From positions 3,712,501-3,776,500 of the forward strand of contig NZ_CP095554.1 in assembly GCF_023078375.1 (NCBI RefSeq): a DNA stretch of 64,000 nucleotides. Direction: 5' to 3'. A program made the translations under genes and the position numbers. The notes under the pieces are model-generated. The model made no database searches, had not been told where the DNA came from, and saw nothing but the letters and a program-made list of their open reading frames with translations. The DNA comes from Roseomonas gilardii subsp. gilardii (lineage in GTDB: Bacteria > Pseudomonadota > Alphaproteobacteria > Acetobacterales > Acetobacteraceae). Below are positions 1-64,000 of the stretch, in pieces. How positions within the stretch are numbered: position 1 is the first letter of the stretch; every line of letters begins with the position of its first letter.

Positions 1-843
1 CGGCAGCGAGACGGCGCGGGAACCGGGATCGACATACTGGTGGAGCGTGTCGCCGATCACCACCGGGTGCTCGTGCAGCTCCTTCTCCATGAAGTGGCGG
101 TAGTTGCCCTTGCCGACCGCCGCGCCGGAGAAGGCGGTGGTCCTCACCGCCCGCTCCACCGGCCGGTCCTGCGCATCGAAGAAGCGCGCCCCGCGGTCGG
201 AGACGACGACCCAGTCGCCTTCCTCCAGATAGGCGATGCGGCGGGTCAGCGGCGCCAGCGCCAGGGCGTCGGAGCCGACGAACATCTCGCCCTCCCCATA
301 GCCCACGGCCAGCGGCGCGCCCTGCCGCGCGGCCAGCAGCGTGGTCGGGTGCCCGGTGAAGATCGCGGCCAGGGCGAAGGCGCCGCGCACCCGCTTCAGC
401 GCGGCGGAGAAGGCTTCCTCCGGCCCCTGCCCTTCCGCCAGGTGGCGGTCCAGCAGGCGGGCGAAGGTCTCCGTGTCCGTCTCCGTCTCGAAGACGGCGC
501 CCTGCGCCTCCAGCTCGGCGCGCAGTTCGGCATGGTTCTCGATGATGCCGTTATGCACCACGGAGACGCGCTTCGTGCCGTGCGGATGGGCGTTGCGCTC
601 GGTGGGTGCGCCATGCGTCGCCCAGCGCGTGTGGCCGATGCCGGTGCGCCCTTCCAGCGGCTCGCGCTCCAGCACATGGGCGAGGTTCACCAGCTTGCCC
701 TCGGCCCGGCGCCGCTCGATATGGCCATTGACCAGCGTGGCGATGCCGGCGCTGTCATAGCCGCGGTATTCGAGGCGGCGCAGCGCCTCCAGAAGGCGCG
801 GGGCGGCATCCTGCTGCCCCACCACACCGACGATGCCGCACAT
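1..843 (-). CDS. glmS: Glutamine-fructose-6-phosphate aminotransferase (N-terminal part, cut by window edge)
   Basis: Makes glucosamine-6-phosphate from fructose-6-phosphate and glutamine, the first committed step to UDP-GlcNAc for peptidoglycan and LPS, in the cytosol. The protein begins MCGIVGVVG, so the catalytic Cys follows the initiator Met as in class II glutamine amidotransferases. Further family blocks are visible: RRLEYRGYDSAG, GHTRWATHG, VVHNGIIENH and, near residue 265, the EKELHEHP start of the isomerase region. Only about 281 of roughly 600 residues are inside the window and the C-terminal sugar isomerase domains lie to the left. It starts one base after the glmU stop (TAG-A-ATG), so the two genes are clearly one operon feeding the same pathway. 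Confidence 0.97.
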   Translation of the reverse strand, partial: MCGIVGVVGQQDAAPRLLEALRRLEYRGYDSAGIATLVNGHIERRRAEGKLVNLAHVLEREPLEGRTGIGHTRWATHGAPTERNAHPHGTKRVSVVHNGIIENHAELRAELEAQGAVFETETDTETFARLLDRHLAEGQGPEEAFSAALKRVRGAFALAAIFTGHPTTLLAARQGAPLAVGYGEGEMFVGSDALALAPLTRRIAYLEEGDWVVVSDRGARFFDAQDRPVERAVRTTAFSGAAVGKGNYRHFMEKELHEHPVVIGDTLHQYVDPGSRAVSLP

Positions 844-844
844 T

Positions 845-2170
845 CTAGCGCTTCTCCTTGCGCCGGCTGGCGCGGAAGGCCGCCGCCATGCCTGGCTTCT
901 CTTCCTGCCGGGCCCGGCCGAAGACCATGGAATCCGGCGCCACATCCGCCGTCACCGTGCTGCCCGCCGCGACGAAGGCGCCGTCGCCCAGGGCGAGGGG
1001 CGCGACCAGCGTGCTGTTGGAGCCGATGAAGCTGCCCGCGCCGATGCGGGTGCGGTGCTTGGCGAAGCCGTCGTAATTGCAGGTGATGGTGCCGGCCCCG
1101 ATATTGGCGCCCGCCCCGATCGCGGCATCGCCGAGATAGGAGAGATGGTTCGCCTTGGCGCCTTCGCCAAGCACGGCGTTCTTCAGCTCGACGAAATTGC
1201 CAACATGGGCGCGGCTTTCCACCACCGCGCCGGGGCGCAGCCGGGCGAAGGGGCCGATCACCGCATCCCGCCGAACCGTGCAGCCCTCCAGGTGGGAGAA
1301 GGCCCGGATCTCGACCCCGTCCTCCACCACGACGCCCGGGCCGAAGACCACGTCCGGCCCCACCGTGACATCGCGGCCCAGCACCGTGTCGTGGCAGAGG
1401 GTCACGCTGTCCGGCCGGATCAGCGTGGCGCCGTTCTCCATCGCGGCGAGGCGCAGGCTCGCCTGGACCGTGGCCTCGGCCCCGGCCAGCTCGGCGCGGC
1501 TGTTCACGCCACGGCACTCGGCCTCGCTCCCCTCCACCGCCACGGCGCGGCGGCCATCGGCGCGGCACAGCGCGACGAGGTCGGTCAGGTAGTATTCCCC
1601 GGCGGCGTTGTCGTTGCGCACCCGGCGCAGCCAGGGGAACAGGTCCGTACCGGCGGCGCAGACCACCCCGGCATTGCACAGGCCGACCGCCCGCTCCTCC
1701 CCGGTGGCGTCCTTGAACTCCACGATGCGGGAGATGCCGCCATCCGGATGCGGCAGGACCCGGCCATAGCGCGCCGGATCAGCCGGGCGCATGGCCAGCA
1801 GGGCGAGGTCCGCCCCCTCCCGCCGCGCCGCCTGGAGGCGGAGCATGGTCTCCGCCGTGATCAGCGGGTTGTCGGCATAGAGGACGGCGACATCGCCCTC
1901 GAACCCCTCCAGCACCGTGGCGGCCTGGAGCGCGGCATGGGCGGTGCCCAGGCGTTCCTCCTGCACCACACAGGGATAGGGGTCGGCCAGTTCGGCCACC
2001 GCCTGCATCTCCGGCCCGACCACCACCACGATATGGTCGAAGGCGTCCTCGCAGGCGGCGATCAGGTGGCTGAGCATGGGCCGGCCCGCCAGCGGGTGGA
2101 GGGCCTTGGGAAGGCTCGAACGCATCCGCGTCCCGAGACCGGCGGCAAGAAGAATGGCGGCGGAGGGCAT
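845..2170 (-). CDS. glmU: Bifunctional GlmU: GlcNAc-1-phosphate uridyltransferase / glucosamine-1-phosphate acetyltransferase
   Basis: Cytosolic enzyme that acetylates glucosamine-1-phosphate and then transfers UMP from UTP to give UDP-GlcNAc. The 441-residue product has the nucleotidyltransferase signature LAAGLGTRM..S..PK at residues 8-22. The C-terminal half is a left-handed beta-helix of hexapeptide repeats, with the conserved acetyltransferase stretches GNFVELKNA, NHLSYLGDA and GTITCNYDG. Length is typical for the family. The MPSAAILLAAG start is preferred; an in-frame ATG ten codons upstream would add a non-conserved extension. It is directly followed by glmS, as in many proteobacteria. 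Confidence 0.96.
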   Translation of the reverse strand: MPSAAILLAAGLGTRMRSSLPKALHPLAGRPMLSHLIAACEDAFDHIVVVVGPEMQAVAELADPYPCVVQEERLGTAHAALQAATVLEGFEGDVAVLYADNPLITAETMLRLQAARREGADLALLAMRPADPARYGRVLPHPDGGISRIVEFKDATGEERAVGLCNAGVVCAAGTDLFPWLRRVRNDNAAGEYYLTDLVALCRADGRRAVAVEGSEAECRGVNSRAELAGAEATVQASLRLAAMENGATLIRPDSVTLCHDTVLGRDVTVGPDVVFGPGVVVEDGVEIRAFSHLEGCTVRRDAVIGPFARLRPGAVVESRAHVGNFVELKNAVLGEGAKANHLSYLGDAAIGAGANIGAGTITCNYDGFAKHRTRIGAGSFIGSNSTLVAPLALGDGAFVAAGSTVTADVAPDSMVFGRARQEEKPGMAAAFRASRRKEKR

Positions 2171-2283
2171 CTTGGCCCATGGACCTAGCCCCCGCCCCAT
2201 GCCCCGTCCAGCACCGGGGGCGCCCCGGGGGTTTCAAACCTTGTTGCCGGCTGTGACGGGCCGGGGGCCATTCCGGTGCATGA

Positions 2284-2331
2284 CGGCGGGCGCATGGCGG
2301 CGGGCGCATGGCAGCGGGCGCATGGCAGCGG
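2284..2331. repeat. 14-bp tandem repeat, about 3.4 copies
   Basis: The unit CGGCGGGCGCATGG occurs at 2284-2297 and 2298-2311, then with one change (CAGCGGGCGCATGG) at 2312-2325, followed by a partial copy. It lies in the intergenic stretch between divergent glmU and the phosphatase gene, where it could affect spacing of the promoters. No protein is assigned to it. Confidence 0.85.
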
Positions 2332-2381
2332 CGGGTTCCGGTGCCGAGACGCGCCCTCCCCGCCCGGCTAGGCTCCGCCGC

Positions 2382-3044
2382 ATGGAACGCATCTGCCTTC
2401 TCGACCTCGACGGCACGCTGATCGACAGCGCGGCCGATATCCGCGACGCGCTGAACCGGCTGATGGCCCGGCGCGGCCTGCCCGGCTTCGCCATGCCGGA
2501 GGTCCACCGCATGATCGGCGACGGCGTGGCGGTGCTGGTGCGGCGGGCGCTGGAGGCTCGCGGCCTGGCCTTCGACCCGGCGGCGCTGGCGGAGTTCGTG
2601 CCGGATTACGAGGCCCATGCGAACGACCGGACCGCCCCCTTCGCGGGCGTGCCGGAGGCCCTGGCCGAGCTGCGCCGGGCGGGCTGGCGCCTCGCTGTCT
2701 GCACCAACAAGCCGGTCGCGGCGGCACGGCTGATCCTGGAGCATCTGGGCCTCGCGCCCCTGGTCGATGCGCTGGCGGGTGGCGACAGCTTCCCGGTGCG
2801 CAAGCCCGATCCGGGCCACCTGCTGGGCACGCTGCGGCTGATGGGCGTGGCGGCGGAAGGTTCGGCCCCGCCGGGCGTAGTCATGGTGGGCGACCATGCC
2901 AACGACATCCGCTCCGCGCGGGGCGCGGGGGCGGCGCCGGTCTTCGCGGCCTGGGGCTATGGCCTGCCGGAGATGGCCGATGGCGCCCCGGTGGCCAGGA
3001 GCCCGGCGGAGCTGCCGCCGCTCCTCGCCCGGATGGAAGGCTGA
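2382..3044 (+). CDS. gph: HAD-superfamily phosphoglycolate phosphatase
   Basis: Predicted to dephosphorylate 2-phosphoglycolate, a by-product of DNA 3'-end repair and of oxygenation chemistry, in the cytosol. The 220-residue product has all four HAD motifs: LDLDGTLID near residues 7-15 (nucleophile Asp8 and acid Asp10), VCTNK (motif II Thr), FPVRKPDP (motif III Lys) and VGDHANDI (motif IV acids). The alpha-helical cap between motifs I and II contains HRMIGDGV, typical of Gph/PhnX-like members. Start chosen at the ATG giving MERICLLDLDG; an upstream in-frame ATG would add a low-complexity tail. Substrate could be another small phosphomonoester. Confidence 0.88.
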   Translation: MERICLLDLDGTLIDSAADIRDALNRLMARRGLPGFAMPEVHRMIGDGVAVLVRRALEARGLAFDPAALAEFVPDYEAHANDRTAPFAGVPEALAELRRAGWRLAVCTNKPVAAARLILEHLGLAPLVDALAGGDSFPVRKPDPGHLLGTLRLMGVAAEGSAPPGVVMVGDHANDIRSARGAGAAPVFAAWGYGLPEMADGAPVARSPAELPPLLARMEG

Positions 3045-3077
3045 GCGCGCCGGATCAGCGGGCCGGACCGGCTTTGG

Positions 3078-3949
3078 TCAGCGCTGGGAGGCCAGGGAGG
3101 GCGCCTCGCTCACCCGCACGAGGCTGACCGTGGTCTGGCCGAACCAGCGGTTCGGAATCTCCAGCCGCACGGGCAGGAACGGGCCGCCGGGATGGAGCTG
3201 TGCGAGCCAGGCATCGCCCTCCTGCAGGCGCTGGCGCTCCGCCGGGCCGTCGTCCAGCTTGAAGCCATGCGTCAGCCGGCCGCTGAAATGGCAATGCAGG
3301 GCCCGGCCCGGCCAGTGGCCCGACAGCATCTCCCAGCCCAGGGTCCGGGCCGACAATTCGCTGCGGCGGCGCCCGTCGAAGACCGCCGCCTGGGCCTCGC
3401 AGCGCCCGCTGTCCTGCACCTGGCGGAGCAGCGCCGCCACCGCGGTCAGGCTGTCCATGGTGCCGCGCTGGGCCGCGGCGGGCACCGGCTCCCGCTCATC
3501 CGTATCCAGGGGCGGCAGGAGCTGGCGCAGCACCGGCTGGCCGTCCACATAGTCCACGACCGTGCTGCGCTGCTCCCCGCCCCAGACGCCCTGGGCGACA
3601 TAGCGCCGGGGCCGGGGCCTGCCATCGGCCCAGGCCCCGATCGCGCGGGTGGTCATGGTGCCGCTGCGGAAGAGCGAGGCCACGCCGCGCATATGGGTGC
3701 GGACCTCCAGCACATAGCCGCCCGACAATCGGACAGGTCGAAGCTGGCCTCGACATCCATCACGGTCAGCCCGGCGGCCCGGACCGTGTAGCTGGCCTTC
3801 ATGGGCTGGGCGCGGGCCGGAAGGGCGGCCAGGATGAGCGTCAGGATAGCCAGGAGAGCGGGCGGGAAGGTGGACCGGAGGCCCCGCCACGAGGCAGGCC
3901 GGGAAATATCCCCGCAGAGGGCGCGCGGGACGACTGGGCCTGTCCGCAT
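3078..3949 (-). pseudogene. DUF3108-type exported protein, single frameshift
   Basis: The first reading frame gives MRTGPVVPRA, a hydrophobic signal segment (PPALLAILTLILAALPARAQP) and KASYTVRAAGLTVMDVEASF, then loses homology. The remainder of a DUF3108-like periplasmic protein (GGYVLEVRTHMRGVASLF, PRRYVAQG and onward to the stop) continues in another frame. The frames meet at 3726-3727, where restoring one base would rejoin ...SFDLSD with GGYVLEV.... The ATG at 3949 is preceded by GGAGG at good distance. Family function is unknown; members are exported and about 230-290 residues long, matching the restored length. Either a sequence error or a recent inactivation. Confidence 0.75.
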
Positions 3950-4041
3950 CCAGGAGCCTCCGGTTGGCGAGACCCACATATCGTGGGCCATCCCCCCGTT
4001 GACACCCCCGGCGAGGGAGGATAGTTGAGCGCCCACAGCCT

Positions 4042-4116
4042 GGGTGCGTAGCTCAGCGGGAGAGCACTGCCTTCACACGGCAGGGGTCACAGGTTCAATC
4101 CCTGTCGCACCCACCA
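4042..4116 (+). tRNA. tRNA-Val (anticodon CAC)
   Basis: A full cloverleaf can be drawn. The 7-bp acceptor stem is GGGTGCG with CGCACCC, the D arm GCTCAGCGGGAGAGC, the anticodon stem CTGCC/GGCAG with loop TTCACAC (anticodon CAC, valine), and the T arm ACAGG-TTCAATC-CCTGT. It ends in a genome-encoded ACCA. No integrase gene or attachment-site duplication is visible beside it. Confidence 0.97.
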
Positions 4117-4202
4117 GGCTGGCTTCACGAAATTCTGGACGTGGATCCCTGCCAGCGGAATGGGCTGGCTGCCGCCATTACCGTGTCCGGTCCGGCCCTG
4201 CC

Positions 4203-4832
4203 CTAATCCCAGGCGGACAGGATCTCGCTCATCCGGGCCGTCTCCACCTGCTGCCCGTAGCGTTCCCGGTAGAGCGCCATCAGCGCGTCATGCGTCCGGT
4301 CCGAGGAGGAGCAAAGCGCGTCCGTCGGCAGCACCACGCGATAGCCACGGTCCACCGCCCCCAGCACCGCCGCCAGGACGCAGATATCGGTTTCGGCGCC
4401 GGTGATCACCAGCGTGTCCACGCCGCGGGCGCGCAGCCTCTCCTCCAGGCCCGGTTCGGTCCAGGGCGAGTACACCGTCTTGTCCAGCAGCTCCGCCGGC
4501 GGGACGAAGCGCGCGAGCCGCGGCAGCAGGTCGATCGCCCCGGGCGGCAGCGCATCCAGCCGCATCTCCGGCCAGCGCTCGTAGTAGCGCCGCCAGGTCC
4601 CACGCCCCTCGCGCGGCGAGCGCAGCGGGATGAAGCGGGTGAAGATGGTCTGCTCCGCATGGCGCCCGGCCAGCGTCTCCACGGCGGGCAGGACACGCTC
4701 CATCCAGGGCGTCTCCCAGGGGCTGCCCTTCGAGAAGAGGTTCTGCATGTCCACGCAGAGATGCAGGCAGCGGTCGCCGAGCGGCCCGAAGCGCAGGCCG
4801 TCCTGCACCTGCGGCATGTCCTCCTGATCCAT
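4203..4832 (-). CDS. Isochorismatase-family cysteine hydrolase
   Basis: A 209-residue member of the isochorismatase/nicotinamidase fold. Visible are the catalytic Asp in LCVDMQNLF near residue 29, a Lys in DKTVYSPW, and the cysteine loop TGAETDICVLAA near residue 150, which is the nucleophile motif. A conserved Asp/Trp-rich stretch for a metal-dependent nicotinamidase is not evident, so the substrate is open. It sits beside nadE, 65 bases downstream and on the same strand. A role in nicotinamide/NAD recycling is therefore possible but is only inference from the neighbour. Start at the ATG preceded by GGGAGGAGC. Confidence 0.85.
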   Translation of the reverse strand: MDQEDMPQVQDGLRFGPLGDRCLHLCVDMQNLFSKGSPWETPWMERVLPAVETLAGRHAEQTIFTRFIPLRSPREGRGTWRRYYERWPEMRLDALPPGAIDLLPRLARFVPPAELLDKTVYSPWTEPGLEERLRARGVDTLVITGAETDICVLAAVLGAVDRGYRVVLPTDALCSSSDRTHDALMALYRERYGQQVETARMSEILSAWD

Positions 4833-4897
4833 GTTCCATGCTCCTCCCGCCTTCCGAACGAGCGGCGGGGCGGGAGGATGCAGGCCGGACGGGGGGG

Positions 4898-6958
4898 CTA
4901 TCGCGATCCCTGCTTCCCGGCCTCCGCGTCCGGTACATTGCGGCGCAGTTCCTCCAGCCAGGCCTCGGCATTGCCGTCGGAGGGCGCGCGCCAGTCGCCG
5001 CGCGGGGAGAGCGAGCCGCCCGCCACCACCTTCGGCCCGTTCGGCATGGCCGAGCGCTTGAACTGGCTGAAGGCGAAGAAGCGGCGCAGGAAGACCTCCA
5101 GCCAGTGCCGGATCTCCGGCAGCGCATAGGCCCGGCGCGCTTCCTCCGGAAAGCCCGGCGGCCAGCGCCCCGCCCCGGCATCGGCCCAGGCGCGCAGGGC
5201 CAGGAAGGCGATCTTCGAGGGCCGGAACCCGTAGCGCAGCGTGTAGAACAGGTTGAAGTCCTGCAGCGCATAGGGGCCGACCTTGGCCTCCGTGCTCTGG
5301 ATCTCCTGCCCCTCCGTGGCCGGGATCAGCTCCGGCGAGATCTCGGTGTTCAGGATCGAGGCCAGCGTCCCGCCCACCGCCGCGTCGAACTGGCCGGTGG
5401 CGATCACCCAGCGGATCAGGTGCTGGATCAGCGTCTTCGGCACGCCGCCATTGACGTTGTAGTGCGACATCTGGTCGCCGACGCCATAGGTGCACCAGCC
5501 CAGCGCCAGTTCCGAAAGATCGCCCGTGCCGAGCACGATGCCGTCATGCAGGTTGGCGGCGCGGAACAGGTAGTCGGTGCGCAGCCCCGCCTGCACGTTC
5601 TCGAAGGTGATGTCGTAGACCGGCTCGCCGCGGGCGAAGGGGTGGCCGAGATCGGCCAGCATCTGCTTCGCCGCCGGGCGGATGTCGAGCTCATGCGCCG
5701 TGACGCCGAGCGATTCCATCAGCCGGTGCGCGTTGGTCTTCGTCCCCGCGCTCGTGCCGAAGCCCGGCATCGTATAGGCGATGATGTCGGTGCGCGGCCG
5801 CTCCAGCAGGTCGAAGGCCCTGGCCGCCACGATCAGCGCCTGGGTGGAATCGAGCCCGCCCGAGACGCCGATGACGATGCGCCTGATGCGGGCCTCGCGC
5901 AGCCGCTGCACGAGGCCGGAGACCTGGATGTTGTAGGCCTCGTAGCAATCCTGGTTCAGCCGTGCCGGATCGGCGGGCACGAAGGGGAAGCGTTCCACCG
6001 CCCGTTCGAAGCCCAGATCGCCCACCGGGGCCTCCAGCCGGAAGCCGATGCTGCGGAAGGGCCGGCCATGGCGGCGGCGGTTGTCGTCGAAGGTGCCCTG
6101 GCGCGCCCGTTCCTGCCGCAGCAGGTCGAGATCCACATCCGCCACCGCGAGCTGGTCGCCGGCGGGGAAGCGGTCGCTCTCGCGCAGCACCGCGCCGTTC
6201 TCGAAGATCGAGACCTGCCCGTCCCAGGCCAGGTCGGTGGTGGATTCCCCCGTTCCCGCCGCGGCATAGACATAGGCGGCGAGGCAGCGCGCCGACTGGC
6301 TCTGCGAGAGCAGGCGCCGCGTCTCCGCCTTGCCTACGGTGATGTTGCTGGCGGAAAGGTTGGCCAGCACCGTCGCCCCGGCCAGGGCGCCCTCGGTGCT
6401 GGGCGGCAGCGGCACCCAGACATCCTCGCAGATCTCGGCATGGACCACGAGGCCGGGGAGATCCTCGGCCGCGAAGAGCAGGTCCGGCCCGAAGGGTGCC
6501 TCCAGCCCCGCCACCGCGATCGTGCCGCCCTCCGTGCCGAGGCCCGAGGCGAAGTGCCGGCGCTCGTAGAACTCGCGGTAGTTCGGCAGGTGGATCTTGG
6601 GCACCACGCCCAGCAGACGGCCGCGCTGGATCGCCAGGGCGCAGTTGTAGAGCCGCCCCTCGTAGCGCAGCGGCGCGCCGACCAGCAGCAGCGGCATCAG
6701 CCCTGCAGAATCCCGCACCAGCCGCGCCACCGCCGTCTCGACGGCCTCCAGCACCGCGTCCTGCAACAGCAGGTCGTCGATGGCGTAGCCGGACAGGCAG
6801 AGTTCCGGGAAGACCGCCACCGCCACGCCCCGCGCGTCGCAGCGGCGGGCGAGATCCAGCAGCGCCTCGGCATTGCGCGCCGGGTCGGCGGCATGGCTGC
6901 GGGCGCTACAGGCGGCGATGCGGGCGAAGCCGTGCCGGTAGAGGGAAAGGAAGCTCAT
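4898..6958 (-). CDS. nadE: Glutamine-dependent NAD+ synthetase
   Basis: Converts deamido-NAD to NAD+ using glutamine-derived ammonia and ATP. The 686-residue protein is the two-domain form. The N-terminal nitrilase-type glutaminase has the triad Glu52 ([10 protein letters not shown]), Lys ([15 protein letters not shown]) and Cys ([12 protein letters not shown]). The C-terminal synthetase has the P-loop-like GVSGGLDST near residue 325, then [12 protein letters not shown] and [11 protein letters not shown]. Length is typical for the long bacterial form. SD-like AGGAAG precedes the ATG. Upstream lies an EF-hand gene that is probably separately transcribed. Confidence 0.97.
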
Positions 6959-7136
6959 GCCGCGCCCGCCCCATCCTGGCGGGGGAACCGGAATCCCGGC
7001 TCATGGCGATGGGTCACGGTCATGGCGGCGTCTCCCGGCAGAGGGCATCCCCACCCCCGGCAGGGACCGGGGATGGAGCGGAGAGACTTGGCGCCGATCG
7101 GGCCGCCCGGCAAGCGCGGCGCCGGATCGGTCTCCC

Positions 7137-7165
7137 GGGTCGGCCCCTTCGGGCCGACCCTTGTT
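7137..7165. terminator. Perfect 10-bp stem-loop, likely transcription terminator
   Basis: GGGTCGGCCC and GGGCCGACCC form a perfect stem around a CTTC loop. A short T-rich stretch (TTGTT) follows on the plus strand. It lies just downstream of the leftward EF-hand gene, so it probably ends that transcript even though the U tract is on the other side. It separates that gene from nadE. Confidence 0.6.
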
Positions 7166-7190
7166 ACGGGAGAGCGCGGGGAACGGCGCC

Positions 7191-7766
7191 TCAGCGCGCC
7201 GGAGCCGCCTTGCGGCCCGCCGGGCGCAACTCGTCCGGGGTCAGGAAGCCGTCCCCGTTCCGGTCGGCCATGCGGAAGAAAGCCTGCGCCACCGGCTGGA
7301 GTTCCGCCAGGGTGACGCGTCCGTCGCCATTGGCATCGGCGGCCCGGAACAGCGCCTCGGCCCGGGCCTCCAGGGCGGGCGGCACAGGGCGGTCGGCCCG
7401 CCGGCCCCCGGCGGCGCGCTGGCTGGCCACATAGGCGCGCAGCTCCTCCCGCGTCACCGCGCCGTCATGGTCGGCGTCGATGGCGGCGAAGCGGGCGGAC
7501 AGGGCGGCCCAGGCCTCGTCCCAGCTCACCTTCCCGTCATGGTTCGAATCGGCCTCGGCGAAGAGCCGTGCCATGCCGCGCGGCAGCCGGTCCGGCGCCG
7601 GGGCCTGCCTGGCCTGTGGATTGGCCTGGGGGCTGGCATGGGGCGCGGCCGCCGGCGGCTGGCCGGTGCCCTGGGCCAGCACGGGGCCGGCCAGAGGCAG
7701 GCCGAGAAGCGCGGCCAGGGCCAGGCCGTGCCAGCGGTTCCGGGCCGGGGTGGAGGATGAGGTCAT
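7191..7766 (-). CDS. Secreted EF-hand calcium-binding protein
   Basis: A 191-residue protein with an N-terminal signal peptide (hydrophobic LALAALLGLPLAGPVLAQG) followed by an Ala/Pro/Gln-rich spacer. Four EF-hand loops follow: DSNHDGKVSWDE, DADHDGAVTREE, DANGDGRVTLAE and DRNGDGFLTPDE. Each has the acidic residues expected for Ca2+ coordination, arranged as two pairs. It probably acts in the periplasm as a calcium sensor or buffer; no partner is evident. A strong hairpin lies just downstream. Gene identity beyond the fold is unknown. Confidence 0.85.
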   Translation of the reverse strand: MTSSSTPARNRWHGLALAALLGLPLAGPVLAQGTGQPPAAAPHASPQANPQARQAPAPDRLPRGMARLFAEADSNHDGKVSWDEAWAALSARFAAIDADHDGAVTREELRAYVASQRAAGGRRADRPVPPALEARAEALFRAADANGDGRVTLAELQPVAQAFFRMADRNGDGFLTPDELRPAGRKAAPAR

Positions 7767-7901
7767 GGCGGCATGTCCTGGTGGGAAAGTGCCGCCAGTT
7801 GGGGTGGGGATGTAACGGGGCCAGGGGCCGCCGCGTGAGGAAGAGTGACGAAATCCCCGCCCCTCACGCGCGCCGCCTGCCTGGCACGCGGCCAGGGGAC
7901 G

Positions 7902-8264
7902 CTACCAGCCGCGCCAGGGATCGTTCCGGCGGCGCTCCGCCTCCTGCCAGCGGCGCTGCTGCTCCCAGCGCTGGCGCATGTCCTGCTCCCGGCGCCATTC
8001 CGCCTCGCGCCGCTGCTGGATGGCGAAATCGCGCTGGCGCTGCGTGTCGCGCCATTGCTGCTCCTGGACCCGGCGCTGGTCCATCTCGACGCGGCGCCGG
8101 TCCTGCTCGGCGCGCTGGCGCTGCTGGTCGGCCTGGATGCGCGCCCCTTCCTGCAACAGGCGCTGCCCCGGATCGAAGGGCTGCGCCCGGGCCGGGGCCA
8201 GCAGGGCAGGAAGCAGCAGCAGGGCCGGCAGAAACCCGGTGAGAATTCGGCGTCGCATCGTCAT
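7902..8264 (-). CDS. Small exported Gln/Arg-rich coiled-coil protein
   Basis: A 120-residue product starting MTMRRR with a clear signal peptide (TGFLPALLLLPALLAPARAQ). The rest is almost entirely Gln, Arg and Glu (for example QQRQRAEQDRRRVEMDQRRV), predicted to be one long charged helix or coiled coil, ending RRRNDPWRGW. The ATG follows a GGGAGGACC SD. I do not recognise a named family. Such proteins are often surface- or periplasm-associated structural or RNA-like-binding oddities, but no function is claimed. Confidence 0.65.
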   Translation of the reverse strand: MTMRRRILTGFLPALLLLPALLAPARAQPFDPGQRLLQEGARIQADQQRQRAEQDRRRVEMDQRRVQEQQWRDTQRQRDFAIQQRREAEWRREQDMRQRWEQQRRWQEAERRRNDPWRGW

Positions 8265-8350
8265 GGCGGTCCTCCCGTTTCCTGAACGACCAGGAGGAAG
8301 ACTGGCTGCCGGGCATGGCAAGGCCAGGGCCTTGTCATGGTGGAACCATG

Positions 8351-8393
8351 GCACGGATGGGGGCACGGATGGGGGCACGGATGGGGGCACGGG
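8351..8393. repeat. 12-bp tandem repeat, 3 copies plus partial
   Basis: The unit GCACGGATGGGG is repeated exactly three times at 8351-8386, then a partial GCACGGG. It sits between the small coiled-coil gene and the M20 peptidase stop, in non-coding DNA. Confidence 0.85.
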
Positions 8394-8433
8394 CCGGAAA
8401 CGGGGTCCGGCCCGTGCCGGGGGTTGGCGGGGC

Positions 8434-9831
8434 CTAGCCGCGCGGCGGCGTGCCCGGCTCGCCCAGGTCCCAGTACATGCCGGCGAAACCGGCGATGCCC
8501 TCGCGCAGCGTGGCCGGCAGGGCGTGCTCGTCCGGCCCGTGCTGCTTACAGCCATTGTAGGAATGCGGGACCCAGACCAGCGGCACGCCCAGCGCGTCCA
8601 CGAAGACATCGCCTGGCAGCCCGCCGGAGGTGTTGGGGATCACCTGCACCCGGCTGCCCAGCGCGCTTTCCATGCTCGCCCTGGCCCAGCGGACCCAGGG
8701 ATGGTCGGGATCGGTGCGGCTGGCCGGCATGCGCAGCCCGGCATTCTCGATGCCGATCTCGGGGAAGCCGTGCTCGTCCAGGTGGCGCCGCAGCGTGGCC
8801 TCGAAGGTGGAGGGGTCGGTGTCCACCGTGTAGCGGATCTGGCAGGTCGCCTTCGCCCAGGGCGCCACGGCATTCACCGGGTTCTCCGGCCGCCCCGAGA
8901 GCATGGCCAGCACGATGAAGGAGTTCCAGCCATAGATCTTCTCGGCGGAGGTCAGGCCGGGCTCGCCCCAGCCCTCGATGATCGCCGCCGCCTCCCCCGC
9001 GCCGCCCACGGGGCAGCCTTCCAGCACGTGGCGGATGGCGGGGGGCACCGTTTCCCCGGCCAGCCAGCCGCGCACCATGATCCTGCCGTTGCGGTCGCAG
9101 ATGCTGGCCAGGGCATGGGCCAGCACCACCGCCGGGTCATTGGTCAGCCCGCCCCAGTGGCCGGAATGCACGCCGCCCTGGCGGAAGCGCGCCACGAGGT
9201 CGAAATGCCAGGTGCCGCGCGTACCGGTGGCGATGGTGGGCAGTTCCGGCTCCACGCGCGGCCCGTCCGAGGCGATCAGCACGTCGGCCGCCAGCGCCTC
9301 CCGGTTCGCGAAGACGAAGTCGCGCAGCCCCGCCGAGCCGCGCTCCTCGCAGGTCTCGATCAGCACCTTCACGTTGAAGCCGAGCCGGCCGCCGCGCTCC
9401 GCCAGCACCGCCTCCAGCGCCGAAAGGTTCAGCGCGTGCTGGCCCTTGTTGTCCACCGTGCCGCGCCCGTACCAGCGCCCGTCGCGCTCGGTGAGCGTCC
9501 AGGGCTTCAGCCCCTCCGACCATTGCTCGTCCAGCCCGTGCACGGTGTCGCCATGGCCGTAGAGCAGCACGGTCGGCCGCGACGGGTCCTCGATCCGCTC
9601 CGCCGTCAGGATCGGGCCGAAGCCTGCCGCCGGATTGTCGTGGATGGCGACCGCGAAGCCCATCCCTTCCAGCCAGGGGCGCAGCGCCGCCTCCAGATAG
9701 TGGCGGCAATCCGCGGCATGGGCGGGGTCCTGCGAGGTGGAGGGGATCGCCACCAGCGCGGCCAGGCGGTCCCGGAACCCCGTGTCGAAATACTCGCGCG
9801 CGCGATCCAGCGCGCCCTGCCGCGTTGCCAT
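8434..9831 (-). CDS. M20-family metallodipeptidase
   Basis: A 465-residue zinc peptidase of the M20 (ArgE/DapE/CNDP-like) group. Metal-site motifs are VLLYGHGDTVHG (His and Asp), GRGTVDNKGQH (bridging Asp), ETCEERGSAG (catalytic Glu-Glu), the SDGPR stretch and a late PHSYNGCKQHGPDEH block. The lid domain starts around GTRGTWHFDLVARF and has GGVHSGHWGG. This arrangement matches cytosolic dipeptidases rather than ArgE. No signal peptide. SD GGAGAG stands before the chosen ATG. Exact peptide substrate unknown. Confidence 0.9.
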   Translation of the reverse strand: MATRQGALDRAREYFDTGFRDRLAALVAIPSTSQDPAHAADCRHYLEAALRPWLEGMGFAVAIHDNPAAGFGPILTAERIEDPSRPTVLLYGHGDTVHGLDEQWSEGLKPWTLTERDGRWYGRGTVDNKGQHALNLSALEAVLAERGGRLGFNVKVLIETCEERGSAGLRDFVFANREALAADVLIASDGPRVEPELPTIATGTRGTWHFDLVARFRQGGVHSGHWGGLTNDPAVVLAHALASICDRNGRIMVRGWLAGETVPPAIRHVLEGCPVGGAGEAAAIIEGWGEPGLTSAEKIYGWNSFIVLAMLSGRPENPVNAVAPWAKATCQIRYTVDTDPSTFEATLRRHLDEHGFPEIGIENAGLRMPASRTDPDHPWVRWARASMESALGSRVQVIPNTSGGLPGDVFVDALGVPLVWVPHSYNGCKQHGPDEHALPATLREGIAGFAGMYWDLGEPGTPPRG

Positions 9832-9920
9832 GGCCAGACTCTCCTGCGGTTCCGGGGAAGACGGGCCACAGGTTGCGACGGAGGGAGGACGAAGGAAAGG
9901 CCCGGGGCGAAATCCGCCGC

Positions 9921-10274
9921 CTATCGCGTCCGGCTCGGCGCCCCGCCATCGCCCGAGGCCCCCGCCGCGAAGAGCGCCGCCGCGGCGGCGAGCGGCACGA
10001 GGCTCAGCAGGGGCATGACGCTGCCGGTTTCCGGCTCCGCTTCCGGAAGGCCGCGGGGGACAGCGGGCAGCATGGCGGGCGGGCGGGCCGCCAGCCGGGG
10101 CGGAGCGCTGCGCGGTGCCACGACCACGCCGGAACCGGACGGCACCACGACGGTCCTCACGCTCTGCGCCAGGACCGGAGGCGGCGAGGCCAGGAGGGCG
10201 GCGACCGCCACCAGCAGCGGTGGGATCGCGATCGTGTTTCGCGGGCAAAGGCGGCGCGGCACAGGCATCCTCAT
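9921..10274 (-). CDS. Small hypothetical exported/membrane protein
   Basis: A 117-residue product with an N-terminal signal-like segment (IAIPPLLVAVAALLASPPPVLAQS), a proline/alanine-rich middle, and a second hydrophobic stretch (MPLLSLVPLAAAAALFAAG) near the C-terminus. No family is recognised. The gene lies alone between the M20 peptidase and the large DUF4214 gene on the same strand. Coding potential is plausible from the signal peptide but not proven by homology. Confidence 0.45.
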   Translation of the reverse strand: MRMPVPRRLCPRNTIAIPPLLVAVAALLASPPPVLAQSVRTVVVPSGSGVVVAPRSAPPRLAARPPAMLPAVPRGLPEAEPETGSVMPLLSLVPLAAAAALFAAGASGDGGAPSRTR

Positions 10275-10420
10275 GCGATCCGGCTGGCGATGGTTACCCG
10301 GAGCCTATCGCTTTTTCGCGAGAAAAACACTTCCCATTCAACCCATGGTGGCATTCATGGCGCACCAAAAGGGCCTGGCCCCGCCATAACGCCATCGCAT
10401 CCGCTCCGAGGGGCGGCCCG

Positions 10421-13315
10421 TCACAACTGCCAGTCCGAGGCCACCGTCACGGCCGGTGCATGGCTGTGCGACTGCGCCTCCCCCGATTCTCCGATGGCGT
10501 AGGCGAGGTCCAGCCAGCCATGACCCGCCTTGAGCCAGTTGCTCCAGCTCGCGATCTCGGCCGCCGAGGCGCCGCGCCCCAGCGCGGAGCCGTAGAGATC
10601 GGCGATGAAGCCGGAATCGCCCTGCCCACCATGGCGGGTGGTGAAAAGCTCCGTCTGCATCAGCTCGGCATAGAGGTCGCGCAGGGCCGTGCCGGCGGCG
10701 AGCTTCTGCGACCAGAGCAGCAGGGAGGAGGCGTCCGGCCCGCTGTCCAGCACCGCCTCATAGGCCCGGGCCACCTTCGCGCCCTGGGGATCGGCCAGCC
10801 AGATCCCCTGCGGGTGCTGCGCCAGGAAGAGGTTGCGGCTTTCCACCGACCCGGCGATCCCGGCCGCCAGCGCGGCCTTGCTCATGCCGGCGGTGACGAG
10901 CCCGACCTGATAGTCGATCTCGGCCGCGCCGGCGGAACGGCCGAGCGCGCCCTGGTAGAAGGCCGAGACCTGCTGCGCGGTGGTCAGGGCCCCGAAGCGG
11001 CTGGCGAATTCCGCGCTGCCGACCAGGTCCGCAGCCAGTTGCGCCGGGGTGAGGCCGGCATCGAGCCGCGCCGTATGGGTGGCGAGGCCGCTGGCATCGG
11101 GCTCCCGCATCAGGATGGTCTCGTAGAGCCGCACCACCCAGGCCGCGGCGGTGCCGCTGCCGATGTCCAGCCGCCCGTCGTCGAAGCGGACCGACTGCGC
11201 GCCCGACAGCAGCAGCGTGTCGCCTTCCCAGGTCAGTTCCAGGCCCCTGGGCGTGGCGATCCAGTGGCTGGCATCGGCGGAGACGCCATCCAGCACCGCC
11301 ATGCCGGTGGTGGAGAAGGCGATGTCCTGCGCCACGCCGCCCGGGGAAAGCCGGATCACCGTGGCGCTGTCGGGGGCCGGCAGTTCCGTCATCAGCGCGC
11401 CGCTGGCCACGGCAGGGGCGGTGAAGGCGGCCATGGCCTCCGCCGAGCGGCCGATCAGCATCAGCACGTCGAGATTCGACCAGCCATGGCTGGCGATCAT
11501 GCTGTGCCAGCTCGTGAGATCGGCCGCGCTGGGCGCGCGTTCCAGCGCATCCGCGAAGAGTCGCGTGAGGAAGCTCGCCTCACTTTCGCCGGAGGGGTGC
11601 CGGGCGAGATAGGCCTGGGTCTGCATCAGGCCGCGATAGAGATCCGTCAGGCTGGCCGTGCCGGCCGCGATCGCCTTTTCCCAGCGGGCCAGCGCGGCCG
11701 CGTCCGGCACGCCGTCCAGCACCGCGTCATAGGCGTAGAGGATTTCCCGCGCCGTGCTGTCCACGACCCAGGTGCCGCCCGGATGCGAGGCCGCGTAGCG
11801 CGCGGTGGCCTCGGCGGAGGTGGTGAAGCCCAGCACGATCTGTGCCCGGTCCATGCCATGCGCCAGGGCGTTCAGATGCGCCGCATAGCCGCCGGCATCC
11901 GGCTGCCGCCCCAGGGCGATGGTGTAGAGGCGCGTCACCAGATCGGCGTCGGACAACGTGCCGAAGCGGCTCTGCGCCTCCGGGCTCGACAAGAGGCTGC
12001 GGGCCATGCCCAGCAGGGTCAGGGCGCCGTTTTCCAGCAGATGCGTGTGCAGAGAGAGGCCGCCGGCATCGGGATCGCGCAGCAGCAGGGTCTGGTAGAG
12101 GCGCGTCGCCTGCGCCGCGGCGGAATCCGCGGCCAGTTCCAGTTGCCCGTCCATGAAATCGACCTGCCGCGCCGAGCCCAGGTCGAACAGCGCGCCACTG
12201 GCGAGGCGCAGTTCCAGCGCGGTGCCGTTCAGGCCGAGACGGCTGCCCGAGGCCGCCGCCTCCACCACCGCCACGCTGCCGGTGCCGCGCGCCACGCCCT
12301 CCACCCAGCCGCCCGCCGCCAGGGCCGTGGGGCGGTCGTCGTTTAGGATGGTGCCGATGGCCTCCCCATCCTCCACCACGGCGCCGCTGACCTCGGTGAG
12401 CACCAGCCGGAAGCTCTCATCGGTCTCGCGCAGCCGGTCGCCCAGCACCGTCACCGCGATGCTGGCCGTGCTGGCCCCGGCCGCGATGGTGACCTGGCCG
12501 CTGGCGGCCTGGAAATCCTGCCCCGCCGTGGCGGTGCCGGACAGCGTGTTCCAGCGCAGCGTCACCGGCGCATCCGCCGCGCGCGACAGGCTGATGGCGA
12601 AGCGCATCGTGCCGCTGCCGGAATCACCTTCTGCGAGGCTGGCATCGGCGATCCGCAGCACCGGCGGGACGGGCGTGTCGTCCTCGCTGGTGACGTTCAG
12701 CACGGCGACATCCACCGTCATCGCCGCGTCCTGGTGCCCGTCCGAGACGATGACCGAAACCGGCAGGGTGCTGCCGCCCGAGCGCAGCAGGTCATAGCCG
12801 TCGCGCAGCTTGAGGACATTGCCGTCCACCACCTCGAAGCGCCATTCGTCCTGCGGCGCGACGGTGAAGGTGAGCTGCGCGGCGGCGGTGTCCGGGTCGC
12901 TGGCCGTGAGGCTGCCGATGATGCCGCCCACATCGGTTTCCAGCACGCTGCCGCCGCTGGAGAAGGCGAGGCCGGAGGGTGGCGTGTCGTCCACCCCCAG
13001 CAGCGTCACGGCCCAGCCGGCGCCGAGATCCTGCCACCCGGCCGCGGTCTGCACCCGCAGGCCGAAGGCGAGCACCGGGTCCGCCCCGGCGGCCCAGGCC
13101 TCCCGGTCCAGCAGCCGGGCGGGGGTGATGGTGACGGTCTGGCTCGCGGCATCCAGCGTGGCGGTGAAGGCGCCGGCATCGGCGCCGGTCAGGGCCACCG
13201 CCAGCACGCCCGTGGCCAGCCCGCCGCTGTCGGACAGGGCCAGCCGGGCCGACCAGTCGCCCGCGCCGGAATTCTCCAGGATGGTTCCGGGCACCTGGCC
13301 CGAGATCTGTAGCAT
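10421..13315 (-). CDS. Large Calx-beta / DUF4214 repeat protein, probably secreted
   Basis: The 964-residue product is built in blocks. First comes a cadherin/Ig-like N-terminal third (two repeats containing GAFTATLD and FTVAPQDEWRFEVVDG). A Calx-beta domain follows around residues 220-330 (LAEGDSGSGTMRFAISLSR ... DFQAASGQVTIAAG ... TILNDD). Then there are two long, related C-terminal halves of DUF4214-type helical repeats (RLYQTLLLRDPDAGG, RLYETILMREPDASG). DUF4214 is common in proteins exported by type I secretion or in S-layer/adhesin proteins. There is no N-terminal signal peptide, which fits type I export, but no transporter gene is nearby. Start at ATG 13315 lacks a strong SD. Confidence 0.8.
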   Translation of the reverse strand: MLQISGQVPGTILENSGAGDWSARLALSDSGGLATGVLAVALTGADAGAFTATLDAASQTVTITPARLLDREAWAAGADPVLAFGLRVQTAAGWQDLGAGWAVTLLGVDDTPPSGLAFSSGGSVLETDVGGIIGSLTASDPDTAAAQLTFTVAPQDEWRFEVVDGNVLKLRDGYDLLRSGGSTLPVSVIVSDGHQDAAMTVDVAVLNVTSEDDTPVPPVLRIADASLAEGDSGSGTMRFAISLSRAADAPVTLRWNTLSGTATAGQDFQAASGQVTIAAGASTASIAVTVLGDRLRETDESFRLVLTEVSGAVVEDGEAIGTILNDDRPTALAAGGWVEGVARGTGSVAVVEAAASGSRLGLNGTALELRLASGALFDLGSARQVDFMDGQLELAADSAAAQATRLYQTLLLRDPDAGGLSLHTHLLENGALTLLGMARSLLSSPEAQSRFGTLSDADLVTRLYTIALGRQPDAGGYAAHLNALAHGMDRAQIVLGFTTSAEATARYAASHPGGTWVVDSTAREILYAYDAVLDGVPDAAALARWEKAIAAGTASLTDLYRGLMQTQAYLARHPSGESEASFLTRLFADALERAPSAADLTSWHSMIASHGWSNLDVLMLIGRSAEAMAAFTAPAVASGALMTELPAPDSATVIRLSPGGVAQDIAFSTTGMAVLDGVSADASHWIATPRGLELTWEGDTLLLSGAQSVRFDDGRLDIGSGTAAAWVVRLYETILMREPDASGLATHTARLDAGLTPAQLAADLVGSAEFASRFGALTTAQQVSAFYQGALGRSAGAAEIDYQVGLVTAGMSKAALAAGIAGSVESRNLFLAQHPQGIWLADPQGAKVARAYEAVLDSGPDASSLLLWSQKLAAGTALRDLYAELMQTELFTTRHGGQGDSGFIADLYGSALGRGASAAEIASWSNWLKAGHGWLDLAYAIGESGEAQSHSHAPAVTVASDWQL

Positions 13316-13454
13316 CCGGAGGCAGCCCCCAGCATCCGCGCTTCTGCGGCACGCCGTCCTGGCACGCCTGTCCCAATGCCTTCCTGGCCTTCAGCCTTCT
13401 CGCATCCCTTTGCTGAACAGAGGGTTAAGGGGTCTCGTCCCTCATCCTCCGGAG

Positions 13455-13486
13455 CATTCCCGCCGCATTCCCGCCGCATTCCCGCC
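13455..13486. repeat. 11-bp tandem repeat, about 2.9 copies
   Basis: CATTCCCGCCG occurs at 13455-13465 and 13466-13476, then ten bases of a third copy. It lies in the short divergent promoter region between the DUF4214 gene and the SCO1-like gene. Confidence 0.8.
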
Positions 13487-13553
13487 TGGGGCGCAGTCCC
13501 GCCCCGCTCGACGGACATTCGCCTTCGGGCCAGGGAAGGGTATAGGGCGGCGC

Positions 13554-14225
13554 ATGATGCGCGCCTTCCGGATCCTGATCGCCGTGCTCGTCCTGGTCCT
13601 CGCGGGGGGATGGGGCTTCGCCTGGTTCCAGCGGGACCCCGGGGAAAGCTGGACGGATTCCTTCGCGCGCCTGGTCACGCGGCCGCAGGCGCCGGCCCGT
13701 CCCATGGTGTCCTCGCCGAACGCGGTCACGCTGCCCTCCGGGGCGCGGATCGGCGGCGACTTCGCGCTCACCGACCAGACAGGCAAGCCGGTGACGGCGG
13801 CCAGCTATCACGGCAAGGCGGTGCTGATCTTCTTCGGCTTCACCCATTGCCCGGATGTCTGCCCGACCGAGCTCAGCACCCTGGCCGCCGCCATGGACCA
13901 GCTCGGCGACACGGCCGCCCGCGTGCAGCCCCTTTTCATCACCGTGGACCCGGAGCGCGACACGCCGGAGAAGCTCGCCGACTATGTCGGCCTCTTCCAC
14001 CCCGCCCTGGCCGGGCTGACCGGCACGCCGGAGCAGATCGCCCAGGTCGCCAGGGCCTATCGCGTCTATTACGCCAAGGTGACGCCGCCGGGGGCCAGCG
14101 ACTATCTGATGGACCACTCCGCCTTCGTCTACCTCCTGGGTCCGGACGGGGCGCTGCGGGGCATGTTCCGGCCGGGTGCCACCCCGGAGGAACTGGCCGC
14201 GGCCGCCCGTCAGGTCCTCGGCTGA
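13554..14225 (+). CDS. SCO1/SenC/PrrC-family copper-binding protein
   Basis: A 223-residue membrane-anchored thioredoxin-fold protein, predicted to deliver copper to or reduce the CuA site of cytochrome c oxidase. One N-terminal transmembrane segment (residues about 6-24) is followed by a periplasmic domain. That domain has the copper motif FTHCPDVCP (Cys99, Cys103), TVDPERDTP and His188 in MDHSAF, the three ligands of SCO proteins. The gene stands 15 bases upstream of serA on the same strand and may be co-transcribed with it, although the functions are unrelated. Start could be either of two adjacent ATGs. Confidence 0.92.
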   Translation: MMRAFRILIAVLVLVLAGGWGFAWFQRDPGESWTDSFARLVTRPQAPARPMVSSPNAVTLPSGARIGGDFALTDQTGKPVTAASYHGKAVLIFFGFTHCPDVCPTELSTLAAAMDQLGDTAARVQPLFITVDPERDTPEKLADYVGLFHPALAGLTGTPEQIAQVARAYRVYYAKVTPPGASDYLMDHSAFVYLLGPDGALRGMFRPGATPEELAAAARQVLG

Positions 14226-14240
14226 AGGAACTTCCTGGCC

Positions 14241-15524
14241 ATGGCTCCCCTCCCCTCTTCCAACACTCCGACCGAGGCCCGTCCCGACGTGATTTCCCTG
14301 CCCAAGGACCGCATCAAGATCCTGCTGCTGGAGGGCATCTCGGACAGCGCCGTCGCCACCTTCAACACCTCCGGCTACGCCACCATCCGGCGCGAGGCCA
14401 AGGCGCTGGAGGGCGAGGCGCTGCTGGAGGCGGTGCAGGGCGTGCACCTGCTCGGCATCCGCTCCCGCACCCAGGTGACGGAGGAGGTGCTGAAGGCCGC
14501 CGACCGGCTGATCGCCATCGGCTGCTTCTGCATCGGCACCAACCAGGTGGACCACGCCGCGGCGCGCCACCGGGGCATCCCGGTCTTCAACGCCCCCTTC
14601 TCCAACACCCGCTCGGTGGCGGAACTGGTGATGGGCGAGATCGTGATGCTCCTGCGCGGCATCCCCGGCCGCTCCAACGCGGCGCATGCCGGCGGCTGGG
14701 ACAAGTCCGCCACCGGCGCGCATGAGGTGCGCGGCAAGACGCTGGGCATCGTCGGCTACGGCAATATCGGCACCCAGGTGAGCAACCTGGCCGAGGCTTT
14801 CGGCATGCGCGTCATCTATCACGACGCGGTGCGCAAGCTGGGCCATGGCAATGCGCAGTCCGCCGCCTCGCTGGGCGAGCTGCTGGCGCAGAGCGACGTG
14901 GTGACGCTGCATGTGCCGGAAACGCCGGAGACCACCGGCATGATCGGCGCGGCGGAACTGGCGGCGATGAAGCCCGGCGCCATCCTGATCAACAACGCCC
15001 GCGGCAAGGTGGTGGACATCGACGCGCTGAAGGCGGCGATCGAGGGCGGCCATCTCGGCGGTGCGGCGCTGGACGTCTTCCCCTCCGAGCCCAAGCGCAA
15101 CGGCGACCGCTTCGTCTCGCCGCTGCAGGGGCTGCGCAACGTGATCCTGACGCCGCATATCGGCGGCTCCACCGAGGAAGCGCAGGAGCGCATCGGCGAG
15201 GAGACGGCGGACAAGCTGGTGAACTATTCCGACACTGGCGCCACGCTGGGCGCGGTGAACTTCCCCGAGGCCAACCTGCCGGCCCGGGCGCGCGGCACGC
15301 GCTTCATGCATGTGCACCACAACATCGCGGGCATGCTGGCGGCCATCAACGACACCTTCCGCAAGTTCCAGCTCAACATCGCGAGCCAGGTGCTGCAGAC
15401 CGATCCGGAGATCGGCTATGTCGTGGTGGATGCGGAGAACGTGGCGGACCCGCAGGCGGTGCTGACCGACCTGCGCGCCCTGCCCGGCACGATCCGCGCC
15501 CGGCTGCTCTACGAACGCCCCTGA
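14241..15524 (+). CDS. serA: D-3-phosphoglycerate dehydrogenase
   Basis: Oxidises 3-phosphoglycerate to 3-phosphohydroxypyruvate, the first step of serine synthesis. The 427-residue protein is the E. coli-type short enzyme with a C-terminal ACT domain. Motifs: GCFCIGTNQVD; the Rossmann fold LGIVGYGNIGTQ near residue 170; the substrate Arg in NNARGKVVD; and the Glu-His pair in LTPHIGGSTEEAQ. The ACT part (MHVHHNIAGMLAAIND) suggests serine feedback. A strong bidirectional terminator follows. Confidence 0.96.
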   Translation: MAPLPSSNTPTEARPDVISLPKDRIKILLLEGISDSAVATFNTSGYATIRREAKALEGEALLEAVQGVHLLGIRSRTQVTEEVLKAADRLIAIGCFCIGTNQVDHAAARHRGIPVFNAPFSNTRSVAELVMGEIVMLLRGIPGRSNAAHAGGWDKSATGAHEVRGKTLGIVGYGNIGTQVSNLAEAFGMRVIYHDAVRKLGHGNAQSAASLGELLAQSDVVTLHVPETPETTGMIGAAELAAMKPGAILINNARGKVVDIDALKAAIEGGHLGGAALDVFPSEPKRNGDRFVSPLQGLRNVILTPHIGGSTEEAQERIGEETADKLVNYSDTGATLGAVNFPEANLPARARGTRFMHVHHNIAGMLAAINDTFRKFQLNIASQVLQTDPEIGYVVVDAENVADPQAVLTDLRALPGTIRARLLYERP

Positions 15525-15563
15525 TCTGCGAATGCCCTCTCCCGAGCGGGAAGGATAACGCGA

Positions 15564-15600
15564 AAAAGGGCCTGCCCGGTGCTCCGGGCAGACCCTTTCC
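15564..15600. terminator. Bidirectional rho-independent terminator between serA and degP
   Basis: AAAGGGCCTGCCCGG pairs with CCGGGCAGACCCTTT around a short loop. The A tract on one side and T tract on the other make it usable in both directions. It lies exactly between the convergent serA and degP genes. Confidence 0.9.
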
Positions 15601-15621
15601 CTATCCGGGGGTGACGCCCCC

Positions 15622-17196
15622 TTACCGGTTGCCGGCGGCGCGCAGGCTGAGCGGCACGAAGCGCTGGCCCTGCGCCCCCTCCACCAGCATCAGGGCGCTG
15701 GGGCGGTTCTGCTTGCGCAGGTCGTCCAGCTTCGCCTTCAGCTCCTGCGGCGTGTTCACCCGCTCCTGCTGCACCTCCACGACGCGGTCGCCGGCGCTGA
15801 TGCCGCGATCCGCCGCCGCGCTGCCGGGCGCGACCTCGACCACCACCACGCCCTTCGCGTCGGCTGCGATGGAGAAGCGGTCGCGCAGCTCCGGCGTGAT
15901 GGCGGCGACCTTCATCCCCGTGCCTTCCAGCTCCAGCAGGGCGGGCTGCGCCGGGGCATTGCCCGCGCTCGCCTGCTGCTGGTCGGCCGGGATCTCGACC
16001 ACCTTGACCTGGACGGTCTGCTCCTTGCCCTCACGCCAGAGCAGGACCGGCACCTCGCTGCCCACCGCCGTCTCGGCGACGATGCGCGGCAGGTTGCGCA
16101 TTTCCTGCACATCCTGGTTGTTGAACTTCAGGATGATGTCGCCGGCGCGGATGCCGGCCTTGGCCGCCGGCCCGTCATCCTGCGCCCGCGCCACCAGGGC
16201 GCCGCGCGCGCCGCCCTTCAGGCCCAGGGATTCGGCGATGTCGTCGGTCACCTGCTGGATGTTCACGCCCAGCCAGCCGCGCCGCACCTGCCCGCCGGTG
16301 CGGAGCTGCGCCACGATGTTCTTGGCGAGGTTGGCCGGGATGGAGAAGCCGATGCCGATCGAGCCGCCGGAGGGAGAGTAGATCGCGGTGTTGATGCCCA
16401 CGACCTTGCCATGCATGTCGAAGAGCGGGCCGCCGGAATTGCCGCGGTTGATGGCGGCATCCGTCTGGATGAAGTCGTCATAGAGGCCCTGGCGGATGTC
16501 GCGGCCGCGCGCGGAGACGATGCCCGCCGTGACCGAGCCGCCGAGGCCGAAGGGGTTGCCGATCGCCAGCACCCAGTCGCCGACCTGGGCGGTGTCGCTG
16601 TCGCCGAACTCGACCTGGGAGAGCGGGTGGTCGGTCTTGATCTTCAGCACCGCGATGTCGGTGCGCTGGTCGGTGCCGAGCAGTTCCGCCTTGATGGTGG
16701 TGTTGTCCTGCAGCACCACGTTGATCTCGTCGGCGCCGTCGATGACATGGTTGTTGGTCACCACGATGCCTTCCTTGGCATCGACGATGAAGCCCGAGCC
16801 CAGCGACTGCGCGCGGCGCGGCGGCTGGTTGGGGCGCGGCCCGCCGGGGCGGTTGCGCTCCAGGAAGTCGCGGAAGAACTCCTCGAAGGGGCTGCCCGGC
16901 GGTGCCTGCGGGATGTCGGGGGCATCCGGCCGGTTGGGCCCGCGCGCCTGCAGCGTGGTGGTGGTCTGCACATTCACCACCGCCGGCAGGAGCTGCCGCG
17001 CCAGCGGGGCGAAGGAGGTCGGCGCGTCGCGCAGCGGGATCTGCGGCGAGGGCGTGCTGCCGGGCGCCGGGATGGTGGAGGGAGCCGGCGCCGGGGCCGG
17101 GGCGGAAGGCGCGGGAGCCTGGGCCCGGGCGGGCGCCATCGGGAGGGCGGCGAAGCCAGCCAGAATGGCCGCCGAGGCGAGCAGATAAGGACGCAC
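15622..17196 (-). CDS. degP: Periplasmic serine protease/chaperone DegP (HtrA family, Do)
   Basis: Degrades and refolds damaged envelope proteins. From the preferred GTG start (SD AGGAAGG ten bases upstream) the product is 524 residues. It has a signal peptide (LLASAAILAGFAALPMAPARAQ), an Ala/Pro-rich linker and a trypsin-like domain with His150 (TNNHVID), Asp180 (RTDIAVL) and Ser254 (GNSGGP). Two PDZ domains follow (RRGWLGVNIQ... and ...GVVVVEVAPGSAAADRG). A GTG 17 codons further upstream is also open but gives a longer, less signal-like N-terminus. It lies next to hflK-hflC, another membrane quality-control set. Confidence 0.95.
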   Translation of the reverse strand: MRPYLLASAAILAGFAALPMAPARAQAPAPSAPAPAPAPSTIPAPGSTPSPQIPLRDAPTSFAPLARQLLPAVVNVQTTTTLQARGPNRPDAPDIPQAPPGSPFEEFFRDFLERNRPGGPRPNQPPRRAQSLGSGFIVDAKEGIVVTNNHVIDGADEINVVLQDNTTIKAELLGTDQRTDIAVLKIKTDHPLSQVEFGDSDTAQVGDWVLAIGNPFGLGGSVTAGIVSARGRDIRQGLYDDFIQTDAAINRGNSGGPLFDMHGKVVGINTAIYSPSGGSIGIGFSIPANLAKNIVAQLRTGGQVRRGWLGVNIQQVTDDIAESLGLKGGARGALVARAQDDGPAAKAGIRAGDIILKFNNQDVQEMRNLPRIVAETAVGSEVPVLLWREGKEQTVQVKVVEIPADQQQASAGNAPAQPALLELEGTGMKVAAITPELRDRFSIAADAKGVVVVEVAPGSAAADRGISAGDRVVEVQQERVNTPQELKAKLDDLRKQNRPSALMLVEGAQGQRFVPLSLRAAGNR

Positions 17197-17394
17197 GGTG
17201 ATTCTGCCTTCCTGTCGGTCTGAGAAATCAGCCTGGAATGTGACCACTCATGCCGTGAGGGAAAGCCACAAAGGGTCACAATCGGCCAATTCGGCGACAG
17301 CCTCTCCCCCAGGCCGCCGCTGATCAAGGGGGAGGCGCATCAAAGCCTGTTCAGCCGGGATGCCGGCCCTCCCCGGACAGTCCCGGCGGACACG

Positions 17395-17423
17395 AAAAAG
17401 GGGAAATGGCATGGCCATTCCCC
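17395..17423 (-). terminator. Rho-independent terminator after hflC
   Basis: Read on the minus strand, GGGGAATGGC and GCCATTTCCCC form a stem with one bulged base, followed by TTTTT. It lies 24 bases after the hflC stop codon. Confidence 0.85.
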
Positions 17424-17446
17424 CCGTTCGGGAAACCGCCCGGCCC

Positions 17447-18400
17447 TTACGGGGCGGGGGCAGGCACGGCCGGGGCCGGGGCCGGGGCCGGGGCCGGGGC
17501 CGGGGCCGGGGCCGGGGCCGCGATGGTCCCGGGGGTGGGCGCCGAGCGGAAATAGCGGAAGAAGTCGCTGTCCGGTGCCAGCAGCAGCCGGGTTTCCGCC
17601 TGCCCCTCGACGAAGGCCGAGCGATAGGCCTGCATGCTCCGCCAGAAGGAGAAGAACTGCGGGTCCGCCCCATAGGCCCTGGCGTAGATGCCGGTCGCTT
17701 CCTGCTCGCCCTCGCCGCGCAGCACATCGGCCTGGGCCTGGGCCTCGGCCAGCAGGACGGTGCGCTCGCGGTCGGCGCGGGCACGGACCTGGGTGCCGAT
17801 CTCGGCGCCCTCGGCGCGGATCTCGCGCGCCACGCGCTCACGCTCCGACTGCATCCGCGACAGGATGGCCTGGGTGTTCTCCTCCGGCAGGTCGGCGCGG
17901 CGGATGCGCACATCCACCACCTGCACGCCGAAGGAATCGGCCTCGGCATTCACCTGGTCGCGGATGGTGTTCATGATCCGCAGCCGGTCGGCCGAAAGCA
18001 CCGAGAGCAGCGGCTCGTTGCCCAGGACGCGGCGCAGCGAGCCCGACATGATGGAGGACAGCCGCCCGCGGATGCCGCTCTCCAGCGAACCCACGGTCTG
18101 GTAGTAGCGCAGCGGGTCGCTGATGCGGAAGCGCGCGAAGCTGTCCACGATCAGGCGGCGCTGGTCGCCCAGGATGATCTCCTCGCCCGGCGATTCGAAG
18201 TCGAGCAGCCGGCGGTCGAAGGAGATCACGTTCTGGATCAGCGGGATTTTGGCATGCAGCCCCGGGTCGCGGATCACGCGGATCGGCTCGCCGAACTGGG
18301 TGATCAGCACCTGCTGGGTCTGGTGCACGGTGAAGAGGGTGGAGCTGAGGAGGATCAGCACCACCACCACGGCGGCGCCGAGCGCGATCAGGCGGTTCAT
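17447..18400 (-). CDS. hflC: HflC, SPFH-domain modulator of FtsH protease
   Basis: Inner-membrane protein that with HflK forms a cage around FtsH and limits its proteolysis of membrane substrates. The 317-residue product has one N-terminal transmembrane helix (residues 4-20), an SPFH/band-7 domain (VLITQFGEPIRVIRDPGLH ... FARFRISDP ... QVVDVRIRRADLPEEN), and a long helical segment with repeated Ala/Glu/Arg. It ends in a (Ala-Pro)n tail encoded by an exact hexanucleotide repeat. Start ATG overlaps the hflK stop (ATGA), indicating translational coupling. A terminator follows. Confidence 0.95.
   Translation of the reverse strand: MNRLIALGAAVVVVLILLSSTLFTVHQTQQVLITQFGEPIRVIRDPGLHAKIPLIQNVISFDRRLLDFESPGEEIILGDQRRLIVDSFARFRISDPLRYYQTVGSLESGIRGRLSSIMSGSLRRVLGNEPLLSVLSADRLRIMNTIRDQVNAEADSFGVQVVDVRIRRADLPEENTQAILSRMQSERERVAREIRAEGAEIGTQVRARADRERTVLLAEAQAQADVLRGEGEQEATGIYARAYGADPQFFSFWRSMQAYRSAFVEGQAETRLLLAPDSDFFRYFRSAPTPGTIAAPAPAPAPAPAPAPAPAVPAPAP
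17470..17517. repeat. CCGGGG hexanucleotide repeat, 8 exact copies
   Basis: Eight perfect copies of CCGGGG in the plus strand, inside the 3' end of hflC, encoding alternating Ala-Pro. Six-base units keep the frame, so slippage would change tail length by two residues rather than inactivate the gene. Confidence 0.95.
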
Positions 18401-19667
18401 CGGCTGCCCCCCTGCGGCACGAGGTTGCTGGTCATGCCCTGCGTGTTGCCGGATGCCGGATTCGGCGCCGGGGCGGAACCGGTGGCGCCGTTCTGGCGGG
18501 GCGCGCCCGGGCGCGGCGCCCCCTGCCCGTCCAGGTTGAGGAAGGGCAGGACACCGCGGACATTCTCGTCCACGATCACCTTCGGGCTGCTCTGCAGGAT
18601 CTCCTGCATGGTCTCCAGATACATGCGCCGCAGGGTGACGTCCTGCGCGGTGCGATAGGCGGTGAGCACGCTGGTGAAGCGCTGCGCCTCGCCCTTGGCC
18701 CTTGCCACCTGCGCCTCGCGGTCCGCCTGGGCGGCCTGGATCAGCCGCTCGGAATCGCCTCGGGCGCGCGGGATGATGTCGTTGCGATAGGATTCCGCCT
18801 CGTTGCGGGCGCGCTCGCGGTCCGCCTGGGCGCGCTGCACGTCGCGGAAGGCATCCACCACGGAGGGTGGCGGGTCCACCTTCTGCATCTGCACCTGGGT
18901 GATCTCCACCCCGGCGCCGTACTGGTCCATGATCGCCTGGGTGCCCTGGCGCACCGCCTGCTCGATCTGCGCCCGGGCCTCGGTCAGCGCGGGCTGGATC
19001 GGGGTGCGGCCGATGACCTCGCGCATCATGCTCTCGGCGGCGGATTTCACCGTCTGCTCGGGATTGCGCGTGTTGAACAGGAATTCGCCGGCATCGCGGA
19101 TGCGCCAGAACACCGCGAAATCGATGTCGATGATGTTCTCGTCGCCGGTCAGCATCATCGATTCCTCGCTCACGTTGCGCGAGGGATTCGGGCGCACATT
19201 GGTGCTGCTGCTGTCCGCGGAGGAGCGGAAGCCGATGTCGATGCGGTTGATGCGGGTGACGCGCGGCGTGGTCACGCTCTCGACCGGCCAGGGCAGGTGG
19301 TAGTTCAGGCCCGGGCCGGTGGTCGCGCGGAAGGCGCCGAAGCGCATCACCACGCCCTGTTCGTCCGGCTGCACCCGGTAGATGCCGGAGGCCGCCCAGA
19401 CGGCCACCAGGGCCACGGCGACCAGGGCGATGCCCTTCCCGCCACCGCCGCCGCGCGGCAGGAAGCGCCGGGCGGCTTCCTGTGCCTGACGGATCACGTC
19501 GTCGAGGTCGGGGCCGCGGCCGAAGGGGTTACCGCCCCCGCCATTGCGGGGGGCTGGCCCCAGGGGCCGTTGCCGGGACCGTTGCCCTGGTTGTTGCCAT
19601 TCCCGCCGCCCGAGGGCGGGCGGGGATTGCCCCAAGGATTGGGTCCGCCGTTGCTGTTCCACGGCAT
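18397..19667 (-). CDS. hflK: HflK, SPFH-domain partner of HflC (apparent frameshift near the 5' end)
   Basis: Partner of HflC in the FtsH-regulating membrane complex. The ATG at 19667 begins MPWNSNGGPNPWGNPR and runs 38 codons with the Gly/Asn/Pro-rich N-terminus typical of HflK. The conserved rest (RNGGGGNPFGRGPDLDDVIRQAQ..., TM segment GIALVAVALVAVWAASGIYRV, then the SPFH domain to GGSR) is in another frame. The switch is at a run of six C (plus-strand G, 19548-19553); seven would restore one 423-residue frame. As written, translation of the main part could only start internally, for example at GTG 19497. That would keep the TM and SPFH domain but lose the cytosolic N-terminus. Most likely a homopolymer error. 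Confidence 0.88.
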
Positions 19668-20089
19668 GGGCCGTCAGGTACTCCCTGGTTTGGTCGCGTC
19701 TGCTATCCGTTCGCCACCCGGCGGGGGTCAAGCCCCCCGTCCTGGCCTCCTCCCTGGCCGGAGGCGCGGCCGCCGGCTCCCGCCCTGCCTTCCCGCCTGC
19801 GAAAGGGGAGAGAGGGTGGAACCGGGGAGCGCCGGAACCAGGGCCACCCCGTGCGGGCTTCCGCCCGCATGGCCCGGGGGCTCTGGCGGATCGGCGCCGT
19901 TTCGCCCCCGCTTGCGTGAAGCCGCAGCATGGGCGCAAGAGCGGCCCCAAGGGAAGCCCGGCAACGGTGACCGGGGAAGCCCCGGCCCCTCCGGACCGGG
20001 ATAGGCCATGTGATGATGCGGCAGTTTCCGCCATTACATTAGATTTTGTTCATTTTGTCGTAATCCGGAAAAGGTCAAGGGGACGAGGC
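19668..20089. other. Divergent intergenic region between hflK and mrp
   Basis: No gene is supported in this 422-base stretch. It contains a perfect 7-bp stem-loop (TGCGGGC-TTCC-GCCCGCA, 19852-19869). A distinctly AT-rich patch at about 20030-20062 (ACATTAGATTTTGTTCATTTTG), unusual in this window, probably holds the mrp promoter. The hflK promoter should lie near its left end but no clear -35/-10 pair could be picked out. Confidence 0.5.
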
Positions 20090-21189
20090 ATGGAAAGCGC
20101 GCTGACCGAGGCGATCCGCGCGGCGCTCGCCGAGGTGAGGGACCCCCAGACGGGGCTGGACGTGGTCTCCGCGGGCTGGGTCCAGGGCCTGGTGGCGCGC
20201 GACGGGCTGGTGCAGTTCGCGCTGGAGGTGCCGCGCGAGCGGGCCCGGGCGCTGGAGCCGGTGCGCGCGCGGCGGAGCGCGCCGTGGCCGCCGTGCCGGG
20301 CGTGCTGTCGGCGACCTGTGTGCTGACCGCCCACCGCGCCGCGCCGCCGGCGGACGCGCCCCGGGCCGTGCGCCCGCCGCCGGGGCAGAACAAGATGCTG
20401 CTGCCCGAGGTCGGCGCCATCGTCGCCGTGGCCTCCGGCAAGGGGGGCGTCGGCAAGTCCACCACCGCCGTGAACCTCGCCGTCGCGCTGGCGGCGCAGG
20501 GGCTGCGGGTCGGGCTGCTGGACGCGGATATCTACGGCCCTTCCCTGCCGCAGATGCTGGGCACGAAGGAGCGGCCGCGCAGCGCCGGCCAGCGGATCGA
20601 GCCGCTGTCCCGCTGGGGGCTCAAGGCCATGTCCATCGGCTTCCTGGTGGATGAGGAGACGGCGATGATCTGGCGCGGCCCCATGGTGATGGGCGCGCTG
20701 GAACAGATGCTCTCCCAGGTCGAATGGGGGGCGCTGGACGTGCTGGTGGTGGACATGCCGCCCGGCACGGGCGACGCGCAGCTCACCATGAGCCAGCGCG
20801 TGCCGCTGAAGGGCGCGGTGATCGTCTCCACGCCGCAGGACGTGGCGCTGATCGACGCGCGGCGCGGGGTGCGGATGTTCGAGAAGGTCAATGTCCAGGT
20901 GCTCGGGCTGATCGAGAACATGTCCTATTTCTGCTGCCCCCACTGCAACCACCGTTCCGAGATCTTCGGCCATGGCGGGGCGCGGGCGGAGGCGGAGAAG
21001 CTGGGCGTGGAGTTCCTGGGCGAGTTGCCGCTGCGCCTGGCGATCCGCGAGACCGCCGATGCGGGCACGCCGATCGTCCTGGCCCGGCCGGACAGCGAGG
21101 AGGCCGCCGCCTATCGCGCCATCGCGGCGCGGGTCTGGGAGAAGGCCGGTGCCGAGACCCCCGCCGGCCCCCGGATCACCCTGGAATAG
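20090..21189 (+). pseudogene. apbC: Mrp/ApbC iron-sulfur cluster carrier ATPase, single frameshift
   Basis: Cytosolic P-loop ATPase that binds and transfers Fe-S clusters. The first frame encodes a MIP18/DUF59-like N-terminal domain (MESALTEAIRAALAEVRDPQ ... GWVQGLVARDGLVQFALEV) up to LEPVR. The continuation (AERAVAAVPGVL..., then the ATPase part) is one frame away, with the switch at about 20264-20270 in a GC-dinucleotide run. Restoring one base gives a 366-residue Mrp. The ATPase part has the deviant Walker A VASGKGGVGKS, DADIYGPS, VDMPPGTGD and the CxxC motif in YFCCPHCNH. Mrp is usually important, so a sequence error is likelier than decay. Confidence 0.85.
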
Positions 21190-21331
21190 GCACGCGCCGC
21201 CGCCTGCCTCGCTCAGCCGTGTTCCCGCCCGCCCTCTCCGCGCCCGCCGCGCGGGATGGGCAGCGGCGCGGTGCCTTGGCAGATTGGACAGGATGCGGCC
21301 CGGCCGGGCCGCCCCGAAGGAGGAGCCACCC

Positions 21332-21973
21332 TTGATCCCCCATGCATCCCGGCCGCCGCGGCCTGCCGGCCGCCGCCCGGCCCTGGCCGTGCTGGCCCTG
21401 GCCTTGATCGCCTTCGCCCCACAGGCCCGGGCCGACGAGACCTCGGAGGCCCTGGAGCGGGCGCAGAAGCTCTATGGCTCGGGTGATCTGAAGGGTGCCG
21501 CGAAGGAGCTGGCCTTCGCCGCCCGCGACATCGATCTGAAGCGGCGCACCCGCTATGCGAAGCTCTTCCCGCCCGCGCCCAAGGGCTGGAGCCTGGCGGA
21601 GATGGAGAAGGAGGAGGAGGGCAGCGCCCTGGCCACCCAGATGCTCGGCGGCGGCGTGATGGTGGAGCGCACCTATACCCGCGCCTCCGACGATGCGGAG
21701 ATCAAGGCGCAGGTGATGGTGGATTCGCCCTTGGTGCAGTCCCTGGCCAGTGTGGCCAGCAACCCGATGATGATGCGCCCCGGCGACAAGCGCGTCCGCC
21801 TGGGCGAGGAGGACGCCATCCTGCACTACGAGGCGGACAACAAGTCGGGCGAGGTGACGCTGGTCGGCGGCAACCTCATGATCAAGCTGGAAGGCAGCGG
21901 GATCGAGGACCCCAAACTCATGACCGACCTGCTCGGCGCCTTCGACCTCAAGAAGCTCCGCGGCGGCGGCTGA
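21332..21973 (+). CDS. Hypothetical periplasmic protein
   Basis: A 213-residue product with a signal peptide (RRPALAVLALALIAFAPQARADE). The mature part is charged, starts with a short helical region (ETSEALERAQKLYGSGDLKGAAKEL, TPR-like) and continues with beta-rich sequence (GGGVMVERTYTRASDDAEIKAQVMVD, VTLVGGNLMIKLEGSG). No named family recognised. The TTG start is chosen because an excellent SD (AAGGAGGAG) stands six to seven bases before it and no ATG gives a good signal peptide. It lies downstream of mrp, with its own leader. Confidence 0.6.
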   Translation: MIPHASRPPRPAGRRPALAVLALALIAFAPQARADETSEALERAQKLYGSGDLKGAAKELAFAARDIDLKRRTRYAKLFPPAPKGWSLAEMEKEEEGSALATQMLGGGVMVERTYTRASDDAEIKAQVMVDSPLVQSLASVASNPMMMRPGDKRVRLGEEDAILHYEADNKSGEVTLVGGNLMIKLEGSGIEDPKLMTDLLGAFDLKKLRGGG

Positions 21974-21976
21974 AAC

Positions 21977-22300
21977 TCAGCGGGCGGTGGCGCGCCCCAG
22001 GGCGAAGCCGGCGGCGAGGCAGCCGAGCATGATGGCGCCGAGTTCCCCGAACAGCGCCTGCATCACCGGCAGGCCGACGAAGAGCGCCAGCAGGATCAGG
22101 ATGATGGACAGCGGCCGGCGCCACCAGGGCAGGCCCGGCCGCCCCTGCAACGCGGCCCGCAGCCGGGCGCCCTTGCCGCTGCCGGGCCGGCGCGCGCCCT
22201 TGCCAGGGGAACGTGCCCCGGTTTTGCCCGGCGGCCGGGGCGTGGCGCCGGAGCCCGGCTTCCCGGCCGTGCCAGGCCGCTTGGCCGCCGCGCCGCTCAT
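21977..22300 (-). CDS. Small membrane protein with basic N-terminus
   Basis: 107 residues. The first 60 are Gly/Pro/Lys/Arg-rich and basic (for example [20 protein letters not shown]), followed by two hydrophobic segments ([21 protein letters not shown] and [17 protein letters not shown]). The ATG overlaps the thyX stop (ATGA), so it is translationally coupled to thyX. Family unknown; the basic tail could bind nucleic acid or phospholipid headgroups, but this is speculation. Confidence 0.65.
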
Positions 22301-23232
22301 GCGCGGCCGAGCACCGCCATCAGTTCCCGCCATTCGCGCTTGCTCAGCCCGGCCTCCTCCGCCGTCGGCGCCTTCCCGTCCAGCATGCCGCGCACGACCG
22401 CCAGCATCCGCGAGGAGAGGGTCACCGCGCCGAGGCGGTAGTCGCGGAAGGCCTCGGCGCAGAGCGGCACCCAGGCTTCCACCGCGCGCAGGATGGCCTC
22501 GGCATAGACGCGGATCTCGTATTGCGCATGGGCATCGGCGCGCAGCGAGAGGAAGTGGAAGAGGTTCTGGAGATCCACCTTCCAGTACCACTGCGTGTAG
22601 GCGTTGAGCGTCAGGTTCATCCGCGCCAGTTCGCGCGTCAGCCCCTGGCGGGCTGGGTCGAGCACCTGCCCGTCCTCGCCCTCGTTCAGCATCTCGATAT
22701 AGTGGTCGTAGTTCCGCCCGGCATCCTCGCGCAGCAGGGCGAGGACGCGCTCCGCCTCCTCCCCGCCCAGGATCTCCCCCCGGCCCTGCCGGTTGCTGGC
22801 GGACTGAGCGGCCAGGGCGCCGGGCTCGGGGATGTAGAATTCCCGGTCCAGCACCGAATAGCGGGCAGAATACTCGTTCACATTGGCCGTGCGGTGCCGG
22901 ATCCACTGCCGGGCGACGAAGATCGGCAGCTTCACATGCAGCTTGATCTCGCACATCTCGAAGGGCGTGGAATGCCGGTGCCGCATCAGGTAGCGGATCA
23001 GCCCCCGGTCCTCATTGGCCGCCCGGGTGCCGCGGCCATAGGAGACGCGGGCGGCCTGCACCACCGCCGCGTCGTCGCCCATGTAATCCACCACCCGGAC
23101 GAAGCCGTGGTCCAGCACCGGCAGGGCCTCGAAGAGCATCGCCTCCAGCGCCGGCACGGTGGGGCGGCGCGTTTCGTGCCGCTGCGCCCGCGCTTCCGCC
23201 AGTTCCGCCTGTTGCTGCTCCGTCAGCGCCAT
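22297..23232 (-). CDS. thyX: FAD-dependent thymidylate synthase
   Basis: Makes dTMP from dUMP using methylene-tetrahydrofolate and reduced FAD, independent of ThyA. The 311-residue product carries the ThyX motif RHR-x7-S as [11 protein letters not shown] at residues 112-122, plus [18 protein letters not shown] upstream. FAD- and dUMP-site residues occur in the C-terminal half ([20 protein letters not shown]). Start at ATG 23232, preceded by GAGGGGGG; a GTG six codons upstream is less likely. A small membrane protein gene overlaps its stop. Confidence 0.96.
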
Positions 23233-23324
23233 GCCGCCCCCCTCGATCACGGCGCGGTCGTCGCGCCAGGTCCGGCCCTTCTAGAATGACCGGGAAGACC
23301 GCGCCATAACGGCTCAGCGCCCGT

Positions 23325-24239
23325 CTACCCCGCGCGAGCCGCCGGATGCGCCTTCAGGAAGGTTTCCAGCGCGGCGATGAACTCCGGCCGCCCCGGGGCC
23401 GTGCCATGGCTGGCACCCGGGATGGTCACCAGTTCCAGTTGCGGCATCGCCGCCTTCAACGCCTGGAAATCCTTGAGATAGGGATCACTCGTTCCGACGA
23501 TGCCCAGCACCGGCACGGTGACGGCGCGCATCTGCGCCTCGGTCACCACCTGGTCGGGGTTGGACCGCCGCACCGCTGCCAGCGCCTTCGGGTCCTTGCC
23601 CGCCAGGGCCTGGGCCGAACGCTCGCGCAACTGCTCCTCGGTCGGCGGCGGCTGGTCGCGGGGCCAGAGGCGGAGGATCTGCGAACGCAGCAGTCCTTCG
23701 TCCATCTCGGTGGATTCGATATCGACGCGCTTCTGGTCCTCCTCGGTCCAGTTCCGCCGGCCCGAGGCGCCGCCCAGGGTCGCGGTGACGAAGCGCTCCG
23801 GCTGTCTGGTCAGGAGTTGCGCCACCACATGCGCGCCCATGGAATAGCCGACGATATGGGCCCTGGGGATCGACAGATGGTCCATCAGCCGGGTGATGTC
23901 ATAGCCCATTTCCGGCCCGTAGGCGGAACGGTCATGCGGCTTGCCGGACAGGCCGTGGCCCCGCGCGTCGAGGGCGATGGTGCGGTAGCCCTTGGCCAGG
24001 GCGGGGAAGATGCCGGTCTTCACCCACTGCCCCTGGATGTCGTCCGTGTAGCCGTGCATCAGGATGACGGGATCACCCTGCCCCGCCTCGATGTAGTGGA
24101 TCTTCACCCCGGCGGAATCGAAGAAGCGGTCCTCCTCCGCCGCCCGGGCGGCCCGCATGGTGGTTCCCGTGGCAAGCCCGGTTGCGGCGCCTATGGCGGC
24201 GCCCGCCAGCAGCCGGCGCCGGCCTATCGTTCCTGGCAT
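23325..24239 (-). CDS. Exported alpha/beta hydrolase
   Basis: A 304-residue esterase/lipase-like enzyme. An N-terminal twin-arginine-like signal (MPGTIGRRRLLAGAAIGAATG, with RRRLL) suggests Tat export. The fold motifs are HGYTDD (oxyanion region), LDARGHGLSG, the nucleophile elbow VGYSMGAH (Ser), an acid in GTSDPYLKD and a late His in PGASHGTAPG. Substrate unknown. It reads towards thyX with its start facing the tmRNA gene. SD GGGAGGAAG precedes the ATG. Confidence 0.88.
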   Translation of the reverse strand: MPGTIGRRRLLAGAAIGAATGLATGTTMRAARAAEEDRFFDSAGVKIHYIEAGQGDPVILMHGYTDDIQGQWVKTGIFPALAKGYRTIALDARGHGLSGKPHDRSAYGPEMGYDITRLMDHLSIPRAHIVGYSMGAHVVAQLLTRQPERFVTATLGGASGRRNWTEEDQKRVDIESTEMDEGLLRSQILRLWPRDQPPPTEEQLRERSAQALAGKDPKALAAVRRSNPDQVVTEAQMRAVTVPVLGIVGTSDPYLKDFQALKAAMPQLELVTIPGASHGTAPGRPEFIAALETFLKAHPAARAG

Positions 24240-24360
24240 GTCTTCCTCCCTGTTCCGCGGGCGCTCTGCGGCGCCGGCGGGAAGGATGGAGCCTGGGCGC
24301 GGGAAGCGGCAAGCCGTCGCGGACACCCCCTCGATTTCCGTCCGGGGATCGCCTATATGG

Positions 24361-24690
24361 GTGTTGCTCACCTTCGGGTGGCTATGGCGATAAACGGCAG
24401 GTGGAATAAGTGTTGCGGACCCGGGGGCAGTGCCCGGCGCCTCCACCATTCATCCCTCGAGGTCGTTCGGGGCAGGATGGGGGCGAAACAGGTTCGACGC
24501 GCATGGTAAAGCCCTGTCTTTTGCCCGGCATTGTACCGCCGTTATCGGGCTAATTCACAAGTGCCAACGATAACAGCCGCGAGGCTGTGGCGCTCGCTGC
24601 CTAAATAGGTAAGCGCCGTCCGGGGGGAACGGGGCAACAGAATCCCCCCACTCATCTCTGCCCATGGGCTCCCCCGGCGCGTTCTCCGCC
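24361..24690 (+). ncRNA. ssrA: tmRNA (SsrA), circularly permuted two-piece form
   Basis: Rescues stalled ribosomes and tags the nascent protein for degradation. Order is acceptor piece first, as in Alphaproteobacteria. The 3' piece ends at 24448 with CGCCTCC-A-CCA, after a T-arm-like stem CCGGG/CCCGG. About 30 intervening bases follow (24449-24478). Then comes the 5' piece, starting GGGGGCGAAACAGGTTCGAC at 24479. GGGGGCG pairs fully with CGCCTCC and contains a G-U third pair, the alanyl-tRNA synthetase identity element. The tag frame lies at 24563-24604 and pseudoknot/hairpin-prone GC sequence follows. The outer ends (about 24361 and 24690) are estimates. The T loop, GGCAGTG, departs from the usual TTCRANY. 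The adaptor gene sspB lies immediately downstream. Confidence 0.9.
24563..24604 (+). other. ssrA: tmRNA tag reading frame
   Basis: GCC AAC GAT AAC ... GCC TAA encodes ANDNSREAVALAA and stops. The AND start and the hydrophobic LAA end are the hallmarks of SsrA tags: LAA is read by ClpX and the N-terminal AND(N) portion is the SspB-binding part. With the alanine carried by tmRNA itself, the full tag would begin AANDN. Confidence 0.93.
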
Positions 24691-24796
24691 TCCGGGGCTC
24701 TTGCCAATCCTGTCCGCTGGCGCCATCCCACGGCGATCCTACTGGCGCCACCCCGCCATCATTCCTAAAATCCGGGGCAACAGGATTGACTGTGAC

Positions 24797-25320
24797 ATGA
24801 GTGACCAGCCCCCCTGGCCGACAGTCTGCTGCCCTATGACCGCTGGACCGAGGACGCCATGCGCGAGGTCGCGTTGCGCGCCCTCGAATACGCGGCGGAA
24901 CACGGCCTGCCCGGGGAACATCACTTCTACCTGAGCTTCCGGACCGACGCGCCCGGCACGATCGTCCCCGGCCATCTGCGGGCGAAATACCCGCAGGAGA
25001 TGACGGTGGTGCTGCAGCACCAGTTCTGGGACCTGAAGGTGGACCGCGAGGCCCGGCAGATCTCCGTCGGCCTCAGCTTCGGCGGCGTGTCCTCCACGCT
25101 GGTCATCCCCTTTGCCGCCCTGACCGGCTTCCTGGACCCGCATGTCCGGGTCGGGCTCCGCTTCAACCCGCCGGACGGCGCCGGGGAAGCCCCGGAGGAG
25201 CCGAGCCTGCTGCCCCCCGCCGAGGCGCGCGCGGCGGAGCCCGAGGCCCCGCCGCCCTCCGGCCCGGCCGAGGTGGTCAGCCTGGACGCCTTCCGCCGGC
25301 GCCCCAGCGGCAAGGACTAG
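24797..25320 (+). CDS. sspB: SspB, ClpXP adaptor for SsrA-tagged proteins (apparent frameshift near start)
   Basis: Alpha-type SspB binds SsrA tags and hands substrates to ClpXP. The core ([34 protein letters not shown]... [25 protein letters not shown]) and an acidic, proline-rich tail ending [15 protein letters not shown] are intact and continuous from about 24859. Upstream, ATG 24797 gives MSDQPP and then breaks frame in a run of six C (24809-24814). Seven C would give [25 protein letters not shown], the normal SspB N-terminus, and a 174-residue protein. Likely a homopolymer error. The C-terminal DAFRRR-type peptide is the ClpX-docking element. The gene follows ssrA, whose tag it recognises. 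Confidence 0.88.
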
Positions 25321-25544
25321 CGGGCCAGGACGATCCGGGCGGGGCGATCCGCGAGGGGTCATCGGCGTGCGGGAGCCTGATCCCGCCCCGCCGCATGGCT
25401 GGCGCCGGAACAGCGTCGTTTCCGCCTGGAATCAGGGCTGCCATCAGGGCCAGGCAGGCCCCGGGGCGGTGGCGTGGCCGGGATGGCTGGAGTAGAGCGT
25501 GGACAAACGCGTTCTTCTCCCCCTCTGCCCGGAGAGCCCCAACA

Positions 25545-27251
25545 ATGACCGACGTCCTGACCACCCCCTCGCCCGACGCCTCCTCCGGCGCCGAGGCCGA
25601 TGCCGGCATGCCGGTGTCGCAGCGGAGCAAGGACTTCCGCTACAGTCCGCTCCTGCCGCTCGGCGAGGACAAGACCCGCTACCGCCGCCTGCCCATCGAG
25701 GGCGTGAAGGCCATCGAGGTGAACGGCAAGCGCGTCCTCTCCATCCCGGAGAAGGCGCTGGAGGACCTGGCCTTCGCCGCTTGCCACGATGTCTCGCACC
25801 TGCTGCGCCCGGCGCATCTGGCGCAGCTCCGCAAGATCCTCGACGACCCCGAGGCCAGTGCGAACGACCGCTTCGTGGCGCTGGACCTGCTGAAGAACGC
25901 CAACATCGCCGCGGGCGGCGTCCTGCCCATGTGCCAGGACACTGGCACCGCCATCGTCTTCGGCAAGAAGGGCCAGCGCGTCTGGGTCGAGGGCGACGAG
26001 GAGGAGGCGCTCTCCTACGGCGTGTTCCGCACCTATACCGAGACCAACCTGCGCTATTCGCAGATGGCCCCTCTCTCGATGTTCGAGGAGGTGAACACCG
26101 GCAACAACCTGCCGGTGCAGTTCGACATCTATGCCAGCCCCGGCGAGCACCACGCGGACGAGTTCCACCTGATGTTCGTGCTCAAGGGCGGCGGATCGGC
26201 CAACAAGACCTTCCTCTACCAGCAGACGCGCGCGGTGCTGAACAAGCCCAAGCTGCTCGCCTTCCTGGAGGAGAAGATCAAGACGCTCGGCACCTCCGCC
26301 TGCCCGCCCTACCACCTCTCCATCGTGATCGGCGGCACCTCGGCCGAGGCCAACCTCAAGACGGTGAAGCTCGGCTCGACCAAGTATCTCGACGAGTTGC
26401 CGGAGAAGGGCGACCGCACCGGGCATGGCTTCCGCGACCGGGAGCTGGAGGCCGAGATCCACAAGCTGACGCAGAACATCGGCATCGGCGCGCAGTTCGG
26501 CGGCAAGTATTTCTGCCATGATGTGCGCGTCATCCGCCTGCCGCGCCATGGCGCCTCGCTGCCCATCGGCATCGGCGTCTCCTGCTCCGCCGACCGCCAG
26601 ATCAAGGCGAAGATCACCGCCGAGGGCGTGTTCCTGGAGGAGCTGGAGCACGATCCGGCGAAGTACCTGCCGGAGCACACGGACGAATCCCTGGGCGGCG
26701 AGGTGGTGAAGATCGACCTCTCCCGCCCGATGGACGAGATCCGCGCCGAGCTGTCGAGGCATCCGGTGAAGACCCGCGTCTCGCTGACCGGCACGATCGT
26801 GGTGGCGCGCGACATCGCCCATGCCAAGCTGCAGGAGCGCCTGGACCGTGGCGAGGGCCTGCCCCAGTACATCAAGGACCACCCGGTCTATTACGCCGGC
26901 CCGGCCAAGACGCCCGAGGGCATGCCCACCGGCTCCTTCGGCCCCACCACCGCCGGGCGCATGGACAGCTACGTGGCCGCCTTCCAGGCCGCGGGCGGGT
27001 CGCTGGTGATGCTCGCGAAGGGCAACCGCTCCAAGGCCGTCACCAATGCCTGCAAGCAGTATGGAGGCTTCTATCTCGGCTCCGTCGGCGGCCCCGCCGC
27101 CCGGCTGGCGCAGGACTGCATCAGGAAGGTCGAGGTGCTGGAGTATCCGGAGCTCGGCATGGAGGCGGTCTGGAAGATCGAGGTGGTGGACTTCCCCGCC
27201 TTCATCGTCGTGGATGACAAGGGCAACGACTTCTACGAGGGGCTGGAATAG
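25545..27251 (+). CDS. Class I fumarate hydratase (Fe-S type)
   Basis: Interconverts fumarate and malate in the TCA cycle with an oxygen-sensitive [4Fe-4S] cluster. The 568-residue product is the fused, FumA/B-like form with an N-terminal catalytic and C-terminal fumarase domain. The three expected cluster cysteines are present: Cys130 ([10 protein letters not shown]), Cys253 (TSACPPYH) and Cys347 ([11 protein letters not shown]). The C-terminal part has [24 protein letters not shown] and [10 protein letters not shown]. Start at ATG giving [11 protein letters not shown] terminator follows. A class II, iron-free fumarase lies 2.7 kb downstream, under a Fur-like site. Confidence 0.96.
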
Positions 27252-27279
27252 GCCCCTTCCCGGTCCGATGGCCCGAAGG

Positions 27280-27313
27280 GGGCGCGGGGGCGGCAACGCT
27301 CCCGCGCCCTTTT
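27280..27313 (+). terminator. Rho-independent terminator after class I fumarase
   Basis: GGGCGCGGG pairs with CCCGCGCCC around a 12-base loop and is followed by TTTT. It sits 28 bases after the fumarase stop. Confidence 0.88.
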
Positions 27314-27376
27314 CCGTTCCGGCAGAGGATGCCGCCCCTTTCCCCGGCGCGGCGCCCCCGGAGCAGGAGGCAGGCG

Positions 27377-27553
27377 ATGGAGGTGCGTTACCTGGAAAGC
27401 GTGGCGGGCGAGCATGTCTCCCGCGCCACGCGCTTCAACGGCCCCGGCTGGTATGTGCTGGACGACCAGGGTGACCTGGTCTCCGGCCCCTATCCGAGCC
27501 GCGAGAAGGCCGAGAAGGTGGTTGTGGAGCAGTTCACCGCCCCCAGGCCCTGA
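27377..27553 (+). CDS. Small hypothetical cytosolic protein (58 residues)
   Basis: Compact 58-residue product ([14 protein letters not shown]... [26 protein letters not shown]). The pattern of an aromatic beta-hairpin ([18 protein letters not shown]) followed by a helix resembles small domains such as SPOR-like or KOW-like folds, but no family is recognised. It has a good SD (GGAGG seven bases before ATG). The fumarase terminator lies just upstream, so it should have its own promoter. Confidence 0.65.
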
Positions 27554-27644
27554 GGCACGGCACCGCCCGCCGGGAGCGTGGCTCCGGCTGGACGTCCGGG
27601 CACCCCCGCGCCAACATCGGCGCCAGGGGAAACGGAGACCGCCC

Positions 27645-28679
27645 ATGCGCGCCCTGGTCCTGGAAAGGCAGCACGAGCTGCGACTGCGCGACATCGACCT
27701 GCCCTGGGCCCTGGGCGAGGGCGATGTCCGGATCGCCGTGAAATGCGTCGGCATCTGCGGCAGCGACCTGCATTACTACCTGCACGGTGCCATCGGCCAG
27801 TTCGTGGTGCGGGAGCCGATGGTGCTCGGCCACGAGGCCAGCGGCGTGGTGACGGAGGTCGGCGCCGGCGTCACGACGCTGAAACCCGGCGACCGCGTCT
27901 GCATGGAGCCCGGCATCCCGGACTGGACCTCGCGCGCCTCGCGGCAGGGCCTCTACAACCTCGATCCCGCCGTGCGCTTCTGGGCCACGCCGCCGGTCCA
28001 TGGCTGCCTGGCGCCGGAGGTGGTGCATCCCGCCAGCCTGACCTTCCGCCTGCCGGACCATGTGAGCTTCGCCGAGGGCGCCTTCGTCGAGCCCCTGGCC
28101 GTCGGCATGCAGGCGGCGGTGAAGGCGCGCATCGCCCCCGGCCAGATCGCGGTCGTGCTGGGCGCGGGCACGATCGGCCTGATGACCGCCCTCGCCGCCC
28201 TGGCCGCCGGATGCGCCGAGGTGGTGGTGACGGATGTGCAGGCGGAGAAGCTGGAGATCGCGGCCCGCTATGCCGGCCTCCACCCGGTGAATGTCGCGCG
28301 GGAGGATGTGGCGGAGAAGGTCCGCGCCCTGACCAGCGGCTGGGGCGCCGATGTGGTCTTCGAGGCCAGCGGCAGCCCGCGCGCCTTCGCCGGGATGATG
28401 GACCTCGCCTGCCCCGGCGGCACGGTGGTGCTGGTCGGCATCCCGCCCGGGCCGGTGCCCTTCGATGTCAGCGCGGCGCAGGTGAAGGAGCTGCGGATCG
28501 AGAACGTCTTCCGCTATGCCCATGTTTTCCCACGCGCCGTGGCGCTGCTGGCCTCCGGCAGGATCGACGTGAAGCCGCTGATCTCCCGCACCTTCCCCTT
28601 CGGGCAGGCGGTGGAGGCCTTCGAATTCGCGGCGGAAGGGCGGCCGGAGGTCATCAAGACGCAGATCGCCTTCGATTGA
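27645..28679 (+). CDS. Zinc-dependent medium-chain polyol dehydrogenase (xylitol/sorbitol type)
   Basis: Predicted to oxidise a polyol such as xylitol or sorbitol with NAD+. The 344-residue MDR enzyme has the catalytic zinc ligand motifs [11 protein letters not shown] (Cys) and LGHEASGVV (GHE). The polyol dehydrogenase signature VCMEPGIPD follows, and the coenzyme Rossmann motif is [11 protein letters not shown]. After EPGIPD the usual four structural-zinc cysteines are absent ([13 protein letters not shown]), as in bacterial xylitol dehydrogenases that lack the second zinc. Exact sugar alcohol is not determinable from sequence. Confidence 0.9.
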
Positions 28680-28802
28680 TCGCCATGCCCCGGGACGCGG
28701 GGCCGGCCGCCGGGTATTCCGCTGGAAAAGACCGGATTATCGTGGCGTGACCCCCCGCCGGCCGGATCGACGGCTCACCTGTTGTTCGAGGAACTCTGAC
28801 CC

Positions 28803-29207
28803 ATGCGTTTTGCCGTGGACCGGCTGGACCACCTCGTCATCACCTGCCGCGACCTGGAGACCAGTGCCTCCTGGTACCAGCGCGTGCTGGGGATGGAGCG
28901 GGAAGCCTTCGGCCCGAAGAACCGGACCGCGCTGCGTTTCGGGGGCCAGAAGATCAACCTGCGCCCCATGGACGCCTCGGCGGAGGACTGGGAAACGGGG
29001 CACAACCCGACCCCGGGGGTGCAGGACCTCTGCTTTGTCGTCGCCGTCTCGGGCGAGGACATCGCGGCGCATCTGCGCGAATGCGGGGTGGCCATCCTGG
29101 ACGGGCCGGCGCCGAAATATGGCGCGCTGGGTCCCATCACCTCGGTCTATTGCCGGGACCCGGATGGCAACCTGATCGAGATCTCGACCTACTCCAACCA
29201 TTCCTGA
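28803..29207 (+). CDS. VOC (glyoxalase/bleomycin-resistance) superfamily protein
   Basis: 134 residues with two beta-alpha-beta-beta-beta modules. The N-terminal LDHLVITCRDLETSASWYQRVLGM holds the first metal ligand His. The late GNLIEISTYSNHS stretch supplies the Glu ligand, and DPDGNLIE is the typical end of VOC enzymes. This resembles the virulence-protein/glyoxalase subgroup. Reaction is unknown: could be a lyase, isomerase or dioxygenase acting on a small molecule. Stands alone between the dehydrogenase and a secreted protein gene. Confidence 0.88.
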   Translation: MRFAVDRLDHLVITCRDLETSASWYQRVLGMEREAFGPKNRTALRFGGQKINLRPMDASAEDWETGHNPTPGVQDLCFVVAVSGEDIAAHLRECGVAILDGPAPKYGALGPITSVYCRDPDGNLIEISTYSNHS

Positions 29208-29328
29208 GGCATCTGCCGCCACCCCTTACGGTTCCCAGGGGGCGCCTCACGGGGTTTTGCCCGTTCACGGCACCCACCCGCCAGGGATCGCCCCCAAATG
29301 GGCAGCGAGGCATCGGAGGGGCAGACGG

Positions 29329-29880
29329 ATGCGAGAACAGGATCGGGCGGCGATATTCCCGTGCAGGGCCGGTGCCGCCCGGCTTCCGGCCGTTCTTCTT
29401 GCCGCCGCCGTCCTGCTGACCCTGCCCGCGGCGGCACGCGCCGCCGGGCCGGCGGAGTCCTCCGGCCCGGCCGCTCGCTGCGCCCGCATCGGCGATGACG
29501 ACACGGTCCGGGGCTATGACCCTTCCCTGCGCGACGGCTTCCTGCGCGCCTGGCGGAAAAGCTTCCCTGGCGGGACAACGAAGCCGGATGAGGCCTTGCT
29601 GCGCGCCCAGTCGCATTACCGCTGCATGGACGGGCATCTCTATGCCTGTTTCACCGGGGCCAACCTGCCCTGCGACAAGCTGGACCAGCGCCGCGAGAAT
29701 GCCGGGGCGGAGGAGTTCTGCCGCCAGAACCCGGCCTCCGACTCCATCCCCATGGCCGCGACCGGCCATGACACGCCCTATGAATGGCGCTGCCGGAACG
29801 GAAGGGCGGAGGTGGTGGGCACGGTGCAGGATCTGGATGCGCGGGGCTTCGGCAAGGCGCTCTGGACTCGCATGAATTGA
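29329..29880 (+). CDS. Hypothetical secreted cysteine-containing protein
   Basis: 183 residues with a long signal peptide (RLPAVLLAAAVLLTLPAAARAAG). The mature part has spaced cysteines (ARCARIG, YRCMDGHLYACF, NLPCDK, EEFC, EWRC) that suggest disulfides in the periplasm, and the run HYRCMDGHLYACFTGANLPC looks like a small conserved domain. Family unknown. The stop lies three bases before the Fur-like box of fumC, so the gene ends inside that promoter. SD GGAGGGG before the ATG. Confidence 0.65.
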   Translation: MREQDRAAIFPCRAGAARLPAVLLAAAVLLTLPAAARAAGPAESSGPAARCARIGDDDTVRGYDPSLRDGFLRAWRKSFPGGTTKPDEALLRAQSHYRCMDGHLYACFTGANLPCDKLDQRRENAGAEEFCRQNPASDSIPMAATGHDTPYEWRCRNGRAEVVGTVQDLDARGFGKALWTRMN

Positions 29881-29882
29881 AC

Positions 29883-29899
29883 TTGATAATCATTATCAA
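29883..29899. promoter_or_regulatory. Fur-like box in front of fumC
   Basis: TTGATAAT-C-ATTATCAA is a perfect 8-1-8 inverted repeat. It matches the core of the classic ferric-uptake-regulator box (GATAAT hexamers and the inverted ATTATC). It is embedded in an AT-rich patch in otherwise very GC-rich DNA and lies 34 bases before the fumC start codon, a position suited to repression of the promoter when iron is plentiful. A different metalloregulator of the same family cannot be excluded. Confidence 0.75.
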
Positions 29900-29933
29900 T
29901 TAAATTGCCCTCCTCGCGAAAGGAGACCCGCGC

Positions 29934-31349
29934 ATGGCCGACACACGCACCGAGACCGACAGCCTCGGCACCATCGAAATTCCCGCCACCCGCTACTGGG
30001 GCCCGCAGACGGAGCGTGCCCGCCAGCTCTTCCGCATCGGCACGGAGAAGTTCCCGCCCGCGCTGATCCGCGCCGTCGGGCTGCAGAAGCAGGCCGCCGC
30101 CGAGGCCAATAAGGCGCTGGGCGAGCTGCCCGCCGAGCTGGCCGACCCGATCATCGCCGCGGCGAAGGAGATCGCGGAGAACAAGAGGGACGAGGACTTC
30201 CCCCTCCCCGTCTGGCAGACCGGCTCCGGCACCCAGACCAACATGAACGCCAACGAGGTCATCTCGAACCGCGCCAACGAGATGCTGGGCTCGCCGCTCG
30301 GCTCGCGGAAGCCGGTGCATCCGAACGACCACGTGAATCGCGGCCAGTCCTCCAACGACAGCTTCCCCACCATCATGCATGTCGCCGCCGCCGAGGCGGT
30401 GACGCACCGGCTGATCCCGGCGCTGGAGGTGCTGCTCGCCAGCCTGGAGAAGCGGGCGAAGGAATGGGACGGCATCGTGAAGGTCGGCCGCACCCATATG
30501 ATGGATGCGGTGCCGGTCACGCTGGGCCAGGAATTCGCCGCCTGGGCGCGTCAGGTGCGGCTCGGCATCGCCCGGCTGCACGATGCGCTGCCGCGCCTGC
30601 TGGTGCTGCCGCAGGGCGGCACGGCGGCGGGCACGGGCCTCAACACCCATGCCGGCTTCGCCGAGGCCTTCGCCGCGCGGATGGCGGCGCTCACCGGCCT
30701 GCACTTCACCGCCAGCCCGAATCCCTTCGAGGGCATGGGCGCGCACGACGCCTTCGTCGAGCTCCAGGGCGTGCTGAACACCATCGCCGTCTCGCTGAAC
30801 AAGCTCGGCAACGACATCCGCCTGCTGGGCTCCGGCCCGCGTTCCGGCATCTCGGAGCTGGTCATCCCGGCAGACGGGCTTTCCTCCTCGATCATGCCGG
30901 GCAAGACCAACCCGACGCAGAGCGAGGCGCTGACCATGGTCTGCGCCCAGGTGATGGGCAACACCACCACCGTCACCTTCGGGGCCGCGCAGAGCTTCCT
31001 GGAGCTGAACGTCTTCAAGCCCGTCATCATCCAGGCGGTGCTGCAATCCTGCACGCTGCTGGCCGATGCCTCCGAGAGCTTCGCCCACAACATGGTGGAC
31101 AAGCTGGAGCCGAACCGCGAGCGCATCGCCCAGAACCTCGCCAACTCCCTGATGCTGGTGACGGCGCTGAACCCGCATATCGGCTACGACAAGGCGGTGC
31201 AGATCGGGAAGCTGGCGCTGAAGGAGAACCTGCCCCTGCGCGACGCGGCCGGGAAGCTGGGCTATGTGAAGCCCGAGGACTTCGACCGCTGGGTGCGGCC
31301 GGAGGACATGATCCATCCCGGGGCCAGCCTGTCCGGCGCCGGGGGCTGA
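29934..31349 (+). CDS. fumC: Class II fumarate hydratase (iron-free)
   Basis: Stable, iron-independent fumarase of the TCA cycle. The 471-residue product has the family blocks: TGSGTQTNMNANEV near residue 98, HPNDHVNRGQSSND, GRTHMMDAVPVTLGQE and the superfamily signature GLSSSIMPGKTNPTQ near residue 318. Length is typical. The Fur-like palindrome just upstream predicts expression when iron is short, replacing the class I Fe-S enzyme encoded nearby. The SD AAGGAGA precedes the ATG. Confidence 0.97.
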   Translation: MADTRTETDSLGTIEIPATRYWGPQTERARQLFRIGTEKFPPALIRAVGLQKQAAAEANKALGELPAELADPIIAAAKEIAENKRDEDFPLPVWQTGSGTQTNMNANEVISNRANEMLGSPLGSRKPVHPNDHVNRGQSSNDSFPTIMHVAAAEAVTHRLIPALEVLLASLEKRAKEWDGIVKVGRTHMMDAVPVTLGQEFAAWARQVRLGIARLHDALPRLLVLPQGGTAAGTGLNTHAGFAEAFAARMAALTGLHFTASPNPFEGMGAHDAFVELQGVLNTIAVSLNKLGNDIRLLGSGPRSGISELVIPADGLSSSIMPGKTNPTQSEALTMVCAQVMGNTTTVTFGAAQSFLELNVFKPVIIQAVLQSCTLLADASESFAHNMVDKLEPNRERIAQNLANSLMLVTALNPHIGYDKAVQIGKLALKENLPLRDAAGKLGYVKPEDFDRWVRPEDMIHPGASLSGAGG

Positions 31350-31384
31350 CCCCCCATCGCGGCGGATATTCCGAAACGAGGCCG

Positions 31385-31624
31385 ATGCGGCATCTGGTGA
31401 AACGTTCCTTCAGCCTGGCGGGGCATCGCACCTCCGTCGCGCTGGAGCCCGATTTCTGGACGGCGCTGGAGGGCATGGCCCTCCGGCGCAACCTGCCCCT
31501 CGTCCGGCTGGTGGCCGAGGTCGATGCGGCGCGCACGGAAACCGGGATGCCGCTGGCCTCCTCCCTGCGCCTGCTGGCCCTGGCGGATGCCCGCAAGGCG
31601 GCCCAGGGGGCGGAACCGGCGTGA
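31385..31624 (+). CDS. Ribbon-helix-helix domain protein
   Basis: 79 residues. The sequence LVKRSFSLAGHRTSVALEPDFWTALEGMALRRN matches a short beta-strand followed by two helices, typical of the RHH_4-type DNA-binding fold seen in small alphaproteobacterial proteins. The stop overlaps the next start (GTGA), so the thioredoxin-like gene is translationally coupled to it. A regulatory role is possible but no target is visible. Confidence 0.75.
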   Translation: MRHLVKRSFSLAGHRTSVALEPDFWTALEGMALRRNLPLVRLVAEVDAARTETGMPLASSLRLLALADARKAAQGAEPA

Positions 31625-32001
31625 CAGACACGGCGCATCCGGAGTTCTTTGCGCGTTTTCCCATGCGGCCCGTCACCCATGACCGGCTGGATGCCGTGCT
31701 GGCCGAGGATGTGCCGCAGGCCCTGACGCTGCTCTTCCTCTGGGGCCGCGACTGCCCCAACTGCGATATCGCCAAGGCGGCGATGCTGGCGCGGCCCGAG
31801 CGCTTCCAGTGGCCGGAGCTGCGCTGGCTGCACGACAATGTCTATGACGATCCGGAGATGGCCACCCGCTTCGGCCTGCACGGCATCCCCGTCTTCTTCC
31901 TGTTCCGGGGGCGGCGCGTGGCCGGCCGCATCACCGGCTGGCCCGGTGCCGCCGCCTTCGCCGACACCATCGCACGGCAGATCGCCGCCCCGCCCCGCTG
32001 A
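31621..32001 (+). CDS. Thioredoxin-fold protein with CPNC motif
   Basis: 126 residues starting at GTG, overlapping the RHH gene. The active-site motif WGRDCPNCDIAK sits near residue 48 and the cis-proline is in HGIPVFFLF, both thioredoxin-fold features. No signal peptide, so the protein is probably cytosolic. CPNC is not the classical CGPC, so the redox partner is unknown. It may protect or reduce specific cytosolic proteins. Confidence 0.85.
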   Translation: MTDTAHPEFFARFPMRPVTHDRLDAVLAEDVPQALTLLFLWGRDCPNCDIAKAAMLARPERFQWPELRWLHDNVYDDPEMATRFGLHGIPVFFLFRGRRVAGRITGWPGAAAFADTIARQIAAPPR

Positions 32002-32083
32002 CGCCAGCTGTTCCAGGCCCGCCATGCAGGATGGCGGAAACAATGGGATGTCAGGGGGGCGCCGCCACCCCTATCCTGCCCGC

Positions 32084-32623
32084 ATGGAAGACAAGAAGCG
32101 GCTTGCCGTACAGCGAATCGAGAGCTTCATCGCCCTCAGCCGGTGGCTGGTCCTGCCGCTCCACCTGGGGCTGATCGTCTCGCTCCTGGTGCTGATCGCG
32201 ACCTTCATGCGGGAACTGCTGGGGCTGGCCCTCAGGATCGGCCGCATGAGCGAGCACGAGACCATTCTCGGCCTGCTGACGCTGATTGACCTGGCGCTGG
32301 TCGGCAGCCTGGTGGTGATCGTCGTGTTCTCCAGCTACGAGAACATCATCTCCCGGCTCAGCCCCGAAAGCAGCAGGGGCTGGCCGATCTGGCTGACCAC
32401 GGTGGACTTCGCCGGGCTGAAGCGGAAGCTCTTCGCCTCCATGGCGGCCATCTCCGCGGTGGCACTGCTGAAGGCGCTCATGCGGCTGGAGGACACCGTC
32501 AGCGAGCGGCAGTTGCTCTGGCTCGTGGTGATCAACATCGTCTTCATCGTCGGCTATGTGCTGATGAGCTTCGCCGACCGTTCCGAAAGGCCGACGGCGC
32601 CCACCTCCATGACGCCCGACTGA
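32084..32623 (+). CDS. UPF0114 (YqhA-like) integral membrane protein
   Basis: 179 residues with about four transmembrane helices, beginning near residues 20-42, 60-80, 107-125 and 138-158 by hydrophobicity. A UPF0114-like conserved loop is visible (VFSSYENIISRLSPES, DFAGLKRKL). Members of this family are of unknown function and some are linked to membrane stress. Predicted to sit in the inner membrane. Short, non-overlapping with its neighbours. Confidence 0.85.
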   Translation: MEDKKRLAVQRIESFIALSRWLVLPLHLGLIVSLLVLIATFMRELLGLALRIGRMSEHETILGLLTLIDLALVGSLVVIVVFSSYENIISRLSPESSRGWPIWLTTVDFAGLKRKLFASMAAISAVALLKALMRLEDTVSERQLLWLVVINIVFIVGYVLMSFADRSERPTAPTSMTPD

Positions 32624-32632
32624 CCGGCGGGA

Positions 32633-33139
32633 TCAGGCGCCGGCGCCGCGTGCCGCCAGGATCGAGGCGAGGTTGACCGGCCGGAAATCCCAGACATCCA
32701 CGCCGACATCCGTCTGGCGCGGGATCGGCTTCAGCCTGCCATGGCTGTGCCCATGCAGGTTGCGCCAGCCCTTGTGCATGTTCCGCCAGCTCCGGAAGGC
32801 ATAGTGGCACAGCACCAGCGGCACATCCTCCACCACGATTTCCGCATAGGGTTGCACGCTGGCCCAGGCCGGTTGTTCCGTGACGGCCGGCCCGTCATTG
32901 TTGCCGGTGACGAGATGCTTCCGGCCATGCAGGCCATCGAGCAGGGCCGCCACGGCGGGCGCCGTCCGGTTCAGCGCGACATCGCCGAGATGCCAGACCT
33001 CGTCCCCCGGGCCGACAACCTCGTTCCAGCATGCGGTCAGCGCCGCATCCATCGCGGCCACGGACGGAAAAGGGCGCCGGTAGAGACCCAGCGCCCCGCC
33101 ATGGCCGAAATGCGTGTCGGCGGTGAAGAAGACCGTCAG
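32633..33139 (-). CDS. Calcineurin-like metallophosphoesterase (start codon uncertain)
   Basis: Binuclear metallophosphoesterase with motifs in the right order: ADTHFGHGG (DxH), WHLGDVALN (GD), GNNDG (GNHD variant), CHYAF and LHGHSHGR. The DxH motif lies upstream of the first ordinary start (GTG 33061), and the only open-frame start-like codon before it is CTG at 33139. So the gene either uses CTG or has suffered an indel near the gcrA 3' end. It lies 22 bases beyond the gcrA stop, on the same strand. Nucleotide or phosphoprotein substrate unknown. Confidence 0.75.
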   Translation of the reverse strand: MTVFFTADTHFGHGGALGLYRRPFPSVAAMDAALTACWNEVVGPGDEVWHLGDVALNRTAPAVAALLDGLHGRKHLVTGNNDGPAVTEQPAWASVQPYAEIVVEDVPLVLCHYAFRSWRNMHKGWRNLHGHSHGRLKPIPRQTDVGVDVWDFRPVNLASILAARGAGA

Positions 33140-33161
33140 CGGCGTCGTGCCGGCAGGCGGA

Positions 33162-33707
33162 TCAGGCGGCGTCCTCTCGCCGGTCGCGCGCCTTCACATA
33201 GGCGATGGAGGCATGCTCGGCGCAATAGGGACGGCCCTGCACCGCCTCGGCCGTGCAGAAGCGGAATTCCGGGGTGCCCGGCTCGCCGATCGGCCAGCAG
33301 CAGGTGCGCGCGCCGGTACGCTGGAAGGGCCGCACCACCGGCGGCGGAGCGACCGGCGCGCGGGGCGCCGGAGCGCTGCGCGGGGCCGGAGCCGGTGCGG
33401 AAACGGGGGGCGCCATGACAGCCGGCGCGGCCGCCGCCGGGCGCGGTGCGGGCGGCACGGGCAAGGGCGGCGGCGCGGCGGGGCGCGGGGCTTCCGCGAC
33501 GGCACGGGGCGTGGCGGGTTCGGCCATGCGCGCCTCTCCCGCCTCCTCACGCCGGATGGGGCTGGGACGCGCGGAGAGGTTCAGGCGATGCGCCTTGCCC
33601 ACCACGGCATTCTTCGAGATTCCCATGCGGCGGCCGATCTCGGCCGTCGAATGTCCTTCGGCCCAGAGAGCCTGCAGCGTCTCGATCGCTTCGGCGGTCC
33701 ACTCCAT
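33162..33707 (-). CDS. gcrA: GcrA cell-cycle regulator
   Basis: Alphaproteobacterial transcription factor that acts with RNA polymerase at promoters carrying CcrM-methylated GANTC. The 181-residue product has the N-terminal helix-turn-helix (WTAEAIETLQALWAEGHSTAEIGRRMG ... SKNAVVGKAHRLNL), a long Pro/Ala linker, and the C-terminal GcrA motif with CCWPIGEPGTP and FRFC, PYCAEH. SD GGAGGAG precedes the ATG. Candidate DnaA boxes stand about 100 bases upstream. Its presence implies a CcrM-type cell-cycle circuit. Confidence 0.93.
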   Translation of the reverse strand: MEWTAEAIETLQALWAEGHSTAEIGRRMGISKNAVVGKAHRLNLSARPSPIRREEAGEARMAEPATPRAVAEAPRPAAPPPLPVPPAPRPAAAAPAVMAPPVSAPAPAPRSAPAPRAPVAPPPVVRPFQRTGARTCCWPIGEPGTPEFRFCTAEAVQGRPYCAEHASIAYVKARDRREDAA

Positions 33708-33800
33708 CAGGGACTCCTCCGTATCCAGCACCGCTAAATACGGTAGGTGAATGCGCCCCTTTCCCACAAGATGCAGAACAGTTCCCAGGCACGCAAAAGT

Positions 33801-33820
33801 TGTGGACGGATTGTGGATAC
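33801..33820 (-). promoter_or_regulatory. Two candidate DnaA boxes upstream of gcrA
   Basis: On the minus strand, GTATCCACA (33812-33820) matches the DnaA box TTATNCACA at 8 of 9 positions. A second, weaker site CCGTCCACA (33801-33809) lies 11 bases away, one helical turn. They are about 95-113 bases upstream of the gcrA start. In Caulobacter, DnaA is known to activate gcrA, so the position is meaningful, but the second site is poor and no footprint data exist. Confidence 0.45.
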
Positions 33821-33835
33821 CGGGGAGAAGCGGCG

Positions 33836-34804
33836 TCAGAACAACAGTCCCTTGCGCAGCATCCCGTGCACGCCCTTCTCGCCGTTCACCGTCTGCGTCA
33901 CGCGGAAATCCACCGCGAGGGAACAGAACTGATAGGCATCGGCGGGCGAGAGATTGGTGCGCGACGCGATGAAGGCGATCATCTCGCGCAGCGCCTGCTT
34001 CATGGCGAGGTCGAGATCCTCGTTCATCCCCATGGTGATGAAATGCGTCGCCGTCTCCGCGCGCGGGAAACGCAGCAGCGGGTCCTTCGCGCCGCCGCCC
34101 TTTTCCAGCGTCAGGCGGAAATGCCCGTCGAGGCAGATTTCCAGCGCGTTGATGCAGACCTCGCCGTCGCCCTGCACGCCGTGCCCATCGCCCGCGGAGA
34201 AGAGAGCGCCCTCCATATGCACCGGCAGGTAGAGCGTGGCCCCCGCGCCCAGTTCCTTGTTGTCGAGGTTGCCGCCATGGGCACGCGGTTCCTTGGTGTT
34301 GATGCGCCCCCATTCGCGCGGTGGCGCCACGCCCATCACGCCGAAGAAGGGCGCGAGCGGCAGGGTGATCTCGCGCGCCATCGGCAGGCGGCAGGTCATC
34401 GCCTCCCGGTCCACCGGGATGTGCAGCATGCGCGAGAAGGGGAAATCCTCCGGCAGCGTGCCCATCAGCGGGCGGAAGCCGCAGAAGCCCCAGTCGGCGC
34501 CGAGATCGATGCGCTCGATCTCCACGCGCAGCATGTCGCCGGGCTCCGCGCCCCGCACCGCCACAGGTCCGGTCAGGATATGGCCCGCCCCCAGGCGCGG
34601 CACCTGCGCCGCATGGATCGCGGCCAGGGCGGGCGGGATGGCGAGGCCGCTTTCCGGCGGCGGCATGATCTCCGGTGCGCCGGAGACGCATTGCAGGACC
34701 ACGAGATCCCCGGACTCCACCGTGGCGACCGGCGGGAAGGCGGGATCGAAGACCCCCCAGCGCACGGTCTCGGGCGTCGCGGCGATATGATGCGTCTGGG
34801 GCAT
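33836..34804 (-). CDS. Acetamidase/formamidase family protein
   Basis: Predicted amidase hydrolysing acetamide or formamide to ammonia. The 322-residue FmdA/AmdA-type protein has MPQTHHIAATPETVRWGVFDPA at its start, LTGPVAVRGAEPGDMLRVEIERI, EHGG-like stretches and a conserved GNLDNKELGAGATLYLPVHMEGALFSAGDGH block. Cytosolic. It lies 31 bases before the DnaA-box region of gcrA but is unrelated. SD CAGGAGG before the ATG. Exact substrate uncertain: the family also includes other amidases. Confidence 0.9.
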   Translation of the reverse strand: MPQTHHIAATPETVRWGVFDPAFPPVATVESGDLVVLQCVSGAPEIMPPPESGLAIPPALAAIHAAQVPRLGAGHILTGPVAVRGAEPGDMLRVEIERIDLGADWGFCGFRPLMGTLPEDFPFSRMLHIPVDREAMTCRLPMAREITLPLAPFFGVMGVAPPREWGRINTKEPRAHGGNLDNKELGAGATLYLPVHMEGALFSAGDGHGVQGDGEVCINALEICLDGHFRLTLEKGGGAKDPLLRFPRAETATHFITMGMNEDLDLAMKQALREMIAFIASRTNLSPADAYQFCSLAVDFRVTQTVNGEKGVHGMLRKGLLF

Positions 34805-34887
34805 GGGGCCTCCTGCGGGGCGATGGGCGCCGGCCGAGTCTGGTGCGCACGGAAATGTTCCGCATCGCGCCAGGCTTGGCGAGGGCC

Positions 34888-36303
34888 TCACTCCGTCCCG
34901 GCGGCCGCCTTTTTCGCGCGCGGGCGCGCCCCTGCCGCGAATTCGGCCACCAGGTCCACCAGATGCCCGTTCTCCACCAGCCGCAGCCCTTCCGGCGCGC
35001 TGAGCGCCCGGCCGCCGCGCGCCACGCGGCGCGGCAGGGTGGCGGCGTCGAAGCCGAGCTTGTGCGCCTCGCGTAGCCGCGTCTCCATCTGCGCCACCTG
35101 CCGGATCTCCCCGGACAGGCCGACCTCGCCGAAATAGACCATGCCCGGGCTGCTCGGCTGGTCCGTCGCCGCCGAGGCCAGCGCCGCCGCCACGGCGAGG
35201 TCCGCCGCCGGCTCGGTGATGCGCAGGCCCCCGGCGATGTTCAGATAGACGTCGTTCTGCCCGACGCTCAGCCCGCAGCGGCTTTCCAGCACGGCGAGCA
35301 GCATGGAAAGCCGCCCGGAATCCCAGCCCACCACCTGCCGCCGGGGCGAGCCGCCATTGGAGGGCGAGAGCAGCGCCTGAACCTCCACCAGCACCGGCCG
35401 CGTGCCTTCCAGCCCGGCGAAGACGGCGGAGCCGGAGACATTGCCGCGACGTTCCGCCAGGAAGAGCGCGGAGGGGTTCGGCACCTCCATCAGCCCGGCC
35501 TCGGTCATCTCGAAGACGCCGATCTCGTCCGTGGCGCCGAAGCGGTTCTTCACCGCGCGCAGGATGCGGAACTGGTGGCCGCGATCGCCTTCGAAATAGA
35601 GCGTGGCATCCACCATGTGCTCCAGCACGCGCGGCCCGGCCAGCGTGCCTTCCTTGGTCACATGCCCGACCAGCACCAGCGCGAAGCCGCGCGACTTGGC
35701 CAGGCGCGAGAGTTCCGCCGCGCAGGCGCGCACCTGGCTCACCGTGCCGGGCGCGCTGTCGAGGCTGTCGAGCCAGACGGTCTGGATGGAATCGATCACC
35801 ACCAGCCCGATATCGCGCTCATCCTTCAGGCTCGCCACGATGTCGCGGAGATTGCCGGCGGCGGCGAGGCCCATCGGCGCCTCCGCCACGCCCAGGCGCA
35901 GGGCGCGCAGCCGCACCTGCTCCACCGCCTCCTCGCCCGAGATGTAGAGGGTGCGCCTGCCCTGCGCGACGCGCGCCGCCGCCTGCAGCAGCAGCGTGGA
36001 CTTGCCGATGCCCGGATCGCCGCCCACCAGCACCACCGAGCCCGGCACGAAGCCGCCGCCCAGCACACGGTCCAGCTCCGCGATACCCACCGCCGTCCGC
36101 GCCGGCGGGGCGGAACGGCCCTTCAGCCCGACGAACTCCACCCGCCGCCCGCCGGCGGTGCGCCCGGCCGGCCCGGGGGAGCGGGCCTCCACCGTTTCCT
36201 CGACCAGCGTGTTCCACTCGCCGCAGCCCTCGCACTTGCCCTGCCATTTCGGATGAGGCGTGCCGCAGGACTGACAGACATAGCGGGTGACGGGCTTGGC
36301 CAA
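34888..36303 (-). CDS. radA: DNA repair protein RadA
   Basis: RecA-like ATPase that processes recombination intermediates. The 471-residue product has an N-terminal zinc finger (Cys10, Cys13, Cys24, Cys27), a Walker A of GGDPGIGKST near residue 99, and the RadA-specific KNRFGATDE motif. A C-terminal LonC-like region (SNGGSPRRQVVGWDSGRLSMLLAVLE, VGLSGEIRQVAQMETR) follows. Full-length and typical. It is transcribed leftward, with its promoter in the repeat-bearing region beyond 36304. Confidence 0.96.
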   Translation of the reverse strand: MAKPVTRYVCQSCGTPHPKWQGKCEGCGEWNTLVEETVEARSPGPAGRTAGGRRVEFVGLKGRSAPPARTAVGIAELDRVLGGGFVPGSVVLVGGDPGIGKSTLLLQAAARVAQGRRTLYISGEEAVEQVRLRALRLGVAEAPMGLAAAGNLRDIVASLKDERDIGLVVIDSIQTVWLDSLDSAPGTVSQVRACAAELSRLAKSRGFALVLVGHVTKEGTLAGPRVLEHMVDATLYFEGDRGHQFRILRAVKNRFGATDEIGVFEMTEAGLMEVPNPSALFLAERRGNVSGSAVFAGLEGTRPVLVEVQALLSPSNGGSPRRQVVGWDSGRLSMLLAVLESRCGLSVGQNDVYLNIAGGLRITEPAADLAVAAALASAATDQPSSPGMVYFGEVGLSGEIRQVAQMETRLREAHKLGFDAATLPRRVARGGRALSAPEGLRLVENGHLVDLVAEFAAGARPRAKKAAAGTE

Positions 36304-36368
36304 GGCGGGGGACTCCGATCCCGAAAACAGGAACTATTCGGGAACATATAGCCCTGCGCGCCCCGGAA

Positions 36369-36776
36369 AACGAGAGCGGCCGCCGCCGTCCCGTGCCCCG
36401 AAAGGGCCGCGCGCCTCCCGGAGGGAGGGCGGCCACGGCGGGGCCGGTGACAGGCGGCGGCCGAAGGGAAACCGGCCGCCGCGTCGCCGCGTCCCGAAAG
36501 GGCGGCGCAACCCCGGAAACGGGGGCGCGGCCACGGCGGGACCGGTGGAGCGCGACGGCCGGAGAGCCGTCCGTCATCAGGGGAAAGCGGCCGTCACCGC
36601 CCCGCGCCCCGAAAGGACCACACGCCTCGGAGGGAGGGCGGTCGCGGCGGGGCCGGTGGAACGGTGACGGCCGGAGGGGAAGCGGCCGCCGCCTCCCCGC
36701 GTCCCGAAAGGACGGCGCGACCCGGCAAGGGCGCGCCGCCACGGCGGAACCGGTGGAAGGCGGCAGCCAGCCGGAA
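36369..36776. repeat. Array of four degenerate ~90-115-bp direct repeats between radA and speE
   Basis: The 476-base gap between radA and speE is almost wholly built of four imperfect tandem units. Each unit runs approximately GAAAGCGGCCGCCGCC, then CCGCGTCCCGAAAGG, then a variable centre, then GCCACGGCGGGGCCGGTGGA, and a CGACGGCCGGAG end. The unit starts lie near 36369, 36465, 36580 and 36677. The pattern CCCGAAAGG appears once per unit (about 36406, 36493, 36608 and 36702). Units are rich in short inverted GGCCGCC/GGCGGC pairs and may fold. Open frames in this stretch are short-repeat artefacts of high GC. No gene is called here. Confidence 0.75.
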
Positions 36777-36779
36777 GCG

Positions 36780-37652
36780 TCAGCCCTTGGCGGGCAGATG
36801 CTCCGCGATATAGGGCGGCAGGTGGAAGGCGCCGGCCTGAATCTCGGGCGTCCAGTAGCGGGTCTGGCCGAGGATGCCGGCCTTCTCCGCGCGCTCACGC
36901 AACTGCTCCACCGTCGCATGGCGCGTCGCCGGGTCCTTGGCGGACCAGCCGAGCGTCATGTAGCCGCCGACATAGGTCGGCACCGCGGCGACATAGGCCC
37001 AGACATCGGCGAAGACCTTGCCGCGGCGCAGGCTCGTCTCGCGCAGCTCGTCGGCCTGCATGATCGGCACGCCGCACTGGTTCACCACCAACCCGCGATC
37101 CGACAGCAGGCGCGCGGTGTTGGCATAGAATTCGTCGGTGAAGAGGACCTCGCCGACGCCGATCGGGTCGGTGCTGTCCACGATCACCACGTCGAAGGAA
37201 CCGGCCGGCGCCTTGCGCACATAGTCGATGCCGTCGCCGACGATCACCTCGGCGCGCGGGTCATTCCAGGCATCGCCGGCGATCTTCGGCAGGAACTCCT
37301 TGGCCAGACGGATCACCTCGCCGTCGATCTCGACCATCACGGCCTTCTCGACATTGCGGTGCTGCAGCACGCGGCGCAGCACGCCGCCGTCGCCGGCGCC
37401 GATGATCAGCACGCGCCGCGCATCGCCATGCGCCAGCAGCGGCACATGGGCCAGCATCTCCTGATAGACGAACTCGTCCATCTCGGTGATCTGCGTCACG
37501 CCGTCGAGCAGCATGACGCGGCCATGGCTGTCGGACTCGAAGATCATGATGTCCTGGAAGTCCGACTGCACGCGCGCCAGCTCACGCTTCACGCGGAAGC
37601 GCTGGCCCCAGTCGGAGTAGAGGGTCTCGTTCACCCAGGAATCGGTCGTCAT
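36780..37652 (-). CDS. speE: Spermidine synthase
   Basis: Transfers an aminopropyl group from decarboxylated AdoMet to putrescine. The 290-residue product has the GAGDGG AdoMet-binding motif (VLIIGAGDGGVLRRVLQH), VEIDGEVIRLAKEFLP, VGDGIDYVRKAP and VDSTDPIGVGE, all characteristic, with the acceptor region NQCGVPIMQADELRET. Start at ATG 37652 (MTTDSWVNETL). Its partner speD, supplying decarboxylated AdoMet, lies just upstream on the same strand, 99 bases away. Confidence 0.96.
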   Translation of the reverse strand: MTTDSWVNETLYSDWGQRFRVKRELARVQSDFQDIMIFESDSHGRVMLLDGVTQITEMDEFVYQEMLAHVPLLAHGDARRVLIIGAGDGGVLRRVLQHRNVEKAVMVEIDGEVIRLAKEFLPKIAGDAWNDPRAEVIVGDGIDYVRKAPAGSFDVVIVDSTDPIGVGEVLFTDEFYANTARLLSDRGLVVNQCGVPIMQADELRETSLRRGKVFADVWAYVAAVPTYVGGYMTLGWSAKDPATRHATVEQLRERAEKAGILGQTRYWTPEIQAGAFHLPPYIAEHLPAKG

Positions 37653-37751
37653 CTCGAATCCCTCGCCCAAAAAAGCTTCGGAAAGGTTTCCGCAAAGAGA
37701 GAGGGCGGACCCTAGGGCCCGCCCCCGGTCATCGCACGTGACGCTTTGGCG

Positions 37752-38210
37752 TCAGACGGAGATGCCGCGGCGATGCTCGCCGAGTTGCACGCGCTCCGGC
37801 AGGAAGCCCTTCTTCAGCACCGGGATCGCCTTGTAGGGATCGCAGACGCCGCAGACGAAGATGTCGAGCGCGGCGAAAGCCTTTTCCGGCCAGGTGTGGA
37901 TCGACACATGGCTCTCCGCCAGGACCAGCACGCCGGACACGCCGCCGTTGGGCTGGAAGTGGTGGAAGTGCCCGTGCAGGATCGTGGCGCCCGTGGCGAT
38001 CGCGGCCTCGCGCAGCACGTCGTCGATATGCGCCGGATCGTCGAGATTCGTCGCGCCCCACAGGTCGATGATCAGGTGCGTGCCCGCGAAGCGGACACCA
38101 TCCTTCTCGACGAAGTAATCCTTTGCCTCATCGGCGCCGGAGGAGAAGTTTCCCTGGGCGTCGCTCGGAAATTCCGAGACCATCCCCAGCGGAGCGGTAA
38201 GAGCGTCCAT
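37752..38210 (-). CDS. speD: S-adenosylmethionine decarboxylase proenzyme
   Basis: Pyruvoyl enzyme that decarboxylates AdoMet for spermidine synthesis. The 152-residue proenzyme is the short bacterial/archaeal type. Self-cleavage is predicted between Glu99 and Ser100 in LAESHVSIHTWPE, making Ser100 the pyruvoyl group. Cys120 and Cys123 are in FVCGVCDP. Start at ATG 38210, six codons inside a longer open frame, with SD AGGGGG. Forms a functional pair with speE. Confidence 0.95.
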   Translation of the reverse strand: MDALTAPLGMVSEFPSDAQGNFSSGADEAKDYFVEKDGVRFAGTHLIIDLWGATNLDDPAHIDDVLREAAIATGATILHGHFHHFQPNGGVSGVLVLAESHVSIHTWPEKAFAALDIFVCGVCDPYKAIPVLKKGFLPERVQLGEHRRGISV

Positions 38211-38373
38211 ATCGGCCCCCTGTTCCACCAGAAGACGACCTGTGAGCCGGCAGCGCCGATCAGGTCAGTTGTTGCGGAGCGCGCATATGGCCCATAGGGG
38301 GGTGGGGGGCAAGTGAAATCGGGACCTCACGGGCCGAAAAAAATGCGGCCCTCCCCCGCGCCGCGCACGACGC

Positions 38374-41247
38374 TCAACGCGCCGCCCCCGCATCGGCCCG
38401 CAAGTCATCCAGCCGACCGGAAAATCCCCGGAAAAGGTTCAGTTCGCGCTGCAACCTTGGCAGGTCCGCCATCCCCTGCACCGGATCGAGGGTCAGGGCA
38501 TTGAAATCCTGAGCCAATTTCCCATCGCCCAGCTTCGCTGCCCAGCGCGCGCGCAGGCCGCCCAGGCGCTGGGCATCGCCCGAAAGCACCGCATAGGCGG
38601 CGGCACGGAGGAGCAACTGACGCCGCGTATCGTCCATCTCCCCTTCACCCGCCGCCGCTAGCGCGGCCAAGGCTTCGGAAGCACCGGACCAGTCATGGCG
38701 CCCGGCGAGGATCTCGGCGAGCGGCTCCGCTCCATCGCTGCCCAGGCCGCGCAACAAGGCCACGGCATCATCCTCCCTGCCCTGCCGCGCCAGCAGCCGG
38801 GCGGACAGCAGCTTCCGTTCCCGCTCCAGATCCGGCGGCAGGGTCTGTGCCTTGCCATCCGGCAGCGCCGCCGCGGCACCGGCGATATCGCCGCCTTCCA
38901 GGCGCAGGCCGGCGAGGCGCAGCCCCAGACGCGCACGCGCCTCTCCCGAAGCGCCGACCATGCCACGCTGGAGAAGTTCCGCCGCGCGCGCGGGCAGGTC
39001 GAGCGCCACCAGACGATCCGCGAGCCCCAGTAGCAGCCGGCCCTGATCCGGATCGGCGGCCAGCAGATCCGGATGAGCATCCGCCAGCGCGATGGCGGCC
39101 ACCGGCGCCTCCTTCTCCAGTGCCGTGGCCAGCGCCTGCCGCATGAGCGGGCGCAGCGCGCTCCCCCGATCGGGAAAGAGGCGCGCGGTTTCCTGCAACA
39201 TGGCCAGCGCGGCGCGGCCATTCCCGGCCTGTTGCCGCAGGGCGGCGATCCGCTGCCGCGCCGCCAGTTCCTCGCTTTCGCCGCGCCAACTGTAGAGCGC
39301 TTCCTCCAGCGTATCCGCCGCGGCGCCGGCATCGATCTGCCCACCCGACAGGCGCAGTTCCACGGCCTGGCGGATGGCCCGGGCGCGCGCCGGCCGGTCG
39401 CGGCCCCGCATCGCTGCCTCATAGGCGGCCAGAGCCTCGTCCCGCCGCCCTTCCGCCTCGGCCAGCCGCCCGCGCAGCTCCGCCAGGGCTGGCGCGGCCT
39501 CCCCGGCATCGAGGAGCCGCCGCGCCGCTGCCCGCTCGCCGCCCGCCAGCAGGGCCTCCACCGCCGGAGCCAGCAGCCGCGACCGCAGCGGTGGCGGATA
39601 GGACAGCAGCACCGGCACGGATGCGGCGATGCCGGGGGCGGCCTCCCGCCCCTCCCCTCGCGCGCCGCGCAGCAGCCCCTGCCAGAGCGCCGTTTCGTCG
39701 GTTCTGGCCAGAGTGGGGTCCTCCAGCGCCCCCGCCTCCCCCAGGCGGCCACCGAGCAGCGCCGCCGCGCCCTGCAATGCCCGCAGCACCGGATCGAGGC
39801 CCGCCTGCGGGTCCTCCTGGAACGCCAGGCGCAGCATGGCCTGTGCCTCCTGCGCCTGTCCGAGCGAAAGCAGCGTTTCCGCGGCAGCCCGGCGCAGCGG
39901 AGCGCGCTGGAGCGGCGTGGCCGCCGCGATCCCGGCCTGCTGCGCCCGCAGGCGCTCGGACAGCGCCGCCGCGTCCAGGGCCGGCAGGTCGAAGAGACGC
40001 GTCATCCCGCGCGCATCGGCGGCGGGCGCTTCCGCCCCCGCCGCGCTTTCCCCGGCACCCGAAAGCAGGAAACGGCCGGCGCCGGACCGGAAATCCACCG
40101 CATCGCCCCGCGCGAGCAGGGCCGCACCCAGCGTGGTCGGCAGCAGTTCGGCCTGCGGCAGCCGGCGCGCCTGCGGCATCATCTGATCCGGCTCCCGCAC
40201 CGTGCCCACCAGCAGCGGCAGGCCCGTTTCCGGGTCCGGCAGGGCCACCACGCGGCCCGGCGCGGCGGCGCGCAGCACCAGCATCCCGTCCTCCTGCCCG
40301 GCACGGATCGAGCGGGCCTGTGGCAGCGCGGAGACCGGCTCCAGCAGCCAGCGCTCCCCCTCCCGCCTCGCCCGCAGCGCGGCGGGAGGGGCGAGGCGGA
40401 GGCGCAGCACCGTGGCTTCCGGAAAGGGCAGCAGATCGGCGGAACCGAAGACCGGATCGTCGCGCAGGGCGGACAGATCCAGGGGCTGGGCGAGATCCGA
40501 CACCACCAGCAGCAGATTGCCCCGCCGCAGCACCGCCAGGCCCGCCTCGGCCGGAAGTGGCAGGGCGAGGACCCGCGCCTCCCCGGGGGGCGCGAGGACA
40601 CGCACCGGCAGGCCGGCGGAGGGGGCCGGCGCGGGCGGTTCGGCCTTTGGGGCTTCAGCAACGGACGCCGTGGGGGCGGGAGGTGGCGATACGGGCTGGT
40701 CCGGCATGGGCGCTGCCGCCGGACCCGGGGCCAAGGGCGGTAGGGCCGGAACCTGGGCGAGCGGCCCGGTGCCCTCCGGCCCGTTCCGGCGCCCGGGAAG
40801 GGAAGGCCCGTGGTTCCTGGCCTCCCGCGTCGCAGCCTCGCGGACCGGGCGTGCCGGGGCCTTCGCCTCCGGCTTCCGGGGGGCCGGCGGATCGAGCACG
40901 TCGAGGACGATGCGCTCCCCGAGGCGGAAGGGGCGGAGCTGCGCGCCGCTGCGAAGGGTCACCTCCACCCCATCCGCCGTGCCGCGCAGGGCCAGCACGT
41001 TGCGCGGCAGCTTCGCCGGCATGCGGAACTCGCCGGGGCTGTCGAAATGCAGCATCGCCCGGCCGCCGAGCTGTTCCAGGCGGTAGCCCGTGGGCAGGGA
41101 CCAGTCGAAGACGAGGCGCCCCATCCCCGGATGCTCGCCCGATCGCACCGCGACCGGTTCGGCCCGCCCCGGCAGGGCGGCGAGGATCAGGGAGGCGCCG
41201 AGCGCCAGGCCCGCGGCGACGGCCTTTTGCCGGTCGGGGGCCCGCAT
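38374..41247 (-). CDS. Large TPR-type exported protein at end of fliL-cheZ operon
   Basis: A 957-residue product with a signal peptide (GLALGASLILAALPGRAEP). An AMIN-like beta domain follows at residues about 35-120 (RLVFDWSLPTGYRLEQLGGRAM ... RLGERIVLDVLD), then a long Pro/Ala linker. The C-terminal 500 residues are mostly alpha-helical, Ala/Leu-rich, TPR-like repeats (for example LSLGQAQEAQAMLRLAFQEDP, AARQRIAALRQQAGNGRAALAML). Its start overlaps the cheZ stop by one base (TGATG), so it is part of the flagellar operon. It may be an envelope or motor-associated scaffold. Function unknown. Confidence 0.8.
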   Translation of the reverse strand: MRAPDRQKAVAAGLALGASLILAALPGRAEPVAVRSGEHPGMGRLVFDWSLPTGYRLEQLGGRAMLHFDSPGEFRMPAKLPRNVLALRGTADGVEVTLRSGAQLRPFRLGERIVLDVLDPPAPRKPEAKAPARPVREAATREARNHGPSLPGRRNGPEGTGPLAQVPALPPLAPGPAAAPMPDQPVSPPPAPTASVAEAPKAEPPAPAPSAGLPVRVLAPPGEARVLALPLPAEAGLAVLRRGNLLLVVSDLAQPLDLSALRDDPVFGSADLLPFPEATVLRLRLAPPAALRARREGERWLLEPVSALPQARSIRAGQEDGMLVLRAAAPGRVVALPDPETGLPLLVGTVREPDQMMPQARRLPQAELLPTTLGAALLARGDAVDFRSGAGRFLLSGAGESAAGAEAPAADARGMTRLFDLPALDAAALSERLRAQQAGIAAATPLQRAPLRRAAAETLLSLGQAQEAQAMLRLAFQEDPQAGLDPVLRALQGAAALLGGRLGEAGALEDPTLARTDETALWQGLLRGARGEGREAAPGIAASVPVLLSYPPPLRSRLLAPAVEALLAGGERAAARRLLDAGEAAPALAELRGRLAEAEGRRDEALAAYEAAMRGRDRPARARAIRQAVELRLSGGQIDAGAAADTLEEALYSWRGESEELAARQRIAALRQQAGNGRAALAMLQETARLFPDRGSALRPLMRQALATALEKEAPVAAIALADAHPDLLAADPDQGRLLLGLADRLVALDLPARAAELLQRGMVGASGEARARLGLRLAGLRLEGGDIAGAAAALPDGKAQTLPPDLERERKLLSARLLARQGREDDAVALLRGLGSDGAEPLAEILAGRHDWSGASEALAALAAAGEGEMDDTRRQLLLRAAAYAVLSGDAQRLGGLRARWAAKLGDGKLAQDFNALTLDPVQGMADLPRLQRELNLFRGFSGRLDDLRADAGAAR

Positions 41248-41831
41248 CAGTCGAAACTCGCCAGCAGGGCGTCGATCTCCGCCTGGGACGAAGCGGCGGC
41301 CGGCAGTTGCGGCCCCTGCGCCAGGCGCTCGCCCTCGGTGCGCTCCGGCACCCGGTCCTGCGCGGCCATCGGCGCGCCGCCCTGGGCCGCCGGGCCGAAG
41401 CGCTGGGTGATCTTCTGCACCCGTCCCTCGATCTCCTTCAGCGCCGCCACCACCTTGGCGATGCGCTGGCCCGTGATGTCCTGGAAGGAACAGGCCTCGT
41501 AGATCCGCGTCACCGCCTCGCCGATCCGTGCCGCCGGCGCGGCGGGCAGCTCCGGGACGAGGCGCTCCAGCGTCTCGCAGGTGTCGAGGATCTCGTTGGT
41601 GGCGGCGGCGGTATGCTCCACCACCGCATCCAGCTCGTCGGTCGCCACCGGGATGTGCTCGTCCTCGATCTCCTCCACCCGCAGGGCGGCGATCTCGGCC
41701 TTGGCCTGGGCGATGGTACGCCCCAGCGCCTCCAGCTCCGCCAGCAGCACGATCTCGTTGGTGGTGATGTCGCCGCCGATGCTGGCGAGCACGCTGCGCA
41801 CGGCCTGCTCGATGCGCTCCTGGTCAGGCAT
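41247..41831 (-). CDS. cheZ: CheZ-type CheY-P phosphatase
   Basis: Accelerates dephosphorylation of CheY-P and so resets flagellar motor direction. The 194-residue product has a long four-helix core. The catalytic motif is CSFQDITGQRI, with Asp118 and Gln122 aligning with the E. coli Asp/Gln pair. A C-terminal acidic CheY-binding helix ends AEIDALLASFD. The gene overlaps cheY by eight bases upstream and the TPR gene by one base downstream, so the phosphatase and its substrate are made together. Confidence 0.88.
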   Translation of the reverse strand: MPDQERIEQAVRSVLASIGGDITTNEIVLLAELEALGRTIAQAKAEIAALRVEEIEDEHIPVATDELDAVVEHTAAATNEILDTCETLERLVPELPAAPAARIGEAVTRIYEACSFQDITGQRIAKVVAALKEIEGRVQKITQRFGPAAQGGAPMAAQDRVPERTEGERLAQGPQLPAAASSQAEIDALLASFD

Positions 41832-42204
41832 CCTGCATCACCTTGGCGATCTTCTCGCGCAGCGTCTCGGCGTTGAAGGGCTTGACGATGTAGTTCGAGA
41901 CGCCCGCCTGCTTCGCCGCGATCACGTTCTCCGTCTTGCTCTCGGCGGTGATCATGATGAAGGGCGTGGATTTCAGCCGGGCATCGGCGCGGACCTCCTT
42001 CAGCAGGTCCAGCCCCGTCATCGGCTGCATGTTCCAGTCGCTGATCACCAGGCCGAAATTGCCGGTCCGCAGCTTCGACAGCGCCTCCTGCCCGTCGGAG
42101 GCTTCCTCGACATTCTCGAAATCCAGCTGCTTCAGCAGGTTCCGGATGATGCGCAGCATCGTCTTGTAGTCATCGACGATCAGCACGTTGGTGTTCCTGT
42201 TCAT
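41824..42204 (-). CDS. cheY: CheY chemotaxis response regulator
   Basis: Single-domain receiver that binds the flagellar switch when phosphorylated. The 126-residue product has the acidic pair Asp11-Asp12, phosphoacceptor Asp56 (VISDWNM), Thr86 and Lys108. It has no output domain. The start overlaps the upstream motE-like gene (ATGA) and the end overlaps cheZ. Embedding in the fliL-fliM operon ties it directly to the switch protein FliM, which it binds. Confidence 0.96.
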   Translation of the reverse strand: MNRNTNVLIVDDYKTMLRIIRNLLKQLDFENVEEASDGQEALSKLRTGNFGLVISDWNMQPMTGLDLLKEVRADARLKSTPFIMITAESKTENVIAAKQAGVSNYIVKPFNAETLREKIAKVMQDA

Positions 42205-42944
42205 CGCCTGGCATCCTGGCTGTTGTCGGTTCCGCCGGGGTCGTTGGCCCGGTTGCGGTGGCGGGCGAGCTCGGAGGTCAGGAGCCGCGCGCGGTCGGGA
42301 CGCATGGCGCCCAGCACCGGCGCGGTCTTGGCCTCCCGCATCCGGTCCACGATCTGGACGAGCACGGGCATGTCGAGCTCGTCGAACACCGCGGCCGCGT
42401 CGCGCGGCCGCATGGTCTCATAGGTCTTCACCAGCCCGCGCCAGCCGGCCTCCTCGCGCGCGTTGCGGGCCTGCTCCAGCTTCTCCAGCCGCGCCTGCAG
42501 CGCCGCCATCTCGTCAAGGCGCGACTTCAGCCGGCTCTCGGCCGCGGCGAGGATGGCCTCGCGCGCCGTCAGCGCCTGCTCGCGTTGCTCCAACTGCCCG
42601 CGGCGCTCGCGCAGGCTTTCCAGCACCGCCCGTTCCGCGAGGCTCACCGGGTCCGGCTCCGGCGCCGGCATGGTGGGCTGGGTGGGTGCCGGTCCGGACG
42701 CCTTCGCGGCGGGCGCGGCCCCATGCTGCGCGGCGTTGGGCGGCGCGGCGTTGGGCGGCGCGGAGGCGGTGGCGCTGGCGCTGGCGCTGGCGCTGGCGCT
42801 GGCGCTGGCGATCAGCATGCCGTCCAGACGCCCCATGGCCAGCCCCGCCGGCCATTCCACCGCCTGCCCCAGGGCCAGGAGCTTGCAGCCCGCCAGCAGC
42901 CCGCCGCTCAGCATCAGCAGAGGCAGGAGGCGTAGCCGGCTCAT
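42201..42944 (-). CDS. MotE/MgtE-like flagellar periplasmic lipoprotein-like protein
   Basis: 247 residues. The N-terminus has a hydrophobic segment ending in LLAGCKLL (possible lipobox LAGC). Next is a hexanucleotide-encoded Ala-Ser repeat, a Pro/Ala stretch, and a coiled coil (ESRLKSRLDEMAALQARLEKLEQ). The C-terminal domain resembles MotE/MgtE_N (YETMRPRDAAAVFDELDMPVLVQIVDRMREAKTAPVL). In alphaproteobacteria such proteins assist motor protein function. Overlaps cheY (ATGA). Family call is moderately secure, precise role less so. Confidence 0.75.
   Translation of the reverse strand: MSRLRLLPLLMLSGGLLAGCKLLALGQAVEWPAGLAMGRLDGMLIASASASASASASATASAPPNAAPPNAAQHGAAPAAKASGPAPTQPTMPAPEPDPVSLAERAVLESLRERRGQLEQREQALTAREAILAAAESRLKSRLDEMAALQARLEKLEQARNAREEAGWRGLVKTYETMRPRDAAAVFDELDMPVLVQIVDRMREAKTAPVLGAMRPDRARLLTSELARHRNRANDPGGTDNSQDARR
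42771..42806. repeat. GGCGCT hexanucleotide repeat, 6 exact copies
   Basis: Six perfect copies of GGCGCT on the plus strand, coding on the minus strand for alternating Ala-Ser in the linker of the motE-like gene. A 15-base imperfect duplication (encoding PPNAA twice) lies just to the left. Length changes would keep frame. Confidence 0.93.
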
Positions 42945-43468
42945 CGGGCCAGCCTCAGGGCGCGCAGCAGGTCGCGCTCGGCCTGGCTGCGCGGGGCGTC
43001 ATTGGCATTGCCGGCGGGCACCGCATGGCCGGACGGGCGCTCGGGCACCAGGGCGACCTCCGGCAGGGCATCGGCCCGTGCCGGCGCTTCGGTCCGCACC
43101 GGGGCGGCGGGTCCGGGCTCCGTCGCGGGCGACATCACCAGGGGCCGCGCCTCACGCACCAGGGCCTCCAGCCGGTCCGCCATCAGGCCGGCGCGTTCGG
43201 TCAGGAAGCGCAGGTCCTCACCCAGCGGCTCCGCGCGCGCCAGCGTGGCCGACAGGGCGCGATCGGCTTCCTCCGTGCTGCGCCGCATGCGTTCCAGCGC
43301 CCGTTCCGCCCGGCGCGCCGCCTCGCCCAGCTCGGCCGTGCCGCTTTCCAGCGCCGGCCTTTCGCGGCGCAGGGCGGCCAGCCGCCGGTCCAGCCGCCAG
43401 ACGAAGGGAATGGCCAGGCAGAGCAGCAGCACCACGACACCCTGGAGAGTCCATTCGACCGTGTTCAT
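42941..43468 (-). CDS. DUF6468-like flagellar operon protein
   Basis: 175 residues with one N-terminal transmembrane helix (TLQGVVVLLLCLAIPFVWRL). A long charged coiled coil follows (RRLAALRRERPALESGTAELGEAARRAERALERM...), then a flexible Ala/Pro tail. The layout and position between fliM and motE fit the DUF6468 proteins of alphaproteobacterial flagellar operons. Start at ATG 43468; a GTG five codons upstream would overlap the fliM stop as GTGA and is also possible. The stop overlaps the next start. May brace the motor or the stator. Confidence 0.7.
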   Translation of the reverse strand: MNTVEWTLQGVVVLLLCLAIPFVWRLDRRLAALRRERPALESGTAELGEAARRAERALERMRRSTEEADRALSATLARAEPLGEDLRFLTERAGLMADRLEALVREARPLVMSPATEPGPAAPVRTEAPARADALPEVALVPERPSGHAVPAGNANDAPRSQAERDLLRALRLAR

Positions 43469-43479
43469 CGCCAAGGCCC

Positions 43480-44559
43480 TCACCCCATCTTCACGATGCC
43501 GGCGCCGTCACGCCGCAGCTCATGCTCCACCCGCACCGCCAGCCGGTTCTCCCGCCGCCCCAGCTGCCCTTCGAAAAGCGGCACGTCGCCGCAGCGCAGC
43601 CGCACCGGCGCCCCGGGCGCGACGTTGAGCGCGATGCGGTCCCCCGGCTTCAGCGCGGTGATGGTGGACAGCGGCAGGGTCTGCTCGTCGAGCACCACGT
43701 CGAGCCGCACCAGCGTGTGGCGCAGTTCCTCGGCGAGATGGTTCTCCCAGATGCTGTCGCGGCCGAAGCGCTCCCCCATGAACTGCTGCAGCAGCACCTC
43801 GCGCACCGGCTCCAGCGTCGCGTAGGGCAGGATCATGTCGAGCCGGCCGCCGCGATCCTCCATCTCGATCCGCATGCGCGCGAGCACGGCGGCGTTGGAC
43901 AGGCGTGAGATGGCGGCGAAGCGCGGGTTCACCTCCAGCCGCTCGAAGCAGAACTCCACCCCGGTGATCGGGGAGAAGGCATGGCCCAGATCGGTGAGCA
44001 CCACGGAGATCAGCCGCTCCACCAGCGTGCGCTCGATGGTGGTGTAGGGGCGGCCCTCGATCCGCATCGCGGAGGTGCCGCGCCGCCCGCCCAGCAGCAC
44101 GTCCACGATCGAGTAGATCATGGCGCTGTCCACCACGATCAGCGCGTGGTTGTCCCACTGCTTCACCTTCACCACGGCCAGCATGGCCGGCAGCGGGATG
44201 GAATCGAGATAGTCGCCGAAGCGCATGGAGGTCATGGTGTCGAGCGAGACCTCGACATTGTCCGAGGTGAAGTTGCGCAGCGTCGTGGTCAGCAGCCGCA
44301 CCAGCCGGTCGAAGACGATCTCCAGCATCGGCAGCCGGTCATAGGAGACCAGCCCGGCATCCACCACGCGCTCGATGCCGCTGCGGTGCCGCTCCTCCGT
44401 CCTGTGGTCGAAGCCGAGCAGGCTGTCGATCTCGGCCTGGTTCAGCACCTTGGCGGCATCCGGCCCCGGGGCCGCCATCTCCTCGATCCCCTCCACGGCC
44501 TCGGCCAGGGAGGCGCCCCAGGCGGCGGCGAGATCGTCCTGGTCCGCCTCGCCCGTCAC
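43480..44559 (-). CDS. fliM: Flagellar motor switch protein FliM
   Basis: C-ring component that binds CheY-P and sets rotation direction. The 359-residue product has an N-terminal stretch LNQAEIDSLLGF (CheY-binding peptide), a central CheC-like domain with SVDTMTSMRFGDYLDSIPLP-type sequence, the loop LGGRRG, and a C-terminal SpoA domain (LPLSTITALKPGDRIALNVAPGAPVRLRCGDVPLFEGQLGRRENRLAVRV). The start overlaps fliL (ATGA). Complete. Confidence 0.95.
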   Translation of the reverse strand: MTGEADQDDLAAAWGASLAEAVEGIEEMAAPGPDAAKVLNQAEIDSLLGFDHRTEERHRSGIERVVDAGLVSYDRLPMLEIVFDRLVRLLTTTLRNFTSDNVEVSLDTMTSMRFGDYLDSIPLPAMLAVVKVKQWDNHALIVVDSAMIYSIVDVLLGGRRGTSAMRIEGRPYTTIERTLVERLISVVLTDLGHAFSPITGVEFCFERLEVNPRFAAISRLSNAAVLARMRIEMEDRGGRLDMILPYATLEPVREVLLQQFMGERFGRDSIWENHLAEELRHTLVRLDVVLDEQTLPLSTITALKPGDRIALNVAPGAPVRLRCGDVPLFEGQLGRRENRLAVRVEHELRRDGAGIVKMG

Positions 44560-45083
44560 TGGACCAGGATCTCGGTGAAGAGCACGTCGTTCACGCGGGC
44601 CGGCGCGGCGGCGATGTTGGCGCGCGCGATCAGCTCCTCGCGCAGCCGGTGCGTGCCGATGCTGCCGCGCAGTTCCTCCGGCCGCATCTCGCGCAGATAG
44701 GTCTGGAACAGGTCCAGCAGCCGCGGCATGGCCTGCTGCACCGCCGCCGCATCCTCCGGCCGCGCCAGTTCCAGCTTGGAGCGCAGCCGGATGAAGGCGC
44801 CGCGCCGGCCGGGCGCGTTCAGGTTGGACATGATCTCGGGCATGTCGAGATAGGTCACGGCCATTGGCGGCGCGGCGCCACGATCGGCCCCATGGCCGTC
44901 ATCCTGCGCCCCCTCCTCCTTCGGCGCGGCCTCCGCATGGCCGCTGCCGGAAGCGACGCCGAGCAGGCCGGAGAACCACGCCCCCGCGCCGCCCGCCAGC
45001 AGCAGCGCCGGCAGGGCCAGGAGCAGGAGCTTCCTGCGGTTGCCCGCGCCCTTCGCCTCCACGGGTTTCTCGGTCTTCGCCAT
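44556..45083 (-). CDS. fliL: Flagellar basal body-associated protein FliL
   Basis: Inner-membrane protein that supports stator function. The 175-residue product has one N-terminal transmembrane helix (KLLLLALPALLLAGGAGAWF), a Gly/Ala/Glu-rich linker, and a periplasmic SPFH-like domain (VTYLDMPEIMSNLNAPGRRGAFIRLRSKLELA ... LRSSIGTHRLREELIARAN type). It is the first gene of the leftward operon and diverges from flgF across a 251-base control region. Confidence 0.92.
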   Translation of the reverse strand: MAKTEKPVEAKGAGNRRKLLLLALPALLLAGGAGAWFSGLLGVASGSGHAEAAPKEEGAQDDGHGADRGAAPPMAVTYLDMPEIMSNLNAPGRRGAFIRLRSKLELARPEDAAAVQQAMPRLLDLFQTYLREMRPEELRGSIGTHRLREELIARANIAAAPARVNDVLFTEILVQ

Positions 45084-45199
45084 GCCGTCCTGGCCGCCTC
45101 CATCCGGAAGATCCGCGGGTCGCGCCGCCTGCTGCGTCGCGGAAGATGCGGCCCGAACCCTTAAGGAAGGCTTTCCCCCGGCAGGGATTCGCCGGCACC

Positions 45200-45214
45200 C
45201 GGCAGATTCTGCCG
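45200..45214. promoter_or_regulatory. Inverted repeat in the fliL/flgF divergent region
   Basis: CGGCAGA-T-TCTGCCG is a perfect 7-1-7 palindrome. It stands about 52 bases upstream of the sigma-54 -24 element of flgF and about 117 bases from the fliL start. That is a distance at which a sigma-54 activator or a two-gene regulator could bind. Which protein binds it is not shown by sequence. Confidence 0.4.
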
Positions 45215-45265
45215 ACGTGGCGGCAATTTCCGGCCCGTGCCCACCCTCCCGCGCGGCGCCCGGCC

Positions 45266-45280
45266 TGGCACGCGGGTTGC
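45266..45280 (+). promoter_or_regulatory. Sigma-54 promoter for flgF
   Basis: TGGCAC-N5-TTGC (TGGCACGCGGGTTGC) is an exact match to the sigma-54 (-24/-12) consensus with correct spacing. The start codon of flgF lies 55 bases further on, leaving room for a leader and SD (GGAGG). Class II/III flagellar promoters of Caulobacter-type systems use sigma-54, so transcription here should need an enhancer-binding ATPase such as FlbD. Confidence 0.8.
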
Positions 45281-45334
45281 GGAACACGGTCCCATCGGCG
45301 CCCCGGGACGCGCCGCATCCGCAAGGAGGCCAGG

Positions 45335-46072
45335 ATGGACAATGCCGGCTATATCGCGCTCTCCCGCCTGATGGCGCAGGCGCGCACCACGGCGATGCTG
45401 GCCAACAACATGGCCAATGCGGACACGCCCGGCTTCCGCGCCGCGCGTCCGGTCTTCGCCCAGTATCTCGACCGCCAGCATCAGGTGGACGAGCCCCGCG
45501 GCGGCGGCGAGCTGGCCTTCACCTGGGACCGTGCCTCCTGGCGCGACACCGCGCCCGGCCCGGTGCAGACCACCGGCAACCCGCTGGACGTCGCCATTTC
45601 CGGCGAGGGCATGTTCGTCCTCCGCACGGAGAAGGGGGAGCGCTACACGCGCGCCGGCCGCTTCACCCTGGGCGCCGACGGCACGGTGGTGGACCCGGAC
45701 GGCAATGCCCTGCTCGGCACGGGCGGGGAGCCGATCCAGCTCGGCCTGAACGACACCCGCATCACCATTTCCGGGGAGGGCGTGGTGTCGAGCGAGAATG
45801 GCGAGCTGGGTCGCATCCGCATCGTGCGCTTCGCCGACGGGCAGAAGCCGCAGGCTGAGGGCGACCGCCTCTTCGCCAGCGACACGCCGCCCGAGGCGGT
45901 GGATCGCCCGACGCTCGTCCAGGGCGCGGTGGAGGGCAGCAATGTCCGCCCCATCCTGGAGATGACCCGCATGACGGAGGAGCTACGCGAGTTCCAGTTC
46001 ACCGCGCAGTTCGCGGAGCGCGAGGATGAACGGATCCGCAACGCTCTCGACCGCATCCTGAAGAAGCGTTGA
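45335..46072 (+). CDS. flgF: Flagellar basal-body rod protein FlgF
   Basis: Proximal rod protein in the periplasm. The 245-residue product has the N-terminal rod motif (YIALSRLMAQARTTAMLANNMANADTPGFRA), the central region GNPLDVAISGEGMFVLRTEKGERYTRAGRF, and the C-terminal helix LEMTRMTEELREFQFTAQF. SD AAGGAGG precedes the ATG. Controlled by the sigma-54 promoter just upstream. First gene of the rightward flg operon. Confidence 0.94.
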   Translation: MDNAGYIALSRLMAQARTTAMLANNMANADTPGFRAARPVFAQYLDRQHQVDEPRGGGELAFTWDRASWRDTAPGPVQTTGNPLDVAISGEGMFVLRTEKGERYTRAGRFTLGADGTVVDPDGNALLGTGGEPIQLGLNDTRITISGEGVVSSENGELGRIRIVRFADGQKPQAEGDRLFASDTPPEAVDRPTLVQGAVEGSNVRPILEMTRMTEELREFQFTAQFAEREDERIRNALDRILKKR

Positions 46073-46155
46073 GCGGGAGCGATTCCTTGAACCGCCCCTG
46101 GAACCGACCGAACAGCAAGACCGTCCGCGCCCGCGCGGCGAAAGGGAACTGACCG

Positions 46156-46939
46156 ATGCGTTCGCTCTGGACCGCCGGCACGGGCATGATGGCCCAGCAG
46201 ACCAATGTGGAGGTCATCTCCAACAACATCGCGAACATGAGCACCACCGGCTACAAGCGCCGGCGGGCCGTTCCAGGACCTGATCTACCAGAATGTCCGC
46301 CGCGTCGGCTCGCAGAGCTCCGACACGGGCACCAGCCTGCCGCAGGGCGCGCAGGTCGGCCTCGGCGTGCGCACCGCCGCGATCTACCGCATCCACGAAC
46401 AGGGCAACCTGAACCAGACGGACAACAAGTTCGACCTGGCGATCAAGGGGAACGGCTTCTTCCAGGTGCAGCTCCCCTCGGGGGAGACCGCCTATACCCG
46501 CGACGGCACCTTCGGCCTCGCCGCCGACGGCACCATGGTCACGGCGGAAGGCTTCACCGTCCTCCCCGGCATCCAGGTGCCGGCCAATGCCACCGACGTC
46601 ACCATCAACGCGACCGGCGAGGTGCTGGCCAAGATCGCGGGGCAGGAGCAGCCGCAGAATGTCGGGCAGGTCCAGCTCGCCGTCTTCGCCAACGAGGCGG
46701 GGCTGGAGGCGATGGGCGACAACCTGCTGATGGCCACCCCGGCCTCCGGCGCGGCACAGGTCGCGGCCGCCGGGCAGCCCGGCTACGGCAACGTCATGCA
46801 GGGCTTCGTGGAGACCTCGAACGTCAACGTGGTGCAGGAGATCACCAGCCTGATCACCGCGCAGCGCGCCTATGAGATGAATTCCAAGGTCATCACGGCG
46901 AGCGACGACATGCTTTCCACCCTGACGCGGCTGAAGTGA
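46156..46939 (+). pseudogene. flgG: Flagellar basal-body rod protein FlgG, single frameshift
   Basis: Distal rod protein. The first frame gives [37 protein letters not shown]. The rest ([20 protein letters not shown]..., [47 protein letters not shown], ending LSTLTRLK) is in another frame. The junction is at 46270-46271, where two bases are missing (family consensus RAEFQDL needs GCCGAGTTC, the sequence has GCCGTTC). One inserted base would also restore frame. Repaired length is about 261-262 residues, normal for FlgG. The stop overlaps flgA. Confidence 0.85.
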
Positions 46940-47871
46940 TGCGCGCCGCCCGCCCGTCCCTGCTCGCGCTGCTGCTCCTCGCCGGCCTGCCCGGCCTCGC
47001 GCAGGCCGACCTCGCCAGCCTCCGGCCGCATGCGGTGGTGGAGGACGAGGTGGTGCGGCTGGGCGACATCTTCGCCGATCCCGGTCCGGACGGGGCACGC
47101 GTGCTCGGCCCGGCGCCCCCGCCGGGGCAGCGGATCATCGTGGAAACACCGCAGCTCCTCGCCATCGCGCGCGGCGCCGGCATTTCCTGGCGTCCCTTCG
47201 CCAGCGACGAGCGCGTGGTGATCGAGCGGGCCGGGCGTGCCCTGGCGCGCGAGGAATGGCTGGAGCCGCTGCGGGAAGCGCTGTCGGCCCAGGGCCTCGA
47301 CCCGGCGATGGAGTTGGAGATCCCCGGTTTCGCCACCCCCATGGTGCCACTCTCCGGCCTGGTGCGGGTGGAGGTGGCGCAGCCCTGGCTCGACGGCCGC
47401 CGCTTCGGCGCCACGCTGGTCGTCGCGGCGGAGGGGATGCCGACCCAGCGCCTGCGCATCGCCGGGCGCGGCCATGCCACCGCGCCGGTCGCCATCGCCA
47501 CGCGGCGCCTCGCGCTGGGCGAGGTGGTGCGTGCCGGCGACGTGCAGGTGCAGCGCCTGCGCACCGACCGGCTCCGCCCCGGCCTCGCCGAGGACGCCTC
47601 GCTCGTGGTCGGCCAGCAGCTTCGCCGCCCGGTCATGGAGGGTGCGCCCTTCGTCCTGCGCGACCTCGGCGCGCCGGTGATGATCGAGAAGAACACGACC
47701 GTGACGATGGTGGTGGAACGCGGCGGGCTGCTGCTGACCGCCCAGGGCCGCGCGCTGGAGGCCGCGCCGCGCGACGGGGTGGTGAACGTGATGAACCTGT
47801 CCTCGCGCCAGATCGTGGAGGCGCAGGCCATCGGGCCGGGCCGCGTCCGCATCGGCCCGCCGGCCCGGTGA
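46939..47871 (+). CDS. flgA: Flagellar P-ring chaperone FlgA
   Basis: Periplasmic chaperone that helps assemble the P-ring. The 310-residue product has a signal peptide (SLLALLLLAGLPGLAQAD). The conserved FlgA/SAF domain occurs in the second half (VATRRLALGEVVRAGDVQVQRL type, GQQLRRPVMEGAPFVLRDLG, MIEKNTTVTMVVERGGLLLTAQGRAL). The ATG overlaps the flgG stop (TGATG). flgH follows after 14 bases. Confidence 0.93.
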   Translation: MRAARPSLLALLLLAGLPGLAQADLASLRPHAVVEDEVVRLGDIFADPGPDGARVLGPAPPPGQRIIVETPQLLAIARGAGISWRPFASDERVVIERAGRALAREEWLEPLREALSAQGLDPAMELEIPGFATPMVPLSGLVRVEVAQPWLDGRRFGATLVVAAEGMPTQRLRIAGRGHATAPVAIATRRLALGEVVRAGDVQVQRLRTDRLRPGLAEDASLVVGQQLRRPVMEGAPFVLRDLGAPVMIEKNTTVTMVVERGGLLLTAQGRALEAAPRDGVVNVMNLSSRQIVEAQAIGPGRVRIGPPAR

Positions 47872-47885
47872 AGGAGACGATCCCC

Positions 47886-48623
47886 ATGCGGCGCGTCCTG
47901 CTCCTCCTCCTGCCGCTGGCGCTCGCGGCCTGCGGCTCCACCGAGCGCCTGGCCCGGCTGGGGCGCGCGCCGGACCTGGCCGATATCGCCGATCCGACGC
48001 GCGATCCGGACTGGAAGCCGGTCTCCATGCCGACACCCGCTCCCACCGATACCCGCCAGCTCGGCGCCAACAGCCTCTGGCGCCCGGGCAGCCGCACCTT
48101 CCTGCGGGATTCCAAGGCCGCCTCGGTGGGCGATCTCGTGACGGTGCTGGTCTCGATCTCCGACAAGGCCTCGCTGGCCAATGACACGGAGCGCAGCCGC
48201 GACAACTCGGAGGATATGGGCATCCCGCGCCTGCTGGGCCTCGATGCCTCCTATCTGCGGTTCTTCCCGAACGGCTTCGATCCCACCAAGATGGTCTCGG
48301 CCAGTTCCGCCAATTCCAGCGAGGGTAAGGGAACGGTCAAGCGCAACGAGGAGATCACGCTCCGCGTCGCCGCGACGGTCACGCAGGTCCTGCCCAACGG
48401 CAACATGGTGCTATCGGGACGCCAGCAGGTGCGCGTGAACCATGAGTTGCGCGACCTGACGCTCGCCGGCATCATCCGGCCGCAGGACATCGCCTCCGAC
48501 AACACGGTGAAGCATGACCGGCTGGCGGAGGCGCGCATCTCCTATGGCGGGCGCGGCACGCTCAGCGACGTGCAGAAGCCGCGCTATGGGCAGGAACTGT
48601 TGGATTCCATCCTGCCCTTCTGA
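47886..48623 (+). CDS. flgH: Flagellar L-ring protein FlgH
   Basis: Outer-membrane lipoprotein forming the L-ring. The 245-residue product has a lipoprotein signal (LLLLLPLALAACGS, lipid-acceptor Cys in the AAC lipobox). Conserved blocks are SLWRPGSRTFLRDSKAASVGDLVTVLVSISDKAS, VSASSANSSEGKGTVKRNEEIT and RVNHELRDLTLAGIIRPQDIASDNTV. Ends GQELLDSILPF as expected. A terminator follows. Confidence 0.95.
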   Translation: MRRVLLLLLPLALAACGSTERLARLGRAPDLADIADPTRDPDWKPVSMPTPAPTDTRQLGANSLWRPGSRTFLRDSKAASVGDLVTVLVSISDKASLANDTERSRDNSEDMGIPRLLGLDASYLRFFPNGFDPTKMVSASSANSSEGKGTVKRNEEITLRVAATVTQVLPNGNMVLSGRQQVRVNHELRDLTLAGIIRPQDIASDNTVKHDRLAEARISYGGRGTLSDVQKPRYGQELLDSILPF

Positions 48624-48629
48624 ACATAG

Positions 48630-48663
48630 AAAGGGCGGCGCAGCCCCAGCCGCGCCGCCCTTG
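48630..48663. terminator. Bidirectional terminator between flgH and csbD
   Basis: AAGGGCGGCGC pairs with GCGCCGCCCTT around a short loop, with A and T residues on the outer sides. It separates the flgH stop from the convergent csbD gene. Confidence 0.85.
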
Positions 48664-48677
48664 CCCGAGGCTCTGCC

Positions 48678-48863
48678 TCAGTGCTTGCCCGCAACCTCGC
48701 GGGCCTTGTCCTTGATGCCGCCGGCGGCGTTCTGGACCTTGCCCTCGGCGCGGTCGGCCTTGCCTTCGGCTTCCATCTTCTTGTCGCCGACCAGGGAGCC
48801 GACATTCTCCTTCACGGCACCCTTGGCCTGCTTCATGGCGCCTTCGATGCGATCCTTGTCCAT
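48678..48863 (-). CDS. CsbD-family stress protein
   Basis: 61-residue, highly charged helical protein (MDKDRIEGAMKQAKGAVKENVGSLVGDKKMEAEGKADRAEGKVQ...) matching the CsbD general-stress family. Function is unknown in detail; members are induced by general stress and envelope damage. Cytosolic, no signal. Stands alone after a terminator, reading opposite to flgH. Confidence 0.93.
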   Translation of the reverse strand: MDKDRIEGAMKQAKGAVKENVGSLVGDKKMEAEGKADRAEGKVQNAAGGIKDKAREVAGKH

Positions 48864-48955
48864 GTGAGGGTCTCCTCTGTCGTGTTGGCCTGCCCTCAAG
48901 AACGTGGCGGCCCATGGACTGGTTGCAGCGCCCTCCCGTCACCAGATCCCGGACC

Positions 48956-49669
48956 ATGTGCGGACGCTATTTCCTGGAAGCCGACCCGGCGAGGCTGGCG
49001 AAGCAGTTCAACACGAAGAACCCGCTTCCCAACCACCCGGCGAACCACAATGTCGCCCCGACACAGGAAAGCCTGGTCGTGCGCTTCAACCCCGCCACGG
49101 GGGAGCGCAGCCTCGACCCGCTGCGCTGGGGGCTGGTGCCGCGCTGGGCGAAGGATGCCAGCGGCGCCGCGAAGCTGATGAATGCCCGGTCGGAGGGGGT
49201 GGCGGAGAAGCCCTCCTTCCGCGACGCCTTCGCGAAGCGGCGCTGCCTCGTGCCGGCCGATGGCTTCTACGAATGGCGGGAGGAAGGGCCGGGGCCGAAG
49301 CAGCCCTATGCCATCGCCCTGCGTTCCGGCGAGACCATGGCCCTGGCCGGGCTCTGGGAGGGCTGGAAGCAGCCGGACGGCACCTGGCTCCGCACCTATA
49401 CGATCGTGACCACGGAGGCGGCGGGCAGGATCACCGCCCTGCACCACCGCACCCCCGTCATCCTGCCGCCGGAGCACTGGGGCGCCTGGCTGGGGGAGCG
49501 GGAGGCCGGAGCGGAGGAGCTTTCCGGCCTGATGCGTGCGCTGGATGCGGAGAAACTGCGCGTCTGGCCGGTCAGCAAGCGGGTGAACAAGTTCAGCGAG
49601 AACGGCCCCTCGCTGCTGGCCCCCGTGACCGACGCGCAGCCACCGGAAGGGCTGAACGAACCACCCTGA
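48956..49669 (+). CDS. SRAP-family DNA crosslink/abasic-site protein (HMCES/YedK-like)
   Basis: Forms a covalent bond with abasic sites in single-stranded DNA, shielding them. The 237-residue product starts MCGRYFLEADP, so Cys2 becomes the reactive N-terminus after Met removal. It also shows PNHPANHNVAPTQ, RWGLVPRWAKD, MNARSEGVAEKPSFRDAF, CLVPADGFYEW and HHRTPVILPPEHW, all SRAP signatures with the catalytic Asn/Glu/His residues. Complete length. SD not obvious. Confidence 0.95.
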   Translation: MCGRYFLEADPARLAKQFNTKNPLPNHPANHNVAPTQESLVVRFNPATGERSLDPLRWGLVPRWAKDASGAAKLMNARSEGVAEKPSFRDAFAKRRCLVPADGFYEWREEGPGPKQPYAIALRSGETMALAGLWEGWKQPDGTWLRTYTIVTTEAAGRITALHHRTPVILPPEHWGAWLGEREAGAEELSGLMRALDAEKLRVWPVSKRVNKFSENGPSLLAPVTDAQPPEGLNEPP

Positions 49670-49689
49670 TGCCGGGACGGGCCATGCGA

Positions 49690-50040
49690 TCAGGAGCCGC
49701 GATAGGTGCTGTAGCTCCAGGGCGAGCAGAGCAGCGGCACGTGGTAGTGCCCGCCTTCCGTCGACAGGCCCACGCGGATCGCCACCCAGTCGAGATAGCC
49801 GGGGTCATGGCCCTGGTCGGCGAAGTAGTCGCCCACGCCGAAGCGCAGCTCGTAGCGGCCGGGCAGGAAATCCGCCGGCGACAGCAGCGGCGCGTCGGTT
49901 CGGCCATCGGCATTGGTGACCGTCTCGACCAGCAGCGCCGGCGCGGGCGCGTCCACGCGCCAGAGCTGCACCGCCATGCCGGCGGCCGGCCGGCCGGCCG
50001 AGGTGTCGAGGACATGGGTCGTCAGGGCGGAAGGCTTCAC
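49690..50040 (-). CDS. uraH: 5-hydroxyisourate hydrolase (transthyretin-like)
   Basis: Hydrolyses 5-hydroxyisourate to OHCU in urate breakdown. The 116-residue product starts at GTG. It has the N-terminal [14 protein letters not shown], the central [12 protein letters not shown] and the C-terminal [19 protein letters not shown] with the diagnostic YRGS end. The start overlaps the stop of the upstream flavoprotein (GTGA), so the flavoprotein and UraH are made together. Confidence 0.96.
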
Positions 50041-51470
50041 TCCGCGGCCTCCAGTTCCTGCGGGATCTCGCTCACCAGCTCCGCCATGTCGAAGGCGAGG
50101 AGCGCCTCCATGTGCGCCTCGGCATCGTCCAGCCAGAGGCCGCGGCAGATCCCGTCCACCAGCCGGGCGACGCCATACTTCATGCCGCTGATCGAGGCGC
50201 CGGACAGACCCATCGACGGGGTGGCGCCATAGCCCATGAAGTGGATGTGCCGCAGGAAGGGTGCCTCGCCCGGCATCCTCTCGCGGAAGGCGAAGCCCGG
50301 GGCGAGATAGGGGCAAGCGGCGAGGTTGGGGAATTCCTGTCCTGGCGGCGGCGTATAGGCATCCCGCCACAACAGGATATGCGGTGCGATGGCCGCCAGT
50401 TCCGGCCGCAGCGCGAGGTTGAAGGCCGTGCCGGTGCCGACGATCACATGGTCGGCGCGGTGCTCGCCGCGCGGCGTCTCCAGCACCACCTCCCCGCCCT
50501 CCATGCGCGCGCCCTGCACGGGGCTGCCCATATGCAGCGTGAAGCGCGGGTCCTGCGCCACGCGTTCCCAGCTTTCCTGGGGCGGCGGCTGGTTGAGGTC
50601 GAAGATGTGCCGCATCATCCGCCACTTCAGCGGGTCCGGCATGGCGTGGAACTGGCCGAGGAAGCCCGCCTGCTCCATCCAGCGGAAGGGGTTGACGCGC
50701 GGCATCCGGCGCCGGCGCACCAGCATCGTGCCCTGCGCCGCCCCGGCCTCCAGCGCCGTGGCGAGGTTGTCGAAGGCACTCGCCCCCGCCCCCACCACCA
50801 GGATGCGCTGGCCCTTCAGCGCCGCGAAATCCACCGGGCCGGAGGTGTGCGAGACGCGTTCCCCTGGCAGCCCGTCGAAGGGCGCCGGGATCGACCAGGC
50901 GCCGGTGCCGTCCATGCCGGTGGCCAGCACCATCTTGCGCGCCTTGACCACGCGCTCCCCCTCCGGCGTGCGGAAGCGCAGCAGCAGCAGGTCGGACTCC
51001 GGATCGTGGCCGATGGAGAGCAGCTCGTGCCCGTGCCGGACCGGCAGGGCCAGCACCTGCGCGTACCAGTCCAGGTAGCGCTGCCAGTCCACGCGCCCGA
51101 TCTTGTGCAGATCCTCCCAGGCCTGCGCCCCGTCGCGTGCCTCGAAGAAGGCGCGCGGCGTCAGCGCCGCCACGCCCAGGTCGGGGCCGCTGACATGCTT
51201 GGGGGTGCGCAGCGTGCGCATGCGCGCGAAGACCGTCCAGCACCCCGTGGCGCCCGGCTCGGCCCGGTCGAAGATCGCGACATTCCCGACCTTCTCCCGC
51301 CGCAGCCCGAAGGCGGTGGCGAGGCCCGTCTGCCCGGCGCCGATGATGGCCACGTCGAGCGCGCCGTCCGTGCGTTCGGGAACCCAGGGGCGCTTCGGAT
51401 AATCGAGAAGCTCTAGTTGCCGGCGGACCTCGGCCTCGAGCGCGCTCAGGGTATCGGCCATGACGGACAT
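50037..51470 (-). CDS. FAD/NAD(P)-dependent flavoprotein monooxygenase
   Basis: 477-residue two-dinucleotide-domain flavoprotein. FAD motif [16 protein letters not shown] near residue 45; FMO-like [16 protein letters not shown](P) motif [15 protein letters not shown] near residue 200; then [15 protein letters not shown]. It resembles bacterial FMO/BVMO-type or urate-hydroxylase-like enzymes. Coupled to uraH (overlapping stop/start), whose substrate is the product of urate hydroxylation. A urate hydroxylase role is therefore the most natural guess, but the sequence alone does not prove it. SD AGGAGATG before ATG 51470. Confidence 0.85.
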
Positions 51471-51561
51471 CGCATCTCCTTGCGGCGCAGCATGACGAGC
51501 GGGAGGGCGCGCAGCAAGGGCCAAGCGTCACGATGCCGCATCATCGCCGCCGGGCTGGGCC

Positions 51562-53550
51562 TCATCCGTATTGCGGGGCGCGCTCCAGGCGTTCCAGCAC
51601 CCTGGCGGCGGTCAGCGGCCCGTCGAAATAATAGCCCTGCCCCTCCGTGTAGCCCGCCTGGAGGGCAAGCCTCACCAGTTCCTCGCTCTCCAGGCCCTCC
51701 ACCGTCGTTGCCATGCCCAGGCGGCGCGCCAGGTCGGCCATGGTGCGCACGATGGCCAGGCAGTCCGGCCGTGTGGCCATGGCATGCACGAAGGAACGGT
51801 CGATCTTGATCTTCTCGAAGCGGAAGCGGCGCAGGTAGTCGAAGGAGGAATAGGCGATCCCGAAATCGTCGAGGGCGATGCCGATCCCCAGCTCGCGCAG
51901 CTCCGCCAGCGCGGCCAGCACGCCCGCATCGTCCTGCAGCAGCAGGGATTCCGTGATCTCCAGTTCCAGCCGCCGCGCCGGGAGGCCGGAGGCCGCCAGG
52001 GCCCGCGCCACGGCGATCAACAGCCCGCCATCGGCGAACTGCCGCGGCGACAGGTTCACCGCCAGCCGGATCTCCTCCGGCCATCGCGCCGCATCGGTGC
52101 AGGCCTGCCGCAGCACCCAATCGCCGATGGGCACGATCAGCCCGCTCTGCTCGGCCACGGGGATGAAGCTCTGCGGCCCGATCAGCCCCAGCCGGGGATG
52201 CCGCCAGCGCAGCAGCGCCTCCAGCCCGGTGATCCGCCCATCCACCAGATGCACCTGCGGCTGGTAATGCACCTCGAACTGCCCTTCGCGCAGCGCCACC
52301 GCGAGGTCGGATTGCAGCCGCTGCCGCTCCTCGGCCGCTTCCAGCAGCCGTTCCTCGAAGAAGCGGCAGGTGTTCCGCCCCTCCCCCTTGGCCTCGTAGA
52401 GCGCGAGGTCGGCATGGCGCATCAGCGTGACCGCGTCGCCCTGCCCGGGTGCGAGGTCGGCGATGCCGATGCTCACCCCGGGCATGATGAGGCGCCCCTC
52501 CATCTCCAGCGGCCGGTTGACGACCCGGCCCAGACGCATGGCCAGATCCGACAGCGCCTCCCGCTTCAGCCCTGGCGGCGGCAGGACGGCGAATTCGTCG
52601 CCGCCGAGGCGCGCCACCATGTATTCCCCCGGGTCTTTCCCTGGCCCACCCTTCGGCACGCTGCCGCGCAGCCGCCGGGCGATCTCCCGCAGCATCCCGT
52701 CGCCCGCGACATGGCCCAGCGTGTCGTTGACATCCTTGAAGCAGTCGAGGTCCAGCAGCAGCATCGGCACCCGGCGCCGCGCGCCGCGGCCGGAGCCCCT
52801 GCGGGCCGGCGCCGCCAACAGCTCCGCCAGCCGGTCCAGCAGCGCGCGCCGGTTCGGCAGGCCGGTCAGCGGGTCCTCCAGCGCGATGCGCCGGATCTGG
52901 CGGTTCTGCTGGACCAGCAGCAGCGACAGCCCCGCCCCCGCGGCGATCATGGCCAGCAGCACCGCGATGAAGGCGACGTAGAGGCCGCGCAGCTCGCCCT
53001 GGTCCTCGCCAACGAGGTTGCTGCCCTCCATATGCGTGGAGGCGGCGAGGCGGACCATCGGCACGTTCAGCTCGCCCAGCAGGAGGAGCATCTCCCGGCT
53101 GTTCTCGTCCGAGGCCGGCTGGTCGAGCAGGGCCTGCACCCGGCCGATCGTCTCTTCCAGCCGGTCCAGCAGCCCGGCATTCTCCGGGTTGCGGCGGATC
53201 AGCATCCGCACCTCGCCCTCCCGCAGCACGGAGAGCCTGTTGCGCAGGACATCGAGGCGCAACTGCACATCCGCGCGCTCCACCGGCATGTTCGGCAGGG
53301 CGTAAGCCGCGACGTCGGTCTGCAGCCGCATGAACTCGACCGCGCCGAGCGTGGTCTCGAACATGCTGTTGTAGCGGGTGAGCGCCTCGAAGAGGTTCTG
53401 CTGGCGGATGGTGAGCACCGCGATGCAGGCCGCCGCCGCGGCCAGCCCGGCCATCAGCACGATCAGCGACACGCGCAGCCAGCGCTGGATGCCGCCTTCG
53501 GCCCCCGGCAGGTGCCTGCGTCGTCCCACGGGTATCACCTGCTCCGTCAC
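51562..53550 (-). CDS. Membrane GGDEF-EAL cyclic-di-GMP enzyme
   Basis: 662-residue protein with a GTG start. Two TM helices (about 27-47 and 190-213) flank a periplasmic sensor. A GGDEF diguanylate cyclase domain follows with intact LGGDEF at residues 315-320, then an EAL domain with EAL at 444-446, LSPRQF, EITES, and DDFGIAYSS (loop-6 motif). The usual AEGVE is ATTVEGLE here, so the phosphodiesterase may be weak. Could make or destroy c-di-GMP; sensor ligand unknown. Reads towards the uraH pair. Confidence 0.92.
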   Translation of the reverse strand: MTEQVIPVGRRRHLPGAEGGIQRWLRVSLIVLMAGLAAAAACIAVLTIRQQNLFEALTRYNSMFETTLGAVEFMRLQTDVAAYALPNMPVERADVQLRLDVLRNRLSVLREGEVRMLIRRNPENAGLLDRLEETIGRVQALLDQPASDENSREMLLLLGELNVPMVRLAASTHMEGSNLVGEDQGELRGLYVAFIAVLLAMIAAGAGLSLLLVQQNRQIRRIALEDPLTGLPNRRALLDRLAELLAAPARRGSGRGARRRVPMLLLDLDCFKDVNDTLGHVAGDGMLREIARRLRGSVPKGGPGKDPGEYMVARLGGDEFAVLPPPGLKREALSDLAMRLGRVVNRPLEMEGRLIMPGVSIGIADLAPGQGDAVTLMRHADLALYEAKGEGRNTCRFFEERLLEAAEERQRLQSDLAVALREGQFEVHYQPQVHLVDGRITGLEALLRWRHPRLGLIGPQSFIPVAEQSGLIVPIGDWVLRQACTDAARWPEEIRLAVNLSPRQFADGGLLIAVARALAASGLPARRLELEITESLLLQDDAGVLAALAELRELGIGIALDDFGIAYSSFDYLRRFRFEKIKIDRSFVHAMATRPDCLAIVRTMADLARRLGMATTVEGLESEELVRLALQAGYTEGQGYYFDGPLTAARVLERLERAPQYG

Positions 53551-53759
53551 AACGAGGATGGTAGCCGGCGGGGCCGGGTCCGGTCGTATCCCCTCCCGTG
53601 ATGCTTTCCGTCAAGGAAAGACACAGGAACGGACGGATGCTTTTTGGAAAGAAGGAGCCGGATGCGTGGCCGCTCCACCGAGAATGCCCGGCGTCCCACG
53701 CGAATGCCCTCCGGCCGGGCAGCCAGCAGGACCGGCTCGCGCGCCCCAACCCCGATCCC

Positions 53760-53795
53760 CGCCCTTGATCCCGCCCTTGATCCCGCCCTTGATCC
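53760..53795. repeat. 12-bp tandem repeat, 3 copies
   Basis: CGCCCTTGATCC is repeated three times (53760-53771, 53772-53783, 53784-53795) in the divergent region upstream of the hydantoinase/carbamoylase-type gene. Non-coding. Confidence 0.85.
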
Positions 53796-53853
53796 CATTG
53801 GCGGCCACACCCAAAACGGCGGAACAACAGCCCAAGTGGGAACAGGCGAGACG

Positions 53854-55116
53854 ATGACCGACACGGCGCCCCCCAACCTGATCGCGGCGGTGGACCAGAA
53901 CCGGCACTGGGACCGGTTGATGCAGATGGCGAGGATCGGCGCCATTCCCGGCGACGGCGTGAACCGCCCCTGCCTCTCGCCGCTGGATCGCGAGGCGCGC
54001 CGCCTGCTGATCGGCTGGGCCAGGGAGCTGGGGCTGACCGTCTCGGTCGATCCGATCGGCAACCTCTTCCTGCGGCATGAGGGCACGGAGCCGGAGGCGG
54101 CGCCCGTGCTGACCGGCAGCCACATGGACAGCCAGCCCATGGGCGGCCGCTTCGACGGCATCTGGGGCGTGCTCGCGGGGCTGGAGGCGGTGCAGGCGAT
54201 TCGCGAGAGTGGCGCCACCACGCGGCATCCGATCGAGATCGTGGCCTGGACCAACGAGGAAGGCGGCCGCTTCGCCCCTGGCTGCATGGGCTCCATGGCC
54301 TGGTCGGGGCATTCCCCCGCCAATACATGGGACCATGTCGCCGATTCCGACGGAGTGACCTTCGCCCAGGCCCTGGCCGAGCAGTTGCGGGAGGAGGCCG
54401 GCCTGCCGCAGCGCCCGCTGGGCCCGGACCGGCAGCCGGTCGCCTATCTGGAGGCGCATATCGAGCAGGGCCCGCGGCTGGAGGCCGAGGGCTATGACAT
54501 CGGCGTCGTCACCGGCATCCAGGGCAGCCGCTGGTTCCTGGTGGAGCTGCGCGGCGAATCCGCCCATGCCGGCACGGCGCCGCTCGCCCTGCGCAAGGAC
54601 GCGGTGCAGGACATGGTGCGCGCCATCAATGCGCTGAACGCGCTGATGACCGATCCCGAGGACATCCTGCGCTTCACCGTCGCCCGCATCGAGGTCACGC
54701 CCAACACCTCGAACTCGGTGGCGGAACTGGTGCGCTTCACCATCGACTTCCGGCATCCCGACAAGGAGGTGCTGCTGATGAACGGCGACGCGATCGACGA
54801 CACGATCCGCTCCGCCGTGAAGAACTGCGCGGTCACGGTCACCGAACGCTTCCATGCCCTGCCGGTGGATTTCGATGCCGGCGTGCTGGACACGGTGGAG
54901 GCCGCCGCCCAGGCCCAGGGGCTGCGCGCGCTCCGCATGCCCTCCGGCGCCTTCCACGACGCGCAGTTCATGGTGCCGGTCTGCCCCACGGGCATGATCT
55001 TCGTGCCCAGCCACAAGGGCATCAGCCACAACCCGGCGGAATATTCCTCGCCGGAACAGCTCGCCGCCGGCGTCCGCACCCTGGCCGCCTCGCTGCTCTC
55101 CCTCGCCAGGGGCTGA
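53854..55116 (+). CDS. Zn-dependent M20 amidohydrolase (N-carbamoyl-amino acid / allantoate type)
   Basis: 420-residue enzyme of the HyuC/AllC M20 subgroup, removing a carbamoyl or ureido group. Metal motifs: TGSHMDSQPMGGRFDG, WTNEEGGRF, EAHIEQGPRLEAEGYDIGVV, and a late PSGAFHDAQF...GMIFVPSHKGISHNPAEYSSPEQ. Lid-domain signature GESAHAGTAPLALRKDA. It fits N-carbamoyl-amino acid hydrolases and allantoate amidohydrolases equally. uraH nearby makes a ureide pathway plausible. SD GGCGAGACG before ATG 53854. Confidence 0.92.
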   Translation: MTDTAPPNLIAAVDQNRHWDRLMQMARIGAIPGDGVNRPCLSPLDREARRLLIGWARELGLTVSVDPIGNLFLRHEGTEPEAAPVLTGSHMDSQPMGGRFDGIWGVLAGLEAVQAIRESGATTRHPIEIVAWTNEEGGRFAPGCMGSMAWSGHSPANTWDHVADSDGVTFAQALAEQLREEAGLPQRPLGPDRQPVAYLEAHIEQGPRLEAEGYDIGVVTGIQGSRWFLVELRGESAHAGTAPLALRKDAVQDMVRAINALNALMTDPEDILRFTVARIEVTPNTSNSVAELVRFTIDFRHPDKEVLLMNGDAIDDTIRSAVKNCAVTVTERFHALPVDFDAGVLDTVEAAAQAQGLRALRMPSGAFHDAQFMVPVCPTGMIFVPSHKGISHNPAEYSSPEQLAAGVRTLAASLLSLARG

Positions 55117-55158
55117 AACGCCGCAATGCCGCCACGCCGGGGCTCCCGGGGCGGCGGC

Positions 55159-56340
55159 TCAGACGCTGGCGAGCAACCCGGCCAGGAGCTTCGCCCGCGG
55201 CACCAGGCTGTCCACGCTCAGATGCTCGCCCAGTGTATGGTGCCCGGCGCTGATCACCCCCAGCCCGTCCAGCGTCGGGATGCCCAGGGCTCCGGTGAAA
55301 TTGCCGTCCGAGCCGCCGCCGGCGCTGCCATGGCCGATCTCGCCGCCCAGGCGCTGCCCGATGGCATGGGCCTTCGCATAGAGGCCCAGATCCGCCTCGG
55401 ACGGCTCCCAGACCGGGCGGGTGACGCCGCGCCGCACCTCCAGCGCCACGTCCGGGGTGGAGGCGCGCAGGCCCAGCATCCGCTCCACCGCCGCGTCGAG
55501 ATCCTGCTGCCGCCTGGCCATGGTCAGCGCCTCGGCATCGCAATGCGTGGCGACGCAGTTCACCCATTGCCCGCCCCGCACCACGCCGACCGAGAAGGTG
55601 CAGGCCTCGGTGGTCATGGCCTCGATGGCCAGCACCTGCCGGCACATCTCGCGGATCGCGCTCCGCCCCTCGCCCAGCGAGGCGCCGGCATGGCTGGGCC
55701 GGCCGGTGGTCCGCAGGTTGAAGCGCGCGATGGCATAGCGGCCGGTCACCACATCGCCCAGGACGGGGCTATGCCCTGGCCGCCCCGGCTCCGGCACCAG
55801 CACCATGGCATGGCGCCTCGCCTCCGCCTCGATCAGGTCGCGGGTGGAGGGGCTGCCGATCTCCTCGTCCGGCGTCAGCAGCACCGTCACCGGGCGGGAG
55901 GTGGGGATGCCGGCCCGGATCATCTGCCGGATCGCCTCCAGCGCCAGGAAGGTGCCGCCCTTCATGTCGCCGATCCCCGGCCCGTAGCAGCGCCCGCCAT
56001 CGCGGCGGAAGGGCAGCGCCGCCAGCGTGCCCACCGGATGCACCGTGTCGAGATGCGCCAGCACCAGGATGCCCGGCTTCTCCCCATCCGGATGCGGGAA
56101 GCGCGCCCGCACGCAGCCGCCCAGCATCGCGCCGGCCGGCCCCGGACGGCCGGGGATGCGCTCAATCCGCGCCCCGGCCAGGGCGAGGTCGCGGGCGGCG
56201 AGGTCCATCATCCGGTTGACGGCCCCGGCGTCGAAGGTCGGGCTCTCGCACTCCACCCAGGGCCGCAGCCCCTCCAGGATGGCATCGGCCTCGAAAGGCA
56301 GGGCAAGGGCGGCGGCGAGGGGGTCGGAGAGCGAGTCCAT
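55159..56340 (-). CDS. M20 carboxypeptidase (glutamate carboxypeptidase type)
   Basis: 393-residue zinc carboxypeptidase. Metal-site motifs are VLAHLDTVHPVGT, GPGIGDMKGGTFLALEAI, LLTPDEEIGSPSTRD and a late SAGHHTLGEHLSVD. The lid domain has RPSHAGASLGEGRSAI. This arrangement matches glutamate carboxypeptidase/CPG2-like enzymes, which cut C-terminal Glu. Cytosolic. Start at ATG 56340; another ATG three codons upstream is possible. Converges with the carbamoylase gene. Confidence 0.9.
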   Translation of the reverse strand: MDSLSDPLAAALALPFEADAILEGLRPWVECESPTFDAGAVNRMMDLAARDLALAGARIERIPGRPGPAGAMLGGCVRARFPHPDGEKPGILVLAHLDTVHPVGTLAALPFRRDGGRCYGPGIGDMKGGTFLALEAIRQMIRAGIPTSRPVTVLLTPDEEIGSPSTRDLIEAEARRHAMVLVPEPGRPGHSPVLGDVVTGRYAIARFNLRTTGRPSHAGASLGEGRSAIREMCRQVLAIEAMTTEACTFSVGVVRGGQWVNCVATHCDAEALTMARRQQDLDAAVERMLGLRASTPDVALEVRRGVTRPVWEPSEADLGLYAKAHAIGQRLGGEIGHGSAGGGSDGNFTGALGIPTLDGLGVISAGHHTLGEHLSVDSLVPRAKLLAGLLASV

Positions 56341-56467
56341 GCCCCGCATGCTTTCCCACCCGCATCGCCCGGACAAGGCCATCTCCCCGCCGCAGAATGG
56401 CCCCGATTGCTGCGCCGCACGGCTGGGATCTCGCGCGATGCGGCGCGGCAGGCTAGCCTTCCCCGTA

Positions 56468-57196
56468 ATGAACGATACATCGCGACCCTTCCTCCGAAGG
56501 ATCATGCCCCAGCTCGGCCCCATGGGCTGGGAAGGCGCGGAGCTGTCCGCCAGCGAATACATGCTGCCCCTGGGGGCGGAACAGCGGGCCGAGATCGAGG
56601 CCGGGCCCGAGGCTCCGGGCCCCTGCATCGAGGCCCTGGCCGGGGCGATGCGCCCCCGGCTGGACCACGGCCAGGGCTTCATGCTGCTGCGCGGACTGCC
56701 GCAGGATTTGCCGGCCGCGGCGGTGCTCCGGGCACTGGGCCGGCATCTCGGCACCGCCCTGCCGGCGGAGGCCGACCCGAATTTCTGCGATGTCCTGCTG
56801 CTGCGCCCGGATGCGCCGGCCCGCGTCACGCTGCTGTCCGCAGCCTCCGTCCACAATGCCCTGCTGCTGCGGGACAAGCCGCTGCTGACCGGGCTCTACG
56901 CCGCCAGCCCTGCCCTCGGCGACGGCATCGCCTTCCAGGTCTCCGGCGGCGTCTTCGCGGGCTATCGCGGGTCTTCCGTGCCGGATGCGGCGGCGCCCGA
57001 GGCCCTGCGGGCGGCGCTGGAGGCACCGGGCCTGCCCCTGTCGATGCAGAGCGGCGACGTGCTGGTGCTGAACCCCTTCCTGGTCTGGCTGCGCGACAGG
57101 CCCGAGGCCGCCCACCTGGCCCTCCGGGCATCGCAGACACGGATGGACTTTCCCGAATGGGCACCGCCGATGCAGAGCCTGGCCGCCGCGAGCTGA
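56468..57196 (+). CDS. Degenerate TauD/TfdA-type dioxygenase homologue
   Basis: 242 residues. It keeps family blocks seen in TauD/TfdA-like proteins: GQGFMLLRGLPQDLPAAAVLRALGRHLGTAL, SAASVHNALLLRDKPLLTGLYAASP (the helix after the metal site) and SGDVLVLNPFLVWLRDRPE. It lacks the His-x-Asp ligand segment that should precede the VHNALL region and is about 90 residues shorter than usual. Iron binding is therefore doubtful and it may be a pseudo-enzyme. The stop overlaps the next start (TGATG), so both proteins are coupled. Confidence 0.7.
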   Translation: MNDTSRPFLRRIMPQLGPMGWEGAELSASEYMLPLGAEQRAEIEAGPEAPGPCIEALAGAMRPRLDHGQGFMLLRGLPQDLPAAAVLRALGRHLGTALPAEADPNFCDVLLLRPDAPARVTLLSAASVHNALLLRDKPLLTGLYAASPALGDGIAFQVSGGVFAGYRGSSVPDAAAPEALRAALEAPGLPLSMQSGDVLVLNPFLVWLRDRPEAAHLALRASQTRMDFPEWAPPMQSLAAAS

Positions 57197-57945
57197 TGCG
57201 TATCCTTCTGGCGAACGCCAACACCACGGAGGCGATCACCGATCTCTGTGCCGCCGCGGCGCGGGCCGCGGCCTCGCCGGGCACCGAGATCGTCCCCGCC
57301 ACGCCGCACTTCGGCCCGGCGGTGATCTCCACCCGCGCCGAGAATGCCATCGCCTCCCATGCCGTGCTGGACCTCCTGGCCGGCCATGCCTCGGGTGAAG
57401 ACCGGGTCGATGCGGTGGTGCTCGCCGTGTCCCACGACACGGCGCTGGAGGCGGCGCGGCAGCTCATGCCCTGCCCCGTGCTTGGCATGACCGAGGCCGC
57501 CTGCCTGACCGCCTGCATGCTCGGCGCCCGCTTCGGGCTGGTCACGCTGGGTGGTGTGGAGATGTACCGGGAGCTGATGGCCCGGCACGGCCTCGCCACC
57601 CGGTGCGCCGGGCTGGAGGGGGTGGATGCCACCCCGCCCCAGGCGCTGGAGGACCCTGAGGGCGTGGCCGCGAAGGTCGGCGCCGCGATCGCCCGCCTGG
57701 TGTCCCAGGGCGCCGATTCCGTGGTGCTCGGCGGCGCCGCGCTGGCGGGGATGGAAGGGCGGCTGCGGCGCGATGCCTCCGTGCCGCTGCTGGAGGGCAT
57801 CGCCTGCGGCGTCCGGCTGGCGGAGATGCTGGTGCGCATGACTCCGGGCAAGCCGGCGGCGGGCGCCATGGCCGCCCCGCGCGGCCGGGGCAGCACCGGC
57901 CTTTCCCCCGCCCTGGCGGCGCTGCTGCAAGGCCCGCCCGCCTAG
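57196..57945 (+). CDS. Asp/Glu/hydantoin racemase-family protein lacking both catalytic cysteines
   Basis: 249 residues with a hydantoin/Asp-Glu racemase fold: RILLANANTTEAITD at the start, PVLGMTEAACLTACMLGARFGLVTL in the middle, and VVLGGAALAGMEGRL plus LLEGIACGVRLAEMLV near the end. The two cysteines usually found in the first catalytic loop (for example IACFGDP) and in VVLGCAGM are replaced here by Ser/His (LAVSHDTALEA) and Gly/Ala (LGGAALAGM). A racemase role is thus unlikely without an unusual mechanism. Coupled to the gene before it. Confidence 0.8.
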   Translation: MRILLANANTTEAITDLCAAAARAAASPGTEIVPATPHFGPAVISTRAENAIASHAVLDLLAGHASGEDRVDAVVLAVSHDTALEAARQLMPCPVLGMTEAACLTACMLGARFGLVTLGGVEMYRELMARHGLATRCAGLEGVDATPPQALEDPEGVAAKVGAAIARLVSQGADSVVLGGAALAGMEGRLRRDASVPLLEGIACGVRLAEMLVRMTPGKPAAGAMAAPRGRGSTGLSPALAALLQGPPA

Positions 57946-58080
57946 GATCTCCTCCCCGGCGATCCCGCTCGCGGGCAACCATGCTGCCGCCATGATCCGC
58001 CGCCATCCTCCGCCGCCATTCTCCGCCTGGGCAACCGGCCGGTCCGGGTGACGTTGCCGGAGTGGGACGAGGAGGGACAG

Positions 58081-59016
58081 ATGCGGCTCGATGGCCCCGA
58101 AAGCGAGAATGTCGAGGACCGGCGCGGCCAGGGGGGCGGTGGTTTCGGCGGTGGCGGTCTCGGTGGCGGCGGCTTCCGCATTCCTGGCGGCCGTGTCGGC
58201 GGCGGCCTCGGCACTATCGCCATCCTGCTGATCGCCGCCTTCCTCGGCGTGGACCTCACTGGCATCGTCGGGGACGACACGGGCCAGCCCGTCCCGCAGG
58301 AACGCCGCTTCGACCCCGGCCAAGCGGGGAACGGCCAAGGGGGGAACGGCCAGCAGGCCGGGCGCGAGGATGCCGGCCGCCGCTTCGTGGCGCAGGTGCT
58401 GGGCGAGACCGAGCGCGTCTGGACCGAGCAGTTCGCGCAGATGGGCCGCACCTATCACGACCCCACCCTGGTCCTCTTTTCCGGCGTCACCCGTTCGGGC
58501 TGCGGCACGGCGCAGGCGGAAACCGGCCCCTTCTACTGCCCGAACGACCAGAAGGTTTATATCGACCTCGACTTCATGCACCAGTTGCAGAACCGCCTGG
58601 GCGCGCGCGGCGACTTCGCCGCCGCCTACATCATCGCGCACGAGGTCGGCCACCATGTGCAGAACGAGCTGGGCACGCTGGAACGCGCGCACCAGTTCCA
58701 GGCCCGCTATGGCGGCAACAGCCCGGAAGCCAACCAGATCCAGGTCCGGGTCGAATTGCAGGCCGACTGCTATGCGGGCGTCTGGGCCAACCTGGCGAAC
58801 CGCGAGCGCCACATCCTGGAGGATGGCGACATCGAGCAGGGCCTGAACGCCGCCGCCGCCGTGGGCGACGACCGCCTGCAAAGGCAGATGCGCGGCACGG
58901 TCCAGCCCGAGACCTTCACCCATGGCTCCTCGGCGCAGCGCGTGCGCTGGTTCCGGCGCGGGCTGGAAAGCGGCAACATCCGGGCCTGCGACACCTTCGG
59001 CACGCAGCAGCTCTGA
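58081..59016 (+). CDS. Neutral zinc metallopeptidase (YpfJ-type)
   Basis: 311 residues with a Gly-rich N-terminus (GGGGFGGGGLGGGGF), one TM helix (GTIAILLIAAFLGVDLTGIV) and a zincin domain with HEVGHH at about residue 215, YCPNDQKVYIDLDF, and an ADCYAGVW block. Matches the YpfJ/DUF zinc peptidase family (pfam neutral zinc metallopeptidase). Substrate unknown; inner-membrane anchored with the active domain probably periplasmic. SD GAGGAGG before ATG. Confidence 0.88.
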   Translation: MRLDGPESENVEDRRGQGGGGFGGGGLGGGGFRIPGGRVGGGLGTIAILLIAAFLGVDLTGIVGDDTGQPVPQERRFDPGQAGNGQGGNGQQAGREDAGRRFVAQVLGETERVWTEQFAQMGRTYHDPTLVLFSGVTRSGCGTAQAETGPFYCPNDQKVYIDLDFMHQLQNRLGARGDFAAAYIIAHEVGHHVQNELGTLERAHQFQARYGGNSPEANQIQVRVELQADCYAGVWANLANRERHILEDGDIEQGLNAAAAVGDDRLQRQMRGTVQPETFTHGSSAQRVRWFRRGLESGNIRACDTFGTQQL

Positions 59017-59183
59017 CCGGGGCCGGAGCGGGCGGCCGCTCCAGTCCTGGGAACACCCCCCGAACGCCCCTCCCGGCGCATCCGCCGTCCCGTTGCACAA
59101 TCATTGCGATCCGCGGGATGCGGGCGCAGTCTTCGCTTCGGGGGAAAGCGGCGGAAGAAGCCGTGGCCCCGGGAGGAAGCACC

Positions 59184-60488
59184 ATGAAGAGTTCCAAGAG
59201 AAGCGGGACCGCCTTTCTGTTCGCGGCCCTGATGACGGCCGCCATGCCCGTTCCGCAGGGAGCGGTCCGGGCCCAGCCCGCGCCGCCGGCCGGCGGGGAC
59301 GCCCTGCAGAAACTGCAGGAATTCCGCGGCACGGGCGCCAGCCGTGACATGGAGACCGTGCCGCAGACCGGCCGCCGGGCTGATCAGATCCGCCGGAACC
59401 TGGAACGCATCCGCCTGCCGGAGGGCTTCCGCATCAGCCTCTATGCCCTGGTGCCGGATGCCCGGCACATGGCGGTGGGACCGTCCTCCGGCGTGGTCTT
59501 CGTCGGCACCCGCAAGAACCGGATCTGGGCCGTCACCGACCGCGACCGCGACCGCGTGGCGGACGAGGTGAAGGTCTTCGCGCCTTCGGTCAGCTTCGCC
59601 GTCCCGAACGGCCTCTGCTTCAGCCCCGACGGCATCCTCTACACGGTGGAGCAGAACCGCGTCCTGGCCTTCCCGGCGGCGGAGTTCTTCTACGAGGGGC
59701 CGGATGTCGCGGCGGCAACGGTGGTGCCGCAGGGACAGCTCATTCCGGCCGCCGAGGAGAGCTTCAACCACTCCGCCCGGGTCTGCCGCATCGGGCCGGA
59801 CAACAAGCTCTATATCGCCCTTGGCCAGCCCTTCAACGTCCCGCCCCCGGCCAAGCGGGCGCTCTATGACCAGTGGGGCATCGGCGGCATCATCCGCATG
59901 GACCGCGACGGCCAGAACCGCGAGGTCTTCGCGCGCGGCATCCGCAACTCCGTCGGCATCGCCTTCCGCCCCGGCACCAGCGAGCTCTGGTTCACCGACA
60001 ACCAGGTGGACGGCATGGGCGACGACACCCCGCCCGGCGAGATCAACCGCGCCACGAAGGCGGGGCTGAACTTCGGCTTCCCCTGGTATGGCGGCGGCAC
60101 GGTCCGCACCGCCGAATACGCCAAGGAAGCGGTGCCGCCGGATGTGGTTCCGCCGGTGGTGGAGATGGCGCCCCATGCGGCGGATCTGGGCATGACCTTC
60201 TACACCGGCCGCATGTTCCCGGAGAGCTATCGCGGCGCCATCTTCGACGCGCAGCACGGGTCCTGGAACCGCAGCCAGGCGGTCGGGGCGCGGGTGATGG
60301 TCACCTTCCTGAACGCCGATGGCAGCGTGAAGGAAAGCAAGCCCTTCGCGGAGGGCTGGCTGGACGAGGAGACCAACGAGTATTCCGGCCGCCCGGTGGA
60401 TGTGGCGCAACTGGCCGACGGCTCTCTGCTGGTCTCGGACGATGCGGCGGGCGCGATCTACCGCATCTCCTACGGGGACCGGAATTGA
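59184..60488 (+). CDS. Periplasmic sugar dehydrogenase (L-sorbosone / PQQ-glucose dehydrogenase type)
   Basis: 434-residue exported beta-propeller dehydrogenase. Signal peptide (RSGTAFLFAALMTAAMPVPQGAVRAQ), then six-bladed propeller blocks: LPEGFRISLYALVPDARHMAVG, VPNGLCFSPDGILYTVE, ARGIRNSVGIAFRPGTSELWFTDN, GEINRATKAGLNFGFPWYGGG and a final GRPVDVAQLADGSLLVSDDAAGAIYRI. Family members use PQQ in the periplasm. The gene runs directly into a cytochrome c gene (TTGA overlap) that should accept its electrons. Typical of acetic acid bacteria. Confidence 0.9.
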   Translation: MKSSKRSGTAFLFAALMTAAMPVPQGAVRAQPAPPAGGDALQKLQEFRGTGASRDMETVPQTGRRADQIRRNLERIRLPEGFRISLYALVPDARHMAVGPSSGVVFVGTRKNRIWAVTDRDRDRVADEVKVFAPSVSFAVPNGLCFSPDGILYTVEQNRVLAFPAAEFFYEGPDVAAATVVPQGQLIPAAEESFNHSARVCRIGPDNKLYIALGQPFNVPPPAKRALYDQWGIGGIIRMDRDGQNREVFARGIRNSVGIAFRPGTSELWFTDNQVDGMGDDTPPGEINRATKAGLNFGFPWYGGGTVRTAEYAKEAVPPDVVPPVVEMAPHAADLGMTFYTGRMFPESYRGAIFDAQHGSWNRSQAVGARVMVTFLNADGSVKESKPFAEGWLDEETNEYSGRPVDVAQLADGSLLVSDDAAGAIYRISYGDRN

Positions 60489-60856
60489 GCGGAGGCACCA
60501 GAACCAAGCGCCTCCGCCTGCTGGCCGGCCTGCTGTCCCTCGGCGTCGCGGCGCCGGGGGCCTGGGCTCCGGCGGCATGGGCCGCGGAGGGCGATGCGCG
60601 GGCCGGGCGCCGGCTCGCCGGCGGGCAATGCGCCGGCTGCCACGGCAATGACGGGATGGCGGTGGTGCCGGGCGCGCCCAACCTCGCCGGGCAGGTCGCG
60701 GATTATGTCAGCACCCAGTTGGCCGCCTTCCGCTCCGGCGCCCGGCAGCAGGAGCAGATGAACCTGGCGGCACGGGAACTGACCGACGCGCAGATCGCCG
60801 ATCTCGCCGCCTGGTACGCCTCGATCCGCGTCGAGCCGCAGATCCCGGGGCGCTGA
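60485..60856 (+). CDS. Class I cytochrome c (electron acceptor for the sugar dehydrogenase)
   Basis: 123 residues from a TTG start overlapping the dehydrogenase stop. Signal peptide (RLLAGLLSLGVAAPGAWAPAAWA), heme motif GGQCAGCHGNDG, then PNLAGQVADYV and axial-Met region (QEQMNLAARELTDAQIADLAAWYASI). Single heme, small soluble cytochrome c. Coupling makes it the likely periplasmic electron carrier to the respiratory chain. Confidence 0.9.
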   Translation: MSGGTRTKRLRLLAGLLSLGVAAPGAWAPAAWAAEGDARAGRRLAGGQCAGCHGNDGMAVVPGAPNLAGQVADYVSTQLAAFRSGARQQEQMNLAARELTDAQIADLAAWYASIRVEPQIPGR

Positions 60857-60866
60857 CGCCCCGGCC

Positions 60867-62207
60867 TCAGGAAGTCTGTGCCTGCGGTGTCCGCCTGTCC
60901 TGGCCCAGCCGTTCCGGACGGGCCGGCGCGGCGGCGGCCATCTCCTTCCGGTCCCGCAGATGGCGGCGCAACAGCAGCAGCAGCGCGGCCGTGGCGCAGA
61001 ACACGCCCAGCATCGGCAGTTTCGCGATGTCGAAGAGAAAGCGGGTGTAGCTGAGCACGGCCGCGGCCTGCAGGCACAACGCGGCCGGCCAGAGGCCCGG
61101 TCGGATCAGGGCGAGGACATAGGTGAGGACGCCTGCCGCGATGAAGTAGCGCTCATGCATCCGGGGCGCGAAATAGGGCACCAGCAGGGCCGCCAGGGCC
61201 AGCATGGTCACGAGCTGCGCCGGCCCCGGCCGGCCGCGGCAGGCCAGGAAGGACAGGAGCAGCAGGCCGCAGGCCAGCAGCGTGAAGACCACGCCCGCCA
61301 GGATCATGCTGTCATGCTGCGGCAGGACGCCCTGCAGCCAGGCGAAGGCGTCCGGCGCCAGGCGGGACAGCAGGGGCGGCTCGCGGAAATCCGCCGGATA
61401 GGCGACGAGCTGCTGGACGACCAGCCAGGGATTGGGTGCCGCCATCGACAGCAGCGGATGCACGCCATACTGGCTGGCATAGAAGGTGAAGAGCTCCCGC
61501 AAGGGACGCCCCGCCAGCACCGCCGGCAGCATCATCGCCGCATAGGTCAGTGGCACCAGCAGGGCATCACGCAGGGCCTGCATGGCGCGCCCCGGCACCG
61601 GCAGATCGCGCAGCAGCAGATAGGCGAGGAAGGGTGCGACCACCACGGCCTGCGGCTTGAAGGCCAGGGCGATGCCGAACATCACCATGGCCCAGCCGCG
61701 CCTTCCCCGGAGCAGGCTGTGCAGGAAGGCCAGCAGGAAGGAGACGTAGATCACGTCCGACTGGCCCCAGACGATGCTGTTGAGGCTGAGCTCCGGCAGC
61801 GTGGCGAAGACCACCGCCGCCAGCAGCGAGAACTCCCGCGACCGTCCCACCGCGCGGCAGATGCCATGGACCTGCACCGCCCCGAACAACGTCCAGAGCA
61901 GGGAGCAGAGCTTCACCGCCACGACCGGGCTGAGCCAGCCATCGGTCAGGGTGCAGAGGACGAGGAGGTAGATATAAGGCGGGGTGTAGTCGGAGAAGGC
62001 GCCATGCAGGGCCGCCAGACGGCCCTCGGCCAGGATCGTCTGGTACCAGGGCAGCAGGAACACCTCGAAATCGCTGTTGGAGCGGGTGATCCAGAACCCG
62101 GCCATCGCCAGGGCCGCCAGGGAAAGAACCAGGGCCAGGCCACGCATCACCGCGAGGGCATGCGCCGATTCGGGCGCCACTGTCTCGCCTTGCTGGAATG
62201 GTGCCAT
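60867..62207 (-). CDS. GT-C type membrane glycosyltransferase
   Basis: 446 residues with many hydrophobic helices and the N-terminal motif ITRSNSDFEVFLLPWYQTI, in which the Asp sits where GT-C glycosyltransferases have their catalytic acid. Blocks such as GYTPPYIYLL-type (DYTPPYIYLLVLCTL), NSIVWGQSDVIYVSFLLAFL and FAPRMHERYFIAAGVLTYV match polyprenol-phosphate-sugar dependent enzymes (GT87/mannosyltransferase type). Inner membrane; probably adds a sugar to an envelope or surface glycan. Acceptor unknown. Leftward, ending near the convergent cytochrome gene. Confidence 0.85.
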   Translation of the reverse strand: MAPFQQGETVAPESAHALAVMRGLALVLSLAALAMAGFWITRSNSDFEVFLLPWYQTILAEGRLAALHGAFSDYTPPYIYLLVLCTLTDGWLSPVVAVKLCSLLWTLFGAVQVHGICRAVGRSREFSLLAAVVFATLPELSLNSIVWGQSDVIYVSFLLAFLHSLLRGRRGWAMVMFGIALAFKPQAVVVAPFLAYLLLRDLPVPGRAMQALRDALLVPLTYAAMMLPAVLAGRPLRELFTFYASQYGVHPLLSMAAPNPWLVVQQLVAYPADFREPPLLSRLAPDAFAWLQGVLPQHDSMILAGVVFTLLACGLLLLSFLACRGRPGPAQLVTMLALAALLVPYFAPRMHERYFIAAGVLTYVLALIRPGLWPAALCLQAAAVLSYTRFLFDIAKLPMLGVFCATAALLLLLRRHLRDRKEMAAAAPARPERLGQDRRTPQAQTS

Positions 62208-62569
62208 GCGCCTTGCTTTTTCTCTCGAACGGCAAGGCAATAGCAAAAGAAAATCGTCCTTCCACGAAAAAGATTAGCACAGCACAAAAATTTCAGATTT
62301 TTAAGACATCACGCCCGCATGGCAGAGCTGTCCTGAAGCGTGGCACCGTTACATGCGGGCACGGCCGGCGATCAGGGCCGCATCGCCCCGGCATGCCGGA
62401 ATCCGACAGGCCAAGACGGGGCAGCCAGAGCCCGGGCGCCCGGATGGGTTGACGCCTTCCTCCTCCTGGCAGCAGCCTTGACGAAGCGGCATCGGATACG
62501 CAACCAAAAGTTGCAATTCTTCCGGCAGCACCGGGATGCGGCTCGCCCATCGCCCGAAGGGACATCGGC
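62208..62569. other. AT-rich divergent region between glycosyltransferase and SDR genes
   Basis: No gene is supported in these 362 bases. About 62215-62310 is markedly AT-rich for this genome and contains a small stem-loop AAAAAT-TTCAG-ATTTTT near 62286-62302. It probably holds the glycosyltransferase promoter and a weak upstream site. No clear operator was found. The right part is ordinary GC-rich leader sequence for the SDR gene. Confidence 0.5.
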
Positions 62570-63325
62570 ATGCGGATTCGGTTCGACGGCGTCACCGTGG
62601 CGGTGACGGGCGGGGGCCACGGCTTCGGGCGCAATATCGCCCGCGATTTCGACAGGCTGGGCGCGCGTGTCTTCACCTGCGACCTGTCCGCCGCGGAGCT
62701 GTCGGAAACCGCCGCCGGCACCGCCATCGTGACCGATACCTTCGACCTCACCGCCCCTGGGGCCGCGCGCGGCTGGATCGCCCGTGTCGAGGAAGCCAGT
62801 GGCGGGCCGGTCGGCGTCCTGGTCTGCAATGCCGGCGGCGTGCGCGGGCAGGTGATGCATCCGCTGGAGGATGTGCCGGAGGCGGACTGGCACGCGCTGT
62901 TCGACATAAACCTGCACGCCGCCTTCAACCTTTGCGCGGCCGTGGCGCCCGGCATGAAGCGCGCCGGCACCGGGCGGATCGTCACCATCAGCAGCAGCGC
63001 CGGGCTCCGCGCCTCGCTCACCGGCATCCAGGCCTATTGCGCGGCCAAGCATGGTCTGGTCGGGCTGACCCGGCAGCTCTGCCATGAACTCGGCCCGCAT
63101 GGCATCACCGTGAACTCCGTGGCGCCCGGCTTCGCCCCCACCAACCCCGCCAGCATCGCGCAGTTCGAAAGCTATGGCCCCGAGGGCCAGAAGGCCCTGC
63201 TGGACGGCATCGCCCTGCGCCGCCTCGGCACGGCGCAGGACATCGCCAACGCGGTGCTGTTCTTCGCCAGCCCCCTCGCCTCCTGGGTCAGCGGCGAGGT
63301 GCTGAGCGTGAACGGCGGGCGCTGA
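62570..63325 (+). CDS. SDR-family oxidoreductase
   Basis: 251-residue classical short-chain dehydrogenase/reductase. Cofactor motif VTGGGHGFGRNIA near residue 13, then VCNAGG, and the catalytic Ser (ISSSAG), Tyr-Cys-Ala-Ala-Lys (QAYCAAKHGL) set. The C-terminal SGEVLSVNGGR end is typical. Cytosolic; substrate unknown (3-oxoacyl or sugar/polyol). Reads toward the frameshifted exported gene. Confidence 0.9.
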   Translation: MRIRFDGVTVAVTGGGHGFGRNIARDFDRLGARVFTCDLSAAELSETAAGTAIVTDTFDLTAPGAARGWIARVEEASGGPVGVLVCNAGGVRGQVMHPLEDVPEADWHALFDINLHAAFNLCAAVAPGMKRAGTGRIVTISSSAGLRASLTGIQAYCAAKHGLVGLTRQLCHELGPHGITVNSVAPGFAPTNPASIAQFESYGPEGQKALLDGIALRRLGTAQDIANAVLFFASPLASWVSGEVLSVNGGR

Positions 63326-63432
63326 ACCCGCGCCGCGATGGCGCGACCGTGACCGTCCCCACCCCTGGTCCAACCCCTGCCCGCGCGGCAGTTTGGCGCG
63401 GTGCGACTCATGACCCCGAGGGAATCCTTCCC

Positions 63433-63794
63433 GTGACCCGTTCCATCATCCCGGCCGCCCTGCTGGCCCTTGCCGGCTTCCTCAGCCTGGGCGGACAGGC
63501 CGTCGCCCAGCCCGCCCCCGCGCCCACCCCGGCCCCGGCGGCGCCCGCGGCCCCCCCGCCCCGGAGGCCGGGCGGCACGAGACGAAGTTCGAGTATCTCG
63601 ACCAGTCGCTGGAGGCCCTGCTGAAGGATGGCTTCGAGGTCCGCACCTCGATCGGGCCGATGCTCTTCCTGTCCAAGCCCGGGGCGCTCGGCGCCGCCCG
63701 CACGGCGGCCTGCACCATCGGCCTGACCAACAGCATGATGGCCCGGCCGACCGAGATGAAGCACGCGCCCTCGACCTGCTTCTCGCTGAACTAG
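63433..63794 (+). pseudogene. Small exported protein, single frameshift in a C run
   Basis: From a GTG start, a signal peptide (IIPAALLALAGFLSLGGQAVAQ) and Pro/Ala linker in one frame lead to the mature part (ETKFEYLDQSLEALLKDGFEVRTSIGPMLFLSK ... CFSLN) in another. The frames meet at a run of seven C (63551-63557); eight would give one 120-residue frame (...AAPPAPEAGRHETKF...). Function unknown. Most likely a homopolymer sequence error rather than loss. Confidence 0.75.
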
Positions 63795-63914
63795 GGCGGG
63801 AACCCGAAGCCGGGAGGGGTGAGGCCGGCTCGGCCGGGATTGGCGGAACGGCTCTTTTGTGCCAGTTTTGTTCTCATCCCTCCCGCCATCCTCGCCGATG
63901 GGCCGCCACAGCAC

Positions 63915-64000
63915 ATGAGCAACCGCGAAGCCCGCCGCCATCTGGCCCAGGACCCCGTCCTGGCGCCGGTGATCGCCCAGGTCGGCGCCTGCTGCCTGAA
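63915..64000 (+). CDS. AlkA-type DNA-3-methyladenine glycosylase II (start only)
   Basis: Only the first 28 codons lie inside the window (MSNREARRHLAQDPVLAPVI... QVGACCL). The pattern LAQDPVLAPVIAQVG resembles the entry to AlkA-type HhH-GPD glycosylase domains (L..DP.L..LI...G), which remove alkylated bases. The call rests on this short stretch, so it is tentative; the rest lies to the right of the window. Confidence 0.5.
   Translation, partial: MSNREARRHLAQDPVLAPVIAQVGACCL

Follow-up and report, generated by a model that had tools for sequence, protein, structure and literature searches.

Why should a gene for tmRNA stand directly ahead of a gene for SspB, an adaptor of the ClpXP protease? 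The arrangement is found in a window of DNA from Roseomonas gilardii subsp. gilardii (the window being the whole stretch analysed, 64,000 nucleotides), and an initial annotation proposed that the closeness of the two genes could allow tagging and degradation to be regulated together. The adjacency is not special to this genome; it is an old trait of the class Alphaproteobacteria, already published in part. The explanation to which we lean is that of an ordinary trans-translation locus, with ssrA transcribed from a promoter of its own and an ancestral or near-ancestral pair of genes kept, likeliest, by read-through into sspB. Less expected is a hairpin in the RNA which seemingly determines some of the tag sequence. 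The class-wide spread of the pair, the printed record of conserved flanking genes, a one-base break in sspB and the covarying hairpin in the tag frame were all absent from the initial annotation.

The ssrA and sspB genes

A two-piece, permuted ssrA was recognised by ARAGORN and by both relevant Rfam models. ARAGORN placed a permuted tmRNA at 24352–24695 on the plus strand, with the tag ANDNSREAVALAA. The model alpha_tmRNA (RF01849) was matched over its full length at 24327–24652, with 224.7 bits (E 8.6e-64; gathering score 50), and tmRNA_permuted (RF04321) scored 147.9 bits (gathering score 47), so that the covariance fit on which the initial annotation had staked its claim of a two-piece tmRNA held. 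The three concur on a permuted tmRNA gene at ∼24361–24652, plus strand, which is present in single copy, the genome having no other alpha_tmRNA match. In another genome (G095, contig C5:288509–288849) the main tmRNA match is accompanied by a weaker one, also above the Rfam cut-off (72.8 bits).

The acceptor piece is encoded first (24361–24448, plus strand, its 5′-end approximate; RF01849, RF04321 and ARAGORN) and terminates in CGCCTCCACCA, the CCA occupying 24446–24448. There follows a spacer of 30 bases (24449–24478, plus strand), delimited by the Rfam alignment boundaries and variable among aligned relatives, which would be expected to be excised. The coding piece (24479–24652, plus strand, as aligned by Rfam) opens with GGGGGCG (24479–24485), which forms the acceptor stem with CGCCTCC (24438–24444); in three of 16 aligned relatives (L018, L020 and L022) the two sides read GGGGACG and CGTCTCC, a change on both sides of the stem. 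Conservation ends near 24652 in these 16 (L004 and L010 left out). The tag reading frame (24563–24604, plus strand, stop included), located with ARAGORN and in the sequence itself, encodes ANDNSREAVALAA, which has an alanine resume codon and a hydrophobic end. Acceptor piece, spacer, GGGGGCG and tag frame are all as the initial annotation had described them.

A two-piece tmRNA of Caulobacter was reportedly described by Keiler in 2000. The window gene shares with the permuted tmRNA of Caulobacter and other Alphaproteobacteria (RF01849) the permuted order, the tRNA-like pairing, the GCC resume codon and a tag of the form AND...LAA; it differs in that its tag has 13 residues and a middle that appears to form a covarying hairpin closed by a GNRA loop. 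The transcript would be cut into an acceptor and a coding piece, which would then pair to give a working tmRNA. Such cutting, presumed for this species, has been detected in the cell by Northern blots for Orientia (PMC7335160) and for Sinorhizobium (PMC2245857), according to the accessible parts of both papers.

Transcription of the permuted ssrA would begin at its own promoter. A putative one is visible in the sequence at 24329–24358 (plus strand), with CCTCGA at about –35 and CTATAT as the –10 element (24353–24358). It falls inside the RF01849 match, and a simple sigma-70 scan of the window locus returned no match at it. Of 74 class-wide loci, 60 were alignable by their –10 element, and the consensus of these is a CTT block followed by CTATAT; the window lies outside those 60.

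As the initial annotation had also stated, sspB lies shortly downstream on the same strand: its conserved ATG (24797) begins 144 bases past the tmRNA 3′-end given by Rfam and 101 past that given by ARAGORN. The gene (24797–25320, plus strand) provides the only SspB match (PF04386) in the genome, with 142.1 bits against a cut-off of 27, and its product resembles solved alphaproteobacterial chains (PDB 2nys, with 120.8 bits, 2qas and 2qaz); a search of NCBIfam with the window SspB returned no match. With the solved chains it shares the PF04386 domain and the C-terminal tail VVSLDAFR, and in the comparison with 2nys the 10-residue stretches containing this tail align. The conserved C-terminal tail of SspB binds ClpX. 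As an adaptor of ClpXP, the protein would in this class be expected to read the tag written by tmRNA. Among named organisms its closest counterpart is the SspB of Roseomonas mucosa, with 87% identity; identity to that of its nearest relative, a congener (genome G011, locus L007), is 91%.

The window sspB differs from the genes of the solved chains in that its frame is broken near the start by one base in the assembly. The conserved ATG is one base out of frame with the body of SspB, which is open at 24805–25320, and the earliest ATG, GTG or TTG of that open frame is at 24859; an unbroken frame from the start codon is missing from this assembly. The break was located in a run of C at ∼24809–24814, which is one base longer in the closest relatives, and in all 14 congeners an ATG stands in frame at the corresponding place. 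Taken as called, the sequence would describe a true pseudogene or a frameshifted allele, the adaptor having been lost or shortened to the 153 amino acids that follow a start at 24859, and the want of any earlier ATG, GTG or TTG fits such a loss. This is improbable, however: the remaining frame is open and keeps its 91% identity to the nearest relative, and short deletions of the same kind affect other genes of the window. An 80-kb stretch of G011 has 63 predicted genes, 46 of them with a counterpart in the window, and three of these 46 counterparts carry one- or two-base deletions with respect to G011 (near 3726, 20269 and 46290). A first, unfiltered frame-break test had flagged 29 of 166 frames, most of which were taken as shadow frames in GC-rich DNA, and it was replaced by one with a codon-composition filter. 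The completeness of the genome (97.58) is also lower than that of 13 of its 14 congeners (98–100; the other is at 96). Since short frame breaks recur elsewhere in the window, the break in sspB is probably an assembly error. The three other broken genes seem to be conserved ones; judged by eye, the gene broken near 20269 resembles an Mrp/ApbC ATPase, and that broken near 46290 resembles flgG.

Gene order across the class and the phylum

The initial annotation had pointed to other Acetobacteraceae as the place to look for the same gene order, and there it recurs. In the genus, ssrA is followed by sspB with a gap of at most 271 bases in 14 of 15 genomes and of 1,055 in the remaining one (measured from the ARAGORN end to the SspB match). 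Among 80 public loci seeded with SspB, many of them from Acetobacteraceae, 67 have a same-strand ssrA no more than 400 bases upstream and four have it 442–2,420 bases away; ARAGORN finds no ssrA in the other nine, where the upstream sequence is shorter than 700 bases in four cases and 2.4–4 kb long in five.

To cover the class, an even draw was made over the Alphaproteobacteria (114 genomes from 114 genera), in which a tmRNA above cut-off was present in 108 genomes, SspB in 107 and both in 105. In 74 of these 105 the sspB gene has the orientation of ssrA and lies no more than 300 bases past it; the distance from the end of the RNA model to the Pfam match is then 36–285 bases, with a median of 104.5. 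Five further genomes have the genes 0.3–1.5 kb apart and five have them 1.5–10 kb apart, five have them on one contig at a greater distance or in another order or orientation, and 16 have them on different contigs, where a contig break is indistinguishable from a real separation. As the pair is thus not linked within 300 bases on one strand in 31 of 105 genomes, linkage is probably dispensable. Elsewhere in the phylum, 33 of 37 genomes have a standard tmRNA above cut-off, and 32 of them also have an SspB match (several of these matches being weakly above cut-off). The genes are adjacent in none of these 32 genomes: in 25 they are on different contigs, and in seven they share a contig, with 164 kb or more between them. 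The difference between the class and the rest of the phylum gave a Fisher p of 5e-14 for all genomes and of 1.4e-5 for same-contig genomes only. Because it is frequent across the class sample and absent from the rest-of-phylum sample, the pairing looks ancestral, or nearly so, in Alphaproteobacteria, and would have been lost later in some lineages. The two genes also have the marks of an operon: one strand, a short gap and retention over distant relatives (the 74 of 105 class genomes).

At ten loci of the class sample and four other loci, ssrA and sspB are 0.4–7.5 kb apart. With regard to mobile elements as the cause of lost linkage, six intervening frames, drawn from five of the 14 loci, gave no integrase in Pfam; they correspond to a cation efflux protein, an M19 dipeptidase, a metal-dependent hydrolase, a chromate transporter, a TetR protein and one protein without a family. 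Two separate alphaproteobacterial loci, L190 and L061, seemingly have the same two kinds of gene between ssrA and sspB: those of L190 encode a PF10118 hydrolase and an M19 dipeptidase, and those of L061 were compared by eye.

The protein CC2102 is presumably the SspB of Caulobacter. It appears among alphaproteobacterial signature proteins, in a group of mostly hypothetical function, in the accessible part of PMC1182365. Conservation of the genes flanking tmRNA on both sides in alphaproteobacteria was reported in 2007 (PMC2245857), where, in the text available, a functional association was deemed uncertain because smpB was unlinked. Likewise from accessible portions of the respective papers, SMc01450 follows ssrA, in the same orientation, in Sinorhizobium meliloti (PMC2573895), and the tmRNA of Pelagibacter is flanked by other genes (PMC2704228). 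Within the available text of this literature on tmRNA gene neighbourhoods, the neighbour is nowhere named SspB, and no statement that sspB adjoins ssrA was found. In the window's genome smpB is ∼0.92 Mb from ssrA, and the linked partner here is therefore sspB rather than smpB. The locus is thus like the smpB-ssrA neighbourhoods, treated as a functional neighbour pair in the accessible part of PMC2245857, in that a tmRNA gene stands beside the gene of a dedicated partner; it differs in that this partner is a degradation adaptor and not a ribosome-binding cofactor.

Transcription across the ssrA-sspB gap

The gap between the genes (24653–24796, plus strand, 144 bases) is little conserved in alignments, and a simple scan of it gave no terminator-like and no sigma-70-like site. 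Across the class, the distance from the ssrA 3′-end to a mechanically chosen sspB start is at most 40 bases in 14 of 74 gaps and at most 60 in 28, and the shortest are therefore too small to accommodate both a terminator and a separate promoter. The 14 gaps of at most 40 bases count against an alternative explanation, to which we give somewhat less than an even chance: that ssrA and sspB are two independent units, sspB having its own promoter in the gap, with the order kept through a stable neighbourhood of core genes and not through co-regulation. Support for such a promoter varied with the threshold used. When this was strict (∼90% of ssrA promoters pass it), six of the 74 gaps had an ssrA-type promoter, with 4.84 expected from shuffles; when it was lax (3 bits), promoter-like sites were in excess, 25 against 13.5 in shuffles that preserved base composition only, and this excess favours independent units. 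A second ssrA-like promoter as the rule in these gaps thus had no support at the strict threshold and some excess at the lax one. In the window, a possible –10 element, TAAAAT (24766–24771), is shared with two near relatives (loci L006 and L007) and also speaks for a separate sspB promoter, for which a gap as long as 144 bases has room. The want of close linkage in 31 of 105 class genomes is equally in keeping with independence; yet the order is kept class-wide though the gap diverges even between near relatives, and the genes are 0.3–10 kb apart in just 10 of 105 genomes.

Terminator-like sites occur in two of the 74 class gaps and in 0–4 gaps over ten rounds of shuffling, so they are no commoner than in shuffles, which speaks for read-through. 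Within 120 bases after ssrA they are present in 4 of 32 non-adjacent genomes (a set that includes three without SspB and omits G079, with a contig end, and G120, with a partial RNA match) and in 3 of 74 adjacent ones, and are not clearly commoner in the former; as a discriminator of adjacent from non-adjacent ssrA genes, terminators were dropped because a difference of 3/74 against 4/32 is too weak. It also counts against read-through that in GC-rich genomes termination may proceed via Rho.

Read-through from ssrA into sspB, for which we infer a better than even chance across the class, would mean that part of the transcription begun at ssrA continues into sspB, the tag-writer and the tag-reader being made together. 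The persistence of the pair would then be due, likeliest, to ssrA-started transcription partly reaching sspB. The tmRNA is made in great excess over the mRNA of the adaptor, and a shared transcript would therefore need strong attenuation or processing. Processing at the 3′-end may free the sspB message, and some lineages, possibly that of the window, may have an additional sspB promoter in the gap. Co-regulation of ssrA and sspB, as first proposed, is plausible. If the genes are co-transcribed, the supply of tag and tag-reader would be set in one step, matching ribosome rescue to proteolysis across the class. The pairing further offers a positional cue by which either gene may be located when sequence likeness is weak.

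The window gap is ∼25 bases longer than that of the nearest relatives, and an imperfect tandem copy of CTGGCGCCAYCCC is found in it at ∼24717–24754. The sequence GGGGCAACAG, part of the tmRNA 3′ hairpin (24631–24640), is found again at 24774–24783, 13 bases before the sspB ATG, and this recurrence is likewise seen at L006, L007 and L017, the last being the R. mucosa locus. Its presence in both the tmRNA and the sspB leader at these four loci could be read as a functional, non-transcriptional link, in which RNA elements of the leader mimic tmRNA to regulate sspB. We regard this as very improbable: in the class sample, all 73 other gaps lack the core GGCAACAG, the repeat being limited to a few close relatives, and the copy may be due to chance or be the product of a duplication.

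A predicted hairpin within the tag

The tag frame can be folded into a two-part hairpin (24560–24594, plus strand), to which both folding and covariation point. Its outer stem pairs 24560–24565, with the resume codon inside, to 24589–24594; its inner stem pairs 24573–24578 to 24583–24588 and is closed by a GCGA loop (24579–24582). The fold has an energy of –17.6 kcal/mol with a z of –1.58, and 15 of 200 shuffles fold equally well; with a z of merely –1.58, energy alone is therefore unconvincing, and it is the comparison of relatives that persuades.

For a comparison within the family (Acetobacteraceae), a search pattern was used that fixed the AND start and the tag's end, together with most of the loop, and left codons 5 and 8 free. 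It matched 58 of 299 genomes, belonging to 19 of 102 genera; the comparison covers these 58 and, of the 241 without a match, individual loci only. In each of the 58 pattern-matched genomes, codons 5 and 8 are exact reverse complements of each other, despite the presence of six tag sequences, with the middles SREAV (40 genomes), VREDV (7), GRETM (5), VRENV (3), GRETV (2) and VREDM (1). More than one tag type occurs within each of six genera, giving at least eight switches on the assumption that genera are single lineages with no transfer of ssrA between them. A two-part hairpin folding the tag frame would demand just such coupling, since codons 5 and 8 must then be reverse complements (Ser-Ala, Gly-Thr, Val-Asp and Val-Asn). 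In the same hairpin the Arg-Glu between these codons appears to encode the GNRA loop, and the choice of Val or Met at residue 9 goes with the third base of codon 4.

Among 16 distinct sequences, 160 of 160 cells are paired and five pairs have changed on both sides. Double-change cells number 24 against a shuffled mean of 7.6, with 0 of 500 shuffles as high, a count that, like the others of this comparison, is not a probability because the pattern fixed some positions and the sequences are akin. When the partner was shifted by one to three columns, at most 50% of cells were paired. Two other measures were not outstanding: how many pairs showed any double change (a number reached by 50 of 500 shuffles) and how many further pair types there were (reached by 500 of 500). 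The paired positions fixed by the pattern were 1–3, 12, 17, 27, 29 and 30; the pair 4–28 was limited to G or C, positions 22 and 31 were free against fixed partners, and the pairs 13–26 (13 being C or T), 14–25, 15–24 and 16–23 were left open.

In the class as a whole, 60 of the 76 distinct tag segments have a resume region that pairs with sequence farther downstream (34.7 from shuffles; mean z –0.85), as do 48 of 50 from the SspB-seeded public loci (24.7 from shuffles) and 6 of 6 from the genus (3.4 from shuffles), all of these counts omitting tags that do not begin with AND. As this pairing is above that of shuffles, a helix at this place may be general though weak. The structure lines of both Rfam models (RF01849 and RF04321) show the tag region unpaired.

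A helix in this part of tmRNA has been proposed before. According to the accessible part of PMC1168896, much of the tag-frame region could not be settled by comparative analysis and helix m was proposed from energies, with m1 and m2 predicted for Caulobacter; a slightly different helix of E. coli, from footprinting, is also given there. Like helix m, the window hairpin involves the resume codon and lies within the tag frame; it differs from helix m in having the support of double changes. Against a structural role counts the report that tagging is unaffected when much of the tag frame is exchanged for unrelated sequence (PMC4236655, in the text available). No description of coupled tag codons was found in the accessible text of the open-licence literature on tag-frame structure.

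In Roseomonas-type Acetobacteraceae, it is quite probable that RNA structure, not protein function, writes the middle of the tag, and this would lend comparative support to helix m. The coupled substitutions suggest a tag altered in its middle while the AND start and the ALAA end, the expected sites read by SspB and ClpXP, stay fixed. The hairpin suggests a peptide degron whose variable residues obey base pairing, a result of specialist interest, and the weakly supported helix m becomes directly testable.

A different tag middle, QPAAMLV, was seen at one locus (L220, genome G030), where a hairpin with a GCAA loop also occupies the same place.
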